NCBI RefSeq assembly: GCF_001610875.1
Contig: NZ_CP011272.1
Location: 4,569,988 to 4,633,987, forward strand
Direction: 5' to 3'
DNA length: 64,000 nt
From: Pirellula sp. SH-Sr6A
GTDB lineage: Bacteria; Planctomycetota; Planctomycetia; Pirellulales; Pirellulaceae
The notes beneath the pieces were generated by a model that was not told where the DNA came from, searched no databases, and saw nothing but the letters and a program-made list of their open reading frames with translations. Position 1 is the stretch's first letter. Every line of letters begins with the position of its first letter. Both the position numbers and the translations under genes were made by a program. Below are positions 1 to 64,000 of this stretch, piece after piece.

Positions 1-284
1 TCAGTTCGCAAATCAATATCAAGAAAAGAATCTTCCTTGAGCAATTCCCTGAGCACGCCTTCAGCATCCACTGCATTGTTTTCTTCACGCGTTTTTCGAA
101 TATAATTCGAAAATGTCTTTATCAAACAATCTGGTGAAGCCGTTGAGTCAATGTATACGACTTCAGCATGTTTGTGCGAAGTGTAAACTAATTCGCTCTG
201 CCCCATCGTCATCGTCGAGTGCGACGCCAGCCAAAAAAAACTCCAGAATACTGCACTTTTACTTTGCACCGCGAGGACTCCCAT
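1..284 (-). CDS. Putative exported protein downstream of RHS tip, partial (runs off left edge)
   Basis: An open frame starts at the ATG at 284-282 and stays open to base 1, giving 94 codons and no stop, so the gene is cut by the window edge. The N-terminus (MGVLAVQSKSAVFWSFFWLA) has a basic then hydrophobic stretch that looks like a signal peptide or membrane anchor. The rest is charged and soluble-looking. The start lies 26 bases inside the end of the RHS gene (stop at 259-261), so the two are translationally coupled. A small exported gene right behind an RHS toxin tip is the usual place for a cognate immunity gene, and the second RHS gene here has the same layout. Family not recognised; immunity is an inference from position. 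A later in-frame ATG at 206 is also possible. Confidence 0.55.
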   Translation of the reverse strand, partial: MGVLAVQSKSAVFWSFFWLASHSTMTMGQSELVYTSHKHAEVVYIDSTASPDCLIKTFSNYIRKTREENNAVDAEGVLRELLKEDSFLDIDLRT

Positions 285-1626
285 CTTGAGTGATTCCGAA
301 CGATTCTGCATCGCAACAACAGTTCCAATTGATTTCGTAAAAACGTGTTGCTTCGGATTCTTTCGAGCTCCCCCAGTAACTGGGCTTCTTCGTTGTGTCC
401 GGTAGGCCACCGGTTACGAAAAGTGGGCAACCACTGTCTCCGGTATCAACGCGGACTTCTTCGATCCAATCGGATGGGGCCTCACCCCGGGGAATGTCTT
501 CGTCGCAGAAAAATCGAACTACACCAATAGCCTTTTGATATCCACAAGTCTCAAACTGAACTTGCCCTGTTATTGTTGAAGTGTCGGTGTAGTCGTAATC
601 GTCATTTGGATCATTTGGATCAATGTCAGATTCTTGATCCGGAATTGTCGGGTCTTTCGTTCCGGAAACACGCCATGCCTCATAAAACGGCCTTGCCGTT
701 TTTGCTTTTGATTTGTTAGCCGGGCACGTCCCAGCACGACAGTTTCCCGATGCACAAGAAGCAGTCACTTCTTGTATTATCCAGCCCGATTTATTTTGGC
801 ACTTATTCTCGACTCGAAATTGATAAATCATCCCAAACGTAGTTTTTCCTGCATCGGGGCCTGGGCATGTCGTACTACTTAGGGTATCGGCGGTTGTGAT
901 AATTGAAACTTCGCCGGATGGATCAATACGTCGGATTGGCCGGTTCCTGACATATACATACGCGTTTTTCGAATCACGATATCCCGATGGATCTCGCTGA
1001 ACGAATCGCCCATTCCAAGGGCTCATCCACCTCGCACGGAAGTGATACAGCCCAAGCGTCGCATCCCATTCACGTCCCGTGTAGGTGTAGCGATTATTAA
1101 TCGCGGAACTCGAGAGGACCGAGCCTGAACCATCAAGGATGGTTGGCTGGCCATAAGCCGTATAGGCGTAGCGTTCGGCTACGGAGCCTGAAGAAGTGGT
1201 TACAGCGGTGATGCTGAACTGCTGGTTGCGGTGGTAGTGCCAAGTGGCAGTGGTGGCTTCGGCAGGGGACGGACCAACGCTGGCGTTGATGGAATGCACA
1301 TGGAAGCACTGCGAAGAAGGGATAGTCGCTTCGGTGCAACCGAAGGTTGCAGTTGGCTCTCCCGTGCGGGGGCGCGCGGAGCGGAGCTCAGGAGATGTTT
1401 GAAGCATGGCGTTTTGGGGGTGCATAGCGACTATTGTAACCAATCCCAGCGCCGCTTGCAGCGTTTTCGAATCGAGGATTTTCACCGACATAACGACTCG
1501 AGTGATCACGAGACGAATCCAGCAGAGCGGGCGACGAGGAAGCCTCTGCAGCTTGCGTCCGAAAACAGGTCGCCTCGGTGGGCGATCGACCTGTTCTTCG
1601 ACTCCAGCTTCCGCTGCCTCCACCAC
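259..1626 (-). CDS. RHS repeat-associated core fragment with variable C-terminal tip (N-terminally truncated)
   Basis: Residues ~130-215 carry the conserved C-terminal part of an RHS core, including the hallmark GLYHFRARWMSPWNGRF followed by DPSGY, as in TIGR03696-type RHS proteins. RHS proteins are large YD-repeat shells, and the tip after the core is usually a toxin. Here only the last core stretch survives. The ~130 N-terminal residues show no YD repeats and include a segment from an internal ATG at 1491 (MSVKILDSKTLQAALGLV) that could be a signal peptide. The ~240-residue tip is Cys-rich and acidic and matches no toxin family I recognise. The core is nearly identical to that of the RHS gene at 7654-9045, but the tips differ completely. 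Likely a displaced orphan tip or a rearranged pseudogene; whether it is expressed cannot be seen. The small exported gene at 284-1 overlaps its end. Confidence 0.7.
   Translation of the reverse strand: MVEAAEAGVEEQVDRPPRRPVFGRKLQRLPRRPLCWIRLVITRVVMSVKILDSKTLQAALGLVTIVAMHPQNAMLQTSPELRSARPRTGEPTATFGCTEATIPSSQCFHVHSINASVGPSPAEATTATWHYHRNQQFSITAVTTSSGSVAERYAYTAYGQPTILDGSGSVLSSSAINNRYTYTGREWDATLGLYHFRARWMSPWNGRFVQRDPSGYRDSKNAYVYVRNRPIRRIDPSGEVSIITTADTLSSTTCPGPDAGKTTFGMIYQFRVENKCQNKSGWIIQEVTASCASGNCRAGTCPANKSKAKTARPFYEAWRVSGTKDPTIPDQESDIDPNDPNDDYDYTDTSTITGQVQFETCGYQKAIGVVRFFCDEDIPRGEAPSDWIEEVRVDTGDSGCPLFVTGGLPDTTKKPSYWGSSKESEATRFYEINWNCCCDAESFGITQDGSPRGAK
1021..1238 (-). repeat. RHS core direct repeat, copy A
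   Basis: This stretch matches 8281-8498 in the same orientation with about 21 differences in 218 bases by hand count (~90% identity). Similarity stops abruptly at 1238, where copy A continues into non-RHS sequence while copy B continues into genuine RHS core. It encodes the HRNQQFSITAV to GLYHFRARWMS part of both RHS proteins. Confidence 0.9.
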
Positions 1627-1680
1627 CTTGGCCTTGGTTTACTTGAAGGAAGCAGCTGAGCACCTAGCCAGCTTGTGCAA

Positions 1681-1697
1681 CTAGTCAGCCCGACTAG
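1681..1697. other. Small perfect hairpin at recombinase stop codon
   Basis: CTAGTC (1681-1686) and GACTAG (1692-1697) are perfect inverted repeats around a 5-base loop, and the left arm includes the recombinase stop codon. There is no T-tract. It could be a weak 3' end or part of the left boundary of the mobile module. Confidence 0.35.
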
Positions 1698-2697
1698 GCG
1701 CGTTCGCTTGGTCCGGCTTGGCCGGATGCATCGCGTCGTGGACCGCTCTCAAGCGATCTAGCGTGACGTGGGCATAGATTTGCGTGGTATTCAAGCTGGC
1801 ATGACCCAAGAGCGTTTGGATCGATCGCAGATCGGCTCCATTCTCCATCATCAGCGTTGCTGCTGTGTGACGAAACATGTGGCATGCGCCCTTCTTCGTT
1901 ATCCCCGCTTGCCGAACATACTGCCGAACCATGGCCGAGAGATTCACCGGGTGCATCGCCCCTCCGTTGTGGCATAGGATCACCACCTGCGTCTCTTGCT
2001 CGCTCAAGGAAACTGAGAATTTCCTCGGATGCATCCAATTCCGTTTGCAGCCCCCGCCGCTCAAGAGCCAGGGCCTTACGTCTTGGAGGTACTTGGTCAA
2101 CCAATCCAAGGCGCGCACTCCGATCGGTACAAAGCGATCCTTGTGTCCTTTCCCCTGCCGGATATGAAGCAATCGCCTGGCGCGATCAATATCCTGAATC
2201 TCCAGCTTGAGAAGCTCGCTTCTTCGAATAGCACTGCTATAGAGAATCTCCAAGACACTGCGATCCCGAATCCCAATCTTCGTGCTCACGTCGGGTTGGT
2301 TGATGACATGCTCGACCTCGCTCTGGCTTAAAAAACTCGCCGGGAGTCGATATTCGGCTTTAGGAAGCTCGATCCCTGCCGCTGGATTGAAGGGGATATG
2401 CTTGCCCAAACAAGCCCACTGCAGCCAATGGGACACGGCATGGACATAGGAAGCCCGCGTTGAGGCTTGCAGGGGTTTGCGTGTCCGCAAGTTCCCGATA
2501 TGGAGCAAGCTCCTTTGATACGCTGCGAGAATCTCTGGTGTGATTTCCGAAAGAGTATGGATCTCACGCTCGGTGAGCCAACGGACGAAGCGACCCAGCG
2601 AGTTTTTTCTCCTCTCCAAGGTCGCTTCCGTCCAATTCACTACTCGCAGATCAACGAAATACGCTTCCATGAGGGCTGACAACGAAGGGGGTGACAT
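1681..2697 (-). CDS. Tyrosine recombinase / XerC-D-type integrase
   Basis: A 338-residue tyrosine recombinase that would cut and rejoin DNA through a 3'-phosphotyrosine. The N-terminal SAM-like core-binding domain spans about residues 5-105. The catalytic domain holds the expected residues: Arg in SSAIRRSELL (158/159), Lys in GKGHKD (183/186), the HxxR box HMFR (273-276), His in LLGHAS (299) and nucleophile Tyr in TTQIYAHV (308). Length is normal for phage/Xer integrases. It lies 240 bases downstream of the ATPase gene on the same strand and opposite to the IS91-type transposase at 5219-6769. Accessory tyrosine recombinases are known in some IS91-family elements, so I read it as part of one mobile module rather than as the chromosomal dimer-resolution XerC/D. 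Confidence 0.9.
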   Translation of the reverse strand: MSPPSLSALMEAYFVDLRVVNWTEATLERRKNSLGRFVRWLTEREIHTLSEITPEILAAYQRSLLHIGNLRTRKPLQASTRASYVHAVSHWLQWACLGKHIPFNPAAGIELPKAEYRLPASFLSQSEVEHVINQPDVSTKIGIRDRSVLEILYSSAIRRSELLKLEIQDIDRARRLLHIRQGKGHKDRFVPIGVRALDWLTKYLQDVRPWLLSGGGCKRNWMHPRKFSVSLSEQETQVVILCHNGGAMHPVNLSAMVRQYVRQAGITKKGACHMFRHTAATLMMENGADLRSIQTLLGHASLNTTQIYAHVTLDRLRAVHDAMHPAKPDQANAPSRAD

Positions 2698-2799
2698 GTT
2701 TCTTTAAGACCTTTTCTGAAGGAGAGCCGAATCAAGAACACAAAACGAAACCGAGGTATGCATAAGTGGGGGGGCGCGAGGAAGCAGGGCTTGCTCTCC

Positions 2800-2897
2800 G
2801 GGGGCACAAGCACAAAGAAGTGGCCTTCTAGCAAGCGATTGCTTGCTCCAGGCCGTTTGAAGAGGGGGCACGAAGCCCCCACAAGGGGGGCACGAAG
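2800..2897. repeat. Iterated GGGGGCACGAAG motifs and two hairpins between recombinase and ATPase genes
   Basis: In the 240-base spacer, GGGGGCACGAAG occurs at 2864-2875 and 2886-2897, with a close variant GGGGGCACAAG at 2800-2810. The first copy also forms a hairpin, GGGGGC/GCCCCC around a 5-base loop (2864-2880). A second perfect hairpin is AGCAAGC-GATT-GCTTGCT at 2830-2847. CCACAAGGGGG occurs both here (2879-2889) and in the ATPase-transposase spacer (5141-5151). These could be recombinase sites, element-end motifs or regulatory repeats; no function is proven. Confidence 0.5.
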
Positions 2898-2937
2898 TGA
2901 GACGTCGTAAGCAGTTAATCGGCAGTTAGCCCGCCAA

Positions 2938-5025
2938 CTAATCGGCCAACTGGTAGACGTAGGTTGCCCCCTGCTTGCCGCGATGGACAATCAAATGCTC
3001 GAGCTGGACCAGTCGGTCCAAGTGGGTGCGCACTTGGTTGTCGCTCCAACCGACCGATTCGCGAAACGAGCGACGGGTAAATCGGAACCGTTGCCGAAGA
3101 ATAGCTTGCTCGGCCGGGCTAGCCGCTGCCGCGGCCCGGCAGCCTTTCGCCACAAACTCTTGCACCAAGTGGAGGCACTGCTCAGTCTGCGGTGCTAACT
3201 CACTAAGCGACTGCTTCAAGAGCTTGTCCATTAGCCGATCGGCGAGCGCGATATCGGACTCTTGGACTTCGATCCACTCGGTTCCATCCTCTTCGGTGTG
3301 GATGACTCTCTGGTGCTGGTGTAGCAAGGCGATCGCTTGAATGAGACTCAAGTACTTGGCATGATCGCGGCGGTTGCGCAGTCGATCGCAAACGAACTCC
3401 AAAGAGTCGACCAAGGGGTTCAAGACCTGCAAGGGTCGGAGCAAACGCTGCGCATGGTGATGCAGGGTTCGGATGGCTGCCACTTGCGACTGCCGTTGCA
3501 ATCCCTCGCGCGTCTGCAGCAGACGCTGGCGCGCTTGAATGGCCTTGGTCTGTTCGATCGATTCATCAACGGTAAGGATCAAGCAGCGATTGGCTAACTC
3601 TTCGTCCACATCCCGAGCCGTCGAGGTGATCATGAGCTGAATGGGGCCTTCTACGCTGTGCAATTGGGTAACGCTCCGGCCATCGTTGCCACGGACTACC
3701 GTGGCATGGGTCAGCTTCCCTTCGCTTTGAAGGAGTTTTAAGGCATACGCAGATTCGGAAAGACCTTGGTCTTCGCTAATGGCTAAGGTCTTATGGCGAA
3801 GCTGATCGCTATCGAGGTAATAGAGCGATTGGCAAGTGAGGTTGCTCAATCGCAAGACTTCTTCCGGTGGGACCATGGCCAAGATGGTTTCCATGAGCGT
3901 TGTCTTCCCGGCCGCGCTGGAGGATCGGATCAGGAGAGCCAACGGGGTGGGTAGCTTGCGACTGACGGCAGCCAGGTAGCCTACGAGCTTATTGGATGCT
4001 TCTCCGACCATGCCACACGCATCGAGATCGTGCACAATCCGTTCGATCAGATTGGGAGAACGCAGCAACTGCATGGCTTCTTCCTGCTGGGCTTCGGTCA
4101 TAGCCGGAATGGCAGGACCGATGCGTTTGGCGGCTTCGATTTGAAGGTTCCGTAAATCTTCCAGTTGAAGGAGGATTCTTCCTAGATCGACCTTGATCGT
4201 CTCCTCTTCGCAGAAGAGTTCTAAAGCGGCAGCTTTCACGAAGGCTTGCCGAGCGCTAGAGCGCATGAGATCGACCGTATCGAGATGCATCCGTTCGAGT
4301 CGGGAGACGGCGATCGAGACGCGCAGGCTCAGGGAAGACATGTTCTTCTCGAGGCCACGGATCTTGTAGCTGCGATCCTCGCGAGTGATAGTCACGCTGC
4401 TAGCGTCGACGGAGATTTCGGAGGCTGGAGTAGCAGGCTGCATCGCAACCCGTTGCGTGAGCGAGGGATCCTCTTCTTGTGAAGGGCTGCCCGGCTGTGA
4501 AGGAATCTTGGGTGCCAGTGTCTCCGTTGCCAGCGTGTCAGCAGCCTGTCCCTCGCTGACGTTTCGGGTTGGGATGGAGTCTTCCTGAAGCCTGACGCCT
4601 GAATCCTGAAGTCTTGTGCCGGTTCCCACGCGGAGCTTGTCAATGACGGCTCCGCTGTTGCTCAGCCGATAGCCTTCGAAGCCTGTGATGCGATGCTCTT
4701 CGTCCACCAGGGGGATGGTAATGTAACCACGTAGCGCCTCGCGGCCATTCTCCTTGTAAAGACCCATCTGGATGAGTCGCTCTCGGATCCTTCGACCCGC
4801 TGCCGTCTGATTCGAGGGCAACTGGTTCCCCAGACTCCGATCGGAAAACCCGATCCCCAGGGTGCGCAAAGCTTCTTCCTCGAGTTCCAAGCCATAGGAG
4901 GCCATGGCCAGAATCTTGTCCGTCACACAGCGTGCGTAATGTTCGGCGGTCGCTTTCCACGGATCCGCTTCGAATGCAGCCAGCAGTGGAAACGGATTCG
5001 CATTCGTTTTCGTTGAGAGCAACAT
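2938..5025 (-). CDS. Primase-related AAA-type ATPase of the mobile module
   Basis: A 695-residue protein. Residues ~20-125 resemble the middle part of DnaG-like primases (GYITIPLVDEEHRITGFEGYR). A P-loop SSSAAGKTTLM lies near 368-378, and a Walker-B-like KTLAISEDQG lies near 412-421. The ~130 C-terminal residues look like a winged-helix (GWSDNQVRTHLDRLVQLEHL). From memory, longer relatives annotated as DNA primase carry an N-terminal CHC2 zinc finger and Toprim domain; I see neither in full here, so the catalytic primase part looks eroded. Residues ~135-210 are a low-complexity Pro/Ser/Gln linker that coincides with an inverted-repeat insertion at 4447-4570. The gene lies between recombinase and transposase genes and probably supports replication or movement of the element. 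DNA-remodelling function is inferred. Confidence 0.65.
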   Translation of the reverse strand: MLLSTKTNANPFPLLAAFEADPWKATAEHYARCVTDKILAMASYGLELEEEALRTLGIGFSDRSLGNQLPSNQTAAGRRIRERLIQMGLYKENGREALRGYITIPLVDEEHRITGFEGYRLSNSGAVIDKLRVGTGTRLQDSGVRLQEDSIPTRNVSEGQAADTLATETLAPKIPSQPGSPSQEEDPSLTQRVAMQPATPASEISVDASSVTITREDRSYKIRGLEKNMSSLSLRVSIAVSRLERMHLDTVDLMRSSARQAFVKAAALELFCEEETIKVDLGRILLQLEDLRNLQIEAAKRIGPAIPAMTEAQQEEAMQLLRSPNLIERIVHDLDACGMVGEASNKLVGYLAAVSRKLPTPLALLIRSSSAAGKTTLMETILAMVPPEEVLRLSNLTCQSLYYLDSDQLRHKTLAISEDQGLSESAYALKLLQSEGKLTHATVVRGNDGRSVTQLHSVEGPIQLMITSTARDVDEELANRCLILTVDESIEQTKAIQARQRLLQTREGLQRQSQVAAIRTLHHHAQRLLRPLQVLNPLVDSLEFVCDRLRNRRDHAKYLSLIQAIALLHQHQRVIHTEEDGTEWIEVQESDIALADRLMDKLLKQSLSELAPQTEQCLHLVQEFVAKGCRAAAAASPAEQAILRQRFRFTRRSFRESVGWSDNQVRTHLDRLVQLEHLIVHRGKQGATYVYQLAD
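4447..4570. repeat. REP/MITE-like inverted-repeat element inside the ATPase gene
   Basis: Two 22-base arms, 4447-4468 and 4549-4570, are inverted copies matching at 18 of 22 positions, separated by 80 bases. Both contain the core AGCGAGGGA or its complement. Next to the right arm, 4584-4611 is four tandem heptamers CCTGANN. The block falls exactly where the ATPase protein has a low-complexity linker and keeps the frame open. Peptides such as RNVSEG encoded by such repeats are, as I recall, common in planctomycete proteins. Confidence 0.6.
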
Positions 5026-5098
5026 GATTCATCCACACCGATTCTGAGAGCTCGTTTCAAAAGAGGGGAGAGTGCCCGAGCACTTCCAACCCCGCATC

Positions 5099-5130
5099 GC
5101 CGCGCGATTCCTTTTAAGGAATGCGGCGGC
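5099..5130. other. Long imperfect hairpin in divergent ATPase/transposase spacer
   Basis: Arms 5099-5113 and 5116-5130 pair at 12 of 15 positions around a 2-base loop, with a perfect inner ATTCCTT/AAGGAAT. It lies between the divergent starts at 5025 and 5219. A second hairpin AGTGC-CCGA-GCACT is at 5071-5084. It could be an operator for both genes or a subterminal structure of the element (terIS side). Confidence 0.45.
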
Positions 5131-5218
5131 TCTGCTTGGTCCACAAGGGGGCGAACTCGGAAATTCTCCAAGAAACATCGCAAGCTAAGAAAGCGGTCGA
5201 ACTACCCTACAGCTATCC

Positions 5219-6769
5219 ATGCACTGTTCGATCCAACCTATGCAGGATCTGTTGCCTACGGTGCGAATCCATACGGCTAGTTCGCATACCGTGCAATCGG
5301 TCCTGCTACGCTACTCCAAATCCTTTCGCTTCAGTCATCATGTTCCGTTCCATGAACGCCGTGTGCTGGATAAACTCCTCGACTGCCGTCGTGGGAGTTT
5401 CGGTTCCACCTACTATGGATGCGAGACATGCCAGCAAGGGCGCATTCTCTACAGCCAGTGCCATGATCGGCACTGTCCCAACTGCGGTTGGCTCAAGCGC
5501 AAAGCGTGGCTACAGCAGATTATCGCGTGGAATCTCCCCACCACCTACTACCACACGGTCTTTACCGTCCCGCATGAGCTCAATCCTCTGATCCGAGCCA
5601 ATCCGAGCGCTGTGTATCAGCTCTTCTTTCGAAGATCGCAAAAGACGTTGCTCGAGATCGCTCAACGAGAATTCGGCTGCAAGCCGGGGATTATTCTCAC
5701 GTTGCACACTTGGGGGCAGCGCATGCTGACCCATGTGCATATCCACGCCATGATGACCTCCGGTGGCGTCTCGCTCTCCACTGGGGATGCGAGTACCAAA
5801 CCCTGCTGGATCCCGATCCCTCCGGATGCACCAGGCATCCAAGAAGAAGTCTTAGCAGCCCTCTTTCAAAAGAAGTTCTTACGGGGATTGAAAATCCTCT
5901 TCGATCAAGGAAAACTCGACATTCCCCAAGAGATGGAATTCGAAGGGGTTCAAGACCGAGACTCGTTCCATCGGTGGCTTGAGCCTCTAGCGCAAAAGAA
6001 CTGGAAAGCCGATGCGCAAATCACTCCGGATGAACTGCAAACGCAGTTGGGCTGCGCCCGTTATCTTTCGGACTATATCCAAGGGGCAGCGATCTCCAAT
6101 GGCCGGATCGCCGAAGACAACGGGACGCACGTTACCATTCGGCAATGGGATTACCGAACCAACAAATCGGTCGAGGAGACCATGGAGGGAGAAGAGTTCG
6201 TTCGCCGGTTCTTGCTCCACATCGTTCCGAGCAACGTGCATCGCGTGCGCTATGCAGGTCTCTTTCAAGGGAAAGGGCGCAAGGAGACGCTTCAAAGAGT
6301 CCGCTTGCTCTTGGCCAAGCACAATGCTGATTCCCTAGGGAAGCGACATGCGTCGCTTCCCCCATCCGCGAGACTTCAAGAGCTTGAGCTTCCGAAGATC
6401 GATAATCGGCCCAAGTGCTTGCGGTGCGGTACGCCGGGGATGCGATTGGAAGGGTATCGCGATCGCATGGAGACTTGGGAGTTCATCCACCGGGTAGAGC
6501 ATGCGATCGAACAATACTCGAAGGCACCCACCACACTCGATCAATTGATCCGATCGAAAGCACGACTTGAGAGCTTTGCTCCGAAGCAAGGGTTGCTTGG
6601 CAACTGGAAGCGGGCACTAGCTGTAAAGGAGCTCTTAGCATGGACGGTTGTACAGTGTTGCAGCGATGACCTGTGTGATGGAGAGAATCTGCAAACCAAC
6701 GAAGCATCCCTTCGCTTCGGGGCAACCTGCTGTTACGTCTCGGTGAATCTTCCATTACCGGAAATCTAA
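5219..6769 (+). CDS. IS91-family Y2 (HUH) transposase
   Basis: A 516-residue rolling-circle transposase. An N-terminal zinc-binding domain has CxxC (68, 71) and CHDRHCPNC (81-89) ligands. The HUH metal site reads HVHIH (172-176). The paired catalytic tyrosines appear as YLSDY (282/286), the Y2 arrangement of IS91/IS801/ISCR transposases. The ~120 residues after the core include another CxxC pair near KCLRCG and make the protein longer than the IS91 prototype (~400 residues). It is divergent from the ATPase gene. Such enzymes nick one strand at the 3' end (oriIS), copy by rolling circle and can drag flanking DNA with them, which would suit the RHS cassettes on either side. The chosen ATG could be replaced by the one at codon 8. 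Confidence 0.92.
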   Translation: MHCSIQPMQDLLPTVRIHTASSHTVQSVLLRYSKSFRFSHHVPFHERRVLDKLLDCRRGSFGSTYYGCETCQQGRILYSQCHDRHCPNCGWLKRKAWLQQIIAWNLPTTYYHTVFTVPHELNPLIRANPSAVYQLFFRRSQKTLLEIAQREFGCKPGIILTLHTWGQRMLTHVHIHAMMTSGGVSLSTGDASTKPCWIPIPPDAPGIQEEVLAALFQKKFLRGLKILFDQGKLDIPQEMEFEGVQDRDSFHRWLEPLAQKNWKADAQITPDELQTQLGCARYLSDYIQGAAISNGRIAEDNGTHVTIRQWDYRTNKSVEETMEGEEFVRRFLLHIVPSNVHRVRYAGLFQGKGRKETLQRVRLLLAKHNADSLGKRHASLPPSARLQELELPKIDNRPKCLRCGTPGMRLEGYRDRMETWEFIHRVEHAIEQYSKAPTTLDQLIRSKARLESFAPKQGLLGNWKRALAVKELLAWTVVQCCSDDLCDGENLQTNEASLRFGATCCYVSVNLPLPEI

Positions 6770-7036
6770 TGATGAATGCTCTCGTTCAGAAACCATCACG
6801 TTCGAGCTGCTCGCTACCTCACCTAATCGCATCTCTGTTGCGTGCGAATCAAAGCGAGTTGCCTGAAGGTCCGTCGTTACATGACCTGAAATGGACCAAA
6901 AGAAGCACTCGGTGCATCTTCTTGCTCGCAAGCGACTCTCTGGCCACCATCTTGCGGCCCCTTGATCAATAGACTCGCAGGGAATTACCCCCACAAAAAA
7001 ACCATAGAGAAAATGCAGGGAAAACCAACTTCGGCG

Positions 7037-7094
7037 ATCCCCGTGCCACCGCATCGGCGGATCCGTTTAATGAGTTGGTTTAGTTCTTATTGGT
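7037..7094 (+). mobile_element. Candidate oriIS (right end) of the IS91-like module
   Basis: Downstream of the transposase a stem GATCCCCG (7037-7044) pairs with CGG-C-GGATC (7056-7064, one bulged base) around an 11-base loop. Thirty bases later the sequence reads TTATTGGT followed by GAAC (7095-7098), overlapping CAAG (7098-7101). IS91 elements end in a subterminal hairpin and abut GAAC or CAAG at their right end, so the boundary may be at 7094. The left boundary is not resolved. Confidence 0.45.
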
Positions 7095-7119
7095 GAACAA
7101 GCTGTCTTGCAGCCGCGAT

Positions 7120-7632
7120 TCACTTGTACTTTGAAGTATCCGCACTCGGTATTGAGAACACTTTGTACCACTTACCTTGATCTATTAAACCGACTCCGAA
7201 CCCCCAATTCCTAATACATGCGACTTCACCTGCATGCGTTGCCAAAACAGCGAGTGCATCCGATTCCAGCTTTCCACCCGGATCTTCTATTACGTTCAGT
7301 CTCTCGATCACAAAATGACTCAGATCCTCCTTGCTCATTTCCTTGTACACAATTGATTCGTAATCAACACCAATCCCGTGTTCTATGACTGGCTTAGCGA
7401 CTGTGGCCGGATCGTCGGGACACACAATTTTGATGCAATAGTACTCTTTGCTGTCATGTGAGTAAACAAGGTAGAAACTTCCATCAAAGCCAAAATCGAG
7501 GTTTTGGAAAACGTACGCACCAGGAGGATGACTAGTCACGAACCGATTTGTACTAGGAGAATTGAGACACCCACTTCCTTCTAGCAATAATACAAATAAC
7601 ACAATAATTCGAATATTCAATTGACGACTCAC
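7120..7632 (-). CDS. Putative lipoprotein, possible RHS immunity protein
   Basis: A 170-residue protein with a lipoprotein signal: hydrophobic IIVLFVLLL followed by the lipobox EGSGC, giving Cys22 as the likely acylated residue. The mature part (~148 residues) is mixed alpha/beta-looking and not a family I recognise. It begins 21 bases after the RHS gene at 7654-9045 and is probably co-transcribed with it. A small periplasmic lipoprotein directly behind an RHS tip fits an immunity role, like the gene at 284-1 behind the other RHS copy. The two candidates share no visible similarity, as expected if each matches a different tip. The gene ends only 25 bases from the candidate right end of the IS91 module. 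Confidence 0.6.
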   Translation of the reverse strand: MSRQLNIRIIVLFVLLLEGSGCLNSPSTNRFVTSHPPGAYVFQNLDFGFDGSFYLVYSHDSKEYYCIKIVCPDDPATVAKPVIEHGIGVDYESIVYKEMSKEDLSHFVIERLNVIEDPGGKLESDALAVLATHAGEVACIRNWGFGVGLIDQGKWYKVFSIPSADTSKYK

Positions 7633-7653
7633 GTGAACTCCTCCTCTTTACGC

Positions 7654-9045
7654 TTACTTGCCGGGCTCGGCAGCTCCGTAGTCCTGCCAAGAATTAGACT
7701 CGCAATCGAAAGTCCACGTTTTGCCACATGGATTGCTCGGGAGGAGAGTCGGATTTGACGGGTTAACGAAATCCTCCATGAGATCTATCATGTCGTCGTG
7801 ACAGAAAAATCTTGCCTTGCATTTCCCGTCACACTCACACTTTTTCTTGGTGTTCTTGCAACACTCTCGCATTGCTAATGGGACGTATTTTTCAAATATG
7901 GAGTATATCAATTTCTTCCCACCCGGTTTGGACGTGTCAATTAATTCATTTGTGTCTGGCCAGTTTCTTGGGAATAGTTCGCTCTCGGGCTTCTCGAATC
8001 TTTCTCGGCATACTCGTTTGCCATCTCGAAGCCAGCAACAGATTGGAGCAATTTTGTCGCATTTCTCAAACTCAGGTAAGAAGCTAGGGTGATTTATCCC
8101 TGCCTCGAATATGGGGCGATAGCCCCCTCGAGGTCCATGAGTAATCAAAAACCAAGTTGTGCACTTCAACCCGTGTGGATCCAATTGAACCATAGGTTGA
8201 TTGAATACGAATCTGCATAGATTTAAATCTAATGAGCGATACCCGATCGGATCCCTCCCCATGAACCGTCCTGCAAGCCCACTCATCCACCTCGCCCTGA
8301 AGTGATACAGGCCGAGCGTTTGATCCCATTCACGTCCCGTGTAGGTGTAGCGATTATTGATCGCAGAACTCGAGAGGACCGAGCCAGAACCATCCAAGAT
8401 GGTTGGCTGGCCGTAGGCTGTGTAGGCGTAGCGCTCGGCTACGGAGCCTGAAGAAGTGGTCACTGCCGTGATGCTGAACTGCTGGTTGCGGTGGTAGTAA
8501 TGAATCGTTCCGCTGGTTCCAGTTGCCTTGCGCACCACCGGTTCGTCGATGTAGCTAGCGTACACATAACGATGCGTTGGCGAGCTAGGAGCATCCCCGT
8601 ATTCATAATCGGCGATTGTCTGCTGGTCCTGCTGCACATAAACGAACGAGCCTGAGGTTCCTTGCCGCGCTACCCTTCGGCCAAGTGCATCGTACTGGAA
8701 CGTGACATCGTTCGAACCGTTGTTGTCCACATCGGCGCTCTTGAGCTTGTTGTCGAAGTCATAGCTAACGGCCATGGCCACGCCACTGGTAGTGAGCGTC
8801 GTCGGGAGAAGGGTAATGTTCCCCTTCACATCCATCGTGACGTTCTGTCCCCCTGCGGTGAGCAGCTCGTGGGTCGGACCATAGTTGCGATTCTGCGCTG
8901 TGCCATTGGGGGTGATGCTGGGCCAGTCACCTACACTAGTAAGACTCCACGATTGGCTAAACGTTCCTCTGGTACGGGCGAAGCCGGTGAGACGGTCCTC
9001 GTCGACATTGCTGGTGCCTGCTGAAGTGAACCCGTAATTGCTCAT
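7654..9045 (-). CDS. RHS repeat-associated core protein fragment with variable C-terminal tip
   Basis: 463 residues. About residues 85-275 are RHS/YD-type core, with FQYDALGRRVARQ, then GLYHFRARWMSGLAGRF and DPIGY closing the core. The ~180-residue tip is Cys/Lys-rich (CCKNTKKKCECDGKCKARFFC) and is not a toxin family I recognise. Full RHS proteins exceed 1000 residues. The frame has an in-frame TAA 15 bases upstream of the ATG, so the gene is 5'-truncated or rebuilt. It shares a ~218 bp, ~90% identical core with the RHS gene at 259-1626 but has an unrelated tip, as in RHS tip exchange. The lipoprotein gene at 7632-7120 follows after 21 bases. Without the export and shell regions it may be a silent cassette. 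Confidence 0.75.
   Translation of the reverse strand: MSNYGFTSAGTSNVDEDRLTGFARTRGTFSQSWSLTSVGDWPSITPNGTAQNRNYGPTHELLTAGGQNVTMDVKGNITLLPTTLTTSGVAMAVSYDFDNKLKSADVDNNGSNDVTFQYDALGRRVARQGTSGSFVYVQQDQQTIADYEYGDAPSSPTHRYVYASYIDEPVVRKATGTSGTIHYYHRNQQFSITAVTTSSGSVAERYAYTAYGQPTILDGSGSVLSSSAINNRYTYTGREWDQTLGLYHFRARWMSGLAGRFMGRDPIGYRSLDLNLCRFVFNQPMVQLDPHGLKCTTWFLITHGPRGGYRPIFEAGINHPSFLPEFEKCDKIAPICCWLRDGKRVCRERFEKPESELFPRNWPDTNELIDTSKPGGKKLIYSIFEKYVPLAMRECCKNTKKKCECDGKCKARFFCHDDMIDLMEDFVNPSNPTLLPSNPCGKTWTFDCESNSWQDYGAAEPGK
8281..8498 (-). repeat. RHS core direct repeat, copy B
   Basis: Same-strand partner of 1021-1238, offset by 7260 bases. Homologous recombination between the two copies would delete the mobile module and one immunity candidate and join the tip of copy A to the longer core of copy B. 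Confidence 0.9.
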
Positions 9046-9722
9046 GGGGTGAAGGCGTTAGACTTTAGGTGTTTGGAAAACCGGGGGGAGCTCGATTGTA
9101 CCCGAGCGATCGCTAGCCGTGGGGAGAATCAATCAGGGGTAGATTTCGGCATTCGAATCGGCGATCGTTCCCGTGGGCTATTGGCTGCCGTTCGGTAATC
9201 CTCGGTCGTCATTCTCCTGATGAGGTCAAACGTGTAGGTGGTCGACGTCTCTTCACGGACTCTCCACGTGAGAATAACCAAACCGGACGGGGTGATCGTT
9301 TAGGTCGGACTCCTCCAGCCTCCAGCGGCACTCACCATCCTGTTGAGTACATCGCAAATAGACTGTGCACGGTCTAGCGATAGGAATTCCGCCGCCCGCA
9401 CCCAAGTAGCCAATACCGATTCGTCTCTCAACTCTGGATGCTGTTGAGTTCTTGAAAACCGTAATAACCTTCGCCGTTACAAAATGATAGGAGCCCCCCA
9501 TGCTCCTTCTCAACAACACGAGATAACGGATGCTCCCATTTTCTCGCACCACGAAGAGTGGATCGATCTACTTTCTACTTTCCAAACTCGACTCTCTAGC
9601 CGCGCAGCGGCTCCCCATTGCGAGCATTGCGCCTTGGCGCGCGATCCAGCATTCCGAGCAGGCTTGTCCGACACCCGAGAAACGATTCGACAGGACGACG
9701 CCTCGACGATTCCGATTGGCCA
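9046..9722 (-). pseudogene. Degenerate coding remnant upstream of the RHS fragment
   Basis: A 99-codon frame at 9552-9253 (ending in HPVRFGYSHVESP) has no recognised domain. Just after its stop, another minus-strand frame continues with REETSTTYTFDLIRRMTTEDYR, ending near 9132. Two adjacent short frames with protein-like composition suggest a frameshifted or truncated gene, perhaps the lost 5' part of the RHS locus or a neighbouring insertion. Nothing else supportable is seen here. Confidence 0.25.
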
Positions 9723-9757
9723 ATAAAAAAACCGTCGGAAGGAAGCCAACCGACGGC
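9723..9757 (-). terminator. Rho-independent terminator of the histone-like unit
   Basis: CCGTCGG (9732-9738) and CCGACGG (9750-9756) form a perfect stem with an 11-base loop. Read on the minus strand the stem is followed by a run of seven T. It lies 69 bases after the stop of the lysine/alanine-rich gene. Confidence 0.8.
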
Positions 9758-9824
9758 TTTTGTTTTGAGTTGCTTGGAGCAGATCTCTGGCAGAAGCCAG
9801 ATGCCCGAGCAGAGCAACGTTTGA

Positions 9825-9989
9825 TTAGGAAGGAGACTTGGTGGTCGTCTTCTTAGCAGCCTTCTTCTTAGCAACCTTCTTCTTGGTTGCGGCCTTCTTT
9901 GGTGCAGCCTTCTTCTTAGCAGCCTTCTTCTTGGCTACTTTCTTCTTGGTTGCAGCCTTCTTCGTTGCTCCAGCTTTTTTCTTGGCCAC
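9825..9989 (-). CDS. Lysine/alanine-rich histone H1-like DNA-binding protein, 54 aa
   Basis: A GTG start at 9989 is preceded by a strong Shine-Dalgarno (GGAGG, 8 bases upstream), and the frame ends in TAA at 9827-9825. The protein is almost wholly Lys, Ala and Thr in imperfect repeats of KKAA and KKKVAKKKAA, like the C-terminal tails of histone H1 and bacterial HC1/HC2-type nucleoid proteins. Such tails bind and compact DNA without sequence specificity. There is no globular domain. It sits in a compact unit with its own promoter (10188-10215), an upstream micro-ORF and a strong terminator, which argues that it is a real, expressed gene. The repetitive DNA also gives an open opposite frame full of Phe/Ala, which is an artefact. 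Confidence 0.8.
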   Translation of the reverse strand: MAKKKAGATKKAATKKKVAKKKAAKKKAAPKKAATKKKVAKKKAAKKTTTKSPS

Positions 9990-10064
9990 GGATATATCCT
10001 CCGAAAAGCGAAACTTAGTCGCTGCAGATTCGCCTTCCAGAAGCAGTTGGTTGGCGGTCTGGTC

Positions 10065-10118
10065 TCAGCAACCGATACTAAAAATCCTTCGTTGAACTCG
10101 CCTCGACTTTGACATCAT
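10065..10118 (-). CDS. Basic micro-ORF upstream of the histone-like gene
   Basis: AGGAGG (complement of 10121-10126) lies 5 bases before the ATG at 10115; another ATG at 10118 is in frame. From 10115 it encodes MSKSRRVQRRIFSIGC and stops at 10067-10065. It lies between the promoter candidate and the histone-like gene, with 75 bases to that GTG. The Arg-rich sequence could be a small DNA/RNA-binding peptide, or the frame may be a translated leader that controls the downstream gene. The Shine-Dalgarno is the main support. Confidence 0.4.
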   Translation of the reverse strand: MMSKSRRVQRRIFSIGC

Positions 10119-10187
10119 GTCCTCCTCACAATACGTCGCGAGGGAAGCCTGAGGTGGTTCCGCAAAGGAACAACATCCAATGTCGTA

Positions 10188-10215
10188 TTTGTATAAAAGT
10201 CGAAACTTAATGCAA
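10188..10215 (-). promoter_or_regulatory. Sigma70-like promoter for the histone-like unit
   Basis: On the minus strand TTGCAT (complement of 10210-10215), a 16-base spacer and TACAAA (complement of 10188-10193). A perfect inverted repeat GTCGAAA/TTTCGAC (10199-10205 and 10221-10227) overlaps the spacer and could be an operator. The surrounding DNA is AT-rich relative to the region. Confidence 0.45.
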
Positions 10216-10262
10216 CATCTTTTCGACAATTTTTCCACATAAATGAAACCAATTTTCCACGC

Positions 10263-10743
10263 TCTCACACGCTCGTATCTCACTCTTTGAACAAGCATGC
10301 GCGACGACGCGAATCGATCATCATGCAGTGGCTCGCGCATCGCTTTGATGCATGCGCCACACATCCATGCGCTCCTTCGAACCGCCGACGCGATGGCCTT
10401 TCACGTGCCCCATCGGTGCATAGGTGCAACGGTATGTTCACGACCCGCATTGTTCCTCACTGCGCAGACCAAGCAATTCCTTGACTCTCGCTCAACCATC
10501 ACCATGTCGCGAAAAATGTTCCACGCATGACGCTGCAGCGCCGTCGAAGCGGCAGCGCGATGCGTCGATCTCTAACATGAGCCGCAATCCATCTCGGTGC
10601 GCGCTCAAGAATGGATGACGACGACATGCCATCAGCACCTTGCGTGACATGCCATCACGATCGATTTCAATGCTCTTCGCAGCGCGCTGGATGCTGCAAA
10701 AATTTTTCAAAAAATCTTGCTCGCAACATCCCTCCAAAGACCT
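10263..10743. other. Gene-less region with short repeats
   Basis: No frame in this ~480-base stretch has a convincing start signal, domain or length. It is rich in GATC, ATGC and GCGC words. It holds a 12-base direct repeat GACATGCCATCA (10623-10634 and 10646-10657) and a small hairpin GCATC-GCTTT-GATGC (10337-10351). I saw no tmRNA, RNase P or SRP RNA signature. Confidence 0.4.
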
Positions 10744-11559
10744 TTACCAGACAGAACCACCTCTTCCCTGTTGCAGCATCTGCCAATTGGAGTACGCCAA
10801 CGAGGCGAAGAACAAGGTCCCAATCGGACCTCCTCCTGTTTGATAAAACCAAACTGCGACCAACGCGCCCACGATCACTCCGAGCATGCATGCCTCTTGA
10901 AGCCCATCACGTCGCATCACGATGCCGATGAGGTGCCGCGCGATCTGACCGCCATCGAGGGGATACACAGGCAACAAATTGAAAAGGGCCCACCAAATAC
11001 TGCAACTGACCAGAAAGTTGATCGCGCAGTACGAGTACGCGTTGGAGGGAAGGGGTAGTCGAACCCACTCCATACCCAACCTCTCGGCGATATCGCTAAA
11101 CATCCACACAGGAATGCCACAACCGATCGCGATCGCCCCCACCACGACTCCCAATGCGATCTGAATGGCAGGACCAGCCGCCGAGATCACCAGATGGTTC
11201 GCGTGCGTGAGCCTTGATCGCCGTCCCTGCCGCGCCCACAAAAGCCCCGCTCCAGGGATGGCCAATCCGCCCATTTGATAGAGAACGATTTCCGCATCGA
11301 TCCCAAAGTACCGAAAGGCGAGAGCATGCCCGAGTTCATGCACCAGAATGCTCACAAACGAGCAGAGAACCCACAGCAAAAGCAGCAGCGCGAAATTGGA
11401 TGGCACGTTCATCATCGTGAACATGTCATGCAACCCTCGAGCCTGCGTGTATCCGAAGGCCGCGCTGAAAGCCCAAAACAACCACGTCACTCGGACAGGA
11501 AACCCAAACAGCTGGAACCTCCAGTCGTAACTGCTCGATTGCGGCTCACTCAAAAACAT
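10744..11559 (-). CDS. Site-2 protease family (M50) membrane zinc metalloprotease
   Basis: A 271-residue polytopic membrane protein. The zinc motif HELGH is at 74-78 within a transmembrane helix (SFVSILVHELGHALAF), and the distal ligand motif NLLPVYPLDGGQ lies near residue 205. Both are hallmarks of M50/S2P intramembrane proteases. About six hydrophobic segments are visible. Such enzymes cut membrane-anchored regulators or other substrates within the bilayer; the substrate here cannot be told. It lacks the PDZ domains of RseP and is close to the short SpoIVFB-like forms. The start overlaps the end of the aminotransferase gene by 14 bases and has a GA-rich ribosome site upstream, so it is probably the last gene of a coaD-aminotransferase-protease unit. 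Confidence 0.88.
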   Translation of the reverse strand: MFLSEPQSSSYDWRFQLFGFPVRVTWLFWAFSAAFGYTQARGLHDMFTMMNVPSNFALLLLLWVLCSFVSILVHELGHALAFRYFGIDAEIVLYQMGGLAIPGAGLLWARQGRRSRLTHANHLVISAAGPAIQIALGVVVGAIAIGCGIPVWMFSDIAERLGMEWVRLPLPSNAYSYCAINFLVSCSIWWALFNLLPVYPLDGGQIARHLIGIVMRRDGLQEACMLGVIVGALVAVWFYQTGGGPIGTLFFASLAYSNWQMLQQGRGGSVW

Positions 11560-12892
11560 CGGTCTCTCCCTCTTTTCGCTGAATCGCTTCCCAAGCAGTT
11601 CTCAACACGTTTTGAATCTCATCCATCTCCGACTCGCTGATCACCAACGGCGGAATGATAGCGACTCGATCTCGATTAGGTCCCGTCAAATGCAAAAGCA
11701 CGCCCAACTCCCGCGCAGCGAGTACATACCGACACGCCCAATCCCTCGCGACATCAAACGAATCGATCGCCGCGAAATCAATGGCACTGGCACTCCCGCT
11801 CCCAATCACACTTTCCACCGGAAGGAACTCCACGAGTCGTCGCCGGAGCCCCTCGTGCATCCGCTGCGAACAGGTGATGATGCTCGAATCTCCGAGCAGC
11901 TCAAGCACCTTGCAAGCAATCGCACAGGAAAAGGGATGCCCCGCAAACGTCTCCGACTCCAATTGCGGATCCATCGCGTCGAGGCAACGCTGACTACCTA
12001 CCACCGCCGAGATCGGCACCAACCCGCCCCCCAGCGATTTGCCAAACACCCACATGTCGGGCAACCAACCTGCAGCCATCGCTCCCGACCAGCCTCCAAG
12101 CCTTCCAAGCCCCATTTGGATCTCGTCACTGATTACCAATAGCCCCGCTTGGCGTGCCAACTCCACGAGCTTGCAGTAGTACCAAGGCGGCGCGAAGTAA
12201 TATCCCCTCGCGCCGATCGCTGGCTCGATCAAGAGCATTGACAATCGATGGGAATCGCGATCGATCAACCTCTCGAAGAGCTGCAAACTCCGATCGCACG
12301 CTCCGTCTAATGTTTCCTCACCACTCCCGCGAGGGAACGGAATCGTTTGCACGCCGTTGGGCTCGTCTTTTATCCAATCCTCGACAAGTCCACTGCGACG
12401 GGTATCGCTCAGCAAACTAGCCCCCAACGAACGGCCGTGGTATCCCAAGTCGAAACGAACGACGCCGCCTGACCGAGTGGCATAAGCGATTTTCCAAGCG
12501 ACTTCGATGGCGCGTGCTCCGGTCGTCGATAGCCATACACCGAGTTCGGAATCCTGTTTCTGTGCGCGCGCACCGCGGAGCTGCATTTGCATTCGCGCCG
12601 ACAACTCCCGTTCCAACCGGTGTCGGATCTCGCTTTCGTTGCCAGGAAAATGAGCCCCGCGAGCCGCTTGCTGCGACACGACGCGCACAAGCTCCGGATG
12701 AGCATGCCCCAAGTTGTTGGCGGAATACCCTGAAATGCAATCCAAATAGCGTCTCCCATCCGACGCCCAAAGATAGACCCCTTCTCCTCGCTCCCACACG
12801 ATGCCTTCATGTGGATCGTAGGGGCGCCCCTGCCCGCGAGGACGCCAGGTTCGTTCCTTACTAGTGCCTTCCCATCGCGAGCCCACGATCAT
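11546..12892 (-). CDS. PLP-dependent class III aminotransferase (acetylornithine/ornithine-type)
   Basis: 448 residues of fold-type I class III aminotransferase. Visible features are the N-terminal YLDCISGYSANNLGHAHPELV (cofactor/substrate entry), the LSTTGARAIEVAWKIA region, the DEIQMGLGRLG strand carrying the Asp that binds the PLP pyridine nitrogen, and FGKSLGGGLVPISAV with the Schiff-base Lys. Relatives include ArgD, RocD, GabT and others, and the substrate cannot be fixed from sequence alone; the family's usual TGTEANE is replaced by TGARAIE. The start overlaps the coaD stop as ATGA, and the gene's end overlaps the protease gene. Translational coupling suggests co-expression, although the three functions have no obvious pathway link. 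Confidence 0.85.
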   Translation of the reverse strand: MIVGSRWEGTSKERTWRPRGQGRPYDPHEGIVWERGEGVYLWASDGRRYLDCISGYSANNLGHAHPELVRVVSQQAARGAHFPGNESEIRHRLERELSARMQMQLRGARAQKQDSELGVWLSTTGARAIEVAWKIAYATRSGGVVRFDLGYHGRSLGASLLSDTRRSGLVEDWIKDEPNGVQTIPFPRGSGEETLDGACDRSLQLFERLIDRDSHRLSMLLIEPAIGARGYYFAPPWYYCKLVELARQAGLLVISDEIQMGLGRLGGWSGAMAAGWLPDMWVFGKSLGGGLVPISAVVGSQRCLDAMDPQLESETFAGHPFSCAIACKVLELLGDSSIITCSQRMHEGLRRRLVEFLPVESVIGSGSASAIDFAAIDSFDVARDWACRYVLAARELGVLLHLTGPNRDRVAIIPPLVISESEMDEIQNVLRTAWEAIQRKEGETDVFE

Positions 12893-13398
12893 CGAGAGCC
12901 AGTTGCTCTCATCTTCTCCATCAGCGGTTCGATAACAGAGACGGGAACGAACCGTTCAAGCGACCTGCCATGCCCGAGCGCAGCAATCTGCTTGATCAAC
13001 GAACTGGACACGTGCGCGAATTCTTCGTCCGCCATCAAGAAGACGGTTTCGATATCGGGGTCCAGCTGCCGGTTCGCCATCATCATCGTGAACTCGCCCG
13101 CGATGTCGGTCAAAGGCCTGACGCCACGGACCATCACCTTCGCCCCCACGCTGCGAACGAAATCGACTGCCAGACCATCAAAGGCCTCGATGCTCACATG
13201 CGGCAGGTGCGAAGTCACCCGACGCAGAAGCTCCAAACGTTCCTCGGTGTCGAACAATGATTGCTTGGCCGAATTCACACCGATCCCGATAATGAGCGCC
13301 TCATAGAGCTGCGCACTTCGTTCAATGATGTGGAGATGCCCGAGCGTTACCGGATCAAAGGACCCGGTATAAACGGCGATCTGAGGGCGAAGACCCAT
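12889..13398 (-). CDS. coaD: Phosphopantetheine adenylyltransferase
   Basis: 169 residues, normal length. CoaD transfers AMP from ATP to 4'-phosphopantetheine, giving dephospho-CoA, the fourth step of coenzyme A synthesis. The nucleotidyltransferase signature is clear: YTGSFDPVTLGHLHII at the N-terminus holds the TxGH motif. Further family markers are VRGVRP, the EFTMMMANRQLDP segment and SSSLIKQIAALG near the C-terminus. It is first in a unit with the aminotransferase (4-base overlap) and the site-2 protease. Confidence 0.96.
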   Translation of the reverse strand: MGLRPQIAVYTGSFDPVTLGHLHIIERSAQLYEALIIGIGVNSAKQSLFDTEERLELLRRVTSHLPHVSIEAFDGLAVDFVRSVGAKVMVRGVRPLTDIAGEFTMMMANRQLDPDIETVFLMADEEFAHVSSSLIKQIAALGHGRSLERFVPVSVIEPLMEKMRATGSR

Positions 13399-13467
13399 GC
13401 TGAATTCTCTTTCTCGACGCGCATTCTCGACATTGTTCTCTCGACTTCGTCGAACAGCCAGGACGAA

Positions 13468-14250
13468 CTATTCGAACTTCGAGCTCACCGAAGCTTTGCC
13501 CATGTGCAAGAAGGCAACCAAATAAAACGCAATGAGCACCAGTCCCCAGATGATGATCCCGGCTAATGCCGCTACGGCGATGATTTGGAAGAAAGCCGCC
13601 GGATCAAAATCTGGTGCGCCCTGTCGGTTCAGTTCGCGACCGAACTCGTCCTTTCCGATCTCCATGACTTTCCACGTTATATATCCACCGATGCCAGACT
13701 CGACCATTTTAAACGGGATCATGAAGGCAGAGGTGCCTCGCACCAAGCTCGCTCCGATCTTCTTGCGCTGCAATCCAAAGATCCCTCCGATCAACATCAA
13801 CACAGAAACGATCATACTCACCAACTGCAACGCAATTTGAATCGCCATCGCACCGGGGAATGCATTTTGGGCAGCTTCGGTCATCCGTCGCACCCGCGCT
13901 TCTTCATCCATGCCCTCCGCCGCGGCCCCGTCCGCTTCCCCATCCGCAGCGAATGGATCGTTTCCATCGGCGGTCGGTTCCGCTACCCCATCCCCTTCCA
14001 CCATCGCACCGGCATCTGCTGCGCCGGCATCGGCGTCGCCACCGACTCCCGTCGCAGCGCTCGTCACCGCTAACGCACCGATCGTCTGCACCAATCCGAG
14101 GCATCCACCCGCGACGCCGAGTACCCCAAAGACAACAAACATGATCAACAGAAACTTCGTAAAGCCTCCGAGTGTTCGATCGGTCGCATTGGGGTCAAAA
14201 CTGGACGCTACCGGCGCGTTGTAGGGATTGGACGGTGAAAACTGGCTCAT
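13468..14250 (-). CDS. Hypothetical membrane protein with acidic linker
   Basis: About 260 residues from the ATG at 14250 (MSQFSPSNPYNAPVASS); an ATG 45 bases upstream is less likely because it adds an unusual hydrophobic tail. A Pro/Asn/Ser-rich N-terminus precedes a first transmembrane helix (FLLIMFVVFGVLGVAGGCLGLV). An Ala/Asp/Gly-rich acidic linker of ~65 residues follows, then a second (IQIALQLVSMIVSVLMLIGG) and a third, C-terminal helix (IIAVAALAGIIIWGLVLIAF). The FSPSNPYNAP-type start is common among planctomycete membrane proteins of unknown function. No catalytic motif is visible. It lies between coaD and a class V aminotransferase on the same strand with ordinary gaps. Confidence 0.7.
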   Translation of the reverse strand: MSQFSPSNPYNAPVASSFDPNATDRTLGGFTKFLLIMFVVFGVLGVAGGCLGLVQTIGALAVTSAATGVGGDADAGAADAGAMVEGDGVAEPTADGNDPFAADGEADGAAAEGMDEEARVRRMTEAAQNAFPGAMAIQIALQLVSMIVSVLMLIGGIFGLQRKKIGASLVRGTSAFMIPFKMVESGIGGYITWKVMEIGKDEFGRELNRQGAPDFDPAAFFQIIAVAALAGIIIWGLVLIAFYLVAFLHMGKASVSSKFE

Positions 14251-14360
14251 GAGAATTGGTATCGGAAAAGGAATCGAGGAACAAAAAGGAATCAACGCTT
14301 CAACGCAACGGAGTCGCGTGAAGGCAACTTACGACTCCATCGATACCCTAGCTCGAGGAT

Positions 14361-15596
14361 CTAGGACCGAATCGCATCGCAAAGCCGCTGAACGTCATCC
14401 GCGTTATTGTAGGCATGCGTCGCGACGCGCAAACGTCCGTGACGAACACTTGTAACCACTTTGTTCCGAATAAGTGCATTTCGAATCGATTGCGGATCCT
14501 TACCCTCGATTTCAAACGAAATGATTCCGCTGCAATGCGTAGCAGATCGTTGCGCGGCCTCCTTATCCCGATACACGATGGCCCCCAAGCTTCGGAGGGA
14601 CTCTTCGATGAGGTCTGCGTTCTCGAGTACGGCCGTCGCAACACCACTGCAGGGAAGATGGACTCCAAGGTCTAAAAGGAGTCGCAAACTCGCATCCAAA
14701 CACACAATACCGAGATGATTGGCAGAGCCTCCTTCGAAGCGCGAAGCATCGGACTTGAATTGAACTTCAGCATTTTGAAACCGATGTGCTCCTTGCACCG
14801 AGTTCCACCCCACCATGCGATTCTCCAGTTTCGCGAGGCGCTCCCGGCGAATGTAGAGAAGCCCGGCTCCTTCGGGCCCGAGCAACCATTTGTGTCCATC
14901 GGCTGCCAGATAATCGATGGGAAGTTGGGACACATCGCACGAAAACACCCCGAGCCCCTGGATCGCATCCAGGAACAATTCAGCACCGCGGCAGTGCACA
15001 AGTTCGCAAACCTTCGGTAAATCGATTCGATAACCGGACGAATAGCCCACCCAGCTAATGCTCACCAGTCGCGTCGCGGAATCGATTCGTTCTGCCAATC
15101 GATCGAGGGACACGATCCCCGATGGATCCACCGGCACCACGCGGACCTCGACCCCCGATCGAGCAAGCTCCAACCATGGAAGCAAGTTGCTCGAAAACTC
15201 GTTCTCAATGACCACCACATTCGGCCGCGCCGCCTCGGTCCGTGGGGAACTCGCGCGAGAAGAGAACCACGGGAATGCGGAGGCGATGAGGTTGATCGCA
15301 AAGGTGGTGTTGGGGACCAGAGCGATTTCCTCGACCTCGCAGTGGAGGAGCGAAGCCGCGTTTCCGCGCAGCCGGGTTGCGATCGCCGACCATTCCGGCC
15401 AGCAACAATCCCCGCTCTTCTCGGCTTGATTCAAGAAAACTCTCCCTGCGTCCGCGGCCATGGAAGGGAGTGGCGCGACGGCAGCGTGGTCGAAGTAAGC
15501 CCATTCACGCGTCACCGGCATAGTGCTTCGAAGCCTTGATCGAACCTCCGAGGAGCTAGGAAATTCTTGAGTTTCTGAGGTGGTTTTGTGCGACAT
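14361..15596 (-). CDS. PLP-dependent class V aminotransferase (cysteine desulfurase/epimerase-like)
   Basis: About 411 residues from the ATG at 15596 (MSHKTTSETQEFPSS). Residues ~35-60 (YFDHAAVAPLP) match the class V entry motif. The PLP-binding Lys sits in DYLAADGHKWLLGPEGAGLLYIR, and the LDAIQGLGVFSCD strand holds the cofactor Asp and a Gln. This is the NifS/SufS/isopenicillin-N-epimerase superfamily. The desulfurase catalytic Cys loop is not evident, so an aminotransferase, lyase or epimerase role is more likely than iron-sulfur sulfur donation. An in-frame ATG 15 bases earlier is an alternative start. It is single, with a promoter presumably in the 260-base divergent spacer shared with the small membrane gene. 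Confidence 0.82.
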   Translation of the reverse strand: MSHKTTSETQEFPSSSEVRSRLRSTMPVTREWAYFDHAAVAPLPSMAADAGRVFLNQAEKSGDCCWPEWSAIATRLRGNAASLLHCEVEEIALVPNTTFAINLIASAFPWFSSRASSPRTEAARPNVVVIENEFSSNLLPWLELARSGVEVRVVPVDPSGIVSLDRLAERIDSATRLVSISWVGYSSGYRIDLPKVCELVHCRGAELFLDAIQGLGVFSCDVSQLPIDYLAADGHKWLLGPEGAGLLYIRRERLAKLENRMVGWNSVQGAHRFQNAEVQFKSDASRFEGGSANHLGIVCLDASLRLLLDLGVHLPCSGVATAVLENADLIEESLRSLGAIVYRDKEAAQRSATHCSGIISFEIEGKDPQSIRNALIRNKVVTSVRHGRLRVATHAYNNADDVQRLCDAIRS

Positions 15597-15858
15597 CGGC
15601 AGTCCAGTCATAGGGGGTGCACCGCGGATTCCGCCGGCAGTTACGGGAATTTGAAGAAAAAAACAAGAGCTTCGCCTGGGGCGATGACAGTCGAAAATCT
15701 TCAACTATACTAGCCTCGGTCCTCAGCCCACTAGACCACCCCTCGTCGTCCTTGATTTTCATCACCTCGAGCGCCAAACCGACCGCCTCCAATGCGTATC
15801 TTCCGATCGAGAACCCGGCCTTGGCTGGGCACTTCCTTGCAATGCACCGAGGTTGTTG

Positions 15859-16056
15859 ATGCCTAGAGCTTTATGTTTGAGCGGTCTTGTGATCGCCGGC
15901 CTCGTCTTCTTGTTGTTTCTCGTCAATCTCATCATGAGCCTTGCTGGCATGGGGTCGCTCTTTCGTTATCAGAGCCTCTTGATGGATATCGTATTTCTCG
16001 TTTGTTCTGGTACGTTGGGCTATCTGAGTTGGTCCACATTCCGTGAATTAAAGTAA
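15859..16056 (+). CDS. Small membrane protein, two transmembrane helices
   Basis: 65 residues from the ATG at 15859; upstream TTG codons are possible but less likely. Two hydrophobic helices are visible, LSGLVIAGLVFLLFLVNLIM and LLMDIVFLVCSGTLGYLSW, separated by a short polar loop, with a charged end (FRELK). No family is recognised. It stops 6 bases before the esterase gene and is probably co-transcribed with it. Confidence 0.6.
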   Translation: MPRALCLSGLVIAGLVFLLFLVNLIMSLAGMGSLFRYQSLLMDIVFLVCSGTLGYLSWSTFRELK

Positions 16057-16062
16057 CAAGCC

Positions 16063-16830
16063 ATGAAATACGATCCCGAAGCTTGGTCGTTCTCTCGACC
16101 TTGCTTGGGAGGTTTGAACACGGCGTTCATCCTCCCCGCGAAAGCAGCACCGCGTTACTTGGTCACGTTGATGCATGGCTTCGGAGCACCGGGTACCGAT
16201 CTCGTCAATCTCTTTGACGATCTTCTCTACTACATGCCCGACAACACCGCCCCGTTTGGGTTCCTTTGCCCGGAAGGCCCGATCGATCTGGAGGAGCAAG
16301 GCATTCCGGACGGACGTGCTTGGTGGCCTCTCAACATGGCGCAGCTCATGTTGATGTCCGCAACCAACTCCTTCGATGCCATGCGCGAGACCGTCCCACC
16401 CGAATTGGATGGCGCACGGGAGCAACTGCAAACTTGCATCGACGAAGCGAGAAAATCCATCGCATCCGACTTCCAATTGGAGGATACCCTTCCTGTGGTA
16501 TTGGGAGGGTTTTCTCAAGGAGCCATGCTCGCGACCGATACCGCGCTGCGAGGTTCGCTCAAAAACGTCGCGGGTTTGATCGCCTACTCCGGTGCACTGA
16601 TTTGTGAATCACACTGGCGCAGAACTTCCAACCCGGTTCGCAATTTACCTCTCATCCAGAGCCATGGTCGCTTGGACAACATCCTTCCGTTCGCGACGGG
16701 GCAGTGGCTTTATGAGTTGCTCTCCGAACTTGGTTTCGACGGGAAACTGCTCGAGTTCGATGGTCCGCATACCATCCCGAGCGAAGCCATCTTGCAGACG
16801 GCGAAAATGCTGCACACGATCGGAGCCTAG
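16063..16830 (+). CDS. Phospholipase/carboxylesterase-family alpha/beta hydrolase
   Basis: 255 residues with an alpha/beta hydrolase fold of the YpfH/PLipase_2 type (cytosolic serine esterases). The oxyanion region is LMHGFGAPGTDL, the nucleophile elbow is GGFSQGAM, the acid is Asp in SHGRLDNILPF and the base is His in FDGPHTIP. All three catalytic residues are present and in order. Length is slightly above the ~220 of prototypes because of an insertion after CPEGPIDLEEQG. It has no signal peptide. The small membrane gene precedes it by 6 bases. Substrates may be short acyl esters; the physiological one is unknown. Confidence 0.87.
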   Translation: MKYDPEAWSFSRPCLGGLNTAFILPAKAAPRYLVTLMHGFGAPGTDLVNLFDDLLYYMPDNTAPFGFLCPEGPIDLEEQGIPDGRAWWPLNMAQLMLMSATNSFDAMRETVPPELDGAREQLQTCIDEARKSIASDFQLEDTLPVVLGGFSQGAMLATDTALRGSLKNVAGLIAYSGALICESHWRRTSNPVRNLPLIQSHGRLDNILPFATGQWLYELLSELGFDGKLLEFDGPHTIPSEAILQTAKMLHTIGA

Positions 16831-16994
16831 CGGAACGCTCCGCTCAACCGTCCAACGGCGTCCCTCCTGGAATCGGTAGTGAAAATGCGATTTGCCGCTT
16901 TCCTACTTGCCCCTGCTCCGGTACTTTGAAGCATGCGCTGGGGGGTGGTAAGCCCCACGATTTCATGCGGTTGATACCTCGAAGAAGGTTCTTT

Positions 16995-19334
16995 ATGAAG
17001 TTCAAGTTTCCGGTTGTCATCATCGACGAGGATTTCCGTTCTGGCAATGCATCCGGATTGGGTATTCGGGCGCTCGCCGATGCCATCGAACGTGAGGGTA
17101 TCGAAGTCGCCGGGGTCACCACCTATGGCGACTTGTCTCAATTCGCTCAACAACAGAGCCGCGCATCAGCCTTCATCCTCTCGATCGACGACGACGAGTT
17201 TGCGAACGAGAAATCGATGGGCTCGGCGCTCGAGAACATCCGGAACTTCATCACCGAAATCCGTTTCAAGAACGCGGACATCCCGATCTTCTTGTACGGG
17301 GAAACCCGAACGTCGCGGCACATCCCGAACGACATTCTTCGAGAGCTGCATGGATTTATCCATATGTTCGAAGATACCCCCGAGTTCGTCGCGCGGCATA
17401 TCCTGCGCGAGGCAAAGGCGTATCTCGATGGATTGGCCCCTCCTTTCTTTCGCGCGATGGTTCACTACGCTCAAGACGGCTCGTATTCCTGGCACTGTCC
17501 GGGACACTCCGGCGGAGTCGCCTTCCTCAAAAGCCCCGTCGGTCAGATGTTTCACCAGTTCTTTGGAGAGAACATGCTGCGCGCCGATGTGTGCAACGCG
17601 GTGGAGGAACTCGGCCAACTCTTGGACCACACAGGTCCGGTCGCGGCCTCCGAACGGAACGCAGCTCGGATCTTTGGTGCCGACCACTGCTTCTTTGTTA
17701 CCAACGGAACGTCGACATCCAACAAGATCGTGTGGCACTCAACGGTCGCTTCTGGCGACATCGTCGTCGTCGACCGAAACTGCCACAAGTCCGTGCTTCA
17801 TGCCATCATCATGACCGGAGCCGTCCCAGTCTTTCTGACGCCTACGCGGAACAACCTAGGGATCATCGGCCCCATTCCATTGGAAGAGTTCCATCCCGAT
17901 AACATCCAAAAGAAGATCGAGGCCAACCCATTTGCGCGCGAAGCGCAAGCCCAATATCCGGAACGCCGCCCTCGCATCTTGACCATCACGCAAAGCACCT
18001 ACGACGGAATCATTTACAACGTCGAAGAGCTGCGACGCATGCTCGATGGTCAAATCGGCACCCTCCATTTCGATGAAGCTTGGTTGCCCCACGCGGCCTT
18101 CCATCATTTCTACAAAGACATGCATGCGATCGGCCCAAACCGACCCGCTCCCAAAGAGTCGATGATCTTCGCGACCCACTCCACCCACAAGCTGCTGGCA
18201 GGGATCTCGCAGGCGTCGCAGATCTTGGTACGCGAGCCCCAATATAAAAAGCTCGACCGCCATACGTTCAATGAAGCGTATCTGATGCATGCATCAACAT
18301 CCCCGCAGTATGCGATCATCGCCTCCTGCGATGTGGCCGCCGCTATGATGGAACCACCGGGAGGGACTTCGCTTGTCGAAGAGTCCATCGTCGAAGCCCT
18401 CGACTTCCGACGCGCCATGCGCAAAGTGGACGACGAATGGGGCAGCGATTGGTGGTTCAAGGTCTGGGGACCCGATACGTTGGCCGAGGAAGGTATTGGA
18501 ACGCGCGAAGATTGGATGCTGCATACGAAAGATTCGTGGCATGGATTCGGACGCGTCGCACCCGGCTTCAACATGCTCGACCCTATCAAAGCGACCGTGA
18601 TCACCCCCGGCTTGGACGTGTCCGGCCAATTCGCGGAAACCGGAATCCCGGCTTCGATCGTCACCCGATACTTGGTCGAACACGGGGTCATCGTCGAGAA
18701 GACTGGGCTCTATTCCTTCTTCATCATGTTCACGATCGGAATCACCAAGGGACGCTGGAACACTCTGCTTAGCTCTCTGCAGCAGTTCAAGGATGACTAC
18801 GACAAGAATCAACCGATGTGGAAAATCCTCCCCGAGTTCTGCCAACAATATCCCAAGTACGAGCGAATCGGACTCCGCGAATTGTGCCAACAGATCCACG
18901 ACACCTATCGCAAACACGATGTCGCGAAGGTCACGACCGAGATGTATCTCTCGCCGATGCAGCCGGCCATGAAGCCATCCGATGCGTTTGCCATGATGGC
19001 CCATGAAGAAATCGATCGCGTCGAAATCGATCATCTCGAAGGACGTGCCACCGCCGTTCTCTTGACTCCCTACCCACCCGGAATTCCTCTTCTCATCCCC
19101 GGCGAGAGATTCAACAAATCGATCGTGGAGTACCTCCGTTTCGCTCGCAATTTCAACGAGCAGTTCCCCGGCTTCCACACCGATATCCACGGATTGGTCG
19201 AAGAAGAAGTCGACGGGAAACGCCGTTGCTACGTCGACTGCGTCCGAACCAAAGACTTGGAAGACATCATCGCCGCCGACGAGAGCGAGATTGCAGCGCT
19301 ACCCTTGGTGATCACCCCTGGTGCCATGGGGTAG
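16995..19334 (+). CDS. Orn/Lys/Arg decarboxylase, biodegradative arginine-decarboxylase type
   Basis: About 779 residues from the ATG at 16995, which has GAAGG 6-7 bases upstream; earlier in-frame starts add an atypical leader. The layout is that of fold-type I AdiA/CadA/SpeC. An N-terminal response-regulator-like wing (VVIIDEDFRSGNASGLGIRALADAI) comes first, then the PLP domain with SWHCPGHSGG and the Schiff-base Lys in FATHSTHKLLAGISQAS, then the C-terminal domain. The enzyme removes CO2 from a basic amino acid, making agmatine, cadaverine or putrescine. Overall length and motifs look closest to AdiA, but Lys versus Arg specificity cannot be settled by eye. No antiporter gene is adjacent, so a polyamine role is as plausible as acid resistance. 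Confidence 0.88.
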   Translation: MKFKFPVVIIDEDFRSGNASGLGIRALADAIEREGIEVAGVTTYGDLSQFAQQQSRASAFILSIDDDEFANEKSMGSALENIRNFITEIRFKNADIPIFLYGETRTSRHIPNDILRELHGFIHMFEDTPEFVARHILREAKAYLDGLAPPFFRAMVHYAQDGSYSWHCPGHSGGVAFLKSPVGQMFHQFFGENMLRADVCNAVEELGQLLDHTGPVAASERNAARIFGADHCFFVTNGTSTSNKIVWHSTVASGDIVVVDRNCHKSVLHAIIMTGAVPVFLTPTRNNLGIIGPIPLEEFHPDNIQKKIEANPFAREAQAQYPERRPRILTITQSTYDGIIYNVEELRRMLDGQIGTLHFDEAWLPHAAFHHFYKDMHAIGPNRPAPKESMIFATHSTHKLLAGISQASQILVREPQYKKLDRHTFNEAYLMHASTSPQYAIIASCDVAAAMMEPPGGTSLVEESIVEALDFRRAMRKVDDEWGSDWWFKVWGPDTLAEEGIGTREDWMLHTKDSWHGFGRVAPGFNMLDPIKATVITPGLDVSGQFAETGIPASIVTRYLVEHGVIVEKTGLYSFFIMFTIGITKGRWNTLLSSLQQFKDDYDKNQPMWKILPEFCQQYPKYERIGLRELCQQIHDTYRKHDVAKVTTEMYLSPMQPAMKPSDAFAMMAHEEIDRVEIDHLEGRATAVLLTPYPPGIPLLIPGERFNKSIVEYLRFARNFNEQFPGFHTDIHGLVEEEVDGKRRCYVDCVRTKDLEDIIAADESEIAALPLVITPGAMG

Positions 19335-19677
19335 TTTCCTCCCTAGATCGATTCTTCCGATACTCCGATAGGTGCCCGTTCCGAGCACCTTCTAACCCCG
19401 AGTCCAAAGCGTTCACGACGCGCGGCTAGGGGCGGTCGATCCCCCCAAAAACCGATCCGGAGGTCTGGAGAATCTAGGCAAATACCCCCTTCTGTTATTA
19501 ACAAGTATTCCACAATTTATGCTAGCATCTGGAAAAAAGGGGGGTGACTTGGGGGTATCGGTCAGGTTAGATTAGTGACCGTCGCGAGCCACGTAATTGC
19601 ACTCTGTATGTGCGATTAAATGCCGTTAGCCGTGGCTCGATTCTGAAGCTCCAACCATAGAAAGAGCGAATGTTGCG
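19335..19677 (+). promoter_or_regulatory. Intergenic leader with nested inverted repeats before the NRDE gene
   Basis: Three structures occupy this 343-base gap. AGGTGC/GCACCT (19370-19390) follows the decarboxylase and may be its weak terminator. ATACCCCC (19482-19489) has a perfect inverted partner GGGGGTAT (19552-19559). GAGCCACG (19586-19593) pairs with CGTGGCTC (19631-19638), enclosing a second hairpin GCAC/GTGC. The last lies 40 bases before the NRDE start, so it would be in the mRNA leader. It resembles no riboswitch I can name. Confidence 0.45.
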
Positions 19678-20478
19678 ATGTGCTTGCTAGCCATTCAATA
19701 TCGCGTGGTTTCTGAAAGCCCCATACTTGTAGCAGCCAATCGAGAGGAGTTTTTTGACCGACGGAGTACAGGCCCGAGCATCCAAGCTGGCAAGCCTCGA
19801 ATCCTTTGCCCGACTGACCAACGAAGTGGTGGAACCTGGTTGGGCGTAAATCAGCACGGTGTATTTGTCGGGATCTGCAACCGACGAACACTCGAACCGC
19901 TGGGTAGCAACCGCTCCCGAGGATTGCTCTGCAAAGAGGTCCTTCGGGGAAGCAACTCGCAATCCTGCATGGACCGCGCCCTCGAAGAACTTGACAAGCA
20001 TCAATTTGAAGCTTGCAATTTGGTGATCGCAGACCGCGATCGCGGGTTCGTGATCCACCATGAGTACGAGAACGAAGTCATCGAGATGCGAGCTGGCCTC
20101 AATATCGTTGGCGCACGAAATTTGAACGACCCTCGCGATGAACGCGTTCAGCTTGCTAGCAGGCTGCTCACGCTCCAAACGCTGGATTCCCCTGTCAAGT
20201 TTCTTGCGGTGGCGAGCCGAGTCTTCGCACGTTCCCCAACCCCTACCGGCAGAGCCAATATGGTGATGCGCGGCGCGGATTACGGCACGGTCTCGAGCAC
20301 GCTTATTGCGTTGGGGGCAAAACCCCGCGATGCCATCTACCAGTACTCCGATGGCCCCGCCGACGAAGCCCGTTACGAAGATTACTCGCCTCTTTTGCGA
20401 GATATCCTCAGCCGCGGCCTGCGAGAGTCGAAACCCAAAGCCGCGGCCGTTACCTCTGGCTTCGACGCATTGGACTAA
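19678..20478 (+). CDS. TANGO2/NRDE-family protein
   Basis: 266 residues. The family start MCLLAIQY...VVAANREEF is intact, with Cys2 as the N-terminal residue after Met removal and the NRDE-like NREE. Further motifs are GGTWLGVN, GxxNRR and CNLVIAD. These are Ntn-hydrolase-like folds (DUF833), implicated in eukaryotes in heme trafficking and membrane metabolism; bacterial roles are poorly known. A predicted structured leader lies upstream (19586-19638). It is followed by a glycosyltransferase-like membrane gene on the same strand after ~270 bases, so no operon is certain. Confidence 0.85.
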   Translation: MCLLAIQYRVVSESPILVAANREEFFDRRSTGPSIQAGKPRILCPTDQRSGGTWLGVNQHGVFVGICNRRTLEPLGSNRSRGLLCKEVLRGSNSQSCMDRALEELDKHQFEACNLVIADRDRGFVIHHEYENEVIEMRAGLNIVGARNLNDPRDERVQLASRLLTLQTLDSPVKFLAVASRVFARSPTPTGRANMVMRGADYGTVSSTLIALGAKPRDAIYQYSDGPADEARYEDYSPLLRDILSRGLRESKPKAAAVTSGFDALD

Positions 20479-20753
20479 GGCACTCATCTCTCGCCTCCTT
20501 TTAAGGCAACGATCTAGAGAACGCTTGGACATCCTCCCTAATCTGCTTCCGCGAGGGTGTCCAAGGTTCTGATCGAGTGGATCCGGTTATTCCGATTCTA
20601 TCGATCCCTCTGCGATCCCCACTCGGATCTTCTCTCTCTGCGGCTTGTTTCACTCCACCTTCGCCGCGCAGCGACCTACGCTCCACCGATGGGGAACAAT
20701 CCCCGAAAACCGCTTTCCCTTTTGATGCTCACCACCGCGAGTGGGTTCCCACG

Positions 20754-22046
20754 ATGCTGGACAACTGCGCCAACGATTTCAAATCGCCAACGGCCGCGTC
20801 GTCGACCAACGGACCCCTCACAACCTCTTGGCCGTATCGGCAATTGCTACCCGTCTTGGCGTTTTTTTTAGTCGGGTGCATCTACTTGTTTTTTTCTCCC
20901 AACTACCAATGGTCCACCATCCTCCAATCCACACCCTACGGCGCGGACTTTTTGCAGGAATGGATCGGAGGGCACATGATCTGGAACGGACAGATCGGGT
21001 CGGTCTACTCCGAACAATTCATCGCCTCGCAACACGAGCCGATGGTCACCGGATTTGAGTGGGATGCCAATCAGTTTTTCCCTCCGGTCTACCCACCTCC
21101 CCATTATCTTTTCTTTTCCCCCTGGGGAGCCTTGCCGTATCGCTTTGCAGTGATGGGCTGGCTGGCGTTCTTACTCAGCGCCGCTTGCCTCGCATCGATT
21201 CTTCTGCAGTCCATCGAGGGACAAGCACCAGGCGTACGTCCCTATCTTTGGATTGCAGTGCTCCTCTTTCCGCCTCTACTCCTATCGATCACCTTGGCGC
21301 AAAAGAGCGTTCTATGGCTCCTCCTTTTTGTGATCGTATGCCGCTGGCTGAAACAGGAGCGATGGTTTGCAGCAGGACTGGTGGCCGGTCTAGTAACGAT
21401 CAAGCCGACTCTCTGCTTCCTCCTCCCTCTCTTGATGGTCCTCGATCGCCGATGGCGATTTTTAGGTGGGATGGCTCTGTCGACGGCAGTCCTTTGGGGG
21501 GCTGCCATATGGTTCTTCCCGCAGGAAGCATGGGCCGGATTTCTGTCCATCGCATCGACCGCCGGTCGCTACACCGACCAACACGGTTTTCATCTCGATT
21601 GGTCCTGCAATCTGATCAGCTTGGCGAGCAGCCTGCCTATCGGTTGGTCTGGGTGGGGAAAGATGGCCATCAGTCTCCCGCTAGCCCTCTATGCGCTCCT
21701 CGCCGCCGTGGAAGATCGATCGCGCTGGAACGATCCCAAACGCTGGATGACGTGGATGCTGGCGACGATCCTGCTCAGTCCTCATTTTTACCATTACGAT
21801 CTGTGCATCCTTCTGCTTCCGATCGTTTGGATGCTGGCGACTGACCCGCGACGCGGCATCTGTTACTTTGTCACCCTATCACTTGCCTTCGTGCTCGCGC
21901 CCGATGTGTATGCGCTCTGGCAAATCCCACTCCTACCCGTTGTCTTGCTAGGCATGCTGTGCGAGCTGCGATTGAGTTATCGACTTTCTAGCAGCATGTC
22001 GAGCCTTATCATCGCTCCACGATCAGGGTTACCGGACCGTCGTTGA
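20754..22046 (+). CDS. GT87/DUF2029-type polytopic membrane glycosyltransferase
   Basis: About 430 residues from the ATG at 20754, chosen because it puts the first helix ([17 protein letters not shown]) about 30 residues in; a longer frame from 20577 adds a Pro/Ser-rich leader without features. Roughly ten hydrophobic segments are visible. The first loop has the acidic [12 protein letters not shown] followed by the SVYS region, typical of DUF2029/GT-C mannosyltransferases that use polyprenyl-phosphate sugars. Donor and acceptor are unknown. The 3' end overlaps the convergent dtd gene by 38 bases. Confidence 0.75.
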
Positions 22047-22449
22047 CGAGCGATACCTGCATGTCGGCACGAAAGATTCCCTTTTCGACCGAAACCCCTT
22101 GCGCGGCGACTTGCTCGCAGAAAAACTCATACAATTCGTTTGCGATCCCCGGCTCCTCCGCTTGATCGAAGCTAGGTCGCCGGCCTTTGATGCAATCGCC
22201 GTAGAGCGTGAACTGACTCACGATCAACATCGAGCCCGAAACATCGCGAACCGATAGGTTCATCTTTCCTGCTTCGTCGCTGAAGGCTCGGAGTCCGACA
22301 CATTTTTCCGCAAGCCATTTTGCTGTTTCGCGGCAATCTCCCCTGCGGATTCCGAGGAGAACCATCCATCCTCGATCGATCTTGCCAACAACCGTTCCTT
22401 CAACCGTTACGGATGCTTTCGAAACACGCTGCAACACCGCTCGCATCAT
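22009..22449 (-). CDS. dtd: D-aminoacyl-tRNA deacylase
   Basis: 146 residues, normal length. Dtd hydrolyses D-amino acids (and glycine mischarged on tRNA-Ala) from tRNA to protect translation. It begins [17 protein letters not shown]. The catalytic SQFTLYGD motif lies near residue 80, and the C-terminal cross-subunit motif NDGPVT is present, with Asp where NxGPVT varies. It is the last gene of the nrdR-to-dtd run, 6 bases after lptE, and its 3' end overlaps the convergent membrane gene. Confidence 0.95.
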
Positions 22450-22455
22450 CCATCC

Positions 22456-22986
22456 TTACCAGCGGGCTTCCATCTGATCGACGATGTGGTTCGCCAATCG
22501 CTCCACCACTCTCATATTCGCCGTCGAAATCGATTGCCCCGCTTCTGGAACGAAGTCCGCGTTATCCGAAAAGAGGAAGCTCGTCTCTCCAGGTGGCAGA
22601 AAACGTGTCTCGACCAAAGGAAGATTGCGTCGATCGACCCAACTCATCTCGATAGACATCACCGTTTGAAGCAGACGAGGTTCGTCCGTTCCTGTTTCGC
22701 CGATCACTCGTTTGGAATCGCCCGTCATCCGGCAGGTAAGAATGGAATCTGCAGTACCCAAATCGGCCAGTTTGTAGGAGGTTCTTCGTTCGATCTCTTT
22801 TTGAAGCGTCTCGGTGAGCTGTACTCCCAACTCCGGTCGGAATGAATTGGATTTGATGATCGGAACGTGAATAGTCCGAACATCGTTTCGGTACAAGCTG
22901 CGCGTGCCGATGTTGTATCCCAAACATCCCGGAATACAAACCGACAGGAGCAACAGGAATACTCCACCCGCGAGGCTCTTGGTCAT
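22456..22986 (-). CDS. lptE: LptE-like LPS-assembly lipoprotein
   Basis: 176 residues with a lipoprotein signal: LAGGVFLLLLSVC followed by lipobox IPGC (Cys21). The mature part starts LGYNIG and has the long helix SFRPELGVQLTETLQKEIERR seen in LptE/RlpB proteins. LptE plugs the LptD barrel and helps insert lipopolysaccharide into the outer membrane. The overlap with the BamD-like gene (4 bases) and the Kdo/Lpt genes at 49.4-54.5 kb support an LPS-bearing outer membrane. No lptD is in the window. The symbol rests on fold-like features and context rather than strong motif identity. Confidence 0.7.
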   Translation of the reverse strand: MTKSLAGGVFLLLLSVCIPGCLGYNIGTRSLYRNDVRTIHVPIIKSNSFRPELGVQLTETLQKEIERRTSYKLADLGTADSILTCRMTGDSKRVIGETGTDEPRLLQTVMSIEMSWVDRRNLPLVETRFLPPGETSFLFSDNADFVPEAGQSISTANMRVVERLANHIVDQMEARW

Positions 22987-24392
22987 CTTCGAATCACTCC
23001 GCCTTCGACGGGAGTCGATTCCAAGAGCCTTGCCGTTCTCGCTTCGCGCTCTTTGCGGTCCGACTCGATCACTTCCTCAGGAAGGGGTTTGCGGAGCGGA
23101 GCGGTCTTATCGCGACTTGGAAACAGAACCGTCAACTCGGACAAATACGGAGTCGGTTCATCGGGCATCTCTTTCAGCTTGGCGAGCATATCCCGGGCAG
23201 GTTGTGCAAAGGCGGTTTGATCAAACTTTTCAATGATCTCCTCACACTTTAACCGCGCCGCGCCTGCCTCCCCTTTGTTGAATCGATACTCCGCATTGTG
23301 ATAAAGCCTCTCCGCTTTGCGATTCACCAACTCGGTGTACATGCGGTCGATCTCATCTTTATCGCGGCGATAATCCTCCGGAAACTGTTTCAAATTCCGG
23401 AAGAACTTGTCCGCTTTGTCCAACGGATCGAAGGAATAATCGGGGCCTCGATAGGATTCGAGTGCGGATTTGATGCCGAGCAAATGAGCGCTGTAGAGAT
23501 GTCGGGAATCGGGATATGTCATGATGAGCTCGTCATACGTATTGAGCGCCTCGATCCACTTTTGATTTCGGAAATGGCTCGATGCCAGTTCCATGGTTAC
23601 GTCATCCGCAAGCTTCCCCGTCGGACTGTCGAGCCGCATCTTCTCCAAAACGCGGATACCATGTTTGGCTGTGTCATTCCACGGTTTCCGTTTGTCGGTG
23701 AAGTTCACATGGTAGAACTGATCATCGAACTGGTTCCAATAGAGTCCGATTTCCATCCGCCGTTTGTCGACATGGTCTTGATAGCGTGTGCGGGGGTAGT
23801 CTTTCACCAGCCTGACGTATCGATCTTCTGCCTTGGGATAGCGCTCGGCAAAGAAATAGCTTTCTGCAGCCATGAGAAGCGAGTCTTGATGCAGGTAGGA
23901 GCTGATCCAATTCTTTCCTGCCTCGTCGAACTGTTTCCCAGCCTTTTCAAACAACTCAGCGGCCGCGGCGATCTGGGAATCACGGGACTCTTCCGGGCTA
24001 CTTTGCGCTTGTTTGAACAAGTCGATGGCCTGGCGATAGGTCTCCTCCGCTTGTTGAAACTGCGTCTTGGCCAGCGTGGGATTGGCGGGCCTGGTTCCGA
24101 TCAAAGGAACATTTTTGAGCAATCCGGGCATATTGCTCTTCCGTTGTTTTTCGGCGAGTCGCCCCTCGGGACGCACGTAGTTCCCTTCGGCGTCTTGGTA
24201 CCCCTCGATCGCTCGCTTGGCCAGATCGTATTCGTCCTCTTTCTTGGTGAGTCCCAGCGTCGCGCAGCCGGAAAGCGAAACGACCCAGGCGAAATGCATC
24301 CATCGAATCTGAGGTGCAATCCCAGACACGATCTGCACCATCCAAGTGCGAGGGTTCACCCGGAGGCTATGAAGCTTTTTGGTCTTCCTCAA
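22983..24392 (-). CDS. BamD-like outer-membrane assembly TPR lipoprotein
   Basis: 469 residues. A short hydrophobic stretch ends in the lipobox VSLSGC (Cys43), preceded by a long basic leader; an internal ATG at codon 32 is an alternative start. TPR-like repeats follow, for example KNWISSYLHQDSLLMAAESYFFAERYPKAE, in the pattern SYFxxxRYxxAExxYxxLxxxYP that marks BamD/YfiO. BamD helps fold beta-barrel proteins with BamA. The protein is about twice the length of E. coli BamD, with an extra N-terminal coiled region and a basic C-terminal tail, as I recall for planctomycete homologues. It overlaps recO (upstream) and lptE (downstream) by 4 bases each. Confidence 0.75.
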   Translation of the reverse strand: MRKTKKLHSLRVNPRTWMVQIVSGIAPQIRWMHFAWVVSLSGCATLGLTKKEDEYDLAKRAIEGYQDAEGNYVRPEGRLAEKQRKSNMPGLLKNVPLIGTRPANPTLAKTQFQQAEETYRQAIDLFKQAQSSPEESRDSQIAAAAELFEKAGKQFDEAGKNWISSYLHQDSLLMAAESYFFAERYPKAEDRYVRLVKDYPRTRYQDHVDKRRMEIGLYWNQFDDQFYHVNFTDKRKPWNDTAKHGIRVLEKMRLDSPTGKLADDVTMELASSHFRNQKWIEALNTYDELIMTYPDSRHLYSAHLLGIKSALESYRGPDYSFDPLDKADKFFRNLKQFPEDYRRDKDEIDRMYTELVNRKAERLYHNAEYRFNKGEAGAARLKCEEIIEKFDQTAFAQPARDMLAKLKEMPDEPTPYLSELTVLFPSRDKTAPLRKPLPEEVIESDRKEREARTARLLESTPVEGGVIRR

Positions 24393-25162
24393 CGTTTTAG
24401 TTCCTCCAAGAAATCCATGAGTCGCAATCGCCGATCCGCTAAATGGGTAATGAACTTCTCCATCGCAAATCGAACTTCGCCTCGCGTGGTGGGGGATAGG
24501 TCCCGGTAACTACCCACGCTGTCGACCAGTCCATCGCCGTCCGATGCAACCATTCGCAGGAAAGTGATTGTCTCCTCGCGCAATCGCAGGACATACCGTT
24601 GACCTGCGAGGCAAGAATCACAAAGCACTCCTCCCGCGTCGATTCCGAACAAGTAGCTTCGGTTCCGCCCGGACTCTACAGAATTCCCGCATCCCGCGCA
24701 AAGCTCAAACGTCGGTAAATGACCAAGCGCTCGCAGGAATTCCATCTCAAATCGAAGCACGACCTTCGCAGGATCCTCCATTTCATCCAACTTAACGAAC
24801 GACGCATCGAGAACGTCGAAATGTTCCTCCATGGGTTGATGGTTCTCGGTGAGCACATGCGTCAGCTCAGCGAGGTAATAGGCTGCGTAGAGTGATAGCA
24901 AAGAATGTTGACCACCTTTGAACCGACGCACCAATTTGGCCTCGGTAAGAATATCGAGGGTATCGTTCAGCTTCTCGATGAAGACAATCTGGGACTTGGC
25001 CAATAAATCGAGCGCGTTCTCAAACGGGCTCTTCAGCCGCCTAGCCCCCTTGGCCACCGCGGAGACTTTACCATGGGTGCGGGTGAACAGAGTCACCACC
25101 AAGCTTGTTTCGCTCCATGCGACCGAACGCAACAGGATCGCTTCGGACTTCTCCAACCCCAT
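24389..25162 (-). CDS. recO: DNA repair protein RecO
   Basis: About 257 residues from the ATG at 25162 (MGLEKSEAILLRSVAWSET), which is 2 bases after nadK; an upstream start would overlap nadK. The N-terminal OB-fold includes the SEAILLRS...LVTLFT...GKVSAVAKGARR pattern. A zinc-finger-like CxxC pair (CAGC and CDSC) is in the middle, followed by a helical C-terminal half. RecO loads RecA onto SSB-coated ssDNA with RecR/RecF. The gene ends 4 bases inside the BamD-like gene. Confidence 0.92.
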   Translation of the reverse strand: MGLEKSEAILLRSVAWSETSLVVTLFTRTHGKVSAVAKGARRLKSPFENALDLLAKSQIVFIEKLNDTLDILTEAKLVRRFKGGQHSLLSLYAAYYLAELTHVLTENHQPMEEHFDVLDASFVKLDEMEDPAKVVLRFEMEFLRALGHLPTFELCAGCGNSVESGRNRSYLFGIDAGGVLCDSCLAGQRYVLRLREETITFLRMVASDGDGLVDSVGSYRDLSPTTRGEVRFAMEKFITHLADRRLRLMDFLEELKR

Positions 25163-25164
25163 AG

Positions 25165-26049
25165 TTATTCCGCCAACCTGGGCTTGCCGCTCCACCCCAG
25201 CTTGTCTCTCAAGGCTTGGTAGTCATCATGCCCAGGGACACCGATCAACTGAAAGGACGAATCCGCGCGAGCGATGCGAACCTTCATATCTCGTTCTAGA
25301 TGGCAAACCACCCGTCCGTCGACGACCAAGCTCGCGGTGGGATGATCGACTCGGAGCATCAGATCAAACACCCGATCCGCCGTATCGACAACCGGACGCA
25401 TCGTCAGGGTATGGGGACTGATCGGACAGATCACAAAGGCTTGCAGATTTCGGCGTAGAATCGGTCCCCCTGCGGATAAATTATGCGCCGTCGAACCGAT
25501 GGGAGTACTGATGATCAAGCCATCGCACGCATAGGTGGTGGCCAAGGCTGCGTCGATGAAAAGATCGATGTAAAGCATTGAATAAGGCGGTCCCCCGAGA
25601 ATACTCGCTTCGTTCAGCCCGATCATCGAATGGAGCAATTCGTCTCCGCGATACACATCGCTCTGCAACATCAAATGACTGGTGAGGGTGAAATGCCCCT
25701 TCGCGATTTCGGGCCAAACATTCATGAATTTGTCGGGTTGTATCGCCGCCAGGAATCCGAGCTTCCCGAGATTCACTCCCAACACGGGCTTCTGCCGATG
25801 CTTCATCTGCCTCGCAGATTGCAGGATCGACCCGTCCCCGCCAAGCACCACGACGAGATCGGAAGTGCAATGCTCAAAGTCATATTCAAACGCTTTGTCG
25901 ACCGCGACAATTTCGGCATGACGTTCGATGCAAGGCAGCAGTTTCGGCAACTCCGACTCCACCCGGGGTCGATTCGGTGCAGCGAGCACAACGACGCGAG
26001 GTTTCTCGCGCCCCAGGGACCTCCAAGATGCAACGGAGTGTTCAGACAC
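25165..26049 (-). CDS. nadK: NAD kinase
   Basis: 294 residues. Phosphorylates NAD to NADP. The diagnostic GGDGS motif is at VVVLGGDGSILQSAR, followed by NLGKLGFLA, the substrate-binding NEASI region and DGLIISTPIGSTAHNLSAGGPIL, where His replaces the usual Tyr. Length is standard. It lies 6 bases after dxs and 2 bases before recO. Its presence beside dxs and the prenyl synthase suits NADPH-dependent isoprenoid synthesis, but tight packing may only reflect shared expression. Confidence 0.96.
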   Translation of the reverse strand: MSEHSVASWRSLGREKPRVVVLAAPNRPRVESELPKLLPCIERHAEIVAVDKAFEYDFEHCTSDLVVVLGGDGSILQSARQMKHRQKPVLGVNLGKLGFLAAIQPDKFMNVWPEIAKGHFTLTSHLMLQSDVYRGDELLHSMIGLNEASILGGPPYSMLYIDLFIDAALATTYACDGLIISTPIGSTAHNLSAGGPILRRNLQAFVICPISPHTLTMRPVVDTADRVFDLMLRVDHPTASLVVDGRVVCHLERDMKVRIARADSSFQLIGVPGHDDYQALRDKLGWSGKPRLAE

Positions 26050-26055
26050 GTGGCA

Positions 26056-27960
26056 TCACACTCCCGCGTGGCTAGCGTCGGAGTAACGAGCGCTGAGAGT
26101 TCGGCAGGCGACTGCGATTCCAGCTGCATCCAAGCCTAGATCGGCGAGGAGGTCGTTCCTTTCACCATGCTCGATAAACCGATCGGGCAATCCGAGCGTC
26201 CGGAGACTTCGAGTATCCCAACCGTGCTGACAGGCCGTCTCCAGAACTGCCGAACCAAATCCACCCATCAAGGCACCTTCCTCAACCGTCACGACAAATC
26301 GGCATTCTTCGAACACTTGTGCAAGCATTTCCGTGTCGAGCGGTTTGATGAATCTCGCATTGATCACCGCTACCTCAATCCCCTCTTGCTTGAGAAGATC
26401 TGCAGCGGCTAAGGCCTGCTGCAACATGGCACCGCACGCGATGATGGCGCCATCGGTCGCCCAACGAATCGTTTCGGATTTCCCAAGCTCGATCGGCTGG
26501 CACGGGCGTTCAAACGTCAATGCAGACGATTTGGGATAGCGGATCGAAGTTGGACCATTGTGCTGCAGCGCGAACTCCAGCATCGGTTCTACTTCGGTGG
26601 CATCCCCAGGAGCCATCATGACGATATTCGGGAAAACGCGCATGTAGCCAATATCGAACACACCGTGGTGCGTCGGACCATCCGGGCCGGTCAATCCAGC
26701 TCGGTCCATCATCATGCAAACCGGAAGATTCTGCAGCGATACTTCTTGAAAGATCTGGTCGTACGAGCGTTGCATGAAGGTCGAATAAATGGCAACGATC
26801 GGACGCAACCCGGTTTTGGCTTGGCCAGCAGCGAAAGCGACCGCATGCGATTCACAGATTCCCACATCAAAAAAGCGATCGGCGAAGGCGTCGCGAACCG
26901 GTTCCAATTTGTTCCCTTGGCACATGGCCGCGGTCATCACCGTCACCTTTTCATTCTTATGCATCTGGCTCAAGATGGCATCGCGAGCGAAGTTGGTGAA
27001 CGCAGGCTTCTCCAGGGTGGAGCGGACCTTGGGGGAACCATCTTCGTCCTCGAATGCAGGCGGAGTATGGAAGTAGACGGGATCCCGTTCCGCGGGCTTG
27101 TATCCTCGCCCTTTCTCGGTCACCACATGGAGCAACGTCGGACCTTTCTGATTCTTCACCATCTCCAAGTACTTTCGCATCAGATGGATGTCATGGCCGT
27201 CGATCGGACCGATATAGCGGAATCCAAACTCCTCGAACAACATGCCGCCGACCATCCCCGCCTTGACCCCCTCTTTGATTTGAGCCAAGAGTTTCTCTGC
27301 GGGATCGCCGAACAGCGGGAGCTTGTTGAGTACCTTCACTACCTCGCTCTTGAGCCCGGTATAGAAGGGGTTGGTTCGCAAACGATCCAGATAATTGGCG
27401 ACCGCACCGACGCGTGGACAAATCGACATCTTGTTATCGTTGAGGATGACGATCAAGTCCGAGTTTAGCTCCCCGGCATTGTTCATCGCTTCAAAGACGA
27501 TCCCCGACGGAAATGCTCCGTCCCCGATCACGGCGATGCTCTTTCGACTTCCTTCATTTTGAAGATCGTCGCCGCTCTTCAATCCGAGGGCGGTCGATAC
27601 GGAACAGCCGGCATGGCCGGTCATAAACAAGTCATACTCACTTTCAGAAGGATTGGGGTAACCCATCAATCCCCCTTTCATGCGTATGCTCTGAAAATCG
27701 TTGTAACGACCGGTTATCAATTTATGTGGATAGATCTGATGCCCGGTGTCCCAGATCAATCGATCCCGTCGAAAGTCGAAAACACTATGCAACGCTAAAC
27801 AGAGCTCCACGACTCCGAGATTCGAGGCAAAGTGAGCGGTACGGGTCGCCAAGAGATTGCAGAGCACATCTCGGATTTCGCTCCCCAACTGCTCGAGCTG
27901 CTCGATGCTCATCGAATGCAGAGATTCAGAGGACTCCAATTTCGAAAGCAGTTCGTGCAT
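26056..27960 (-). CDS. dxs: 1-deoxy-D-xylulose-5-phosphate synthase
   Basis: 634 residues, normal length. Dxs condenses pyruvate with glyceraldehyde-3-phosphate using thiamine diphosphate, the entry step of the MEP isoprenoid pathway. Visible are DTGHQIYPHKLITGR, the cofactor motif GDGAFPSG...NDNKMSI, the catalytic Glu region near ICESHAVAFAAGQAKTG, and the transketolase C-domain (VEEGALMGGFGSAV). It ends 6 bases before nadK and starts 2 bases after the prenyl synthase gene. Confidence 0.97.
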   Translation of the reverse strand: MHELLSKLESSESLHSMSIEQLEQLGSEIRDVLCNLLATRTAHFASNLGVVELCLALHSVFDFRRDRLIWDTGHQIYPHKLITGRYNDFQSIRMKGGLMGYPNPSESEYDLFMTGHAGCSVSTALGLKSGDDLQNEGSRKSIAVIGDGAFPSGIVFEAMNNAGELNSDLIVILNDNKMSICPRVGAVANYLDRLRTNPFYTGLKSEVVKVLNKLPLFGDPAEKLLAQIKEGVKAGMVGGMLFEEFGFRYIGPIDGHDIHLMRKYLEMVKNQKGPTLLHVVTEKGRGYKPAERDPVYFHTPPAFEDEDGSPKVRSTLEKPAFTNFARDAILSQMHKNEKVTVMTAAMCQGNKLEPVRDAFADRFFDVGICESHAVAFAAGQAKTGLRPIVAIYSTFMQRSYDQIFQEVSLQNLPVCMMMDRAGLTGPDGPTHHGVFDIGYMRVFPNIVMMAPGDATEVEPMLEFALQHNGPTSIRYPKSSALTFERPCQPIELGKSETIRWATDGAIIACGAMLQQALAAADLLKQEGIEVAVINARFIKPLDTEMLAQVFEECRFVVTVEEGALMGGFGSAVLETACQHGWDTRSLRTLGLPDRFIEHGERNDLLADLGLDAAGIAVACRTLSARYSDASHAGV

Positions 27961-27962
27961 GC

Positions 27963-28979
27963 CTAGTGACTCCTGTCGATGATGTATTTTGCTAGTTGCT
28001 GAAGGGGCACTGCCGCAGCTCCATAAGGTTCCACCAACCGGACGGCCTTTAGAACCAATTCCCGGGCCTTCGCCCTGCTATCCTCCACCCCGTAAATGGA
28101 GGGATAAGTCAACTTGCCACGTTCCTGGTCTTTTCCAGTCCGTTTTCCAGTGTTCTCCGCGGTGCTCTCGACGTCCAGTAGGTCATCGGCGATTTGGAAA
28201 GCAATTCCGATTGCATCGCCATATTGGGACATCACGCGCAGATCTTTCTCCGATGCACCTGCCGCGATCCCCCCCAATTCGACCGATCCTCGAATCATCG
28301 CGCCTGTCTTGCGGGCATGGATCGATTGCAGCAACCTGCCGTCCCCTCCATGTTTCTCGGCCCATAAATCGTCGACTTGCCCCGCAACCATCCCCTCCGG
28401 TCCCGCCGCCTTGGCCAAGACCAGCAGGCTTTGCACTTGCTGACTAGGAGACATCTCCGATTCCATCAATGTCTGAAAAGCGAGTGCCTGCAGACCGTCC
28501 CCGGCCAGGATGGCCGTCGCCTCATCGAACTGGATGTGGCATGTCGGCCGTCCACGACGCAAATCGTCATCGTCCATCGCAGGCAAATCGTCATGGATGA
28601 GCGAGTAACAGTGGATCATTTCCAAAGCGATCGCAGAAGGAATCGCAGACGCGGCCGTACCACCGAGCGTTTCGCAGGCGAGCAAACAAAGGACCGGACG
28701 CAGTCTTTTTCCAGGTCCTAACAAGGAATACCGCATGGAATCCCGCAATCGATCGGGGCAATCCTCCGACAATCCTGCGATGCGTGTCTCCAAAGCCTGA
28801 TCGATAAGCCCCGCGAGATGCTTCCAGCGTTCCTGAAGAGGGTCGATTGCGGTAGCCGTGGCGATGATAGTACCCTGGTGATTTTCGATGAGAAACGTCG
28901 CTGAATAGAAAAAAGTCCCCCTGGAAAGAGCCTTCCAACCCACCCCTGGCGGGCGAGCCAGTGCGATCCAAGAGTTCAT
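27963..28979 (-). CDS. ispA: Geranyl/farnesyl diphosphate synthase-type polyprenyl synthetase
   Basis: 338 residues; the conserved part begins near residue 45, so the true start may lie downstream of this ATG. It contains GPGKRLRPVL, the first Asp-rich motif LIHDDLPAMDDDDLRRG, and the second, IADDLLDVE followed by TGKRTGKDQERGKLTYP. These bind Mg and diphosphates for head-to-tail condensation of IPP with allylic diphosphates. Product length (C15 or C20) cannot be fixed by eye. It lies 2 bases before dxs and ~30 after nrdR. Confidence 0.9.
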   Translation of the reverse strand: MNSWIALARPPGVGWKALSRGTFFYSATFLIENHQGTIIATATAIDPLQERWKHLAGLIDQALETRIAGLSEDCPDRLRDSMRYSLLGPGKRLRPVLCLLACETLGGTAASAIPSAIALEMIHCYSLIHDDLPAMDDDDLRRGRPTCHIQFDEATAILAGDGLQALAFQTLMESEMSPSQQVQSLLVLAKAAGPEGMVAGQVDDLWAEKHGGDGRLLQSIHARKTGAMIRGSVELGGIAAGASEKDLRVMSQYGDAIGIAFQIADDLLDVESTAENTGKRTGKDQERGKLTYPSIYGVEDSRAKARELVLKAVRLVEPYGAAAVPLQQLAKYIIDRSH

Positions 28980-29011
28980 GCGACAAATTGTAGCGTTTTG
29001 TCGAGTCCCGA

Positions 29012-29473
29012 TCAGCTCTTTTGACTCCGTTTCAAGATCGGCCGCAACTCCTCCACAAAATCTTGAATGTCGCTAAACCGGCGGTACACGCTGGCGAACC
29101 GAACAAAAGCGACTTGGTCGACCTCCCGCAAATACTCCATGCACAGACCACCGATCTCCTCGCTCGAAACCTCTTTCTCGTACTGATCGAGGATGTGCGA
29201 CTCGATTTCCGCGGCCAGTCGTTCGATTTGCTCGACACTGATCTTCCGTTTCCAACAGGCCGCTTGCAGTCCCCGAGCGATCTTAGCCCGGCTGAAATCT
29301 TGGTGGCTTCCGTCCCTCTTCACGACTTGTAGTAGCCCCTCCACTCGTTCGTAGGTGGTGAACCGACGACAACATTGATTGCAATATCGACGCCTGCGTA
29401 TGGCCTTGCCGTCCTCGACACTCCTTGAATCGCGAACCGCGTCGTTGTCACTGGAACAGTAGGGGCAGCGCAT
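29012..29473 (-). CDS. nrdR: Transcriptional repressor NrdR
   Basis: 153 residues. The N-terminal zinc ribbon MRCPYCSSDNDAVRDSR...RRRRYCNQCCRRFTTYE is textbook NrdR. The ATP-cone domain follows (VVKRDGSHQDFSRAKIARGL). NrdR represses ribonucleotide reductase genes according to the ATP/dATP state. It is the first gene of the eight-gene run and has a good promoter upstream (29541-29570). No ribonucleotide reductase gene is in the window. Confidence 0.96.
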   Translation of the reverse strand: MRCPYCSSDNDAVRDSRSVEDGKAIRRRRYCNQCCRRFTTYERVEGLLQVVKRDGSHQDFSRAKIARGLQAACWKRKISVEQIERLAAEIESHILDQYEKEVSSEEIGGLCMEYLREVDQVAFVRFASVYRRFSDIQDFVEELRPILKRSQKS

Positions 29474-29540
29474 GCTTCGATTTCCTCAATCCTTGGAAGA
29501 CCTGGAGGTGACGGAGCCTCGACTCCATCCTAGACCGCGC

Positions 29541-29570
29541 AATCTACCATTGGCCTGTCGCCTATTTCAA
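29541..29570 (-). promoter_or_regulatory. Sigma70-like promoter for nrdR and the downstream gene run
   Basis: On the minus strand TTGAAA (complement of 29565-29570), an 18-base spacer and TAGATT (complement of 29541-29546). The start of nrdR is ~70 bases downstream. It is the only clear promoter seen ahead of the nrdR-to-dtd run. Confidence 0.5.
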
Positions 29571-29594
29571 TGACTGCCATAAGAAGGAGGAAAA

Positions 29595-29648
29595 TTGTCA
29601 AACTGGCGAACCTGGAAAGAGACTGTCGCGTGGGTCGACTTGGGATAG
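29595..29648 (+). CDS. Possible short leader ORF before the HtrA-like gene
   Basis: AAGGAGG (29584-29590) is a near-perfect Shine-Dalgarno and lies 4 bases before a TTG that opens a 17-codon frame (LSNWRTWKETVAWVDLG) with TAG at 29646. It is in frame with but separate from the HtrA-like gene 140 bases later. It has three Trp codons. It may be a leader peptide or chance. Confidence 0.22.
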   Translation: MSNWRTWKETVAWVDLG

Positions 29649-29789
29649 CTTCCGTGCGGCAGATCATGCCGCTTCTTTGGAACAACCGATCCTACCGTTA
29701 CCGAACCGTTCCCGCATTGCTAGCAAGCCACGCGCACTAGCCGGTTTGGCTACCCAGTATCCGCTTCCGTACCCAAGCTTCGGACCAGC

Positions 29790-31163
29790 ATGAAACTACG
29801 CACCCTAACCCAACGGCTGCAGGCAATCTCCGTCGGATTGTTAGCCACCTCGTTTTGGGTAGGACCTACGTCCCATTTCGTAGGTTGCTCATCTGCTTGG
29901 GCACAAGAAAACGATCGGGTCACTCCCATCGTTCGCGCCATTCGCAAAGCCGAGCCTGCTGTCGTCAACATCCAAGGCAACAAGACGGTCACCAACACCG
30001 GGACCAACGGGGTGTCGACCGTTCAGGAAGTCAACGGCATGGGGACCGGCGTCATCATCGACCGACGCGGCCTGATCATCACGAACTACCATGTGGTCGA
30101 TGCCGTTCAAAAGATCGAAGTCACCCTTGCCGATGGAACAACCACCATCGCGAACTTGATCAACTACGATCCCGAAACGGATCTTGCTATGATCAAAATC
30201 AACGTCGACAAGGACTTGCCCGTCATTCATGTTGGACGCAGCGATAATCTCCTTCGCGGAGAATCTGTCATCGCCATCGGCAACCCCTTCGGCTATCAGA
30301 ACACCGTAACCGTGGGAATCATCAGCGCGCTCCATCGGGACATCCCGGTCAACGGCTCGCAACAATACACTGACCTGATTCAAACGAACGCCGATATCAA
30401 CCCAGGAAACTCGGGCGGTCCATTGCTGAATATCGATGGGGAAGTCATCGGTATCAATGTGGCCGTCCGAGTCGGCGCTCAAGGAATCGGGTTCGCGATC
30501 CCCATCGATAATGCGATCTCGGTAATGAGCGAACTTGTCGCCCAATACCGGACTACAGGATCGCATGGCTTGGTCTGCTCTCGCATTTCCACCGACAATG
30601 GAATGCAACTGGTATTGGACGAATACCGAAGCAACAGCAGCAAAGAATCATCGCGAGAATTCAAACCCGGCGATGAAATCGTCTCCATCGGTGGCCAAAA
30701 GGTTGAAACACCGCTGGATATCGAGCTCGCACTGCTGGGGCTTCCTGCGGGAGAAACGATCGAGCTCGAACTCCAACGCGGTGGCGAAACCCTCGTGCAC
30801 AACGTGGTCCTTCCTAGAAAGACATCGGTTTCGGATGAATCCGATATTCTCCGCATGGCTTGGGACAAACTCGGAATCCGCGTTGTTCCCGTCCCCGCCG
30901 CGCAAGTCGAACCGATCGGCAAAGACTACGAAGGAGGACTCAAGATTGTCGAGGTCCGTCCGAACAGTCCTGCAGCACGGCAAGCTCTGAGTACCGGCGA
31001 CATCATCGTGGGTGTGATGGATTGGAAAACTCCCAACCTCAAACATCTCGCTTGGGTCATGGCCAACAACAGCTTCCAAACCGCGAGCGCAGCCCAATTC
31101 CATCTTTTGCGCCGCAATCAGTTCCTCAAAGTCGCGATGACCCCGGACAGGACCAAACGCTAG
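29790..31163 (+). CDS. HtrA/DegP-like periplasmic serine protease with two PDZ domains
   Basis: 457 residues with an export signal (MKLRTLTQRLQAISVGLLATSFW...SSAWAQ). The trypsin-like catalytic domain has His101 (TNYHVVD), Asp131 (PETDLAMIKI) and Ser208 (NPGNSGGP), the S1C/Do layout. Two PDZ-like regions follow (FKPGDEIVSIGGQKVETPLD and PNSPAARQALSTGDIIVG). Such proteases degrade or refold misfolded envelope proteins. It is convergent with the transglutaminase gene with only 4 bases between stops. Confidence 0.92.
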   Translation: MKLRTLTQRLQAISVGLLATSFWVGPTSHFVGCSSAWAQENDRVTPIVRAIRKAEPAVVNIQGNKTVTNTGTNGVSTVQEVNGMGTGVIIDRRGLIITNYHVVDAVQKIEVTLADGTTTIANLINYDPETDLAMIKINVDKDLPVIHVGRSDNLLRGESVIAIGNPFGYQNTVTVGIISALHRDIPVNGSQQYTDLIQTNADINPGNSGGPLLNIDGEVIGINVAVRVGAQGIGFAIPIDNAISVMSELVAQYRTTGSHGLVCSRISTDNGMQLVLDEYRSNSSKESSREFKPGDEIVSIGGQKVETPLDIELALLGLPAGETIELELQRGGETLVHNVVLPRKTSVSDESDILRMAWDKLGIRVVPVPAAQVEPIGKDYEGGLKIVEVRPNSPAARQALSTGDIIVGVMDWKTPNLKHLAWVMANNSFQTASAAQFHLLRRNQFLKVAMTPDRTKR

Positions 31164-31167
31164 GGGA

Positions 31168-33630
31168 TCATCTCCTCGATCGCTTGATCGTTTCCAACGC
31201 GCGCAGCTCGCGTTCCAACGACGCTAGGGTTGGCGCATCCAACGAAGCCTCGCCACCATAGCGGACACGATAAAAACTATCCGCGAGCAATCGATCGTCG
31301 AGCGAGCGGTCGTCGACGAGAATCGATTCTACTTCCAGTTGTTTTCGGACAGCGGTTAAGAACTCCTGCGGTGTCTGCCAAGAAGCTTTTTCGAACCCGA
31401 GCCGCTTCAAGGCTTTGACCAGTCGATTGTAAAACGCGATCGAGGTGCGGGTCGATTTCTTTTTGCGTGTTACCGCCAACCTCGGGGTCCATTGCGGGAA
31501 CAACCACAACGAGGTCCGGTAGCCGAGCACGGAAAGCGCACCCGCCACGCAAATCACCACCGCTGCTCGCCACGAAAACCAGCGATCGGGAGATGCCAAT
31601 CCTCCGATCAACCTGCTCGATTGAAGCTTCGCGAAAAACTGCTGAAATTGCGCCCACATAGCATCATAAGAACCCTCCGATGTCTCGGCGAAAATGGAGA
31701 ACATGTTCCCTTGCCTGGATTTGTCCATGTTGAGGATCATCTCCGACCATAGGTCCTGCATGACCCCCAATGTTTGCCCGGCTGACGGTATCACCGCGGC
31801 CCCTGCATTCGATCCCTCGCCCGCCGGCGTTGGATCCATGCGCAACCACATCCCCTTGCTCACCCAAGCAGGGATCGGTTCGCGAAGCCTTCCTTTTTTG
31901 AGCTCCTCGACGGTAAAGTACGCCTCGACCCACACGTGCGCATGCTTCTGTTGAACGGTGAAGTACCCTCCGAGCTCGTTGTATTCGCTCGGCCGGAAAC
32001 CACTTACGATTCGTGTTGGGATGTTCATCGATCGAAGCAACATAGCCAGGGAGGAAGCAAAGTACTCGCAATGCCCCTTCCTCTTGTTGATCAAAAAGTC
32101 CGCGATGGGATCGATCTGGGAATTGGTGGGAGGAGTGAGCCGAAGCGAGTACTTGAAGTCCTTACCGCTGGCGAGATATTGCTCGAGGAACATAGCTCGT
32201 GCGAGTTTGTTGGTCGGTTCCACATCGCTTTGACTCAAAATCTCGTCCCGCACTGCCAAGACGGGGGAAAGACTCGCAGGGAATTCGGTCAGCTCTTCGC
32301 GACGATAAAGTCGCAATGCCACGTCAGGCCCTTCGTCTCCATCGTCCGAGTCCAACGTATTCACCAGATCGGGTAGCAACGACCGCTCCTCGCCACCAAA
32401 AAAGCCATACGTCCGGAACGCGTAACGACGTTTGAGCGCTTTGGTCCGCGAGTCATCGGACGAGTCGATCAAGCGCCAATCCTTTCTCGTCGCATAAAAC
32501 GCACTGGGTTGAGGTGCATGGGAGAAGGGGGGAATCACCGCTACAGGCTCTCCCACAGGTGCCTTCTCCAGTATCGAAACGACAACCGGATCGGAACCCT
32601 CTACCAGCGTTTCATCCATCTCCTGGGCCTTGGGCACCCTTCGGAAGAAACGCTGATCGAGGATGACAGCGGAATCCCCCTTTTGCCAAACACCTCGCGT
32701 CGGCCCCTCGTAGTACTTGTGCAACACCGTCAATCGAATGTAGGGAGGTTGATTGGGGCGGTATTCCCCACCCGTCTTTTCGTTGAACATTTGCATCCGA
32801 AAGACTTGCGATTCGTTTTGCCGAATGTCACCGTAATAACGGAGCGACACCTGCTCCGAAAAACCAACGCTCGCCGACACCCAGCTTTCCGCTTCGTACG
32901 CCCCCACCTGCAGTCGGGGTAGCGTGTAAAAGTAACCGACGGTGAAAACCAAAACCGCCATCGTCAGGGGAACCAAACTGGTGCGACCGCCCCCCCAAGC
33001 TCTCCGGCTCTTGGCGATCACGCGATCGATCGGCTCGCTGGCTTGCAATGCAATTCCCGATCGCCGCTTGCTCGTCGCTGCTTCTCTTCCCAACCAGTAC
33101 AACAATCGAGACCAGAACCCCAAAGACTCCGATTGGGACTCGCTGTGCTTGACCTGGGATGTGTAGTACGCCAACGTCATCATCGCCGCGCACCCCACTC
33201 CCAAAACGGGGAGCATCAAGACTCCGTAGAGCACGTTGTCATTCACCAAAGCAGCTACAACCAACTCGAGCAGAAGAAAAACTCCCCACTGCTCAAAAAC
33301 CCGTTTGGACTTTTTTTGGAATATCAATGGCAACTGCACATAAACCAACAGATTGCCAACCGCGATGAGCTGATTCGATACCGACTGATTCAAAAACTGA
33401 CCAACAGCGACGACCGCACCGCAGATCATCAACAGATACACCAAGTACCGATGCAGGGAAAACCATTCCAGTCGATCGGTGTAGAAATGCCCTACTACCA
33501 CCGCCCCGGCGACGATCATGGGTAGATTCCACGACTCGTTCCCCAATCCCACCAATCCAGCGATCACGATCGCCAAAATGCCAAAGTAAAGAGCGCATTG
33601 CCGCAAACTCAAGTCGATGGATCGGTGCAT
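31168..33630 (-). CDS. TgpA-type membrane transglutaminase-like protein (DUF3488/transglutaminase/DUF4129)
   Basis: 820 residues. The first ~200 hold several transmembrane helices (DUF3488-like). A periplasmic part contains the transglutaminase-like triad: Cys in GHCEYFASSLAMLLRS, His in KHAHVWVEAYF and Asp in RMDPTPAG. A final helix (AAVVICVAGALSVLGYR) leads to a C-terminal DUF4129-like region (FYNRLVKALKRLG). Bacterial TgpA proteins are thought to act on envelope peptides, often beside MoxR-ATPase/DUF58 genes; neither is in this window. The prepilin-peptidase-like gene precedes it by 12 bases on the same strand. Confidence 0.88.
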   Translation of the reverse strand: MHRSIDLSLRQCALYFGILAIVIAGLVGLGNESWNLPMIVAGAVVVGHFYTDRLEWFSLHRYLVYLLMICGAVVAVGQFLNQSVSNQLIAVGNLLVYVQLPLIFQKKSKRVFEQWGVFLLLELVVAALVNDNVLYGVLMLPVLGVGCAAMMTLAYYTSQVKHSESQSESLGFWSRLLYWLGREAATSKRRSGIALQASEPIDRVIAKSRRAWGGGRTSLVPLTMAVLVFTVGYFYTLPRLQVGAYEAESWVSASVGFSEQVSLRYYGDIRQNESQVFRMQMFNEKTGGEYRPNQPPYIRLTVLHKYYEGPTRGVWQKGDSAVILDQRFFRRVPKAQEMDETLVEGSDPVVVSILEKAPVGEPVAVIPPFSHAPQPSAFYATRKDWRLIDSSDDSRTKALKRRYAFRTYGFFGGEERSLLPDLVNTLDSDDGDEGPDVALRLYRREELTEFPASLSPVLAVRDEILSQSDVEPTNKLARAMFLEQYLASGKDFKYSLRLTPPTNSQIDPIADFLINKRKGHCEYFASSLAMLLRSMNIPTRIVSGFRPSEYNELGGYFTVQQKHAHVWVEAYFTVEELKKGRLREPIPAWVSKGMWLRMDPTPAGEGSNAGAAVIPSAGQTLGVMQDLWSEMILNMDKSRQGNMFSIFAETSEGSYDAMWAQFQQFFAKLQSSRLIGGLASPDRWFSWRAAVVICVAGALSVLGYRTSLWLFPQWTPRLAVTRKKKSTRTSIAFYNRLVKALKRLGFEKASWQTPQEFLTAVRKQLEVESILVDDRSLDDRLLADSFYRVRYGGEASLDAPTLASLERELRALETIKRSRR

Positions 33631-33642
33631 CTGTTTGTTTCC

Positions 33643-34857
33643 TTATCCCTCGCGTGATCCCACTAATCGCTTCACGAATTCGATGCTCCCCAACATGCTG
33701 GCCAAAACCAAGAGCAGCAACCCCCAAAACAGGAGCAGCAACTCTGGGGGAAGCAAGATCACGGAAACCACATTCCACAACCGTGCCCAATCCCACAGTA
33801 CATACGCCACTCCCATCGAAAGGTACGGACCAAAAGGAGTGGAACTATCTCTCGTGACGACCCAGAACAAGATAACGAATAGCAATGCGAAGAAGGGGGA
33901 AACGAAAAAGGATATCCATACGACTTGCCAGCCAACAAACGCCCCCACCATGGCCATCAAAGTCACGTCGCCAAACCCGAGGGCTTCCCGGCCCATGACC
34001 AACGCGGCCACCAATCGAAAGGACCAAACCAACATCCCTCCCAAACCAATCCCAAACAGAGAAGTCAACAATCCTTCCCAGTGCTCGGGGCCTCCGAAAT
34101 AATAGGTCCCAACAATCCAAACCAATCCGACCGCGCCCATCGCTCCAACCCATCGGGTCCAGGGATCCCGCGCCAGCCCAGCCCAAAAGTAGGTCCAAGC
34201 TTTACGCAACCCTCGCCGCATGATCCAACGTCGATTGAGCAATGCGAAACACCATCCGCCCCAAAGCAGAACGCCGATGATCAGCCCCCAATCCCCGCCT
34301 TGACTCCAATAATAAGGCCAATCAAAAGCAGAGTTGGCATGTAGCGCGCGGTTTGCGATCGGCGGCGTTGCCAACGATGCCGGATCGATCTCCCGCAATC
34401 TCCAATCAGGAAAGAGCGTTGTGCCCACCATGCCAATCCACGTTCCGGGCACCGTGATCAGATCGGGAATCGTTCGCTCATCAAAGTCGATAAACGTCGC
34501 GGCCACCAAAAATAAAAACAACAGCGAGACACAGACGAACGATCCGAACAGCGCCATTCGAGGAACCGGCCCGCCCCCCGGAAAAACCATTCCCTCGCTC
34601 ATCGCATGCCGATGCAACAGATAGAGAACCATTGGGATCGCAATCTCAATCAACATTGGGCGCAGCCAAAACCAACCGCCCAACTCGCCCCGATCCCCCC
34701 ATCGAAAAAGCCACCCGACTATGGGAAGTCGACTCCACCATCGGGAGTCGCGACGCTGCCAAGGACTGATCGGCCTAGGGCCATATGCGAATTGATAAAT
34801 CGCAAAGTTCACCGCCGGCCCCAGTAGCAGTCCGATCGCAACGATCCAATAATCCAT
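33643..34857 (-). CDS. A24 prepilin peptidase-like membrane protein
   Basis: About 404 residues from the ATG at 34857 (MDYWIVAIGLLLGPAVNFAIYQ), chosen because a 41-residue upstream extension is polar and featureless. It has many transmembrane helices. The two catalytic aspartates of the GxGD family are recognisable as Asp in FIDFDERTIPD and in ALGFGDVTLMAMVGA. Prototype prepilin peptidases also carry an N-methyltransferase domain with CxxC motifs; none is seen. It may process pilin/pseudopilin-like leader peptides. It lies 12 bases before the transglutaminase gene. Confidence 0.78.
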   Translation of the reverse strand: MDYWIVAIGLLLGPAVNFAIYQFAYGPRPISPWQRRDSRWWSRLPIVGWLFRWGDRGELGGWFWLRPMLIEIAIPMVLYLLHRHAMSEGMVFPGGGPVPRMALFGSFVCVSLLFLFLVAATFIDFDERTIPDLITVPGTWIGMVGTTLFPDWRLREIDPASLATPPIANRALHANSAFDWPYYWSQGGDWGLIIGVLLWGGWCFALLNRRWIMRRGLRKAWTYFWAGLARDPWTRWVGAMGAVGLVWIVGTYYFGGPEHWEGLLTSLFGIGLGGMLVWSFRLVAALVMGREALGFGDVTLMAMVGAFVGWQVVWISFFVSPFFALLFVILFWVVTRDSSTPFGPYLSMGVAYVLWDWARLWNVVSVILLPPELLLLFWGLLLLVLASMLGSIEFVKRLVGSREG

Positions 34858-35069
34858 CCAGAATACTCTTTCGACCTGGTACCAATCGGACAACGGAACA
34901 CGTAACGGAAACACACTGGTGGCATCCCGCGCGGGTAGCAGTATATCGCTACGACCGTTCCTGCTGCAATCAACCGCCATCTACGGAAACCGGCACCCAG
35001 AGCGAGAGCCCGCATCCAACCGTTACGAACCGAGGGCATCCGTCCCGAGCGATCCGTGAGCAAGACGAC

Positions 35070-35600
35070 TCAATCGGCGATCCGTTGATACGCTTCCGCA
35101 ATCTGCTCCACCACACTGTCGATCCCGTTCGCTTCGGTGTCGAAGGCTTGGTCTGCCGCCTCACGATACAATGGCAACCGCTTGGCAAGCACCGCCTCGA
35201 TCTCCGCAAGCACCCCTAATTGACTTAGCGCCGGCCGCCTCGATGCCGTCGACTGATCTCCAGAGATGCGATTGGCAAGGGTCTGCGGGGAGGCCTGCAA
35301 CCAAGCTACCCATCCCGACGCTTTGAGAAGCGATAAGTTTTGCGGTCTCAATATCGCCCCGCCACCCAGCGCGACAATACTTGGAGTCGTTGCACAAGAG
35401 AGCGACCGAATCGCCGCAGACTCGAGATCGCGAAAGACTTCCTCACCGGAATTCGCGAAGATATTGGCAATCGTCGTACCGGCACTCGCTTCGACCATTG
35501 CATCGGTATCACACCAAGGCAAACCTAGAAGCCCTGATAGCCGCTCCGCGATCGTGGTCTTTCCACAACCGCGATACCCCGTCAAATACAGATGACGCAC
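35070..35600 (-). CDS. aroK: Shikimate kinase
   Basis: 176 residues. Phosphorylates shikimate at O3 in the chorismate pathway. The Walker A motif is LTGYRGCGKTTIAERL, DTDAMVE is the Walker B/Mg region (family DxD), GGGAILRPQN is the shikimate-binding stretch and SRRPALS the lid. It starts 6 bases after the rplU stop, an unusual pairing that suggests co-transcription. Confidence 0.93.
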   Translation of the reverse strand: MRHLYLTGYRGCGKTTIAERLSGLLGLPWCDTDAMVEASAGTTIANIFANSGEEVFRDLESAAIRSLSCATTPSIVALGGGAILRPQNLSLLKASGWVAWLQASPQTLANRISGDQSTASRRPALSQLGVLAEIEAVLAKRLPLYREAADQAFDTEANGIDSVVEQIAEAYQRIAD

Positions 35601-35606
35601 CGACCT

Positions 35607-35921
35607 TTAGCCGTCGATCGACTCGATCTTGATTCGCGTGTACTTTTGACGGTGCCCCGTTCGCACGTCGTAATTCTTACGACGGCGGTACTTCTGGATG
35701 TAAATCTTTTCGCCTTTTTCAAGACCGACCACCGAAGCGGTAACCTTCGCTCCCGACACGGTCGGCTGGCCGAGCTTCAACCCAGCATCGCCACCGATGG
35801 CCAAGACTCGGTCGAACTCGATCTTATCGCCGGTTTCGGCCGTGTCGCGATAATCGATGTCCAGAAGCTGGTCTTTTTCAACTTTGAATTGACGTCCGCC
35901 GTCACAAATGATCGCGTACAT
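35607..35921 (-). CDS. rplU: 50S ribosomal protein L21
   Basis: 104 residues from the ATG at 35921 (MYAIICDGGRQFKVEKDQLLDIDY), the standard L21 start; an ATG 9 bases upstream is less likely. The C-terminal KYRRRKNYDVRTGHRQKYTRIKI is the rRNA-binding signature. In most bacteria rpmA (L27) follows; here shikimate kinase follows instead and no rpmA is in the window. Confidence 0.96.
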   Translation of the reverse strand: MYAIICDGGRQFKVEKDQLLDIDYRDTAETGDKIEFDRVLAIGGDAGLKLGQPTVSGAKVTASVVGLEKGEKIYIQKYRRRKNYDVRTGHRQKYTRIKIESIDG

Positions 35922-36051
35922 GGCTGGCAAAAAAGGGGATAATAGTCTGGAAACGATTCCGGGTTCGGGAATTTCGAACTGCGAAGATTAACCAGGAACC
36001 TCCCCCCCGTCGAGCCCAAATGGGGGATCTTCCTAGGTAAAAACTGTCCGT

Positions 36052-36080
36052 TTGTCATGCCCCACGATCAATGCTAGGAT
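36052..36080 (+). promoter_or_regulatory. Sigma70-like promoter for pyrG
   Basis: TTGTCA (36052-36057), a 17-base spacer and TAGGAT (36075-36080). It gives a leader of about 55 bases before the ATG at 36142. This decides the start: the longer in-frame TTG at 36052 would lie inside the -35 element. Confidence 0.6.
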
Positions 36081-36141
36081 TTTGGGAGCTCGGGTCTCTC
36101 CCCACTACGCTTTTGCCGCTGATTCGTCGGTTTACCATTCC

Positions 36142-37815
36142 ATGACCAAGCATATTTTCGTTACCGGTGGGGTTGTTAGCTCCATTGGAAAAGGCCTTAC
36201 TAGCGCTTCGATCGGCATGCTGCTCGAAGCTCGCGGACTGCGGGTCCGCATGCAAAAGCTTGACCCCTACATCAACGTAGACCCTGGCACCATGAGCCCC
36301 TACCAGCACGGGGAAGTCTATGTCTTGGACGATGGTAGCGAAACGGATTTGGACCTAGGCCACTACGAACGCTTTACCAGCGGAAAGCTGACGCGTGACT
36401 CCAATTACACGACCGGACAAATCTATTTGCGGGTCATTGAAAAGGAACGACGGGGACAATTCCTGGGGAAAACCGTCCAAGTCATCCCGCACATCACCAA
36501 CGAGATCAAAGAGGCGATCCACCGGATGGCCGATAGCGATACCGATATCGTCATCACCGAAATCGGTGGCACCGTAGGGGATATCGAATCCCTTCCGTTC
36601 CTCGAAGCGATCCGCCAGTTTCGGCAAGACGTCGGCCGGGACAATTGCCTCTTCATCCACCTCACCTTGGTCCCCTACCTCAAGACCGCTGCGGAAATCA
36701 AGACAAAACCCACCCAGCACTCGGTCGGACTGCTGCGTCAAATCGGGATTCAGCCCGATATGCTGATCTGCCGCTGCGAACAACACATCTCTCGCGAAGA
36801 ACGCGAAAAAATCGCCCTCTTCTGCAATGTGGATTTGGAAGCCGTTATCGAGGAAATCGACAAGGATTTTTCGATTTACGAAGTCCCCCTGTCGCTCCGC
36901 GATCACAAACTCGATGAGTTCGTGATGAAGAGATTCCACCTCACCGGCCAACCGCTCAAACTCGATGCGTGGGACAACTTGATGTTCGCACTGCGCAATC
37001 CCAAACACGAGATCAGCATCGCAGTCGTCGGCAAATATGCGGAACACAAGGATGCGTACAAGTCGATTTACGAATCGCTCGACCACGCAGGTATCCACCA
37101 CCAAGCCCAAATTCGGATCGCGAGAATCCAAAGCGCCGATATCGAAGAAGAAGGCCCCGAACGGATCTTGGCTGGCTACGACGGAATCTTGATCCCCGGC
37201 GGTTTCGGCGAACGGGGCGTCGAAGGAAAAGTGCAGGCCATTCGCTACGCCCGTGAACGAGAGATTCCTTTCTTTGGTATCTGCCTCGGTATGCAGTGCG
37301 CCGCCATCGAATTCGGTCGCAATGTCGTCGGATTAGAACGAGCTCACTCTACCGAGTTCGACAAAGACACTCCCAGCCCCGTCATCTGCCTGCTGGACGA
37401 ACAAAAACAAGTTACGAACATGGGAGGCACGATGCGCCTCGGTGCACAGCCTTGTTCGCTCCAACCCGATTCGATCGCGAGCAAGGCCTACCAGGAGAAC
37501 ACCGTCTCGGAGCGGCATCGCCACCGCTACGAGTTCAACAATGTCTACCGAAGCCAATTCGAGGCACATGGTATGCAATTCTCCGGCCTCAGCCCCGACG
37601 GAGGTCTGGTCGAAATACTCGAACTCCCCTCGCACCCATTCTTTCTGGCTGTGCAATTTCACCCCGAATTTAAAAGCAAACCAACGAAATGCCACCCGTT
37701 ATTCGGGGCATTTGTTGGCGCCGCTATCCAACGCCGCACCGGACGCAATCAACGAAACGCTTCGGCCAAACCATCGGAGTCGACGACCAATCCACCTCCG
37801 GTCATCACCCCGTGA
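36142..37815 (+). CDS. pyrG: CTP synthase
   Basis: 557 residues. Converts UTP to CTP with glutamine and ATP. The start [18 protein letters not shown] is invariant in PyrG. The synthetase domain has [20 protein letters not shown]. The class I glutaminase domain has the catalytic Cys in [18 protein letters not shown] and the His-Glu pair in [11 protein letters not shown]. The length is close to E. coli PyrG (545), with ~20 extra C-terminal residues. ftsY follows after 58 bases on the same strand. Confidence 0.98.
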
Positions 37816-37873
37816 TCCAACGGTCTCGTTCGTGACACCAGCCCTTCATTGAAGAAGCAGAAGTTGCACCGCC

Positions 37874-38965
37874 ATGGCTTTCTGGAATAGAAAAACCAAA
37901 GACTCCGCTCGGCCCGAAGCCGATTCTTCCAAAACGGAAGCACCAGAACAATCGGCTGCACCCAAGTCCGATGCGACAAACAACGCCGAGTCCTCGACGC
38001 CCGTCGAACCCGCCGTCGCTGGCCATACCCAGGAGCGAGACGGCAAAGACAACGGGGCGAAAGCGAGTTGGTGGCGCCGGGCGTTGAGCAAAACCAATGA
38101 ACTGCTCAACACCGACATACGCGACCTTTGGAAGTCGGAAGGACGGTTGGTCGATGATGATTTCTTGAAGGAACTCTTCGCCATCCTCGTTAAGACCGAT
38201 ATGGGGAACGGGATGGCTTCGAAAATCCGGGACTCGATCCACACGCAGTTCCGCGGCCGCCGGATCGATATGGACGAGGCCTTTCAAGTCATCCGCGAAG
38301 AACTGGGGAATGCCCTCCGCAGCAAACAATCCCCTCTGGCTCGCTCCAAAACGGGCCCCACGGTTATCCTCGTCGTCGGCGTCAATGGCTCTGGCAAAAC
38401 GACTTCGATCGCGAAACTTGCCCATCGCCTCACCCGAGAAGGCAATCGAGTCCTCCTCGGCGCCGGCGACACGTTTCGAGCCGCTGCCGTCGAGCAACTC
38501 CGCATTTGGTCGGAACGAATCGGTTGCGACATCGTCCAAGGGGAACATGGTTCGGATCCCGGCACCGTCGTCTTTCGAACTTGCCAAAAAGCCATCGCGG
38601 AATCGTACGATGTTTGCATCCTCGACACCGCGGGCCGATTGCAAACCCAAAGCAATCTGATGCAGGAACTGGAGAAACTCAAACGGATCATCGCGAAACA
38701 AATTCCCGATGCCCCGCATGAAGTCCTCTTAGTACTCGACGCGACCGCTGGCCAAAATGCCATCAGCCAAGCCAAAGGTTTTTCCCAAGCTGCCGGCTGC
38801 ACCGGAATCGTTCTCGCCAAACTCGACGGTAGCGCGAAAGGGGGCGTCGTCGTCCCTATTGCGGAACAATTCGCTCTCCCTGTGAAGTTCGTCGGTCTCG
38901 GCGAAAGCCTCGAGGATCTCGCGGAGTTCCAACCCGACGAATTCGTCAAAGCGTTCTTTCAGTAA
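37874..38965 (+). CDS. ftsY: Signal recognition particle receptor FtsY
   Basis: 363 residues. A short acidic/Ala-rich A-domain (~60 residues) precedes the NG core. GTPase motifs are VVGVNGSGKTTSIAKLA (G1), DTFRAAAVEQL, DTAGRLQ (G3) and TKLDG-type AKLDGSAKGG (G4). FtsY docks the SRP-ribosome complex at the membrane. The stop overlaps the convergent rlmN end by 7 bases. Confidence 0.97.
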   Translation: MAFWNRKTKDSARPEADSSKTEAPEQSAAPKSDATNNAESSTPVEPAVAGHTQERDGKDNGAKASWWRRALSKTNELLNTDIRDLWKSEGRLVDDDFLKELFAILVKTDMGNGMASKIRDSIHTQFRGRRIDMDEAFQVIREELGNALRSKQSPLARSKTGPTVILVVGVNGSGKTTSIAKLAHRLTREGNRVLLGAGDTFRAAAVEQLRIWSERIGCDIVQGEHGSDPGTVVFRTCQKAIAESYDVCILDTAGRLQTQSNLMQELEKLKRIIAKQIPDAPHEVLLVLDATAGQNAISQAKGFSQAAGCTGIVLAKLDGSAKGGVVVPIAEQFALPVKFVGLGESLEDLAEFQPDEFVKAFFQ

Positions 38966-40005
38966 GTCACCAACTGACCGCACGCCGCATTCTCACCCGC
39001 ACCAAAAGAATTGCGAATCGTCGTGGTGATTCCCCCCCGTCGCAATGCCGCCGCAAACTCCTGCTGACGCTCCCTGGGAGAGGGGGCGAGCGCCTTGCCG
39101 TCCCCCACCGCTGTACCATTGAGTGGGATCAAGTTCACTTCGACACAAAGCCCCTTGCAAAACGACAACAGTCTCTCGGCATCGAGAAGCGAATCGTTCC
39201 AACCATCGAGCAACACATACTCGATCCACACGGGTACGGCGCAGAACTCCGGTGCATCTTTATGTTCTTCCCTGATCGCCTGTATTCGATTGATAGCACG
39301 CACCGTCTCGCGCAGGACTTCCAAGTCATTTGGGGCCTTGGGCATCAATAGCCGGCGATCGCTCCCATTCGCCGTGTGCAAACTCAGCGCCATTCGGATC
39401 GCAGGAAATCGTCGCACCAACGCCAACATGGCCGACGGAATGCCGGATGTGGAAACCGTTACGAACCTCTCGCGCAGCCCGAACCCTCGGTCGCTCACCA
39501 TGAATGCGATCGAATCGCACACCGCCTCCAAGTTGTGCAGAGGCTCTCCCATCCCCATTAACACCACGTTGCGCAAATGCCTTCCTTCGCGCTGCGCCAA
39601 GCATCGTGCTAAATAGACTTGTTCGAGCATCTCCTCGGGCCTTAGATTTCGCTGAAACCCCATCGTGCCAGTGGCGCAGAACAAACATCCGACCCCACAC
39701 CCAATCTGCGATGAAATACACGCAGTCGCGCGCCTTCCCTGCTTGGGAAAGAGAACGACCGTCTCGCAATCCTGTTGGGTGCGATTGGATCGAAGCCGGA
39801 ATTTCACGGCCCCGGACGCGGGCTCACCTACGGTCTGAGCGATGGACCAACTTCGCATCCAATCCGTGTTGGCGAGATGCTGCTCGATAGGCTGCCCCTC
39901 GCGCAGTACCTTCCATGCTCTCCGTTTGAGCGAGGCACAACCATCGGGTGCACCTAAGACATGCAACCAATGGGGAGGAATCGTGGCAGGAGCCCCAACC
40001 ATCAT
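38959..40005 (-). CDS. rlmN: 23S rRNA (adenine-2503-C2)-methyltransferase, RlmN family radical SAM enzyme
   Basis: About 348 residues from the ATG at 40005, which overlaps the pseudouridine synthase stop as ATGATG/TGA. The radical-SAM motif CGVGCLFCATGTMGFQRNL (CxxxCxxC) binds the 4Fe-4S cluster. GEPLHNL and the later VSTSGIPS are family markers, and the C-terminal GENAACGQL carries the mechanistic Cys. The N-terminus is shorter than in E. coli RlmN. In most bacteria RlmN also methylates tRNA A37. Confidence 0.93.
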   Translation of the reverse strand: MMVGAPATIPPHWLHVLGAPDGCASLKRRAWKVLREGQPIEQHLANTDWMRSWSIAQTVGEPASGAVKFRLRSNRTQQDCETVVLFPKQGRRATACISSQIGCGVGCLFCATGTMGFQRNLRPEEMLEQVYLARCLAQREGRHLRNVVLMGMGEPLHNLEAVCDSIAFMVSDRGFGLRERFVTVSTSGIPSAMLALVRRFPAIRMALSLHTANGSDRRLLMPKAPNDLEVLRETVRAINRIQAIREEHKDAPEFCAVPVWIEYVLLDGWNDSLLDAERLLSFCKGLCVEVNLIPLNGTAVGDGKALAPSPRERQQEFAAALRRGGITTTIRNSFGAGENAACGQLVTY

Positions 40006-40943
40006 GATTGCTTGCGCTGCGTCCGAACGAAATCCCGGAACTCTTGGGGCCACGCGGTCTCGAAAAAGAGGGGCTCTCCCGTTCTCGGATGCTTCAACCC
40101 TAAGCATTCCGCATGCAACGCGATGCGTTGAAATTGCCAAGCCCAGTGGGCCGCCTGCCGCGGTCGATAGCGTGGATCTCCCAAGATGGGATGCCCCAAC
40201 TCCGCCAACTGCACCCGGATCTGATTGCGCCGACCCGTTTCCAATTTCACTTCGAGTACCGCCGCATCGGACAAAGCGGATTGCACTTTATAATTGGTGA
40301 TAGCGATCTCCCCCTGTGTCTCGTCGGCGACCAAGATCCGGTTTAGATCGGCGTCGGTCGACAAGTAATTCACCAGACGCCCCTCTGGCGCTTTGGGAAC
40401 CCCCGCGACGATGGCGACATACTTTCGATGCGGCTTGCGATCTGCGAACTGATCGCGGAGCCGTTCGGCCATCTCCAGCGACTTGGCAATCACCAACACC
40501 CCCGACACGCCGCGGTCGAGTCGATGCACACAAAAGGCTTGGGCATTCCGATCTTTCGATTGGTAACGCCGCTGGACAAGCGACAACAGAGTATGGGCTT
40601 CGCGGTGTTTTGTGGGAACCGTCAGCAAATTCGCCGGCTTGTTCACAAGCGAAATGTCGTCGTCGTCGTATAGAAATTCAATCGTCCTCGACGACTGCTT
40701 TCTCTTCGTCTGCTTGATCGGAGCCACAATCGCCTGCGGGACCAAATCGACGGAAATCTCATCGCCTGCGTCGCATCGAAACCAACCTTGTCGCTTCACT
40801 CTCCCATTTACCGCTACGTAGCCTTGCTCCAACAACCCGTCCACCTGGGCGGGCTGCAATTTGAACAAGATCTTCACGACATTCGCCAAACTCCTCGCAG
40901 GAACAGGGATCGATTCGGGAAGCGCCTCCGTTTGAATAGCCAT
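40002..40943 (-). CDS. RluA-family pseudouridine synthase
   Basis: 313 residues. An N-terminal S4-like domain (VVKILFKLQPAQVDGLLEQGYVAVNG) precedes the catalytic domain, whose Asp is in FCVHRLDRGVSGVLVIAKS. ETGRRNQIRVQLAELGHPILGD is the RluA/C/D core motif. It isomerises uridine in rRNA or tRNA, but the exact target (RluA, C or D type) cannot be told. It is translationally coupled to rlmN, forming an RNA-modification pair. Confidence 0.92.
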   Translation of the reverse strand: MAIQTEALPESIPVPARSLANVVKILFKLQPAQVDGLLEQGYVAVNGRVKRQGWFRCDAGDEISVDLVPQAIVAPIKQTKRKQSSRTIEFLYDDDDISLVNKPANLLTVPTKHREAHTLLSLVQRRYQSKDRNAQAFCVHRLDRGVSGVLVIAKSLEMAERLRDQFADRKPHRKYVAIVAGVPKAPEGRLVNYLSTDADLNRILVADETQGEIAITNYKVQSALSDAAVLEVKLETGRRNQIRVQLAELGHPILGDPRYRPRQAAHWAWQFQRIALHAECLGLKHPRTGEPLFFETAWPQEFRDFVRTQRKQS

Positions 40944-40952
40944 AAGAGCTGT

Positions 40953-42890
40953 TTATTTCCGTCCAAGTACTTGTTGTAAGAACCCTTCGAGCGGTCCGAT
41001 GTTCTTCAACATCGCTTGATCGAAAGGTGTGCCCGCGGCCAAGGCCCGCACGAGGGCATCGTACTGTCTCTTCCGATTGCCGTCGTTCATAAACCGCACA
41101 ATTCCAAATCCGATGGTCGCGGAATCCTCATCGTTGAGCCCACCATCCAGAAAACGCTTGAGATTCTCCATCTGCTTCATCGATTCTGGCAATCGGTTCA
41201 TCCAAGCCTTCACGCGTGCATCTTGCACACCCGAAATTTGCGCTAGGGCTTGCCGCCCCGCTCCATCCGCAAACCATTTGGGCGTCCCCTCTTGAGACCC
41301 AATCCAAAGGCTCGCCAACTGCTGCGCCAGAGACGATTCCAATATCTTCGGCTCGCTCGAGTCATAAACAATAGTGATGTAGGCATCCAAAACGTCGGAA
41401 CGCCAATGCCCAGACCATTCCGCAGGTAGGGAACGGTTCTCCAGCATGGTCCCAAACTCGCTGTAGTCATATCGCTGCTTGAGCGCAAAGACCGTCACGC
41501 CCCCTTTGACCAGCGATTCTTTGTTGCGAACTCCGAAGAGTCGCTTCACTTCCTTCTCCGCATTCTTCATCGCTCCCAAGAGACGTTTGGCTCCATCCGC
41601 TCCGATATTGCCGATGACGTGAAATCGGTCATCCTTCTCTTCGTCGGGCTCCGACTTCGGTGCAACAATTTGCCATTTCTCTCGGGCTCGAGACACCCGG
41701 CGTTCCATAAGCTCCTCATGCTTAGCCTTGGAGGCCCAAGCCTGCGAGATGACGGAATCAAGCCTCGCTTCCTTATTCTCGCCATCGAACGAGGCACCTT
41801 CATCGATCCAAGTCGTAACGAGGCGAATATTGTCTTCGGACAAAGCGGGGCGCCCTCCTGCCGGCATCCGCTGCCCAGCCATCCCTCGCAGTTTCTTGAC
41901 CAATAAACTATCGGCCCCTTTGCCTGGCGTTACGATCGCACCGCTGTCACCGCCGCGCAGGAGCTGATTGAAATTATTAAAAGCGAGCCCTCCCATCGGA
42001 CGCATTCCTGCGTAGTGACAACCATTGCAATTCGAAGTTAAAATCGGCGCGACGTCGCGGGCAAAGCTAACCGTCTCCTTGCCTGTCGGTGCAGCTGTTT
42101 GCAATGGTTTGTCGGGGCCTGCGGCCATATCCGGACCATTGGGACGATTGGCTGACGAAGATCGGACAATCGAAGCCAAGGGAGCTTGCGGAGAGATCCC
42201 CTCGGTCTTGGCTCCCTGCTCGATCCATTTTTTGAGCTTGGCCAAGTTCTCTGGCGCGACTTTGCCTCCCCCCCGAGGCATATCTCCTGTTTCGATGGTT
42301 TCGACAATGCGACTGGCGACGACGTCCCCTGGGAACAAGACCACCCCTCCCTTGGCCCCCTTCCGGAGCGCTTCCAGAGTGGCCATGCTAAAACCACCGC
42401 TGAATTTCTGAATGTGACACCTTCCGCATTGATCGACCATCCACGGTGCAATGTCTCGTTCGAAAACGACAGCATCCCCCCCTTCGGCCTTCGACATCGG
42501 CGTTCCGTTTGAATCATCCGGCTTCTTAGCGATGAGTTCTTTCCAATCCGGCAATGGCTCCAAGTCGGCACCTTCAATGGCAAGCAGTTCTTGAAGGCCT
42601 GCAATCTGCTGATAGAGCCTTTGCAACTCCCCCCGATCGCGTGGGCTGGCCATGGGAGCGAGAGCCGTAATTCGCTTCGCGCTCGAGGCGGTCGCCTCCA
42701 AGGCTTCTTCCAGTTTCTTCGCGTCCATCGCGGCCCGCGCCTTGGAAACCTCGGCTTTGAGCCCCGCGAGCGTGCCGTCTTGGTAGACCACCGCCAGGGC
42801 AGATCGGTGCCAGATTCCGCTTCCCACCCCCGTAGCGCAGACGATCGCAATGAGGTGAAGACAAAGAACGAAACAACGAATGCGTGGCAT
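40953..42890 (-). CDS. Exported protein with two c-type cytochrome motifs and a protease-like C-terminal region
   Basis: About 645 residues from the ATG at 42890, followed by a signal peptide (FVLCLHLIAIVCATGVGSG). Two heme-binding sites, CGRCH and CNGCH, are in PSCyt1-like modules typical of planctomycetes, with MPxGG-type Met ligands (DMPRGG, RMPAGG). The C-terminal ~260 residues look like a peptidase-MA/DUF1570-like domain (WFADGAGRQALAQISG). The canonical HExxH zinc motif is not seen; ESSLAQQLASLWIG sits where it would be expected. It is probably periplasmic. It lies downstream of the Ser/Thr kinase on the same strand. Confidence 0.75.
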   Translation of the reverse strand: MPRIRCFVLCLHLIAIVCATGVGSGIWHRSALAVVYQDGTLAGLKAEVSKARAAMDAKKLEEALEATASSAKRITALAPMASPRDRGELQRLYQQIAGLQELLAIEGADLEPLPDWKELIAKKPDDSNGTPMSKAEGGDAVVFERDIAPWMVDQCGRCHIQKFSGGFSMATLEALRKGAKGGVVLFPGDVVASRIVETIETGDMPRGGGKVAPENLAKLKKWIEQGAKTEGISPQAPLASIVRSSSANRPNGPDMAAGPDKPLQTAAPTGKETVSFARDVAPILTSNCNGCHYAGMRPMGGLAFNNFNQLLRGGDSGAIVTPGKGADSLLVKKLRGMAGQRMPAGGRPALSEDNIRLVTTWIDEGASFDGENKEARLDSVISQAWASKAKHEELMERRVSRAREKWQIVAPKSEPDEEKDDRFHVIGNIGADGAKRLLGAMKNAEKEVKRLFGVRNKESLVKGGVTVFALKQRYDYSEFGTMLENRSLPAEWSGHWRSDVLDAYITIVYDSSEPKILESSLAQQLASLWIGSQEGTPKWFADGAGRQALAQISGVQDARVKAWMNRLPESMKQMENLKRFLDGGLNDEDSATIGFGIVRFMNDGNRKRQYDALVRALAAGTPFDQAMLKNIGPLEGFLQQVLGRK

Positions 42891-42959
42891 GAAGAACAAC
42901 TCCCAAGCGATGGCGATAACGACCCGGCTCGCAGTCATGCCGGCTCGCAGTAACGTCGG

Positions 42960-44615
42960 TTAAGACCGCAGCATGAGAATAGCGACGATCAACCCAAATA
43001 GTACTGCGACAACTCCGGCGACACCTAGCAAAATCCACAGATTCGTCTGGGGACGCGCTCCGCCTTTCCCCGGTCTTTCCGCTTTCGCCGGTTGGGACAC
43101 CGATCTGTTAACCACGACGGGTTTCGCGCTCGGTTGGGCTTTTCCGGGGCCGGACGGCATCGGCTTGCTTCCCGCGGCCCCTGTCGAAACACCGCTCTTG
43201 CCGACTCCGGAGCCAGCAGGCCGGCCCGCCATCGGCTTGACCAAAGGCGACCCGCTCCCTCCCCCTTTGCTCCCACCCGTCAACGGGGACTGCGCTCGTG
43301 CAATCGCCTGGCTCTTCGACTTCGAGGGATTCGGGGCGCTCGTATCGTGCATCAAATCAATCTGACTATCGATCGACGAACCGTCACCCTTCGCGATCGC
43401 TCGCAACACGCCGCTATCGGACGTGGACAGTTTGACAATCGCGGAACTCTTTCCTCCCATCGTTCCTTCGTTGCGATTGGAAACCGTATCCAAATCTCGA
43501 TTCGATTTGAGTTTGTCGTTCAGCACATCGGCGACCGAGAAGTTCGCAAGAATCGACGCAGTCTCTTTCACCTCACTCTTGTACTTCTCCAACCAAGCCT
43601 CCAGCACATCGGCCACTTGATCGCACGACCCGTATCGGAATTTCGGATCCTTCTGCATCATCTTGACGCAGACACCTTCCAATTCACCGGGGATGTCCGG
43701 GCGATCCTTGCGGATGTCGTCCGGTGTGTTGTTCTGGTGTTTGATAATCCGGCTGGCGATCGATCCCTCTGGGAATGGGGGATGCCCGGTGAGCAAGAAA
43801 TAAAGGGTGCATCCCAAGCTGTACATGTCAGCCCGATGATCGACTTTATGACTGTTGATCGCTTGCTCGGGGGCCAAGTAATCCGCAGTTCCTAATACTT
43901 TGTCGTTGTACTCCATGGTCAACGAAGCGTCGGTGTCCTCCGCAAAGAGAGCCAATCCGAGATCGAGGACCTTCACCATCCCCTTCTTGTCGACGAGCAA
44001 GTTCGCGGGTTTGACGTCCCGGTGAATCAGTCCGGCATCATGTGCATGCTGTAGCCCCCTGGCCGCTTGAGCGATGTAGTGGGCTGCCACGGCGTAAGGA
44101 AGCGGACCATGCTTGCGAACCAAAGTCTGCATGTCCGCACCTTCGACATATTCCATCACCAGATAGTGAGTGTCTTTTTCGTTGTCGATGTCGTAGGCGC
44201 GAACGATGTTTGGATGGTTGAGCGAGGCGATCGCTTTCGCCTCGCGCTGGAATCGCTCGAGATAGCTGTTATTGCCAAGCTTGGATTTGGGCAACACCTT
44301 GATCGCACGCTTGTGCTTCATCCCCAAGTGTTCCGCCAAGTAGACGCTGCTCATCCCTCCGCTTCCAAGGTGTCCAAGCAGCTTGTGACGGCCTAAGAAA
44401 AATCCTTTGTACTTGCCCTGTAGGATTTTTTCGCTTTGCCAGCGGGTGATCAGCCCCAGTTCCTCCAACTCCTTGCAGACCGCGACTGGATCGGAAGGGA
44501 GGGATCCGGAATGCTTTGCCCGGATCTTGTCAAACGCATCCTGAAGAGGAGCCGCATCGACCAGGCGACTTTTTTCGATCAGCTCTTGTATTCGCTCTGC
44601 AGTTATTTGCGTCAT
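42960..44615 (-). CDS. Membrane-anchored Ser/Thr protein kinase (DLG variant)
   Basis: About 551 residues from the ATG at 44615; an upstream start would add ~56 residues of uncharged leader. A ~75-residue N-terminal helix-rich region is seen before planctomycete kinases. The Hanks-type domain has GHLGSGGMSSVYLAEH (P-loop), RAIKVL (Lys), HRDVKPANLL (catalytic loop) and VLDLGLALF, where DLG replaces DFG. TADYLAPEQ is the activation/APE segment. A Pro/Ser/Gly-rich linker and one C-terminal transmembrane helix (LWILLGVAGVVAVLFGLIVAI) follow, so the kinase is cytoplasmic with little beyond the membrane. Substrate unknown. Confidence 0.92.
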   Translation of the reverse strand: MTQITAERIQELIEKSRLVDAAPLQDAFDKIRAKHSGSLPSDPVAVCKELEELGLITRWQSEKILQGKYKGFFLGRHKLLGHLGSGGMSSVYLAEHLGMKHKRAIKVLPKSKLGNNSYLERFQREAKAIASLNHPNIVRAYDIDNEKDTHYLVMEYVEGADMQTLVRKHGPLPYAVAAHYIAQAARGLQHAHDAGLIHRDVKPANLLVDKKGMVKVLDLGLALFAEDTDASLTMEYNDKVLGTADYLAPEQAINSHKVDHRADMYSLGCTLYFLLTGHPPFPEGSIASRIIKHQNNTPDDIRKDRPDIPGELEGVCVKMMQKDPKFRYGSCDQVADVLEAWLEKYKSEVKETASILANFSVADVLNDKLKSNRDLDTVSNRNEGTMGGKSSAIVKLSTSDSGVLRAIAKGDGSSIDSQIDLMHDTSAPNPSKSKSQAIARAQSPLTGGSKGGGSGSPLVKPMAGRPAGSGVGKSGVSTGAAGSKPMPSGPGKAQPSAKPVVVNRSVSQPAKAERPGKGGARPQTNLWILLGVAGVVAVLFGLIVAILMLRS

Positions 44616-44878
44616 GCCCAAAAACCCAATTAGCGGCGTGCGATCGATTGAGAGGAGTGTATTACTAAGTTTACTGGAAAAAGCCGCCATGGAAATCGAG
44701 TCAAGGGACCGCGAGCCCAACTTTTCTTCTTGATTTCCTCCAGCTATTGGGCCCGCCCCGCTCTCCCACAATCGGCGCCCCAAGGTAAACTCTACGCCTC
44801 GTCCTGAATTCCATTTCTGTCCAGGGATTCACCTCTACCGAATTTGTTCGCGCGCAAGCGGCTCCAGAAAGCATCGCC

Positions 44879-46189
44879 ATGGCTTACTTTCCCGAAATCT
44901 CCAAGATCCAGTACGAAGGCCCCAAAAGCCGGAATCCTCTCGCATTCCGTTGGTACAACCCCGATGAAATCATCGAAGGGAAAACGATGAAGGACCACTT
45001 GCGGTTCAGCATCGTCTATTGGCACACCATGCGAGGTACGGGGTCGGACCCGTTTGGCCCCGGTACCGCTGTTCGGCCTTGGGACGATGGTTCCAATTCC
45101 GTGGAAAACGCGCTGAAGCGTGTGGAAGTGGCGTTCGAGCTCTTTCAGAAACTGGACGCCCCGTACTACGCTTTCCACGACCGGGACGTCGCTCCGGAAG
45201 GGGAATCCCTCCGTGAAACCAACGCGAACTTTGACAAGATCGCCGACGCCCTTCTCGCGCACCAAAAAGGGACCGGAGTGAAGCTGCTGTGGGGGACAGC
45301 GAACATGTTCAGCAACCCTCGCTTTATGCACGGGGCTGGCACGAGCTGCAACGCAGAAGTCTTCGCTTATGCGGCCGCACAAGTCAAAAAGGCAATGGAA
45401 GTCACCCACCGGCTCGGCGGAGAGAACTATGTCTTCTGGGGTGGACGCGAAGGATACCAATGCCTCTACAACACCGATATGAAACGAGAGCTGGACCATT
45501 TGGCCAAGCTGCTCCATATGGCCGTCGACTATGCAAAGAAGATCGGATTCAAGGGCCAGTTCTTGATCGAGCCCAAACCTAAGGAGCCGACCAAGCACCA
45601 ATACGACAGCGACGCGGCAGCCTGCCTCAATTTCCTCCGCGCCTACGATTTGCTCCCTTACTTCAAACTCAATCTCGAGACCAACCACGCAACCTTGGCC
45701 GGTCACACCATGATGCATGAAATGGATTACTCCGGCATGCAGGGAGTCCTCGGTTCACTCGACGCCAACACCGGCGACTTGCTCCTCGGATGGGATACCG
45801 ACCAATTCCCCACCGACTACTACTTGACCGCCCAAACCATGCTGATGGTGCTCAAGTACGGTGGATTCACGACAGGCGGTGTGAACTTTGACGCGAAGGT
45901 GAGACGCGAGAGCTTTGAGCCGATCGACCTCTTCCATGCACACGTCGGTGGAATGGACGCATTCGCGCGAGGTCTGCGCATCGCCGCCGAAATCCGCAAA
46001 GAAGGCCTTCTCGACTCCTTCGTCAAGAATCGCTATCGAAGCTGGGACAGCGGGATCGGAGCCGAGATCGAAGCCGGCAAAGCGGACTTCGCCTCTCTCG
46101 AGAAGTACATGCTCGAAAAAGGGGAACCCGCGGCCAACGAAAGTGGTCGCCAAGAGATGCTCGAAAACATTTTCAATCTCTACATCTAG
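44879..46189 (+). CDS. xylA: Xylose isomerase
   Basis: 436 residues, class II length. Interconverts D-xylose and D-xylulose with two divalent metals. FHDRD holds the active-site His. [13 protein letters not shown] and [15 protein letters not shown] carry metal ligands, and WDTDQFPTD gives the C-terminal ligands. The ATG at 44879 is the family start [14 protein letters not shown]. No xylulokinase or xylose transporter gene is near, so it is not in a classical xyl operon. Confidence 0.97.
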
Positions 46190-46248
46190 ATCGAGCGAAC
46201 GCCACATCTAGCGATCGCCTCGCCCCGAAAAGTAATCTGGATCATCAT

Positions 46249-46279
46249 GCAGGAGCAGTCGTCCGCGACTGGCTCCTGC
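46249..46279. terminator. Hairpin between convergent xylA and hypothetical gene
   Basis: GCAGGAGC-AGTCG (46249-46261) pairs with CGACT-G-GCTCCTGC (46266-46279), a 13-bp stem with one bulge and a 4-base TCCG loop. There is no T-tract on either strand, so it may be a weak bidirectional or Rho-assisted end. The rest of the 255-base gap holds nothing recognisable. Confidence 0.45.
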
Positions 46280-46444
46280 CCCAGCGGAGTCGCACTCTCC
46301 CAATGGCGGACGAGCCCCCCAGCGGTTCGCGCCCCCCCTTTCTGGTCGCATCCAGAAACCACCAGCTTGTTTGAGAGTCCATCCGGCGATCCCACGCCAT
46401 GCTCAAGCGCATCTTCACGAACGCGCCGATGGAAACCGAACGTC

Positions 46445-46894
46445 TCAAGCCTCTAACGACTGCAACATGCTGATGAGCATCGCCTGAAAGACTTGCTCCA
46501 ATGTCATGAAGTCTCGATCTTCCGCTTGGATTTGAACGAGATAGGTTTTGCGATCCACGGTGAAGGCGATCAAGCGCGACGTCACGAGCAGATCGAGAAA
46601 GTAAAACTGCAAATCGGCTCCACGGCTATCCTGCAGCACTTCGCCTCGAAAAGTGAGTTGTGGATCGAACGGTTGCTGCTCCACCTCTTCGTATTCGGCC
46701 ATCATCGCAGCAGCGCTGCTCTCCACGGCCGACCGGGGGGACACATTCCACGGGTACTCGCTGACGGTCATGAAAGCCGAAGTGGGGCTTTCCAAGGTGA
46801 AGCCAGTTGTTTGGCCATCCTCCGTATCCTCGATGAGGTTCCAATTCTCCGGATACATGCACCGAAGACCGATCCCTTGGTATATCTTGGTCAT
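46445..46894 (-). CDS. Hypothetical cytosolic protein paired with the prenyltransferase-like gene
   Basis: 149 residues from the ATG at 46894 (MTKIYQGIGLRCMYPENWNLI), which overlaps the upstream gene's stop as ATGA. The start resembles small planctomycete proteins with an FxYPxxWxL motif, possibly related to Mog1/PsbP-like folds that recognise partners. No catalytic residue is visible and there is no signal peptide. Coupling to the cyclase-fold protein suggests a shared process, unknown. Confidence 0.65.
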   Translation of the reverse strand: MTKIYQGIGLRCMYPENWNLIEDTEDGQTTGFTLESPTSAFMTVSEYPWNVSPRSAVESSAAAMMAEYEEVEQQPFDPQLTFRGEVLQDSRGADLQFYFLDLLVTSRLIAFTVDRKTYLVQIQAEDRDFMTLEQVFQAMLISMLQSLEA

Positions 46895-48480
46895 TCTCCG
46901 CTCATTCGATTCAATGGTAGGTGTCGGTAATACGTCTCCAAACAGTAGATGGAGAAGCATGTTGAATAGAGCCTACCCCCTCCACCTTCGTGTGGATCGT
47001 CCTGAGCGGACCAGCTCCCGCGGTTGGGGCCCGACTTTTCTTGCAACGCCGGCAATTCTACTTTCATGGCGTCATTCCAACGACGCCAATATTCCCCGCC
47101 GACGTGATGCAACGAGGTGGTTGCATAGTACCAATAGTAAAACGATCGCCGATCCGGGGCTTGTGCAATCGGATTGCTGCAAAGGAGTTCGCACCCCTCT
47201 TGGATCCGCTTGTCCGTCGCGCTCCATCCCAAATACAGTCGGCACAACATGCCTTCAGCGGTCATGGCGGGAGTGCCCACCGAATAACGTTGATACGCGT
47301 ATCGCTCCCCATCCGGAGCCTTGGCCGTCCCTCTGCCGGATCGCTGAACCAAATCGAGGAATTGGTGGACGTTCTCCAGCGTGCTGCTATCGACGAGCAG
47401 GCCACCCATGCGAGCGCTCATGAGCGCCATCACGTACCACCCCGTCACGCTCATATCACCGGGTTCCTTGGGGTTGTATCGCCATCCACCATCCTTGGCC
47501 TGGGCCATTTGCGCGTACTGAATGGAACGCATGGCGATCGACTCGAGTTGGGGATCTCCGGTCATGCCGTAAAGCTCGCAAATTGCGATACTGCACTGAG
47601 CCTGCGCGTAGGTCCGTTGATTCCCCGAAGCCCGCTTTGCAAAAAAACCGTCTTCATCCTGCTGCGCGATCAAGAAGTCGAGACCGCGTTTCACCTGAAA
47701 CTGGTACTCTCCAGATTGATGGGTGTTCCCCGCCCCTAGAAATGCCAACATCGCCATCGCGGTAGCCGCGGGCTTGTTCTCGGTCGTCGCACCTCCCTTG
47801 TAGGGTCCCACCAACGACCAGGAACCGTCGGATCGCTGCTGCTTGGCGAGCCAATCGAGCCCGGCAGCGACCGCATCTTCGGTCCCTTGGGTCCCACCAT
47901 AGGCTTTGAGAAGCGTTTCCTTGAGAATTCCCGTTCGCCCTTTCAACCCGCCGAGAACGGGAGAATCCAACGCCAAATCGTTGGCCGCCACGTCCGTGGG
48001 AAGGGCGGGGGTCGCCAAATCGAGGTTCAAGCTATCGAGACTGATGGCATCCGGCAGATTCTCCAGCATCTCGGAGTCCTCCGCCGAGGGGTTGATTTCG
48101 AACGCCGTCAAATCGTCCTCTCCGTTGGTGTCGGAGGATGTCCCAGAGAGAATGGTGATGGAATCCCCGATTTTTTCAGCGATCGGAACGATTGCCAGCA
48201 ACAAAATAATGGCGAGGTGGACGATCAAACTCGTCAGCCAAGAGGGGGTTTCCTGCAGACCAAAACGGACCCACAGTTTTTCCCGCCAAGTCAGTTCATC
48301 CTCTCGATCTTCTTCCCCGTCCATCTGAGACGTTTCCGCTGGGCTGCTGCCCCCGGGGACGGTTCTCGTGCCGTCAATTTTAGCCACCGGCGGCGGAGCC
48401 AGGCGAGGAGAAGCAGCGGGGGGTGGGACCGGCATTCGAGGTGGTTGGAGCGAGGCCGGGTCGGAAGCTGATTTGGACAC
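46891..48480 (-). CDS. Membrane-anchored prenyltransferase/squalene-oxidase repeat protein
   Basis: 529 residues. A Pro/Ala-rich cytoplasmic N-terminus leads to one transmembrane helix (SWLTSLIVHLAIILLLAIVP). A ~90-residue linker and then a toroid-fold domain follow, with repeats of the GLDWLAKQQRSDGSWSL, GLDFLIAQQDEDGFF and AQAKDGGWRYNP kind, the QxxDGSW pattern of squalene cyclases and prenyltransferase beta subunits. The catalytic DxDD of squalene-hopene cyclase is not seen. It is more likely a binding or structural relative on the far side of the membrane, as in other planctomycete proteins of this type. The gene downstream is coupled by ATGA. Confidence 0.78.
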   Translation of the reverse strand: MSKSASDPASLQPPRMPVPPPAASPRLAPPPVAKIDGTRTVPGGSSPAETSQMDGEEDREDELTWREKLWVRFGLQETPSWLTSLIVHLAIILLLAIVPIAEKIGDSITILSGTSSDTNGEDDLTAFEINPSAEDSEMLENLPDAISLDSLNLDLATPALPTDVAANDLALDSPVLGGLKGRTGILKETLLKAYGGTQGTEDAVAAGLDWLAKQQRSDGSWSLVGPYKGGATTENKPAATAMAMLAFLGAGNTHQSGEYQFQVKRGLDFLIAQQDEDGFFAKRASGNQRTYAQAQCSIAICELYGMTGDPQLESIAMRSIQYAQMAQAKDGGWRYNPKEPGDMSVTGWYVMALMSARMGGLLVDSSTLENVHQFLDLVQRSGRGTAKAPDGERYAYQRYSVGTPAMTAEGMLCRLYLGWSATDKRIQEGCELLCSNPIAQAPDRRSFYYWYYATTSLHHVGGEYWRRWNDAMKVELPALQEKSGPNRGSWSAQDDPHEGGGGRLYSTCFSIYCLETYYRHLPLNRMSGE

Positions 48481-48602
48481 GTTCGTACGACCTCTCGGTG
48501 CGTTTACTTACTGGAAAAGGTCAATCGGCATGCAACAAACGCCGATAGCGGTAATTCTCGTACGCCCGGCGCCCCCGAATTCATCCACATCGTCGATTAT
48601 AT

Positions 48603-48628
48603 GGTTTTTCCCGCATCCGGGAAAAACC
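48603..48628. promoter_or_regulatory. Perfect 11-bp inverted repeat in divergent promoter region
   Basis: GGTTTTTCCCG (48603-48613) and CGGGAAAAACC (48618-48628) are perfect inverted repeats around a CATC loop. They lie between the start at 48480 (minus) and the promoter at 48658 (plus). Either a dimeric-repressor operator or a hairpin in the minus-strand leader is possible. Confidence 0.5.
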
Positions 48629-48657
48629 GCGACCCGAATTGTGTTAGCAATTGCGGC

Positions 48658-48686
48658 TTGTCGGCCAACTCGCCCCTCGCTACAAT
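48658..48686 (+). promoter_or_regulatory. Strong sigma70-like promoter for the small basic protein gene
   Basis: TTGTCG (48658-48663), 17-base spacer, TACAAT (48681-48686). Transcription would start near 48693, about 38 bases before the ATG at 48732. Confidence 0.7.
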
Positions 48687-48731
48687 CCTCACCCTTCGAA
48701 CGCAGCTAATGTCCACTAGGAGTTGATTTCC

Positions 48732-48956
48732 ATGACCCTCGACAAGAGCTTGAAGGTCCGTGCAGGATCGATCAAGACCCGAAATGTGCTCACCCGAGCC
48801 GAGCGAATCAAACGATTGCAGGACATCGACAAGTGGTCCGAAGATAGCATCGTCGTCGGCATGGCCAAGGTCCGCGTCCCCAAGATCTCTTTGAAGAAAA
48901 AGAAGAAGGTCAAAAAAGAGGACGAGGCAGACGACAAGAAGAAAAAGAAGAAGTAG
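48732..48956 (+). CDS. Small basic protein (TIGR04137-like), possibly ribosome-associated
   Basis: 74 residues from the ATG at 48732, preceded by AGGAG 9 bases upstream and the promoter at 48658-48686. It begins MTLDKSLKVRAGSIKTRNVLTRAERIKRL, the pattern of the planctomycete/verrucomicrobial small basic family TIGR04137, and ends in a long Lys run (KKKKKVKKEDEADDKKKKKK). Its abundance signals (good promoter, good ribosome site, monocistronic) fit a housekeeping role. The cellular role is not established. A hairpin follows at 48958-48984. Confidence 0.78.
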   Translation: MTLDKSLKVRAGSIKTRNVLTRAERIKRLQDIDKWSEDSIVVGMAKVRVPKISLKKKKKVKKEDEADDKKKKKK

Positions 48957-48957
48957 T

Positions 48958-48984
48958 CCATCGGCTCCTTGCAGAGTCCGATGG
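48958..48984 (+). terminator. Hairpin just downstream of the small basic protein gene
   Basis: CCATCGG-CTC (48958-48967) pairs with GAG-T-CCGATGG (48974-48984), with one bulged T and a 6-base loop. Only two T follow, so termination is likely partial. Confidence 0.45.
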
Positions 48985-49171
48985 TTCCCAGCGCCGCTCG
49001 ATGGTTGGTGGCGCTGGTTCGATCTCTCTTCCTTTCGCTGTCCTCGCTATCTCCGGCTGCAGTGTATCCGAGATGCTAGGTGTGCGGTTGGCGATCCCCG
49101 ATGCGATTCTGGAATCCCACTTAGCGGAGAGATTCCTTCTACGACATGTCGTTTCATCCAAACGCAGATTC

Positions 49172-49199
49172 AAGGTGAGCTTTGTGGCTCACCTTTTTT
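49172..49199 (+). terminator. Strong rho-independent terminator
   Basis: GGTGAGC (49174-49180) pairs with GCTCACC (49187-49193) around a 6-base loop; flanking AA/TT extend the stem to 9 bp. Six T (49194-49199) follow. It lies 216 bases after the small basic protein gene, so that transcript has a long 3' tail or another RNA ends here. The gap to kdsD otherwise has no gene. Confidence 0.8.
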
Positions 49200-49379
49200 C
49201 GTTTCGTGGACGATCGCTTCCGCACTTTGTTCCGACGAGATCTCTGTTGTCTCGCTTCGATTCGGTTTGGTAAGCTACCAGATGCAGATCATCGGAAAGT
49301 TCTGCCTACCCGGTTTTCCAGTACACCGGGTCAATGCGATTTGGATTGTTTTCAACTACGCCAAGGATGGCTATCGATC

Positions 49380-50534
49380 ATGGGACTTCCCGCTCGAAAG
49401 CAAGCGGTCTCGCCGAGCACCCGAAAAAGCAGGCTGGCACGAGGCAAAGACGTGCTCCAGCAAGCGTCTGCTGCCATTCAAGCTACCGCCGAATCTCTCG
49501 ATGAAGATTTTTTGGTCGCGGTCGACAAGATCCTCACCACGCGCGGGAGTGTCATCGTTTGCGGGATCGGGAAAGCAGGCTTGGTAGGCCGCAAGATCTC
49601 GGCGACTTTCGCGTCGACCGGAACACGTTCGCACTTCCTACACCCGTCCGAGGCCGTCCACGGTGACTTGGGAAGCGTCGGCCCCAACGATGTCATGCTC
49701 CTCCTGTCCAACAGCGGCACGACGGAAGAGATCGTTCGCATTCTGCCGTTTGTCAGCCGCCGCGCGGCTGGCTTGATCGCTATCACGAGCGCCGGCAACA
49801 GCCCTCTCGCGAGAGCCGCCGACATCGCCCTCATTCTGCCCCCCTGTCGCGAAGCCTGCCAGCATAATCTCGCGCCCAGCACGAGCACCACCTCCATGTT
49901 GGCGATTGGAGACGCGATCGCTCTCGTCGTGAGCGAAGCGAGAGGCTTCGGCATGCAGGACTTCGCAGAATTACACCCCGCTGGTGCCCTCGGAAAGCGA
50001 CTCGCGAGCGTGGACGAAGCCATGCGTCCGCAATCGGAGTGCCGCCTCGCTCTCTCGTCGCACACGATCCGTCAAATCCTGGTCGACGCCGCTAAACCAG
50101 GCCGTCGGACGGGAGCAGTCATGCTGGTCGACGAAAATGGAGTCCTCGAAGGAATATTCACCGACAGCGATCTGGCAAAGCTGATGGAGCAACGGAAGGA
50201 TCAAGATCTGGATCGACCTATCTCCGAGCGGATGACGAAATCCTTTTCTGCAATCCAATCCGGGGCCCGCCTGAGCGACGCGGTGGATGTCATGGTCGCA
50301 CGCAAGATCAGCGAGCTACCGGTCGTGAACCGCGACGACAAACCCGTAGGGATGATCGACATCACCGACGTGCTGGAAATCGAACACCTTCAAAACATCG
50401 CATTCGCTCCGACGCAGGCGAAGCGAGACGCAGCGAGCGATCCCCAATCCTCACCCCCTGAAGAACAGGATCGCCAGGAAGAAGACTGGGACGCTCCTCC
50501 GTCGTCTCTTCGCATCTTCGGTCGCAAATACTAA
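49380..50534 (+). CDS. kdsD: Arabinose-5-phosphate isomerase (KpsF/GutQ family)
   Basis: 384 residues from the ATG at 49380; a longer frame would extend back over the terminator. The SIS domain has VIVCGIGKAGLVGRKISATFASTGT, LLLSNSGTTEEI and the EAxxHNLAPSTSTT loop. Two CBS domains follow (RQILVDAAKPGRRTGAVMLVDE and SDAVDVMVARKISELPVV). It makes arabinose-5-phosphate from ribulose-5-phosphate, the first Kdo step. A 40-residue acidic/Pro C-terminal tail is extra. kdsC follows after 44 bases and the LptA-like gene overlaps that. Confidence 0.94.
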   Translation: MGLPARKQAVSPSTRKSRLARGKDVLQQASAAIQATAESLDEDFLVAVDKILTTRGSVIVCGIGKAGLVGRKISATFASTGTRSHFLHPSEAVHGDLGSVGPNDVMLLLSNSGTTEEIVRILPFVSRRAAGLIAITSAGNSPLARAADIALILPPCREACQHNLAPSTSTTSMLAIGDAIALVVSEARGFGMQDFAELHPAGALGKRLASVDEAMRPQSECRLALSSHTIRQILVDAAKPGRRTGAVMLVDENGVLEGIFTDSDLAKLMEQRKDQDLDRPISERMTKSFSAIQSGARLSDAVDVMVARKISELPVVNRDDKPVGMIDITDVLEIEHLQNIAFAPTQAKRDAASDPQSSPPEEQDRQEEDWDAPPSSLRIFGRKY

Positions 50535-50578
50535 TCGACATAACAATCTCGATACTCCACAGTCACAAGGCATCCAGA

Positions 50579-51106
50579 GTGGCACCCAAAGATAACGACG
50601 TAGCCAAGCCAATCAAACTGATCCTTTCGGATGTCGACGGCGTCCTGACCGATGGCTCCATCACCATCGACAACGCGGGAATCGAAAGCAAAACCTTTCA
50701 CGTGCGGGACGGACATGCCATTCGACTTTGGTGCAAGGCGGGGTTTCAATTCGGGTTGCTCACCGCGCGCAACTCGCACATCGTCAAAATTCGCGCTGCG
50801 GAACTAGGTATCACGCTGGTCCGCCAAGGTTTTGAAGACAAACTTCCAGCCGCGCGCGAGATGATCCAACAGGCGGGGTGCGAACCGCACGAGGTATGCT
50901 ACATCGGTGATGATCTTCCCGATCTCAGTGTGATGTACGAAGTCGGATTGAGCGCGACCGTAGAGGACGCTGCGTCCGAGGTTCGCCAGAATGCAAAGTG
51001 GGTCATGACCTCCCCGGGAGGACGAGGAGCGATTCGCGAACTGGTCGAGCGATTGCTGAAAGCAAAGGGGTTATGGGATGAGTGCATCCCGAATCGAGTC
51101 TCATGA
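50579..51106 (+). CDS. kdsC: 3-deoxy-D-manno-octulosonate 8-phosphate phosphatase (KdsC-type HAD)
   Basis: 175 residues from GTG at 50579. C0-cap HAD phosphatase: ILSDVDGVLTDG (nucleophile Asp), LLTARNS (Thr motif), the Lys in QGFEDKLPA and YIGDDLPDL (acidic motif). The GxxGxxxxxxH-type substrate loop reads TFHVRDGHAIRLW. It removes phosphate from Kdo-8-P to give Kdo. Between kdsD and the LptA/C-like gene, so all three serve LPS. The stop overlaps the next start as ATGA. Confidence 0.94.
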   Translation: MAPKDNDVAKPIKLILSDVDGVLTDGSITIDNAGIESKTFHVRDGHAIRLWCKAGFQFGLLTARNSHIVKIRAAELGITLVRQGFEDKLPAAREMIQQAGCEPHEVCYIGDDLPDLSVMYEVGLSATVEDAASEVRQNAKWVMTSPGGRGAIRELVERLLKAKGLWDECIPNRVS

Positions 51107-54100
51107 TCTTCTCGCGCGAGTATCTACGAGTCTTTGTTCCCCTAGCGATTTGCTTCGCAGTCTATCACCTCACGTTTGTACCTTGGATCAACCACAAAAC
51201 GCGAAGCACAGAACGACGGTGGTCTGCGGCCGTATTGCCCGATGCCGATGAATGGTGGGACGTCTTTTTTCGCGAAGACTCGTGGCAAAGGAAATCCCCC
51301 CAAGTTCTCACGACCGAAAGCGGAACACTTCTCTACCGAGAGCGGGTCGAGATCAGCGAAACCCGCTGGCATATCAAACCGCTTACCATCCTCATTCCAC
51401 AACGTAGTTCCGGGGCGTCCAAAAGAGCGATCCTCATCTCGAATCCAGAAGGAGCGGAAATCCAGTTCCAACGTCGCCCCGATTGGACCTCCGAGCCTCC
51501 TCCCGTAGAAACCGGTAGGCTGCTCGGACAAATCCAAATCTACTCACCGCCAGTCGAGGGTTCGAGCAATAGCGGACTCCTCATCGAGACCAGCGAAGTC
51601 CGAATCGAAAAGCGTCAGATTTGGACCGACAAAGGGATCAAGATGCAGATGGGAGACTCCCTGATCGAAGGGCACTTTCTCACGATCAATCTCGAACAAA
51701 AACTCTTGAGCACCGAGGAGCCCGTCCCCCCTGGTGTGAAGACTCCGTTCGATGGATTGGAAAGCATGGAATTGACCTACGTCGACCGCGTACGAATCGG
51801 TCTCAAAAACGGAGGTCTTTGGCCGAGCGACAAAATAAAGGATGCGGCACAACGCCCAGCCCATGCAGTGCTGAAATGCGGTGGACGATTCACATTCCAT
51901 TTCCAGCAGTCCGAAGCCATGCTGCGGGGTGGCGTTCACATGGAACATCGCGTCGAAGGCCTTCCGATCGACACGTTCGACTGTGAAGATTTAACCATGC
52001 AAATCGGATTCCACGACGATCCGATCCAACCAGCCCCGGACGCGAGCGAACCTCGCAAACCTTCGCCGTGGAAACTCGATAAACTCACGGCCGTCGGCGC
52101 GCTAGGCAAGACGCCTTCGGATCGCTCTGGGTGGATGAAGCTCCTTGCACCGGGCATGCAAGTCGAAGCGTTGGGCCAGCGGTTGTTTATCGATTTTCTC
52201 AATGGGGAAATCCACCTGAGCAACACCCTGCCTCTCACCGTCGCCCAAGAATCCTCGCCAGTCTATTTACGACGCGAGAACATGCAGGTTTGGGCTCCCG
52301 AAATCCTCTTCGGCAACCCGAAACTCTTTCAGAAGTCCAACACCGGCGCTACAGCTCCCATCGACCGACTCGGAACCGTGGTCGCCAGCGGTCCCGGTGT
52401 CGCACAAATGGAATCCGAGCGCGAGACGTGGAAACTCTCCTGGGGCCAAAAACTGCTCGTCCGCCCCTCTGATCAACTCGATGTCGTTTCGATCGTCGGG
52501 AGCGCCAACATCAACAACTCCACGCAGGGTACATTCGTCGCCGACAAGCTCGACCTGTGGCTTCGCCCGACCGATCAAAACCGGATCGCGAAACTCCAAC
52601 GCTTTTACTTGAATGAGCCCGTTCCAAGGTGGCTCCCCGAAGCGATGACGGCATCAGGAGATGTACGGGTGGAATCGCCCCAACTCATCGCTCATGTGCA
52701 GAAAATGAATCTCAAATTCCGATATCCGGAATCCGACTCCGAGCTTGCGCTCGCATCGTCGACTTCCTCATCCCAATCCGGCCCAACCCCTTCGGCTCTA
52801 CCACAGCTTCCTGCGCAGTTCCCACAGCCCTCCATCGGAGCCGGCGGCAATGCGAATCCCAATGTCGTTCGTCAACCGACGAATCTCTTAAGCGGAGGGG
52901 CAGCCTCGGTGCAAGATATTGTTCCGCCACCACGTCCCGATCCCCTGTCCGTTGCTGCGAACTCTCTCGACATGGTCGTCAAGAGCGTAGGCAAGAAAAG
53001 TTCCGTCGAAGGTCTTTCGCTCGAAGGTCCCTTTGAAATGCGGAAGGAAATGCTCGACAGCGCTAGCCCTTGGCCCTTCACCGCATCAGGAAAGCAACTT
53101 CGGATGATCGAAGTCGCTCCGGAGACAATGGATCTGTACATTATGGGCGAACCTGCGCGTATCACGGTCGGACGCGGAGAAGTGGTCGCACCAGAGCTGA
53201 AACTGACGCAAAGCGAAAATGTATTTCATATCGATCACCCCGGCGAATTGGTTATCCCCCCGGAAGCCATCCCGCTTCAACCGGAGACGCCTGGTGCAGC
53301 AACCCTCGTCAGCGTCCCTGGATTGGGACTCCCCAACACCCTTTCGAACGGCTCTCCTTCCCCCACCGCCAACTCCTCTCTCGTGAAGTGGCTGGAGCCT
53401 CCTCGGCTTCGTTGGGGAGAGCGGATGACGTTCGACGGCAAGATCGCGAGGTTCGGCGGAGGAGTCGATCTCACGTGCCGGATTCAATCTGCCGCCGACA
53501 CGATTTCTCATATCTTCGTCCAGTCGCGATCCCTATCGGTCGAGATGGCACAGGCGATCGCACTCCAGCCGACGAGGACGCCTGGAGGACCGAAAGCTCA
53601 AGTCGAGATCATCCGATTCGAAGAAGATGTCGACATCAAAATGGCCGAAACCGACTTGGCGATGCAGCGTCGCTCTGCGGAACATATGAGGCTGCCACGA
53701 CTCGACATCTATGCCCCAACGCAAACCTTTTTGGGTTACGGACCCGGTGAAGTCTGGAGTCGACGTTATGCGATGACCGCAAGTCTACCCGCTTTTGGAA
53801 CCCCGGCCACGACGACTTCGTCGAAGACCAACACCCTCCAATGCTTGCACCTGAGCTTCACCGGCCGCCTAGAAGGGGACCTGCGAACGAAGAAAGCAAG
53901 TTTCTTTGACCGTATCGATGCGCTGATGGGCCCGATCGCATCTTGGGAGGACCAAGTCAACGTGCATCGCGCTGAACGCCTTGGAAAAAACCAAACACGA
54001 CTCAGCGCGGATCAACTCAATTTGTTCGATGGAGGCGAGTTAAGCTACAACCAGATCTCCCCGAGCAATCGTGGCGAGGCCCCCCCTCCCGCCTGGGAGC

Positions 54101-54483
54101 TTGAAGCGGTCAGCCGTGTGCAAGTGGAATCGATCACCGATAAAGGGCGTGTGACCATGGAGGGACACAGCCTCAAGTACGCAGCCAAAGAAGATACCGT
54201 GATCGTCTCCGGTTCGCCTCGGCAAGCTGCCTTGTTCACCCTTTATCCCAATGACGGTTCCCCCAGCGACTTCATCGACACTCGACTACCCAACATCTCG
54301 ATCCAACTCAAGACCGGAGCGATCAAAGGAAATATCAGCCGAATCGAAGGACCGCTGCCACCGAATATGCAGCGAGCCAGCTCCCCCGGTTCCAGCAATC
54401 CCGGACAGCCTACCACAGGGTTACCTTCCAATCCGCTCCTGCCTGATCCCAGAGGAAGCGGCGGCTCCCTGCGTCCTCGGTAG
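51103..54483 (+). CDS. Very long LptA/LptC-like (OstA) LPS-transport protein
   Basis: About 1126 residues from the ATG at 51103, whose ATGA overlaps the kdsC stop. One N-terminal membrane helix (YLRVFVPLAICFAVYHLTFVPWI) is LptC-like. The rest is a long beta-rich periplasmic part with OstA-type repeats, for example IEGHFLTINLEQKLLS and LDLWLRPTDQNRIAKLQRF, the pattern of LptA/LptC/LptD bridge domains. Pro/Ser/Gln-rich linkers sit near residues 540-620 and at the C-terminus. E. coli LptA and LptC are each <200 residues, so a single chain could span the whole periplasm. The next gene, DUF1552, is convergent. Confidence 0.75.
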   Translation: MIFSREYLRVFVPLAICFAVYHLTFVPWINHKTRSTERRWSAAVLPDADEWWDVFFREDSWQRKSPQVLTTESGTLLYRERVEISETRWHIKPLTILIPQRSSGASKRAILISNPEGAEIQFQRRPDWTSEPPPVETGRLLGQIQIYSPPVEGSSNSGLLIETSEVRIEKRQIWTDKGIKMQMGDSLIEGHFLTINLEQKLLSTEEPVPPGVKTPFDGLESMELTYVDRVRIGLKNGGLWPSDKIKDAAQRPAHAVLKCGGRFTFHFQQSEAMLRGGVHMEHRVEGLPIDTFDCEDLTMQIGFHDDPIQPAPDASEPRKPSPWKLDKLTAVGALGKTPSDRSGWMKLLAPGMQVEALGQRLFIDFLNGEIHLSNTLPLTVAQESSPVYLRRENMQVWAPEILFGNPKLFQKSNTGATAPIDRLGTVVASGPGVAQMESERETWKLSWGQKLLVRPSDQLDVVSIVGSANINNSTQGTFVADKLDLWLRPTDQNRIAKLQRFYLNEPVPRWLPEAMTASGDVRVESPQLIAHVQKMNLKFRYPESDSELALASSTSSSQSGPTPSALPQLPAQFPQPSIGAGGNANPNVVRQPTNLLSGGAASVQDIVPPPRPDPLSVAANSLDMVVKSVGKKSSVEGLSLEGPFEMRKEMLDSASPWPFTASGKQLRMIEVAPETMDLYIMGEPARITVGRGEVVAPELKLTQSENVFHIDHPGELVIPPEAIPLQPETPGAATLVSVPGLGLPNTLSNGSPSPTANSSLVKWLEPPRLRWGERMTFDGKIARFGGGVDLTCRIQSAADTISHIFVQSRSLSVEMAQAIALQPTRTPGGPKAQVEIIRFEEDVDIKMAETDLAMQRRSAEHMRLPRLDIYAPTQTFLGYGPGEVWSRRYAMTASLPAFGTPATTTSSKTNTLQCLHLSFTGRLEGDLRTKKASFFDRIDALMGPIASWEDQVNVHRAERLGKNQTRLSADQLNLFDGGELSYNQISPSNRGEAPPPAWELEAVSRVQVESITDKGRVTMEGHSLKYAAKEDTVIVSGSPRQAALFTLYPNDGSPSDFIDTRLPNISIQLKTGAIKGNISRIEGPLPPNMQRASSPGSSNPGQPTTGLPSNPLLPDPRGSGGSLRPR

Positions 54484-54514
54484 TTCGATGGCATCGTGGC
54501 CCATTCCAGGGCGA

Positions 54515-55897
54515 TTAGAGGGTCTCAATCCTGCCATTGGAATCGCCGAACGAGTCGACTTCGACTCCGAACTCGTTCAACATCGTGACGAACAAGTTCG
54601 ACATCGGTTGCTTTTCGAGAGCGCGGTATTGCCCCGGATGGAATCTTCCTCCCGCATGCCCTGCGAGGATCACCGGTAAGTTCTCATGCGTGTGACGATT
54701 GCCATCGGCGATCGCACCGCCATACACGATCATGGAATTGTGCAAAATCGATTGCCCATCGATGTCTTCCATACGCGAAAGTCGATCCAAAAACTTCGCG
54801 AACGACTCCAAATAGTACTGGTCGATTCTCGCTACTTTTTTCGCCAACTCCGGCACGCGTTGATTGTGCGTGAGGTAGTGATGCCCCTCTGGAATACCAA
54901 TTTGCGGGAAGATCTTGTTACTACCGTCGTACGCAAGGAGCAATGTCGCGATCCGTGTCGAATCGGTTTGGAACGCGAGAGCGAGCATGTCGTACATAAT
55001 CTCCATATAGGAGGCAAAGTCTGGAGGGATGCCGACGGGCTGTGGCTGTGTGGTGGATGGGGCCTCTTCGAACTTCTCCGCAGCTTCGATACGCTTTTCC
55101 ATCTCGCGGACCACGCTCAAGTATTCGTCGAACTTGCGACGATCGTTGATGCCCAAATTGCGTTCCAAGCTCTTCGCTTCTTCGAGAACAAAATCGAGCA
55201 CGCTCCGCTGTGTCGCTTGCCTCTGCAAGAAGTTCTTTTCCCTTTCACCAGGCTCTCCCGCACCGAAAAGCCTTTCAAAAACCAACCTAGGATTCGCTTC
55301 AGGCGTCATCGGGGTCGTGGGGGAACTCCATGCCAAATTGTATTGGTAGGCGCACGCGTAGCCGGAATCGCAACTCCCTGAATTGCGAATCAAGTCCGAG
55401 GTCAGCTCGAGCGAAGGAAACCGTGTGACGCTCCCCAATCGTTGCGCTGCGACTTGGTCGATCGACACGCCCACTTGGATATCGCTCCCTGCCGTTTTTC
55501 GCGCGCGCATGCCGGTTAAGAATGTTGCATTGGCTCTCGCATGATCGCCAGCCCCATCCGGACCTGCCGTGGCATTGATGTGATCCAGTCCACCGAGGAC
55601 TTGAAAATGGGATTTCACCGGCTCCAAGGGCAGCATCGTTTCGTTCAGCTCAAATCCCTCTTTAGGGAACCAATGGTCCTGCTGGACTCCGTTTGGAATC
55701 GACATGAATGCCATGCGCAGCGGAGCGCCGGTGGCTGTCACCGCTTGCCGCCCCGATGCCACTGCTGCACGAACATTCCGGCCCGCCCCCCATGACAACA
55801 TTGCCGGGACAGCAATCGACAATCCGGAGGCTCGCAGAAAGGCGCGACGGTGCAACATCTTGTTTTCCCGGTGAATTCGGTAGTTTTGTTTCATCAT
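54515..55897 (-). CDS. DUF1552 protein, Tat-exported
   Basis: 460 residues. A twin-arginine signal (HRRAFLRASGLSIAVPAML) marks export of a folded protein. The body matches the DUF1552 family: PNGVQQDHWFPKEG, FQVLGGLDHINA, FLTGMRARKT, and the C-terminal YGGAIADGNRHTHENLPVILAGHAGG. Several such proteins occur in planctomycete genomes, nearly always next to DUF1592/DUF1588 cytochrome proteins. Biochemical role unknown. It starts 20 bases after the DUF1592 gene. Confidence 0.93.
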   Translation of the reverse strand: MMKQNYRIHRENKMLHRRAFLRASGLSIAVPAMLSWGAGRNVRAAVASGRQAVTATGAPLRMAFMSIPNGVQQDHWFPKEGFELNETMLPLEPVKSHFQVLGGLDHINATAGPDGAGDHARANATFLTGMRARKTAGSDIQVGVSIDQVAAQRLGSVTRFPSLELTSDLIRNSGSCDSGYACAYQYNLAWSSPTTPMTPEANPRLVFERLFGAGEPGEREKNFLQRQATQRSVLDFVLEEAKSLERNLGINDRRKFDEYLSVVREMEKRIEAAEKFEEAPSTTQPQPVGIPPDFASYMEIMYDMLALAFQTDSTRIATLLLAYDGSNKIFPQIGIPEGHHYLTHNQRVPELAKKVARIDQYYLESFAKFLDRLSRMEDIDGQSILHNSMIVYGGAIADGNRHTHENLPVILAGHAGGRFHPGQYRALEKQPMSNLFVTMLNEFGVEVDSFGDSNGRIETL

Positions 55898-55917
55898 CGA
55901 TTCGCTTTGCAGAGAGG

Positions 55918-58467
55918 TTAGGGTTGTCGAGTTATATAGCGTTGGTTTTGGAAAGGGGATGACTGGATCACTCCGTCGAGCAATACGCGAAACTTACCTC
56001 CGTTTTGCTCCAGAGCTTCGACGATTTTGTCGACGCTGTGCTCGTCGGTGGGTTCGATCCCCCACCCCAATGCGAAGGTCATCAGTTTTTCCGTGACACA
56101 GCGGTACAAGTCGCCGGCATGGTTCTGCCGCAAAACCTTCTTGAGTTCCCGAATGTCTTGAAAGGACTCGCCGGTGATCAAGCTTCCAGTCGGATCGATT
56201 GCCACCCCCTTTTCATCGGTGCGCCACATTCCGAGGGCGTTGAAGTTCTCCAGCGCCAGTCCCAGCGGATCCATACGCGCGTGACAGGAAGCGCAAAGAG
56301 CGGATTCGCGATGGACTGACAGCAACTCGCGCAAACTCGGCTCGCGTCCTTCAAATCGAGATCCTGAATCCTCTAACTCTGGAACAGCCGCAGGAGCCGG
56401 CGGGGCAGGGGTCCCTAGCAAATTATCCAAAACGAACAGTCCTCGCTTGACTGGCGACGTGCGCGTCGGATTCGACGTTACCAAAAGCATGGATGCGTGG
56501 GTCATCACCCCACCTCGCGGACTGTCCGGCGGCAATTCGACACGACGCATCTCGTCTCCCCGCACTCCGGAAATGCCGTAGTGCTCCGCCAACCGCTCAT
56601 TCAGGAACGTATAGTCGCAGTCGAACAAATCGAGCAGGGACCGATCTTCCGTAACAATATGCTCCACCAGCATCTCCGTCTCGCGTCGCATCGCACGCTT
56701 CAAATCGGCATTGAATCGGTCCGACACCTCGCGCAACTCTTGGAACCTTGCTCGATCCTTTTGTTCACTCGGATCGACCGGCTCACCCGGTCTACGTCGA
56801 AACCGCCCGCGAAATGCCTCCCTCAAACGATCGAATTCCTCTTGATGCCCCAGAACGACCAAGGGGTCGATAGCGATCTGCGTCACATCGCGAGTCCGAA
56901 GCCACTGGCCAACGAAGTTCGAAACGAATTGCGAGGCTTTGGGATCTCTTAGCATCCGATCGACTTGCGGTCCGAGATTGGCTCGCAACGCCCCTTTCTC
57001 AGCCAAACCGATCAACTCGCCATCGGGCATGGTCGACCACAAAAAATAGGAGAGTCGCGCCGCCAGCGTCCGCTCGTCCGTCGGCCCGTAGGCTCGATTT
57101 TCATCACCTTCGATAGGGGGATCGATCCGAAACAGAAATCGAGGTGAAGCCAACACGCTCACCATTGCCTCGGCGATTCCGGACTCAAAGGTTGCTCCCG
57201 GCAAACGCCACTTCCCTTCTGCGATGGTGACCAGTCTCTCCACCGTCGATCGCTCGACCGGTCCTCGGAACGCTCGGGATGCGAATCGCTCCAGCAACTC
57301 CAACGCGTATTCCCTTCGTTGCTCCGGCGCATCGGGTGGTTCCGGCCTGGTAAAGAATCGCTCGTAATGAGGTGGGGCAACAAGCTTTGTCGTGCCCGTC
57401 GGCCCTTCGATCCTCACATAAGCGATCTCGAAGCGAACATTGGTGGACATTCCTGGAGCGCTCTTTTCTTCCTCGTCGCTCTTCGGTGCAACAGGCTGTA
57501 ATTCAAACTCGATGCGGTGATCTCCTGCTTCGAGTTGCTCTCGATACTCGCTGACCAAAAGCTTGTTCTCGTTCCACCCGTACTCCTCGTCACTCTTTAG
57601 TTGATCGTCCCAACGAACCCAAACGCGGTAGCGAGCTGGATCAAAATCAAAGGATCCGTGCAGTTTCACTCCGATGTTGATACGGTATTCGCCTGCCTCG
57701 GAGACTTGCAGGGACCGCACGACCTTGGCGGGGACTTTTCCATCCACCGAGCTTCCTTTCATGGGTTCGCCATTCTTCAAGAAATCGCGCCCCGTGAATT
57801 CCTGCTTGGGAACGATCTTGGACACCGTCGGCACCGCTAGATCGACCACCAATCGTGCCGCCTTGAGATACTTCTCCATCAACATCGGCGAAAAGGAAAG
57901 AGCGTCTCCAACGTTATCAAAGCCGTGCCCCGAGTCGTCGGGTGGGAAGAACAAACTCGCATCGAACGTGATCCCCATCAAGTCTTGGATGGTATTGCCG
58001 TATTCGGCGCGGTTCAATCGACGAATGACACCGCGCCCAGGATCTGGATTCATCAAATCGATCCCGAAGGCCTCGGTTTTCACCCACGTAGCGAGCATCT
58101 CCTTTTCGGCATCGCTCAACCGTTCCGAGCCGGAAGGTGGCATGATTCCTGCGCGCACGTTCTTCAGGGCTTTCCACCAGATGTCGGCGTGCGACGCATG
58201 ATCGGTTTCCTTGGCGATCCCTTCGAAGGAAACATTTCCTTCGCTGTTTTCATCGTTATGGCAATCCGAACAAACCCGCTCGAGAAGGGGACGGATGTGT
58301 TCGACGAAATCGACGCGTTCCACCGGTGCCGAAGCAGGAACGACTGATGAGTCGACGGCAGGGGATTGAGCCTGGATCGATGAGCCTGCCAGCGAGAAAC
58401 AAGCAGCCACCGCAAATCGGGAAATACCGATCCCGACAGCGCCGGAATCAAAATTGAGACGTTTCAT
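55918..58467 (-). CDS. DUF1587/1592/1588/1585 multidomain protein with N-terminal cytochrome c motif
   Basis: 849 residues with a signal peptide (GISRFAVAACFSLAGSSIQA). Cys motif CSDCHNDEN is a c-type heme site. The typical planctomycete domain order is visible: heme/DUF1587 (RRLNRAEYGNTIQDLMGI), a carbohydrate-binding-like insertion, DUF1592 (LAARLSYFLWSTMPDGEL), DUF1588 (HYGISGVRGDEMRRVELP...RGLFVLDNLLGTPAPPAP...CASCHARMDPLGLALEN, with a second CxxCH) and DUF1585. Function is unproven; often proposed in polymer degradation or redox. It precedes the DUF1552 gene by 20 bases. Confidence 0.93.
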   Translation of the reverse strand: MKRLNFDSGAVGIGISRFAVAACFSLAGSSIQAQSPAVDSSVVPASAPVERVDFVEHIRPLLERVCSDCHNDENSEGNVSFEGIAKETDHASHADIWWKALKNVRAGIMPPSGSERLSDAEKEMLATWVKTEAFGIDLMNPDPGRGVIRRLNRAEYGNTIQDLMGITFDASLFFPPDDSGHGFDNVGDALSFSPMLMEKYLKAARLVVDLAVPTVSKIVPKQEFTGRDFLKNGEPMKGSSVDGKVPAKVVRSLQVSEAGEYRINIGVKLHGSFDFDPARYRVWVRWDDQLKSDEEYGWNENKLLVSEYREQLEAGDHRIEFELQPVAPKSDEEEKSAPGMSTNVRFEIAYVRIEGPTGTTKLVAPPHYERFFTRPEPPDAPEQRREYALELLERFASRAFRGPVERSTVERLVTIAEGKWRLPGATFESGIAEAMVSVLASPRFLFRIDPPIEGDENRAYGPTDERTLAARLSYFLWSTMPDGELIGLAEKGALRANLGPQVDRMLRDPKASQFVSNFVGQWLRTRDVTQIAIDPLVVLGHQEEFDRLREAFRGRFRRRPGEPVDPSEQKDRARFQELREVSDRFNADLKRAMRRETEMLVEHIVTEDRSLLDLFDCDYTFLNERLAEHYGISGVRGDEMRRVELPPDSPRGGVMTHASMLLVTSNPTRTSPVKRGLFVLDNLLGTPAPPAPAAVPELEDSGSRFEGREPSLRELLSVHRESALCASCHARMDPLGLALENFNALGMWRTDEKGVAIDPTGSLITGESFQDIRELKKVLRQNHAGDLYRCVTEKLMTFALGWGIEPTDEHSVDKIVEALEQNGGKFRVLLDGVIQSSPFQNQRYITRQP

Positions 58468-58562
58468 AGGGCATCCATCGGGAGGTCACGGATTTTGCCC
58501 TAGCATTGTAACGGCTTCGAGTATGCGCCGCATTGTTTTGGCGTGGTTGAAGAAATGACCCC

Positions 58563-59870
58563 CTAACGGCGGAGGGATTGGCTTTGCAAGCTTTGAACCA
58601 GTTCCGGGGTGGGATCGTTGATTTCCCACTTCTGGCTTTGACCATTCTCTTCGAACAAAACGGTTAGTTTCGGGCGAACGGGAGCAGGCCGATCCGGGAT
58701 TGCGGCAGCGACTGTGGGTGGGACCGCAGCGATGGCTTGAGCAACCTCCCCCGACTCCGGATGGGTGAAGAGCCGGTTCAATCCCAGCCTCATCAACTGC
58801 TGATAGACCACTTCGGGTGCGTTGTAGAGCCCTTCGTTCAACTCGTTGTCGGCCGCATAGCAGACGCCGATCAACTCGCCGCGCGCGTTGAACAATCCTC
58901 CCCCGCTACGACCTTGAACCGGCGCCCCATACACCTCGACATTGGGAGCTCCCAAATAGCGATTGAGCTTGGTAATTCGCGAATCGCGGCGCGAAGGATT
59001 GGTCCCATGATCGCAGCCCCAGCTATAGACCGCGTCTCCCTCGTTGAGCTTCTCCCGATGGTTCATCAAGCGCGCGGTCGGAACCACTCCTTCCGGACGA
59101 AAACTGATCAATCCAATGTCTGCCTCGCCCGCTTGAAAGTCGATCAAGGTGGCGTTGTACGTACGTGGCTGTCCCCCGAAAAAGGTCTCGACCAGAATGC
59201 GGGTGCCACCTCGCGTGTCGCGAAACAGGTGACCGCACGTCAGTACGAGAGCTTCTCCCTGGAATGTATCGATAATGGTCCCGGTGCCGATCGCTTCGTG
59301 CTGCGGCTCGTCGACCCGAATCCTGACCGTCGCTTCGGCAGGGTTGGAGGGAGGACGCGGTTCGGAACGATTCCGTTCGATGGCTGGCGCGCGGTGGGAG
59401 GCCGGCGTGAGTGCAAGATTCGTACTGGTTGGGACATCGGATAAAGGGACGGCCGCCGATGGGGACTGACCCCTTACGACAGACGCAACGCTTGAGGGCG
59501 AAAGAACCCGAATACTGTCGACCGACGAAGCAGCCAGCATCCGGCGAGCCAGCTCGTCGAATTGAGGCTCTCCGATCAAACGATCCACCTCGCGACCATT
59601 TCGAATCAATACAACGGTCGGATACTTCTCAATGTGCCAACGGGCTACCAAGGACTTTTCTCGAGCACCGTCGAGTGTTCGAATCGCCCACCCCGACTCA
59701 ATCGCTCGCTGAACAGACCCTTGCACCGAACGGCACGCAGGACATTCGGCCTTGGTAAAGAACAATGCGACGCAATCTCCCACTCGGTTTTCAAAGGAGA
59801 GCAATCGCTGACTGCAACTCAGCGCCGCCATCCAAACCAGCGCGGCAGCAATCGTCTTCAACCCTCGCAT
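58563..59870 (-). CDS. Thioredoxin-like/trypsin-like fusion protein
   Basis: 435 residues with a signal peptide (MRGLKTIAAALVWMAALS). Residues ~30-110 are thioredoxin-like with the redox motif AECPACRSV (Cys43/Cys46) and YPTVVLIRNGREVDRLIG. A Ser/Pro-rich linker leads to a trypsin-like domain: His in VLTCGHLFRD, Asp in GEADIGLISF and Ser in QGRSGGGLF, a complete triad. A short C-terminal region follows. Both domains would be extracytoplasmic. I know of no common family with this order, although similar domains occur separately in planctomycetes. Confidence 0.82.
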   Translation of the reverse strand: MRGLKTIAAALVWMAALSCSQRLLSFENRVGDCVALFFTKAECPACRSVQGSVQRAIESGWAIRTLDGAREKSLVARWHIEKYPTVVLIRNGREVDRLIGEPQFDELARRMLAASSVDSIRVLSPSSVASVVRGQSPSAAVPLSDVPTSTNLALTPASHRAPAIERNRSEPRPPSNPAEATVRIRVDEPQHEAIGTGTIIDTFQGEALVLTCGHLFRDTRGGTRILVETFFGGQPRTYNATLIDFQAGEADIGLISFRPEGVVPTARLMNHREKLNEGDAVYSWGCDHGTNPSRRDSRITKLNRYLGAPNVEVYGAPVQGRSGGGLFNARGELIGVCYAADNELNEGLYNAPEVVYQQLMRLGLNRLFTHPESGEVAQAIAAVPPTVAAAIPDRPAPVRPKLTVLFEENGQSQKWEINDPTPELVQSLQSQSLRR

Positions 59871-59963
59871 AGCTTCGTTCCCTAGCCTCGTGAAATCCTT
59901 TTCAATCCGAGAAGGGGCGGAGTTTCGCGAATTTGGGAAACCGACGCAAGATCAGCTTGTTTG

Positions 59964-60860
59964 CTAGCGTTCCCCAAACCTGTGGACGACCTCTAAGGAA
60001 TCTTTCGTCGGCTGGGTGAGGTCCCACCGGAAAATCGCGCTCGCGCGTGGGTCAGCAATCCACAAGCTATTCCCTTCGATATGCAATCCCACGGGATTGA
60101 TGAGCTTATCTCCCGAATCCAGCTTGCTCGGGCTCCCCGAGGCAGGGATTCGCCAGACGCATTTTCCATAGCCGTCCGAAACAAATGCGTCGCCGTTCGC
60201 ATGCACGCGAACCTGGTGCGCGAACTGGAACACCGGATCCTCCACCACCTTCTCTATCGACTTGTCCGGCAGGACCCGCAGCAGCGGCGACTTGCCATGG
60301 CTCACGACCCATAGTCGGTTCTGGCTGTCGATCGCCACCCCCCGCGGGGCTGGGACTTTCACGTGGACCTCGGTCGTGCCCGATTTGGCATCCACGCGAA
60401 AAACGGTGTGGAGTTCCAAGTCGGCGACGAACAAGTCGCCGTTGGCCGCCACGGCGATATCCATGGGAATCCCTATCTTCCCCCCCGTGACTCCAATCGG
60501 TTTGGCCAAGGCGTCGAACCGGTAGACCTCGCGCGTGGACGAATCACCAGCCATCAAACTCCCATCCGGCGCGACGGTCAAACATCGAACGGCATTGAGA
60601 GGAGTGCGAAATTTTGGAGAACCTTGGAAGTGCGGTTTTACCTCTTTCCCCTCCAGCAGCCAGACCGTTGCGTTGCCCCGGTCCGCAATGAAGAGCTTCC
60701 CTCCCCCACCCGCTACGGCGAGGGGGTACGAATCTCCCTCGGCTGCTCGAACGGCCCCTGGGGACTGAACAGCCCAACCGAAGAACAACCAGACCAGTCG
60801 CAAAAGAACCCATCTCCCCTTCTCGGAACGGGGCGGACATGTAGCGGCACAGAAAACCAT
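59964..60860 (-). CDS. NHL/SMP-30-like beta-propeller protein, exported
   Basis: About 298 residues from the ATG at 60860; an earlier in-frame ATG is possible. A signal-like LLRLVWLFFGWAVQSPGAVRA precedes a series of ~45-residue repeats with the pattern of NHL/SMP30 blades: PLAVAGGGGKLFIADRGNATVW, IAVAANGDLFVADLELHTVFRV and VRVHANGDAFVSDGYGKCVWRI. The fold is a likely six-bladed propeller that binds ligands or sugars. No catalytic site is assigned. It lies after tmk in the minus direction but with a 240-base gap. Confidence 0.72.
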   Translation of the reverse strand: MVFCAATCPPRSEKGRWVLLRLVWLFFGWAVQSPGAVRAAEGDSYPLAVAGGGGKLFIADRGNATVWLLEGKEVKPHFQGSPKFRTPLNAVRCLTVAPDGSLMAGDSSTREVYRFDALAKPIGVTGGKIGIPMDIAVAANGDLFVADLELHTVFRVDAKSGTTEVHVKVPAPRGVAIDSQNRLWVVSHGKSPLLRVLPDKSIEKVVEDPVFQFAHQVRVHANGDAFVSDGYGKCVWRIPASGSPSKLDSGDKLINPVGLHIEGNSLWIADPRASAIFRWDLTQPTKDSLEVVHRFGER

Positions 60861-61100
60861 ATCGCAAACTTCTTGATCATCGATCGGAATAAAGAACGGT
60901 CTCAACAACCCTACAGCATAACGCAGACAAGGAATTTCCTACCCCCTTGCGCATTCAAAATAGACTGAATCCATCAACACCCCAGAACCGCAACACGTTC
61001 CAAACCTCCCGAGCGCCCGTGCCAATGGAGGTAGGAGGAACTCCAAGGAAATGGGGATCGACCGGAAACCGCGCCCCATTTGGATAGTGACGAACGAACC

Positions 61101-61709
61101 TTAAGGCTCGATCACAAATCGTGAGATCGCGGCATGGATAGTCTCGACATCTTGTGTGGCATCCACGATCACATGCTTTTCCCCTGCTTTGGCGACTTGC
61201 TCGAGAAACCCCTGTCGCACGCGCTCAAAGTATTCCAGCCCCCGCTTCTCCAATCGATCTTGGCCTCGTTGAATCCTTTGGAACGCTACTTCCGGAGGCA
61301 AATCGAGAAGGATGGTCTTGTTTGGCCGAAGCCCCTGCGTGGCAATGTGTCCTACCTGCCAGAGGGATTCGGTATCCAGTCCCCCCGCCGAACCTTGGTA
61401 TACGACGTTCGCGAGAAGAAATCGGTCGCACACGACCGTATCCCCCCGTTGGATCGCTGGCAGAACAAGATCCTGCACCAATTGGGCTCGCGCGGCCATG
61501 TACAAAAGCATCTCGGATGTGCTGCAAAGCGGGATATCCTCCCGATGGAGCAAAATCTCGCGTATCGATTCCCCCAGCGGCGTGCTACCTGGATCCCGCA
61601 GGCGTGTTACGCGATGCCCTCGAGTGCGAAGAAGCTCGCTAAGCAGATCCATCTGGGTCGATTTCCCCGCACCATCGATGCCATCGATCGTAATAAACAT
61701 ACTTGTCAT
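61101..61709 (-). CDS. tmk: Thymidylate kinase
   Basis: 202 residues. Phosphorylates dTMP to dTDP. The P-loop is ITIDGIDGAGKSTQMD. RLRDPGSTPLGE is the dTMP-binding loop, CDRFLLANVVYQG is the DRF motif and RGQDRLEKRGLEYFERVR the lid region. Length and order are normal. The start follows 180 bases of divergent spacer with the LOG gene. Confidence 0.95.
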   Translation of the reverse strand: MTSMFITIDGIDGAGKSTQMDLLSELLRTRGHRVTRLRDPGSTPLGESIREILLHREDIPLCSTSEMLLYMAARAQLVQDLVLPAIQRGDTVVCDRFLLANVVYQGSAGGLDTESLWQVGHIATQGLRPNKTILLDLPPEVAFQRIQRGQDRLEKRGLEYFERVRQGFLEQVAKAGEKHVIVDATQDVETIHAAISRFVIEP

Positions 61710-61886
61710 TGGTTAAGAATCCTGTATCCCTCTTCCACCTGCCTACGCGAGCGATTGATTCCCGCTCTCGATTCGCATCGCGTTTCGCAATGCGCTGGAA
61801 ACGCATGATTTTTCCTCGCGAATCGAATGTGGTATCTTATCGACTCCTCTTCTGCCTTCGAAGCCTTGAATTCCCTTGGAGCACGC

Positions 61887-62972
61887 ATGAGCGATTCAGA
61901 AAAAGAGCTTCCACCACTTCAGCCCCCCGTTCCACCCGCAGCCGTGCCCGTTCCACCCGCGGCCCTGGGCGAAGACGAAAAGGCAAGACCTCAGCCGGCC
62001 GATGAACCTTCCTTCGCCCTGGAGAGCGAAGATTTGATCGACATGATGAAGCGGACGGTCGACCGGCTTCACTTGGACGGGACCGCCCGAGGGGACTTGA
62101 AAATTCTAAGCCGCTCGCTTCGAGAGCTCCGATACGCATTCAAGGTTTTCCAGCCCTTTCGAAGACGTCGCAAAGTAACGATCTTTGGTTCAGCCCGAAC
62201 ACCACCCGATCATCCCAATTACGTCCAAGCCTCTGCATTGGCAGCTCGGATGGCGGAATTGGGATGGATGGTCGTCACCGGTGCGGGGGGCGGAATCATG
62301 GAAGCGGGCCACAAGGGTGCGGGCCGTGAAATGTCGATGGGACTTAATATCATGCTCCCCTTCGAACAATCCGCGAATCCCTACATCCAAGGGGACCCGA
62401 AGCTCGTCACACTTAAATACTTCTTCACGCGCAAGCTCATGTTTATCAAGGAGTGCAGCGCCGTGGTCTGCTGCCCGGGTGGTTTTGGAACACTCGATGA
62501 GACACTCGAGATACTCACCCTCCTCCAAACCGGCAAACAAACCATGCTACCCCTTATTCTCCAAGACCAACCTGGAGGAAACTTCTGGAAGGGACTCGAG
62601 ACTTTTTTCATCCGCGAACTCTTAGAAAACAAACTCATTAGCCCTGAGGATGTTCACCTCTACCGCGTCAGCCACTCGGTCGAAGAAACCGTGGAGGAGA
62701 TCCTCGGCTTCTACCGCAATTACCATTCGATGCGCTATGTCGATGAGAACTTGGTTCTCCGACTGAACCACCGGCTTGAGGAACAGACGGTTGCAGACCT
62801 GAACAAAGAGTTCGCAGATATTGTGGTATCAGGACAGATCAGCCAGCGCGATGCGTTCCCGGAAGAATCCTCCGAAGTGGAGGTCGCGCACCTGCCCCGC
62901 CTCGTGTTCCATTTCAACCGGCGCAATTACGGCCGGCTCCGGCTCCTCATCAACGCCATCAATACTGTTTGA
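61887..62972 (+). CDS. LOG-family protein (TIGR00730-like) with N-terminal extension
   Basis: 361 residues from the ATG at 61887 (MSDSEKELPPLQPPV). Residues ~1-90 are Pro/Glu-rich. The Rossmann-like domain starts KVTIFGSARTPPDHPNY, then MVVTGAGGGIMEAGHKGAG and the signature CCPGGFGTLDETLEIL (PGGxGTxxE), as in cytokinin-riboside phosphoribohydrolase LOG/TIGR00730 proteins. Many bacterial members hydrolyse nucleoside monophosphates. The C-terminal ~110 residues are long for the family. Confidence 0.88.
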   Translation: MSDSEKELPPLQPPVPPAAVPVPPAALGEDEKARPQPADEPSFALESEDLIDMMKRTVDRLHLDGTARGDLKILSRSLRELRYAFKVFQPFRRRRKVTIFGSARTPPDHPNYVQASALAARMAELGWMVVTGAGGGIMEAGHKGAGREMSMGLNIMLPFEQSANPYIQGDPKLVTLKYFFTRKLMFIKECSAVVCCPGGFGTLDETLEILTLLQTGKQTMLPLILQDQPGGNFWKGLETFFIRELLENKLISPEDVHLYRVSHSVEETVEEILGFYRNYHSMRYVDENLVLRLNHRLEEQTVADLNKEFADIVVSGQISQRDAFPEESSEVEVAHLPRLVFHFNRRNYGRLRLLINAINTV

Positions 62973-63030
62973 TCTTGCAGGCGTCCGCTAGCTGAACCAA
63001 CAGGATTGGTTTAAACTACTGCCGCCGATC

Positions 63031-63049
63031 TGCAAACTTCGCGTTTGCA
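63031..63049 (+). other. Hairpin just before tRNA-Leu
   Basis: TGCAAAC (63031-63037) and GTTTGCA (63043-63049) are perfect inverted repeats with a TTCGC loop, 9 bases before the tRNA. It may end the LOG transcript or lie in the tRNA leader. Confidence 0.4.
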
Positions 63050-63057
63050 ATTACCAA

Positions 63058-63144
63058 GCCGCTGTGGCGAAATGGCAGACGCAGCAGACTTAAAATCTGC
63101 TGGGGCGTAATTGCCCCGTGTGGGTTCGAGTCCCACCAGCGGCA
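63058..63144 (+). tRNA. tRNA-Leu (anticodon TAA)
   Basis: An 87-base class II tRNA. The acceptor stem GCCGCTG (63058-63064) pairs with CAGCGGC (63137-63143), discriminator A at 63144. The anticodon arm GCAGA/TCTGC has the 7-base loop CTTAAAA, hence anticodon TAA. A long variable arm (GGGGC/GCCCC) and the T-arm loop GGTTCGAGTC confirm Leu. CCA is not encoded. Confidence 0.97.
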
Positions 63145-63183
63145 CTTGGTTGCTCTTCTCCTTTTCTCTTCAAACCGCCAACA

Positions 63184-63963
63184 TCATCCGAATCGGCCGG
63201 TGATGTAATCCTCGGTCTCTTTCAGTCTGGGTTTCGTGAAGATGGTGGAGGTAAGTCCCAACTCCACCAGTCGCCCGAGATACATGAAAGCGGTGAAATT
63301 GCTCACCCGAGAAGCTTGCTGCATGTTATGGGTCACGATCAAAATCGAATAATTGCCTTTGAGCACATCGATGAGGTCTTCGATCTTTCCGGTCGCGATC
63401 GGGTCGAGCGCCGAGCATGGCTCGTCCAGCAAAAGGACTTCCGGATCGCTCGCGATCGCCCGGGCTATACACAAACGCTGCTGCTGACCACCGGACAGCC
63501 CCAGCCCGCTTTCGTGCAATCGGTCCTTCACCTCCTCCCAGAGGGCAGCTCCGCGAAGGGACTGCTCGCAGACCTCCATCAGTTTTGATTTATTCCGCTC
63601 CCCATCGATTCGCAGGGGATAGACAACATTTTCGAAGATGCTCATCGGAAACGGATTCGGCTTCTGAAAAACCATCCCCATCCGCTTGCGAAGCTGAATT
63701 ACGTCCACTCCGGGTGCGAAGATCGAATCGTTTCCGAGAATCATATCCCCTTCGATGCGCACCGAGTCGATCAAGTCGTTCATGCGGTTGACGCTTCGAA
63801 GCAAAGTCGATTTGCCACAACCGCTCGGACCGATCAATGCCGTCACCTGGCCCTTGGCGATCGGCATCGTGATGCTGTGCAATGCCTGCTTGCGACCGTA
63901 AAACAAATTGAAGTTCTGAATCTTCAACACGGGTTCCGCAGCGAGCACATCTTCATGCACCAC
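63184..63963 (-). CDS. pstB: Phosphate ABC transporter ATP-binding protein PstB (start may lie beyond window)
   Basis: At least 259 residues. Walker [10 protein letters not shown], signature LSGGQQQR, Walker [14 protein letters not shown] and the H-loop VTHNM are all present, and the family-specific [11 protein letters not shown] and [11 protein letters not shown] identify PstB. The shown start is GTG at 63963, but the frame remains open to base 64000, so the true start may be upstream of the window. PstB powers high-affinity phosphate uptake with PstSAC, which would lie to the right. A typical start near the GTG is acceptable. Confidence 0.95.
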
Positions 63964-64000
63964 CGATTCGACCGTTTGGCCGTCTGCGATGGCTTTGAGG

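Follow-up and report, generated by a model that had tools for sequence, protein, structure and literature searches.

A conserved transcription unit for a short histone H1-like polycation in Pirellula sp. SH-Sr6A and other Pirellulales

A 54-residue protein dominated by lysine and alanine is encoded in Pirellula sp. SH-Sr6A by a compact transcription unit that recurs, with its promoter, in other genera of the Pirellulales. We favor, at a probability of about 0.6, the interpretation that this is a single-gene chromatin-protein unit, in which a short H1/HC2-like polycation, expressed from a dedicated promoter with leader-tuned translation, would compact DNA. The unit was found in a 64-kb stretch of DNA (the window, which is the whole stretch analyzed) at 4.57-4.63 Mb of the 6.53-Mb single-contig genome. 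Comparison of sequences supports the coding gene, the promoter, the hairpin, the terminator, the order-wide conservation and the neighborhood; it is because of this conservation, and not from the window by itself, that the unit was judged to be more than a chance arrangement. How planctomycetes condense their nucleoids is an unsettled question: a tomography study of Gemmata states that no histone homologue had been identified and names DNA-binding proteins as possible participants (PMC3440768), and later work lists Planctomycetota histone-fold proteins (PMC11390915). The H1-like gene, being single-copy, widely conserved and marked by a recognizable promoter and neighbor, is a precise candidate for deletion.

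Results

The H1-like gene and its protein

The open reading frame runs on the minus strand from a GTG at 9989 to a stop codon ending at 9825 (Table 1), and its product contains 25 Lys, 15 Ala and 6 Thr residues, with a pI of 11.4 and a charge of about +24. The gene is present as a single copy, and two HU-family genes are located elsewhere in the same genome. For 24 distinct complete units of the genus (L017 and L035, whose contigs end inside the gene, were left out), the pooled pS was 0.314 and the pN 0.033, and pS exceeded pN in 274 of the 276 unit pairs; since related pairs are non-independent, this is a strong indication but does not amount to a formal test. These comparisons support the view that the low-complexity H1-like frame is coding and under purifying selection. 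The start codon was GTG in 64 and ATG in 6 of 70 distinct units, a set shaped by the finder, which required ATG, GTG or TTG followed by GC and a fixed spacing of the promoter boxes. L017/L035 represent a divergent unit of the same genus that has the same promoter block and a leader shorter by about 80-95 nt; it starts with ATG and encodes another Lys/Ala protein, its gene running off the contig. An antisense ORF at 9838-10095 (+) was rejected as a mirror of the Lys repeats.

The protein belongs to the descriptive kind of bacterial H1-like polycations, being short, Lys/Ala-dominated, strongly basic and without a known folded domain. It scored 13.8 bits with the HC2 model (PF07382; gathering cut-off 40) and 10.1 and 14.8 bits with the NCBIfam H1-like models NF038052 and NF038053 (cut-offs 135 and 80, respectively); the Pfam scan returned no family except this weak HC2 match, and no PF00216 (HU/IHF), and a PDB sequence search gave no match at E<=1. 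With 54 residues and no match to a histone-fold family, it also differs from the three-helix histone fold of about 65 residues. The HC2 model did not recover the gene in a search of the SH-Sr6A genome, and its match there at 2570506 was rejected, as it lies opposite a Gly/Pro/Leu-rich repeat ORF. At E<=0.1 the model matched 60 of 118 class genomes, nine of them above the cut-off, and 2 of 14 control genomes. For G309, a relative that shares the promoter, the genome search gave 40.6 bits, and a scan of its 80-aa protein gave 17.9 bits. Judged by its sequence, the protein can reasonably be expected to work like an H1-like polycation; HC2 identity is not claimed.

Limits of the transcription unit

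An earlier note on this DNA had described a self-contained histone H1-like transcription unit at 9723-10215, composed of a promoter, a micro-ORF, a strong ribosome site, a 54-residue Lys/Ala protein and a T-tract terminator. Cross-genome comparison gave the unit good support and bore out the protein, the ribosome site and the terminator, whose stem covaries (98.3% of pairs kept in 24 units, with two-sided changes at 4 of 10 pairs). Because the conserved promoter block runs to 10260, with its -35-like TTGCAT beginning at 10215, the very end of that interval, the unit extends about 45 bases farther upstream. The micro-ORF did not survive: its start, length and peptide differ between units, and it was rejected as a leader peptide. 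An ATG occurs near its place in 10 of 25 distinct units, preceded by a Shine-Dalgarno match in only two, SH-Sr6A and its nearest relative. The leader hairpin, the wider conservation of the promoter, the preponderance of GTG starts, the 3'-UTR hairpin and the M50-peptidase neighbor go beyond the earlier note.

Table 1. Features of the H1-like unit and its surroundings in the window
Feature	Position	Strand	Remark
H1-like Lys/Ala protein gene, GTG start	9825..9989	-	pN/pS 0.106 (24 units)
Ribosome site GGAGG	9998..10002	-	8 nt 5' of GTG; invariant in 24-row alignment (genus)
Leader hairpin, conserved loop ACTGCTTC	10017..10073	-	covariation in 24 sequences; 5' of ribosome site
Candidate micro-ORF (17 aa), outside conserved unit	10065..10118	-	peptide not conserved
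Promoter block, phased GAAAA tracts with -35-like and -10-like boxes	10186..10260	-	near-invariant in genus
-10-like TACAAA	10188..10193	-	CGTACAA-type box conserved in relatives
-35-like TTGCAT	10210..10215	-	constant spacing to -10-like box across genera
Promoter core TGTCGAAAAGATGTTGCA	10211..10228	-	one perfect copy in SH-Sr6A genome
Intrinsic terminator	9726..9761	-	stem CCGTCGG/CCGACGG (7 bp, GC-rich), then T7
3'-UTR hairpin GTTGCTC...GCAAC	9769..9818	-	13 units of one clade, covariation
Peptidase family M50 gene, upstream neighbor, same strand	10744..11559	-	PF02163 54.1 bits

Between the stop codon and the terminator, a 3'-UTR hairpin could be aligned in 13 units from a single clade of the genus (the remaining 11 of the 24 were left out), with 98.6% of cells paired and both sides changed at 4 of 17 pairs; it could yield a 3'-UTR-derived small RNA. 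The Rfam scan of the window gave only a distant tRNA above cut-off, and a match of STnc240 over the terminator (24.4 bits against a cut-off of 55, E 0.3) was taken as chance.

Promoter block

A consensus sigma-70 scan gave no promoter match in the region, so the promoter claimed in the earlier note needed other evidence. In a first alignment within the genus, of the SH-Sr6A unit with 16 further loci (duplicates from one genome among them, and L017 running off its contig), a block of about 75 bp was almost unchanged, with little conservation farther upstream; the promoter stands as a near-invariant block, and not as a sigma-70 consensus. On these alignments it is the most conserved part of the unit. 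Of the 27 genomes of the genus, 26 contain a promoter 28-mer without any change. This 28-mer occurred once in the SH-Sr6A genome at <=3 mismatches and was found within 3 mismatches in 36 of 241 family genomes, representing 7 of 68 genera, with none in the backward control. The -35/-10 spacing was fixed by the finder of the 70 units; the 28-mer search and another comparison were free of that constraint. We take TTGCAT-N16-TACAAA to be a weak sigma-70 fit and TGTTGC-N16-CGTACA to be an ECF-like layout. Some relatives have GG-N10-GC, a sigma-54-type pattern; this reading was rejected, since SH-Sr6A has CG at that place and a fixed distance to TACAA favors -35/-10 boxes. An overlapping ORF through the block (10252-10115) was rejected as well, since other units of the genus have an extra base after the -10 box that puts the ORF out of frame.

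Beyond the genus we used a pattern of 21 bases, TGTCGAAAA-NN-TGTTGCA-N17-TACAA, with up to 3 mismatches. It matched 81 of 397 class genomes, the matches at 3 mismatches being mixed because the backward control also matches at a low rate. All 24 sites with 0-1 mismatch in these genomes, five of them in the genus of the Pirellula unit, had a K-rich ORF downstream. When distinct sites were sorted by mismatches, such an ORF was found within 400 nt at 32/32 (none), 17/17 (one), 8/10 (two), 5/26 (three) and 2/3 (four); part of these loci had been chosen by protein or neighbor gene and not by the pattern, ORF-less sites no more than 200 bases from the end of a locus are left out of the counts, and the sites are not phylogenetically independent. 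As background, the same ORF test was positive at 7 of 1272 positions of the window. An earlier ORF finder detected no ORF at 10 of 56 sites; the gene is present at eight of these, and L069 and L085 are spurious sites. Units were seen in at least four families of the Pirellulales (f1, f5, f8 and f13).

From 32 promoter representatives of the 70 distinct units we derived the consensus tttTgtcgAAAA.aTGTTGCa...CGTACAa.TAc. GAAAA tracts in these representatives have three starting positions relative to TGTTGCA, -7 (21 instances), -18 (7) and -39 to -42 (13), with steps of about 11 and 22 bp between them. One locus (L020, genome G125) carries several TGTNGAAAA-like repeats in a register of about 11 bp before its -35-like box. 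A protein search for the H1-like gene reached 7 of 149 family genomes, all of one genus, and the promoter signature recovers relatives missed by such a low-complexity search. No promoter match at <=6 mismatches was found in 11 HC2-like loci of other orders with a K-rich ORF (L106-L109, L114, L116, L121, L124, L126, L128 and L129). L127 and L137, from a genome of the same family, hold two K-rich ORFs without a promoter match, which look like other proteins.

Leader RNA

The leader between promoter and gene is about 190 nt long and contains a three-step hairpin, which stops some 14 nt short of GGAGG. The alignment of 24 leaders from the genus had 94.3% of cells paired (both sides changed at 9 of 17 pairs), against 29-49% in controls with slid partners; the structure was predicted on the alignment on which it was tested, which favors the pairing score. 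The leader alignments A1 and A3 exclude L017/L035. The predicted fold has -22.3 kcal/mol, and in all 24 rows the loop core reads CTGCTTC. With a covariance model of the leader, each of 4 genomes from the genus yielded a single site, and 2 genomes of other genera yielded no site. Searched against 43 sources, the model matched the SH-Sr6A window and the sister-genus locus L022, directly before the gene, at 20.8 bits (E 0.014), and the match in L109 was at chance level (E 0.85); a search of the whole L022 genome found nothing. Because the model finds neither L017/L035 nor the other-genus units tried, L022 excepted, the hairpin is supported for the genus and one sister locus.

The M50 peptidase neighbor

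Among 41 genomes of other genera that have the unit, 35 carried an M50 relative within the stretch compared, and where coordinates were compared (L020, L022, L048, L094, L095, L101, L105, L110 and L123) the gene was upstream and on the same strand. In three of the six genomes without it, the contig stops 74 to 878 bases upstream; the other three showed no M50 relative in about 3.7 to 7 kb upstream.

We also searched from the neighbor, in 29 genomes of the order chosen for a missing promoter match (12 screened only by the stricter 28-mer and 17 by the 21-base pattern, of which G021 has one match on another contig) and in one genome of another order, starting at the best M50 match and covering a flank of about 1.5 kb. 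A K-rich gene beginning with (V/M)AKKK lay downstream of the M50 gene in 21 of the 29 and not in the single genome outside the order. Of these 21, 14 had ATGTTGC and CGTA(C/A)A(G/A), four had a weaker promoter match with 4-5 mismatches (L172, L181, L189 and L192) and three had none (L171, L184 and L185); matches with 7 mismatches are at chance level, since they also occur without the gene (L182 and L183). No K-rich gene was found within the flank in the remaining eight (L167, L182, L183, L186, L187, L188, L191 and L193), which include one genome each from three other families of the order; the M50 match of L193 is probably another M50 paralogue. Taken together, the unit has the appearance of a single ancestral locus that some lineages have lost or relocated. 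The adjacency of the M50 peptidase and H1-like genes is conserved in many genomes of the order; any functional link between them is hypothetical. In a Rhodopirellula stress study, an HU-type gene is repressed and an M50 peptidase is listed, neither of which could be linked to the H1-like locus (PMC2754498).

Discussion

The recurring unit, its conserved promoter and its frequent upstream neighbor suggest an old, controlled DNA-packing protein. According to our preferred model, transcription would start near 10182 from a dedicated promoter, in which helically phased GAAAA tracts occupy an UP-element-like position ahead of the TTGCAT and TACAAA boxes, and would end at the intrinsic terminator that closes the unit, giving an mRNA of about 455 nt. 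The hairpin ahead of GGAGG may gate, and so tune, translation from the GTG, and the short, putatively unfolded polycation would neutralize DNA phosphate and help to condense the nucleoid. We infer DNA binding, compaction, promoter strength, leader control and regulation from these features; for the term nucleoid-compacting, we rely on composition and on the analogues Hc1, HC2 and AlgP. As a tentative extension, to which we give somewhat less than even odds, the locus may be an ancestral single-gene chromatin locus of the Pirellulales, whose private, partly near-frozen promoter and RNA leader switch make nucleoid condensation adjustable, possibly with feedback of the polycation on the A-tract promoter or the leader.

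Some of the evidence could be read differently. Instead of serving as a plain constitutive promoter, the promoter block might be bound by a specific regulator, for which a dedicated activator, an ECF sigma factor that reads TGTTGC-N16-CGTACA and the H1-like protein itself are candidates. For this speak the 28 bases, whose invariance in 26 of 27 genomes seems to exceed the demands of a plain promoter, the recurrent positions of the GAAAA tracts and the absence of a sigma-70 consensus match. We regard such a regulator site as possible but doubtful: the 17 nt that consistently separate TTGCA from TACAA are ordinary promoter layout, and in 10 genomes searched for the core at <=1 mismatch there was one good site each, the 5 extra matches being at the level of the backward control (4). 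One good site per genome makes a large regulon unlikely; a looser one is possible. That the regulator would be DnaA, coupling compaction to replication, is hardly credible. The sequence TGTGGAAAA in the block resembles what we take to be a DnaA box, and two GTGGAAAA sites lie 22 bp apart in SH-Sr6A and also in many units of the genus, but the fourth base of TGTNGAAAA differs across genera. The reading was rejected because neither TTWTNCACA- nor TGTNGAAAA-type sites occur in 6.6 kb around dnaA of SH-Sr6A, taken as the first of three Bac_DnaA-domain matches (G000:C1:631, 686907 and 6415041).

The product, too, may have another role. The ligand of such a polycation could be RNA or polyphosphate rather than DNA, and the protein might mainly organize polyphosphate or storage granules, or tether them to the nucleoid, as AlgP and PhaF of Pseudomonas do, with DNA compaction secondary. 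The AlgP study describes a KPAA-repeat tail resembling the H1 tail, with Lys/Ala repeats as in the Pirellula protein, DNA binding by an AlgP fragment and a need for AlgP in the even spacing of polyP granules (PMC9239181), and HC2 is mentioned in a PHB-granule proteome paper (PMC3783465). In AlgP and PhaF, however, the repeats are a tail on a larger protein, which in AlgP has a separate N-terminal domain, whereas in Pirellula the tail is the entire protein; its conserved neighbor (the M50 gene was the only neighbor considered) is a peptidase and no known granule gene. We therefore hold a granule role to be unlikely. Less probable still is that the RNA, as a structured leader and a 3' hairpin, is the functional product and the ORF incidental. 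The leader, 3' and terminator hairpins do covary, but the pN/pS of 0.11 and the GGAGG invariant within the genus speak for translation, and outside the genus the type of protein persists while the leader model goes unmatched save in L022.

Several known systems resemble the proposed chromatin-protein unit. Chlamydial HctB is Lys/Ala-rich, and the C-terminal tail of eukaryotic H1 is alike in composition; the Pirellula protein has no globular domain, and because of its low complexity no homology to eukaryotic H1 can be claimed. From HctA and HctB it differs in its 54 residues, its score far under the HC2 cut-off and its promoter, and Pirellula, unlike Chlamydia, is presumably not an intracellular parasite. 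HctA condenses the chlamydial genome, and a small RNA shuts off its translation (PMC8343073), which makes this small, very basic protein under post-transcriptional control an analogous precedent for an H1-like protein under RNA control; the Pirellula unit has a cis leader hairpin and not a known sRNA. With HU the protein would share the nucleoid as its likely site of action, without having an HU domain. A proposed chromatin role is common to it and the Planctomycetota histone-fold proteins, which have a histone fold (PMC11390915), whereas the Pirellula protein is a Lys/Ala repeat.

This kind of protein is already known; no description of the H1-like locus with its private promoter and leader was found in the open PMC text, with subscription papers and preprints outside this scope. 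Searches for defense and phage families gave no matches. A few kb from the unit there is an IS91-type transposase gene (5219-6769, +; Y2_Tnp and Zn_Tnp_IS91), and an ORF at 7654-9045 (-) has a weak RHS-repeat match and is possibly a C-terminal Rhs fragment.
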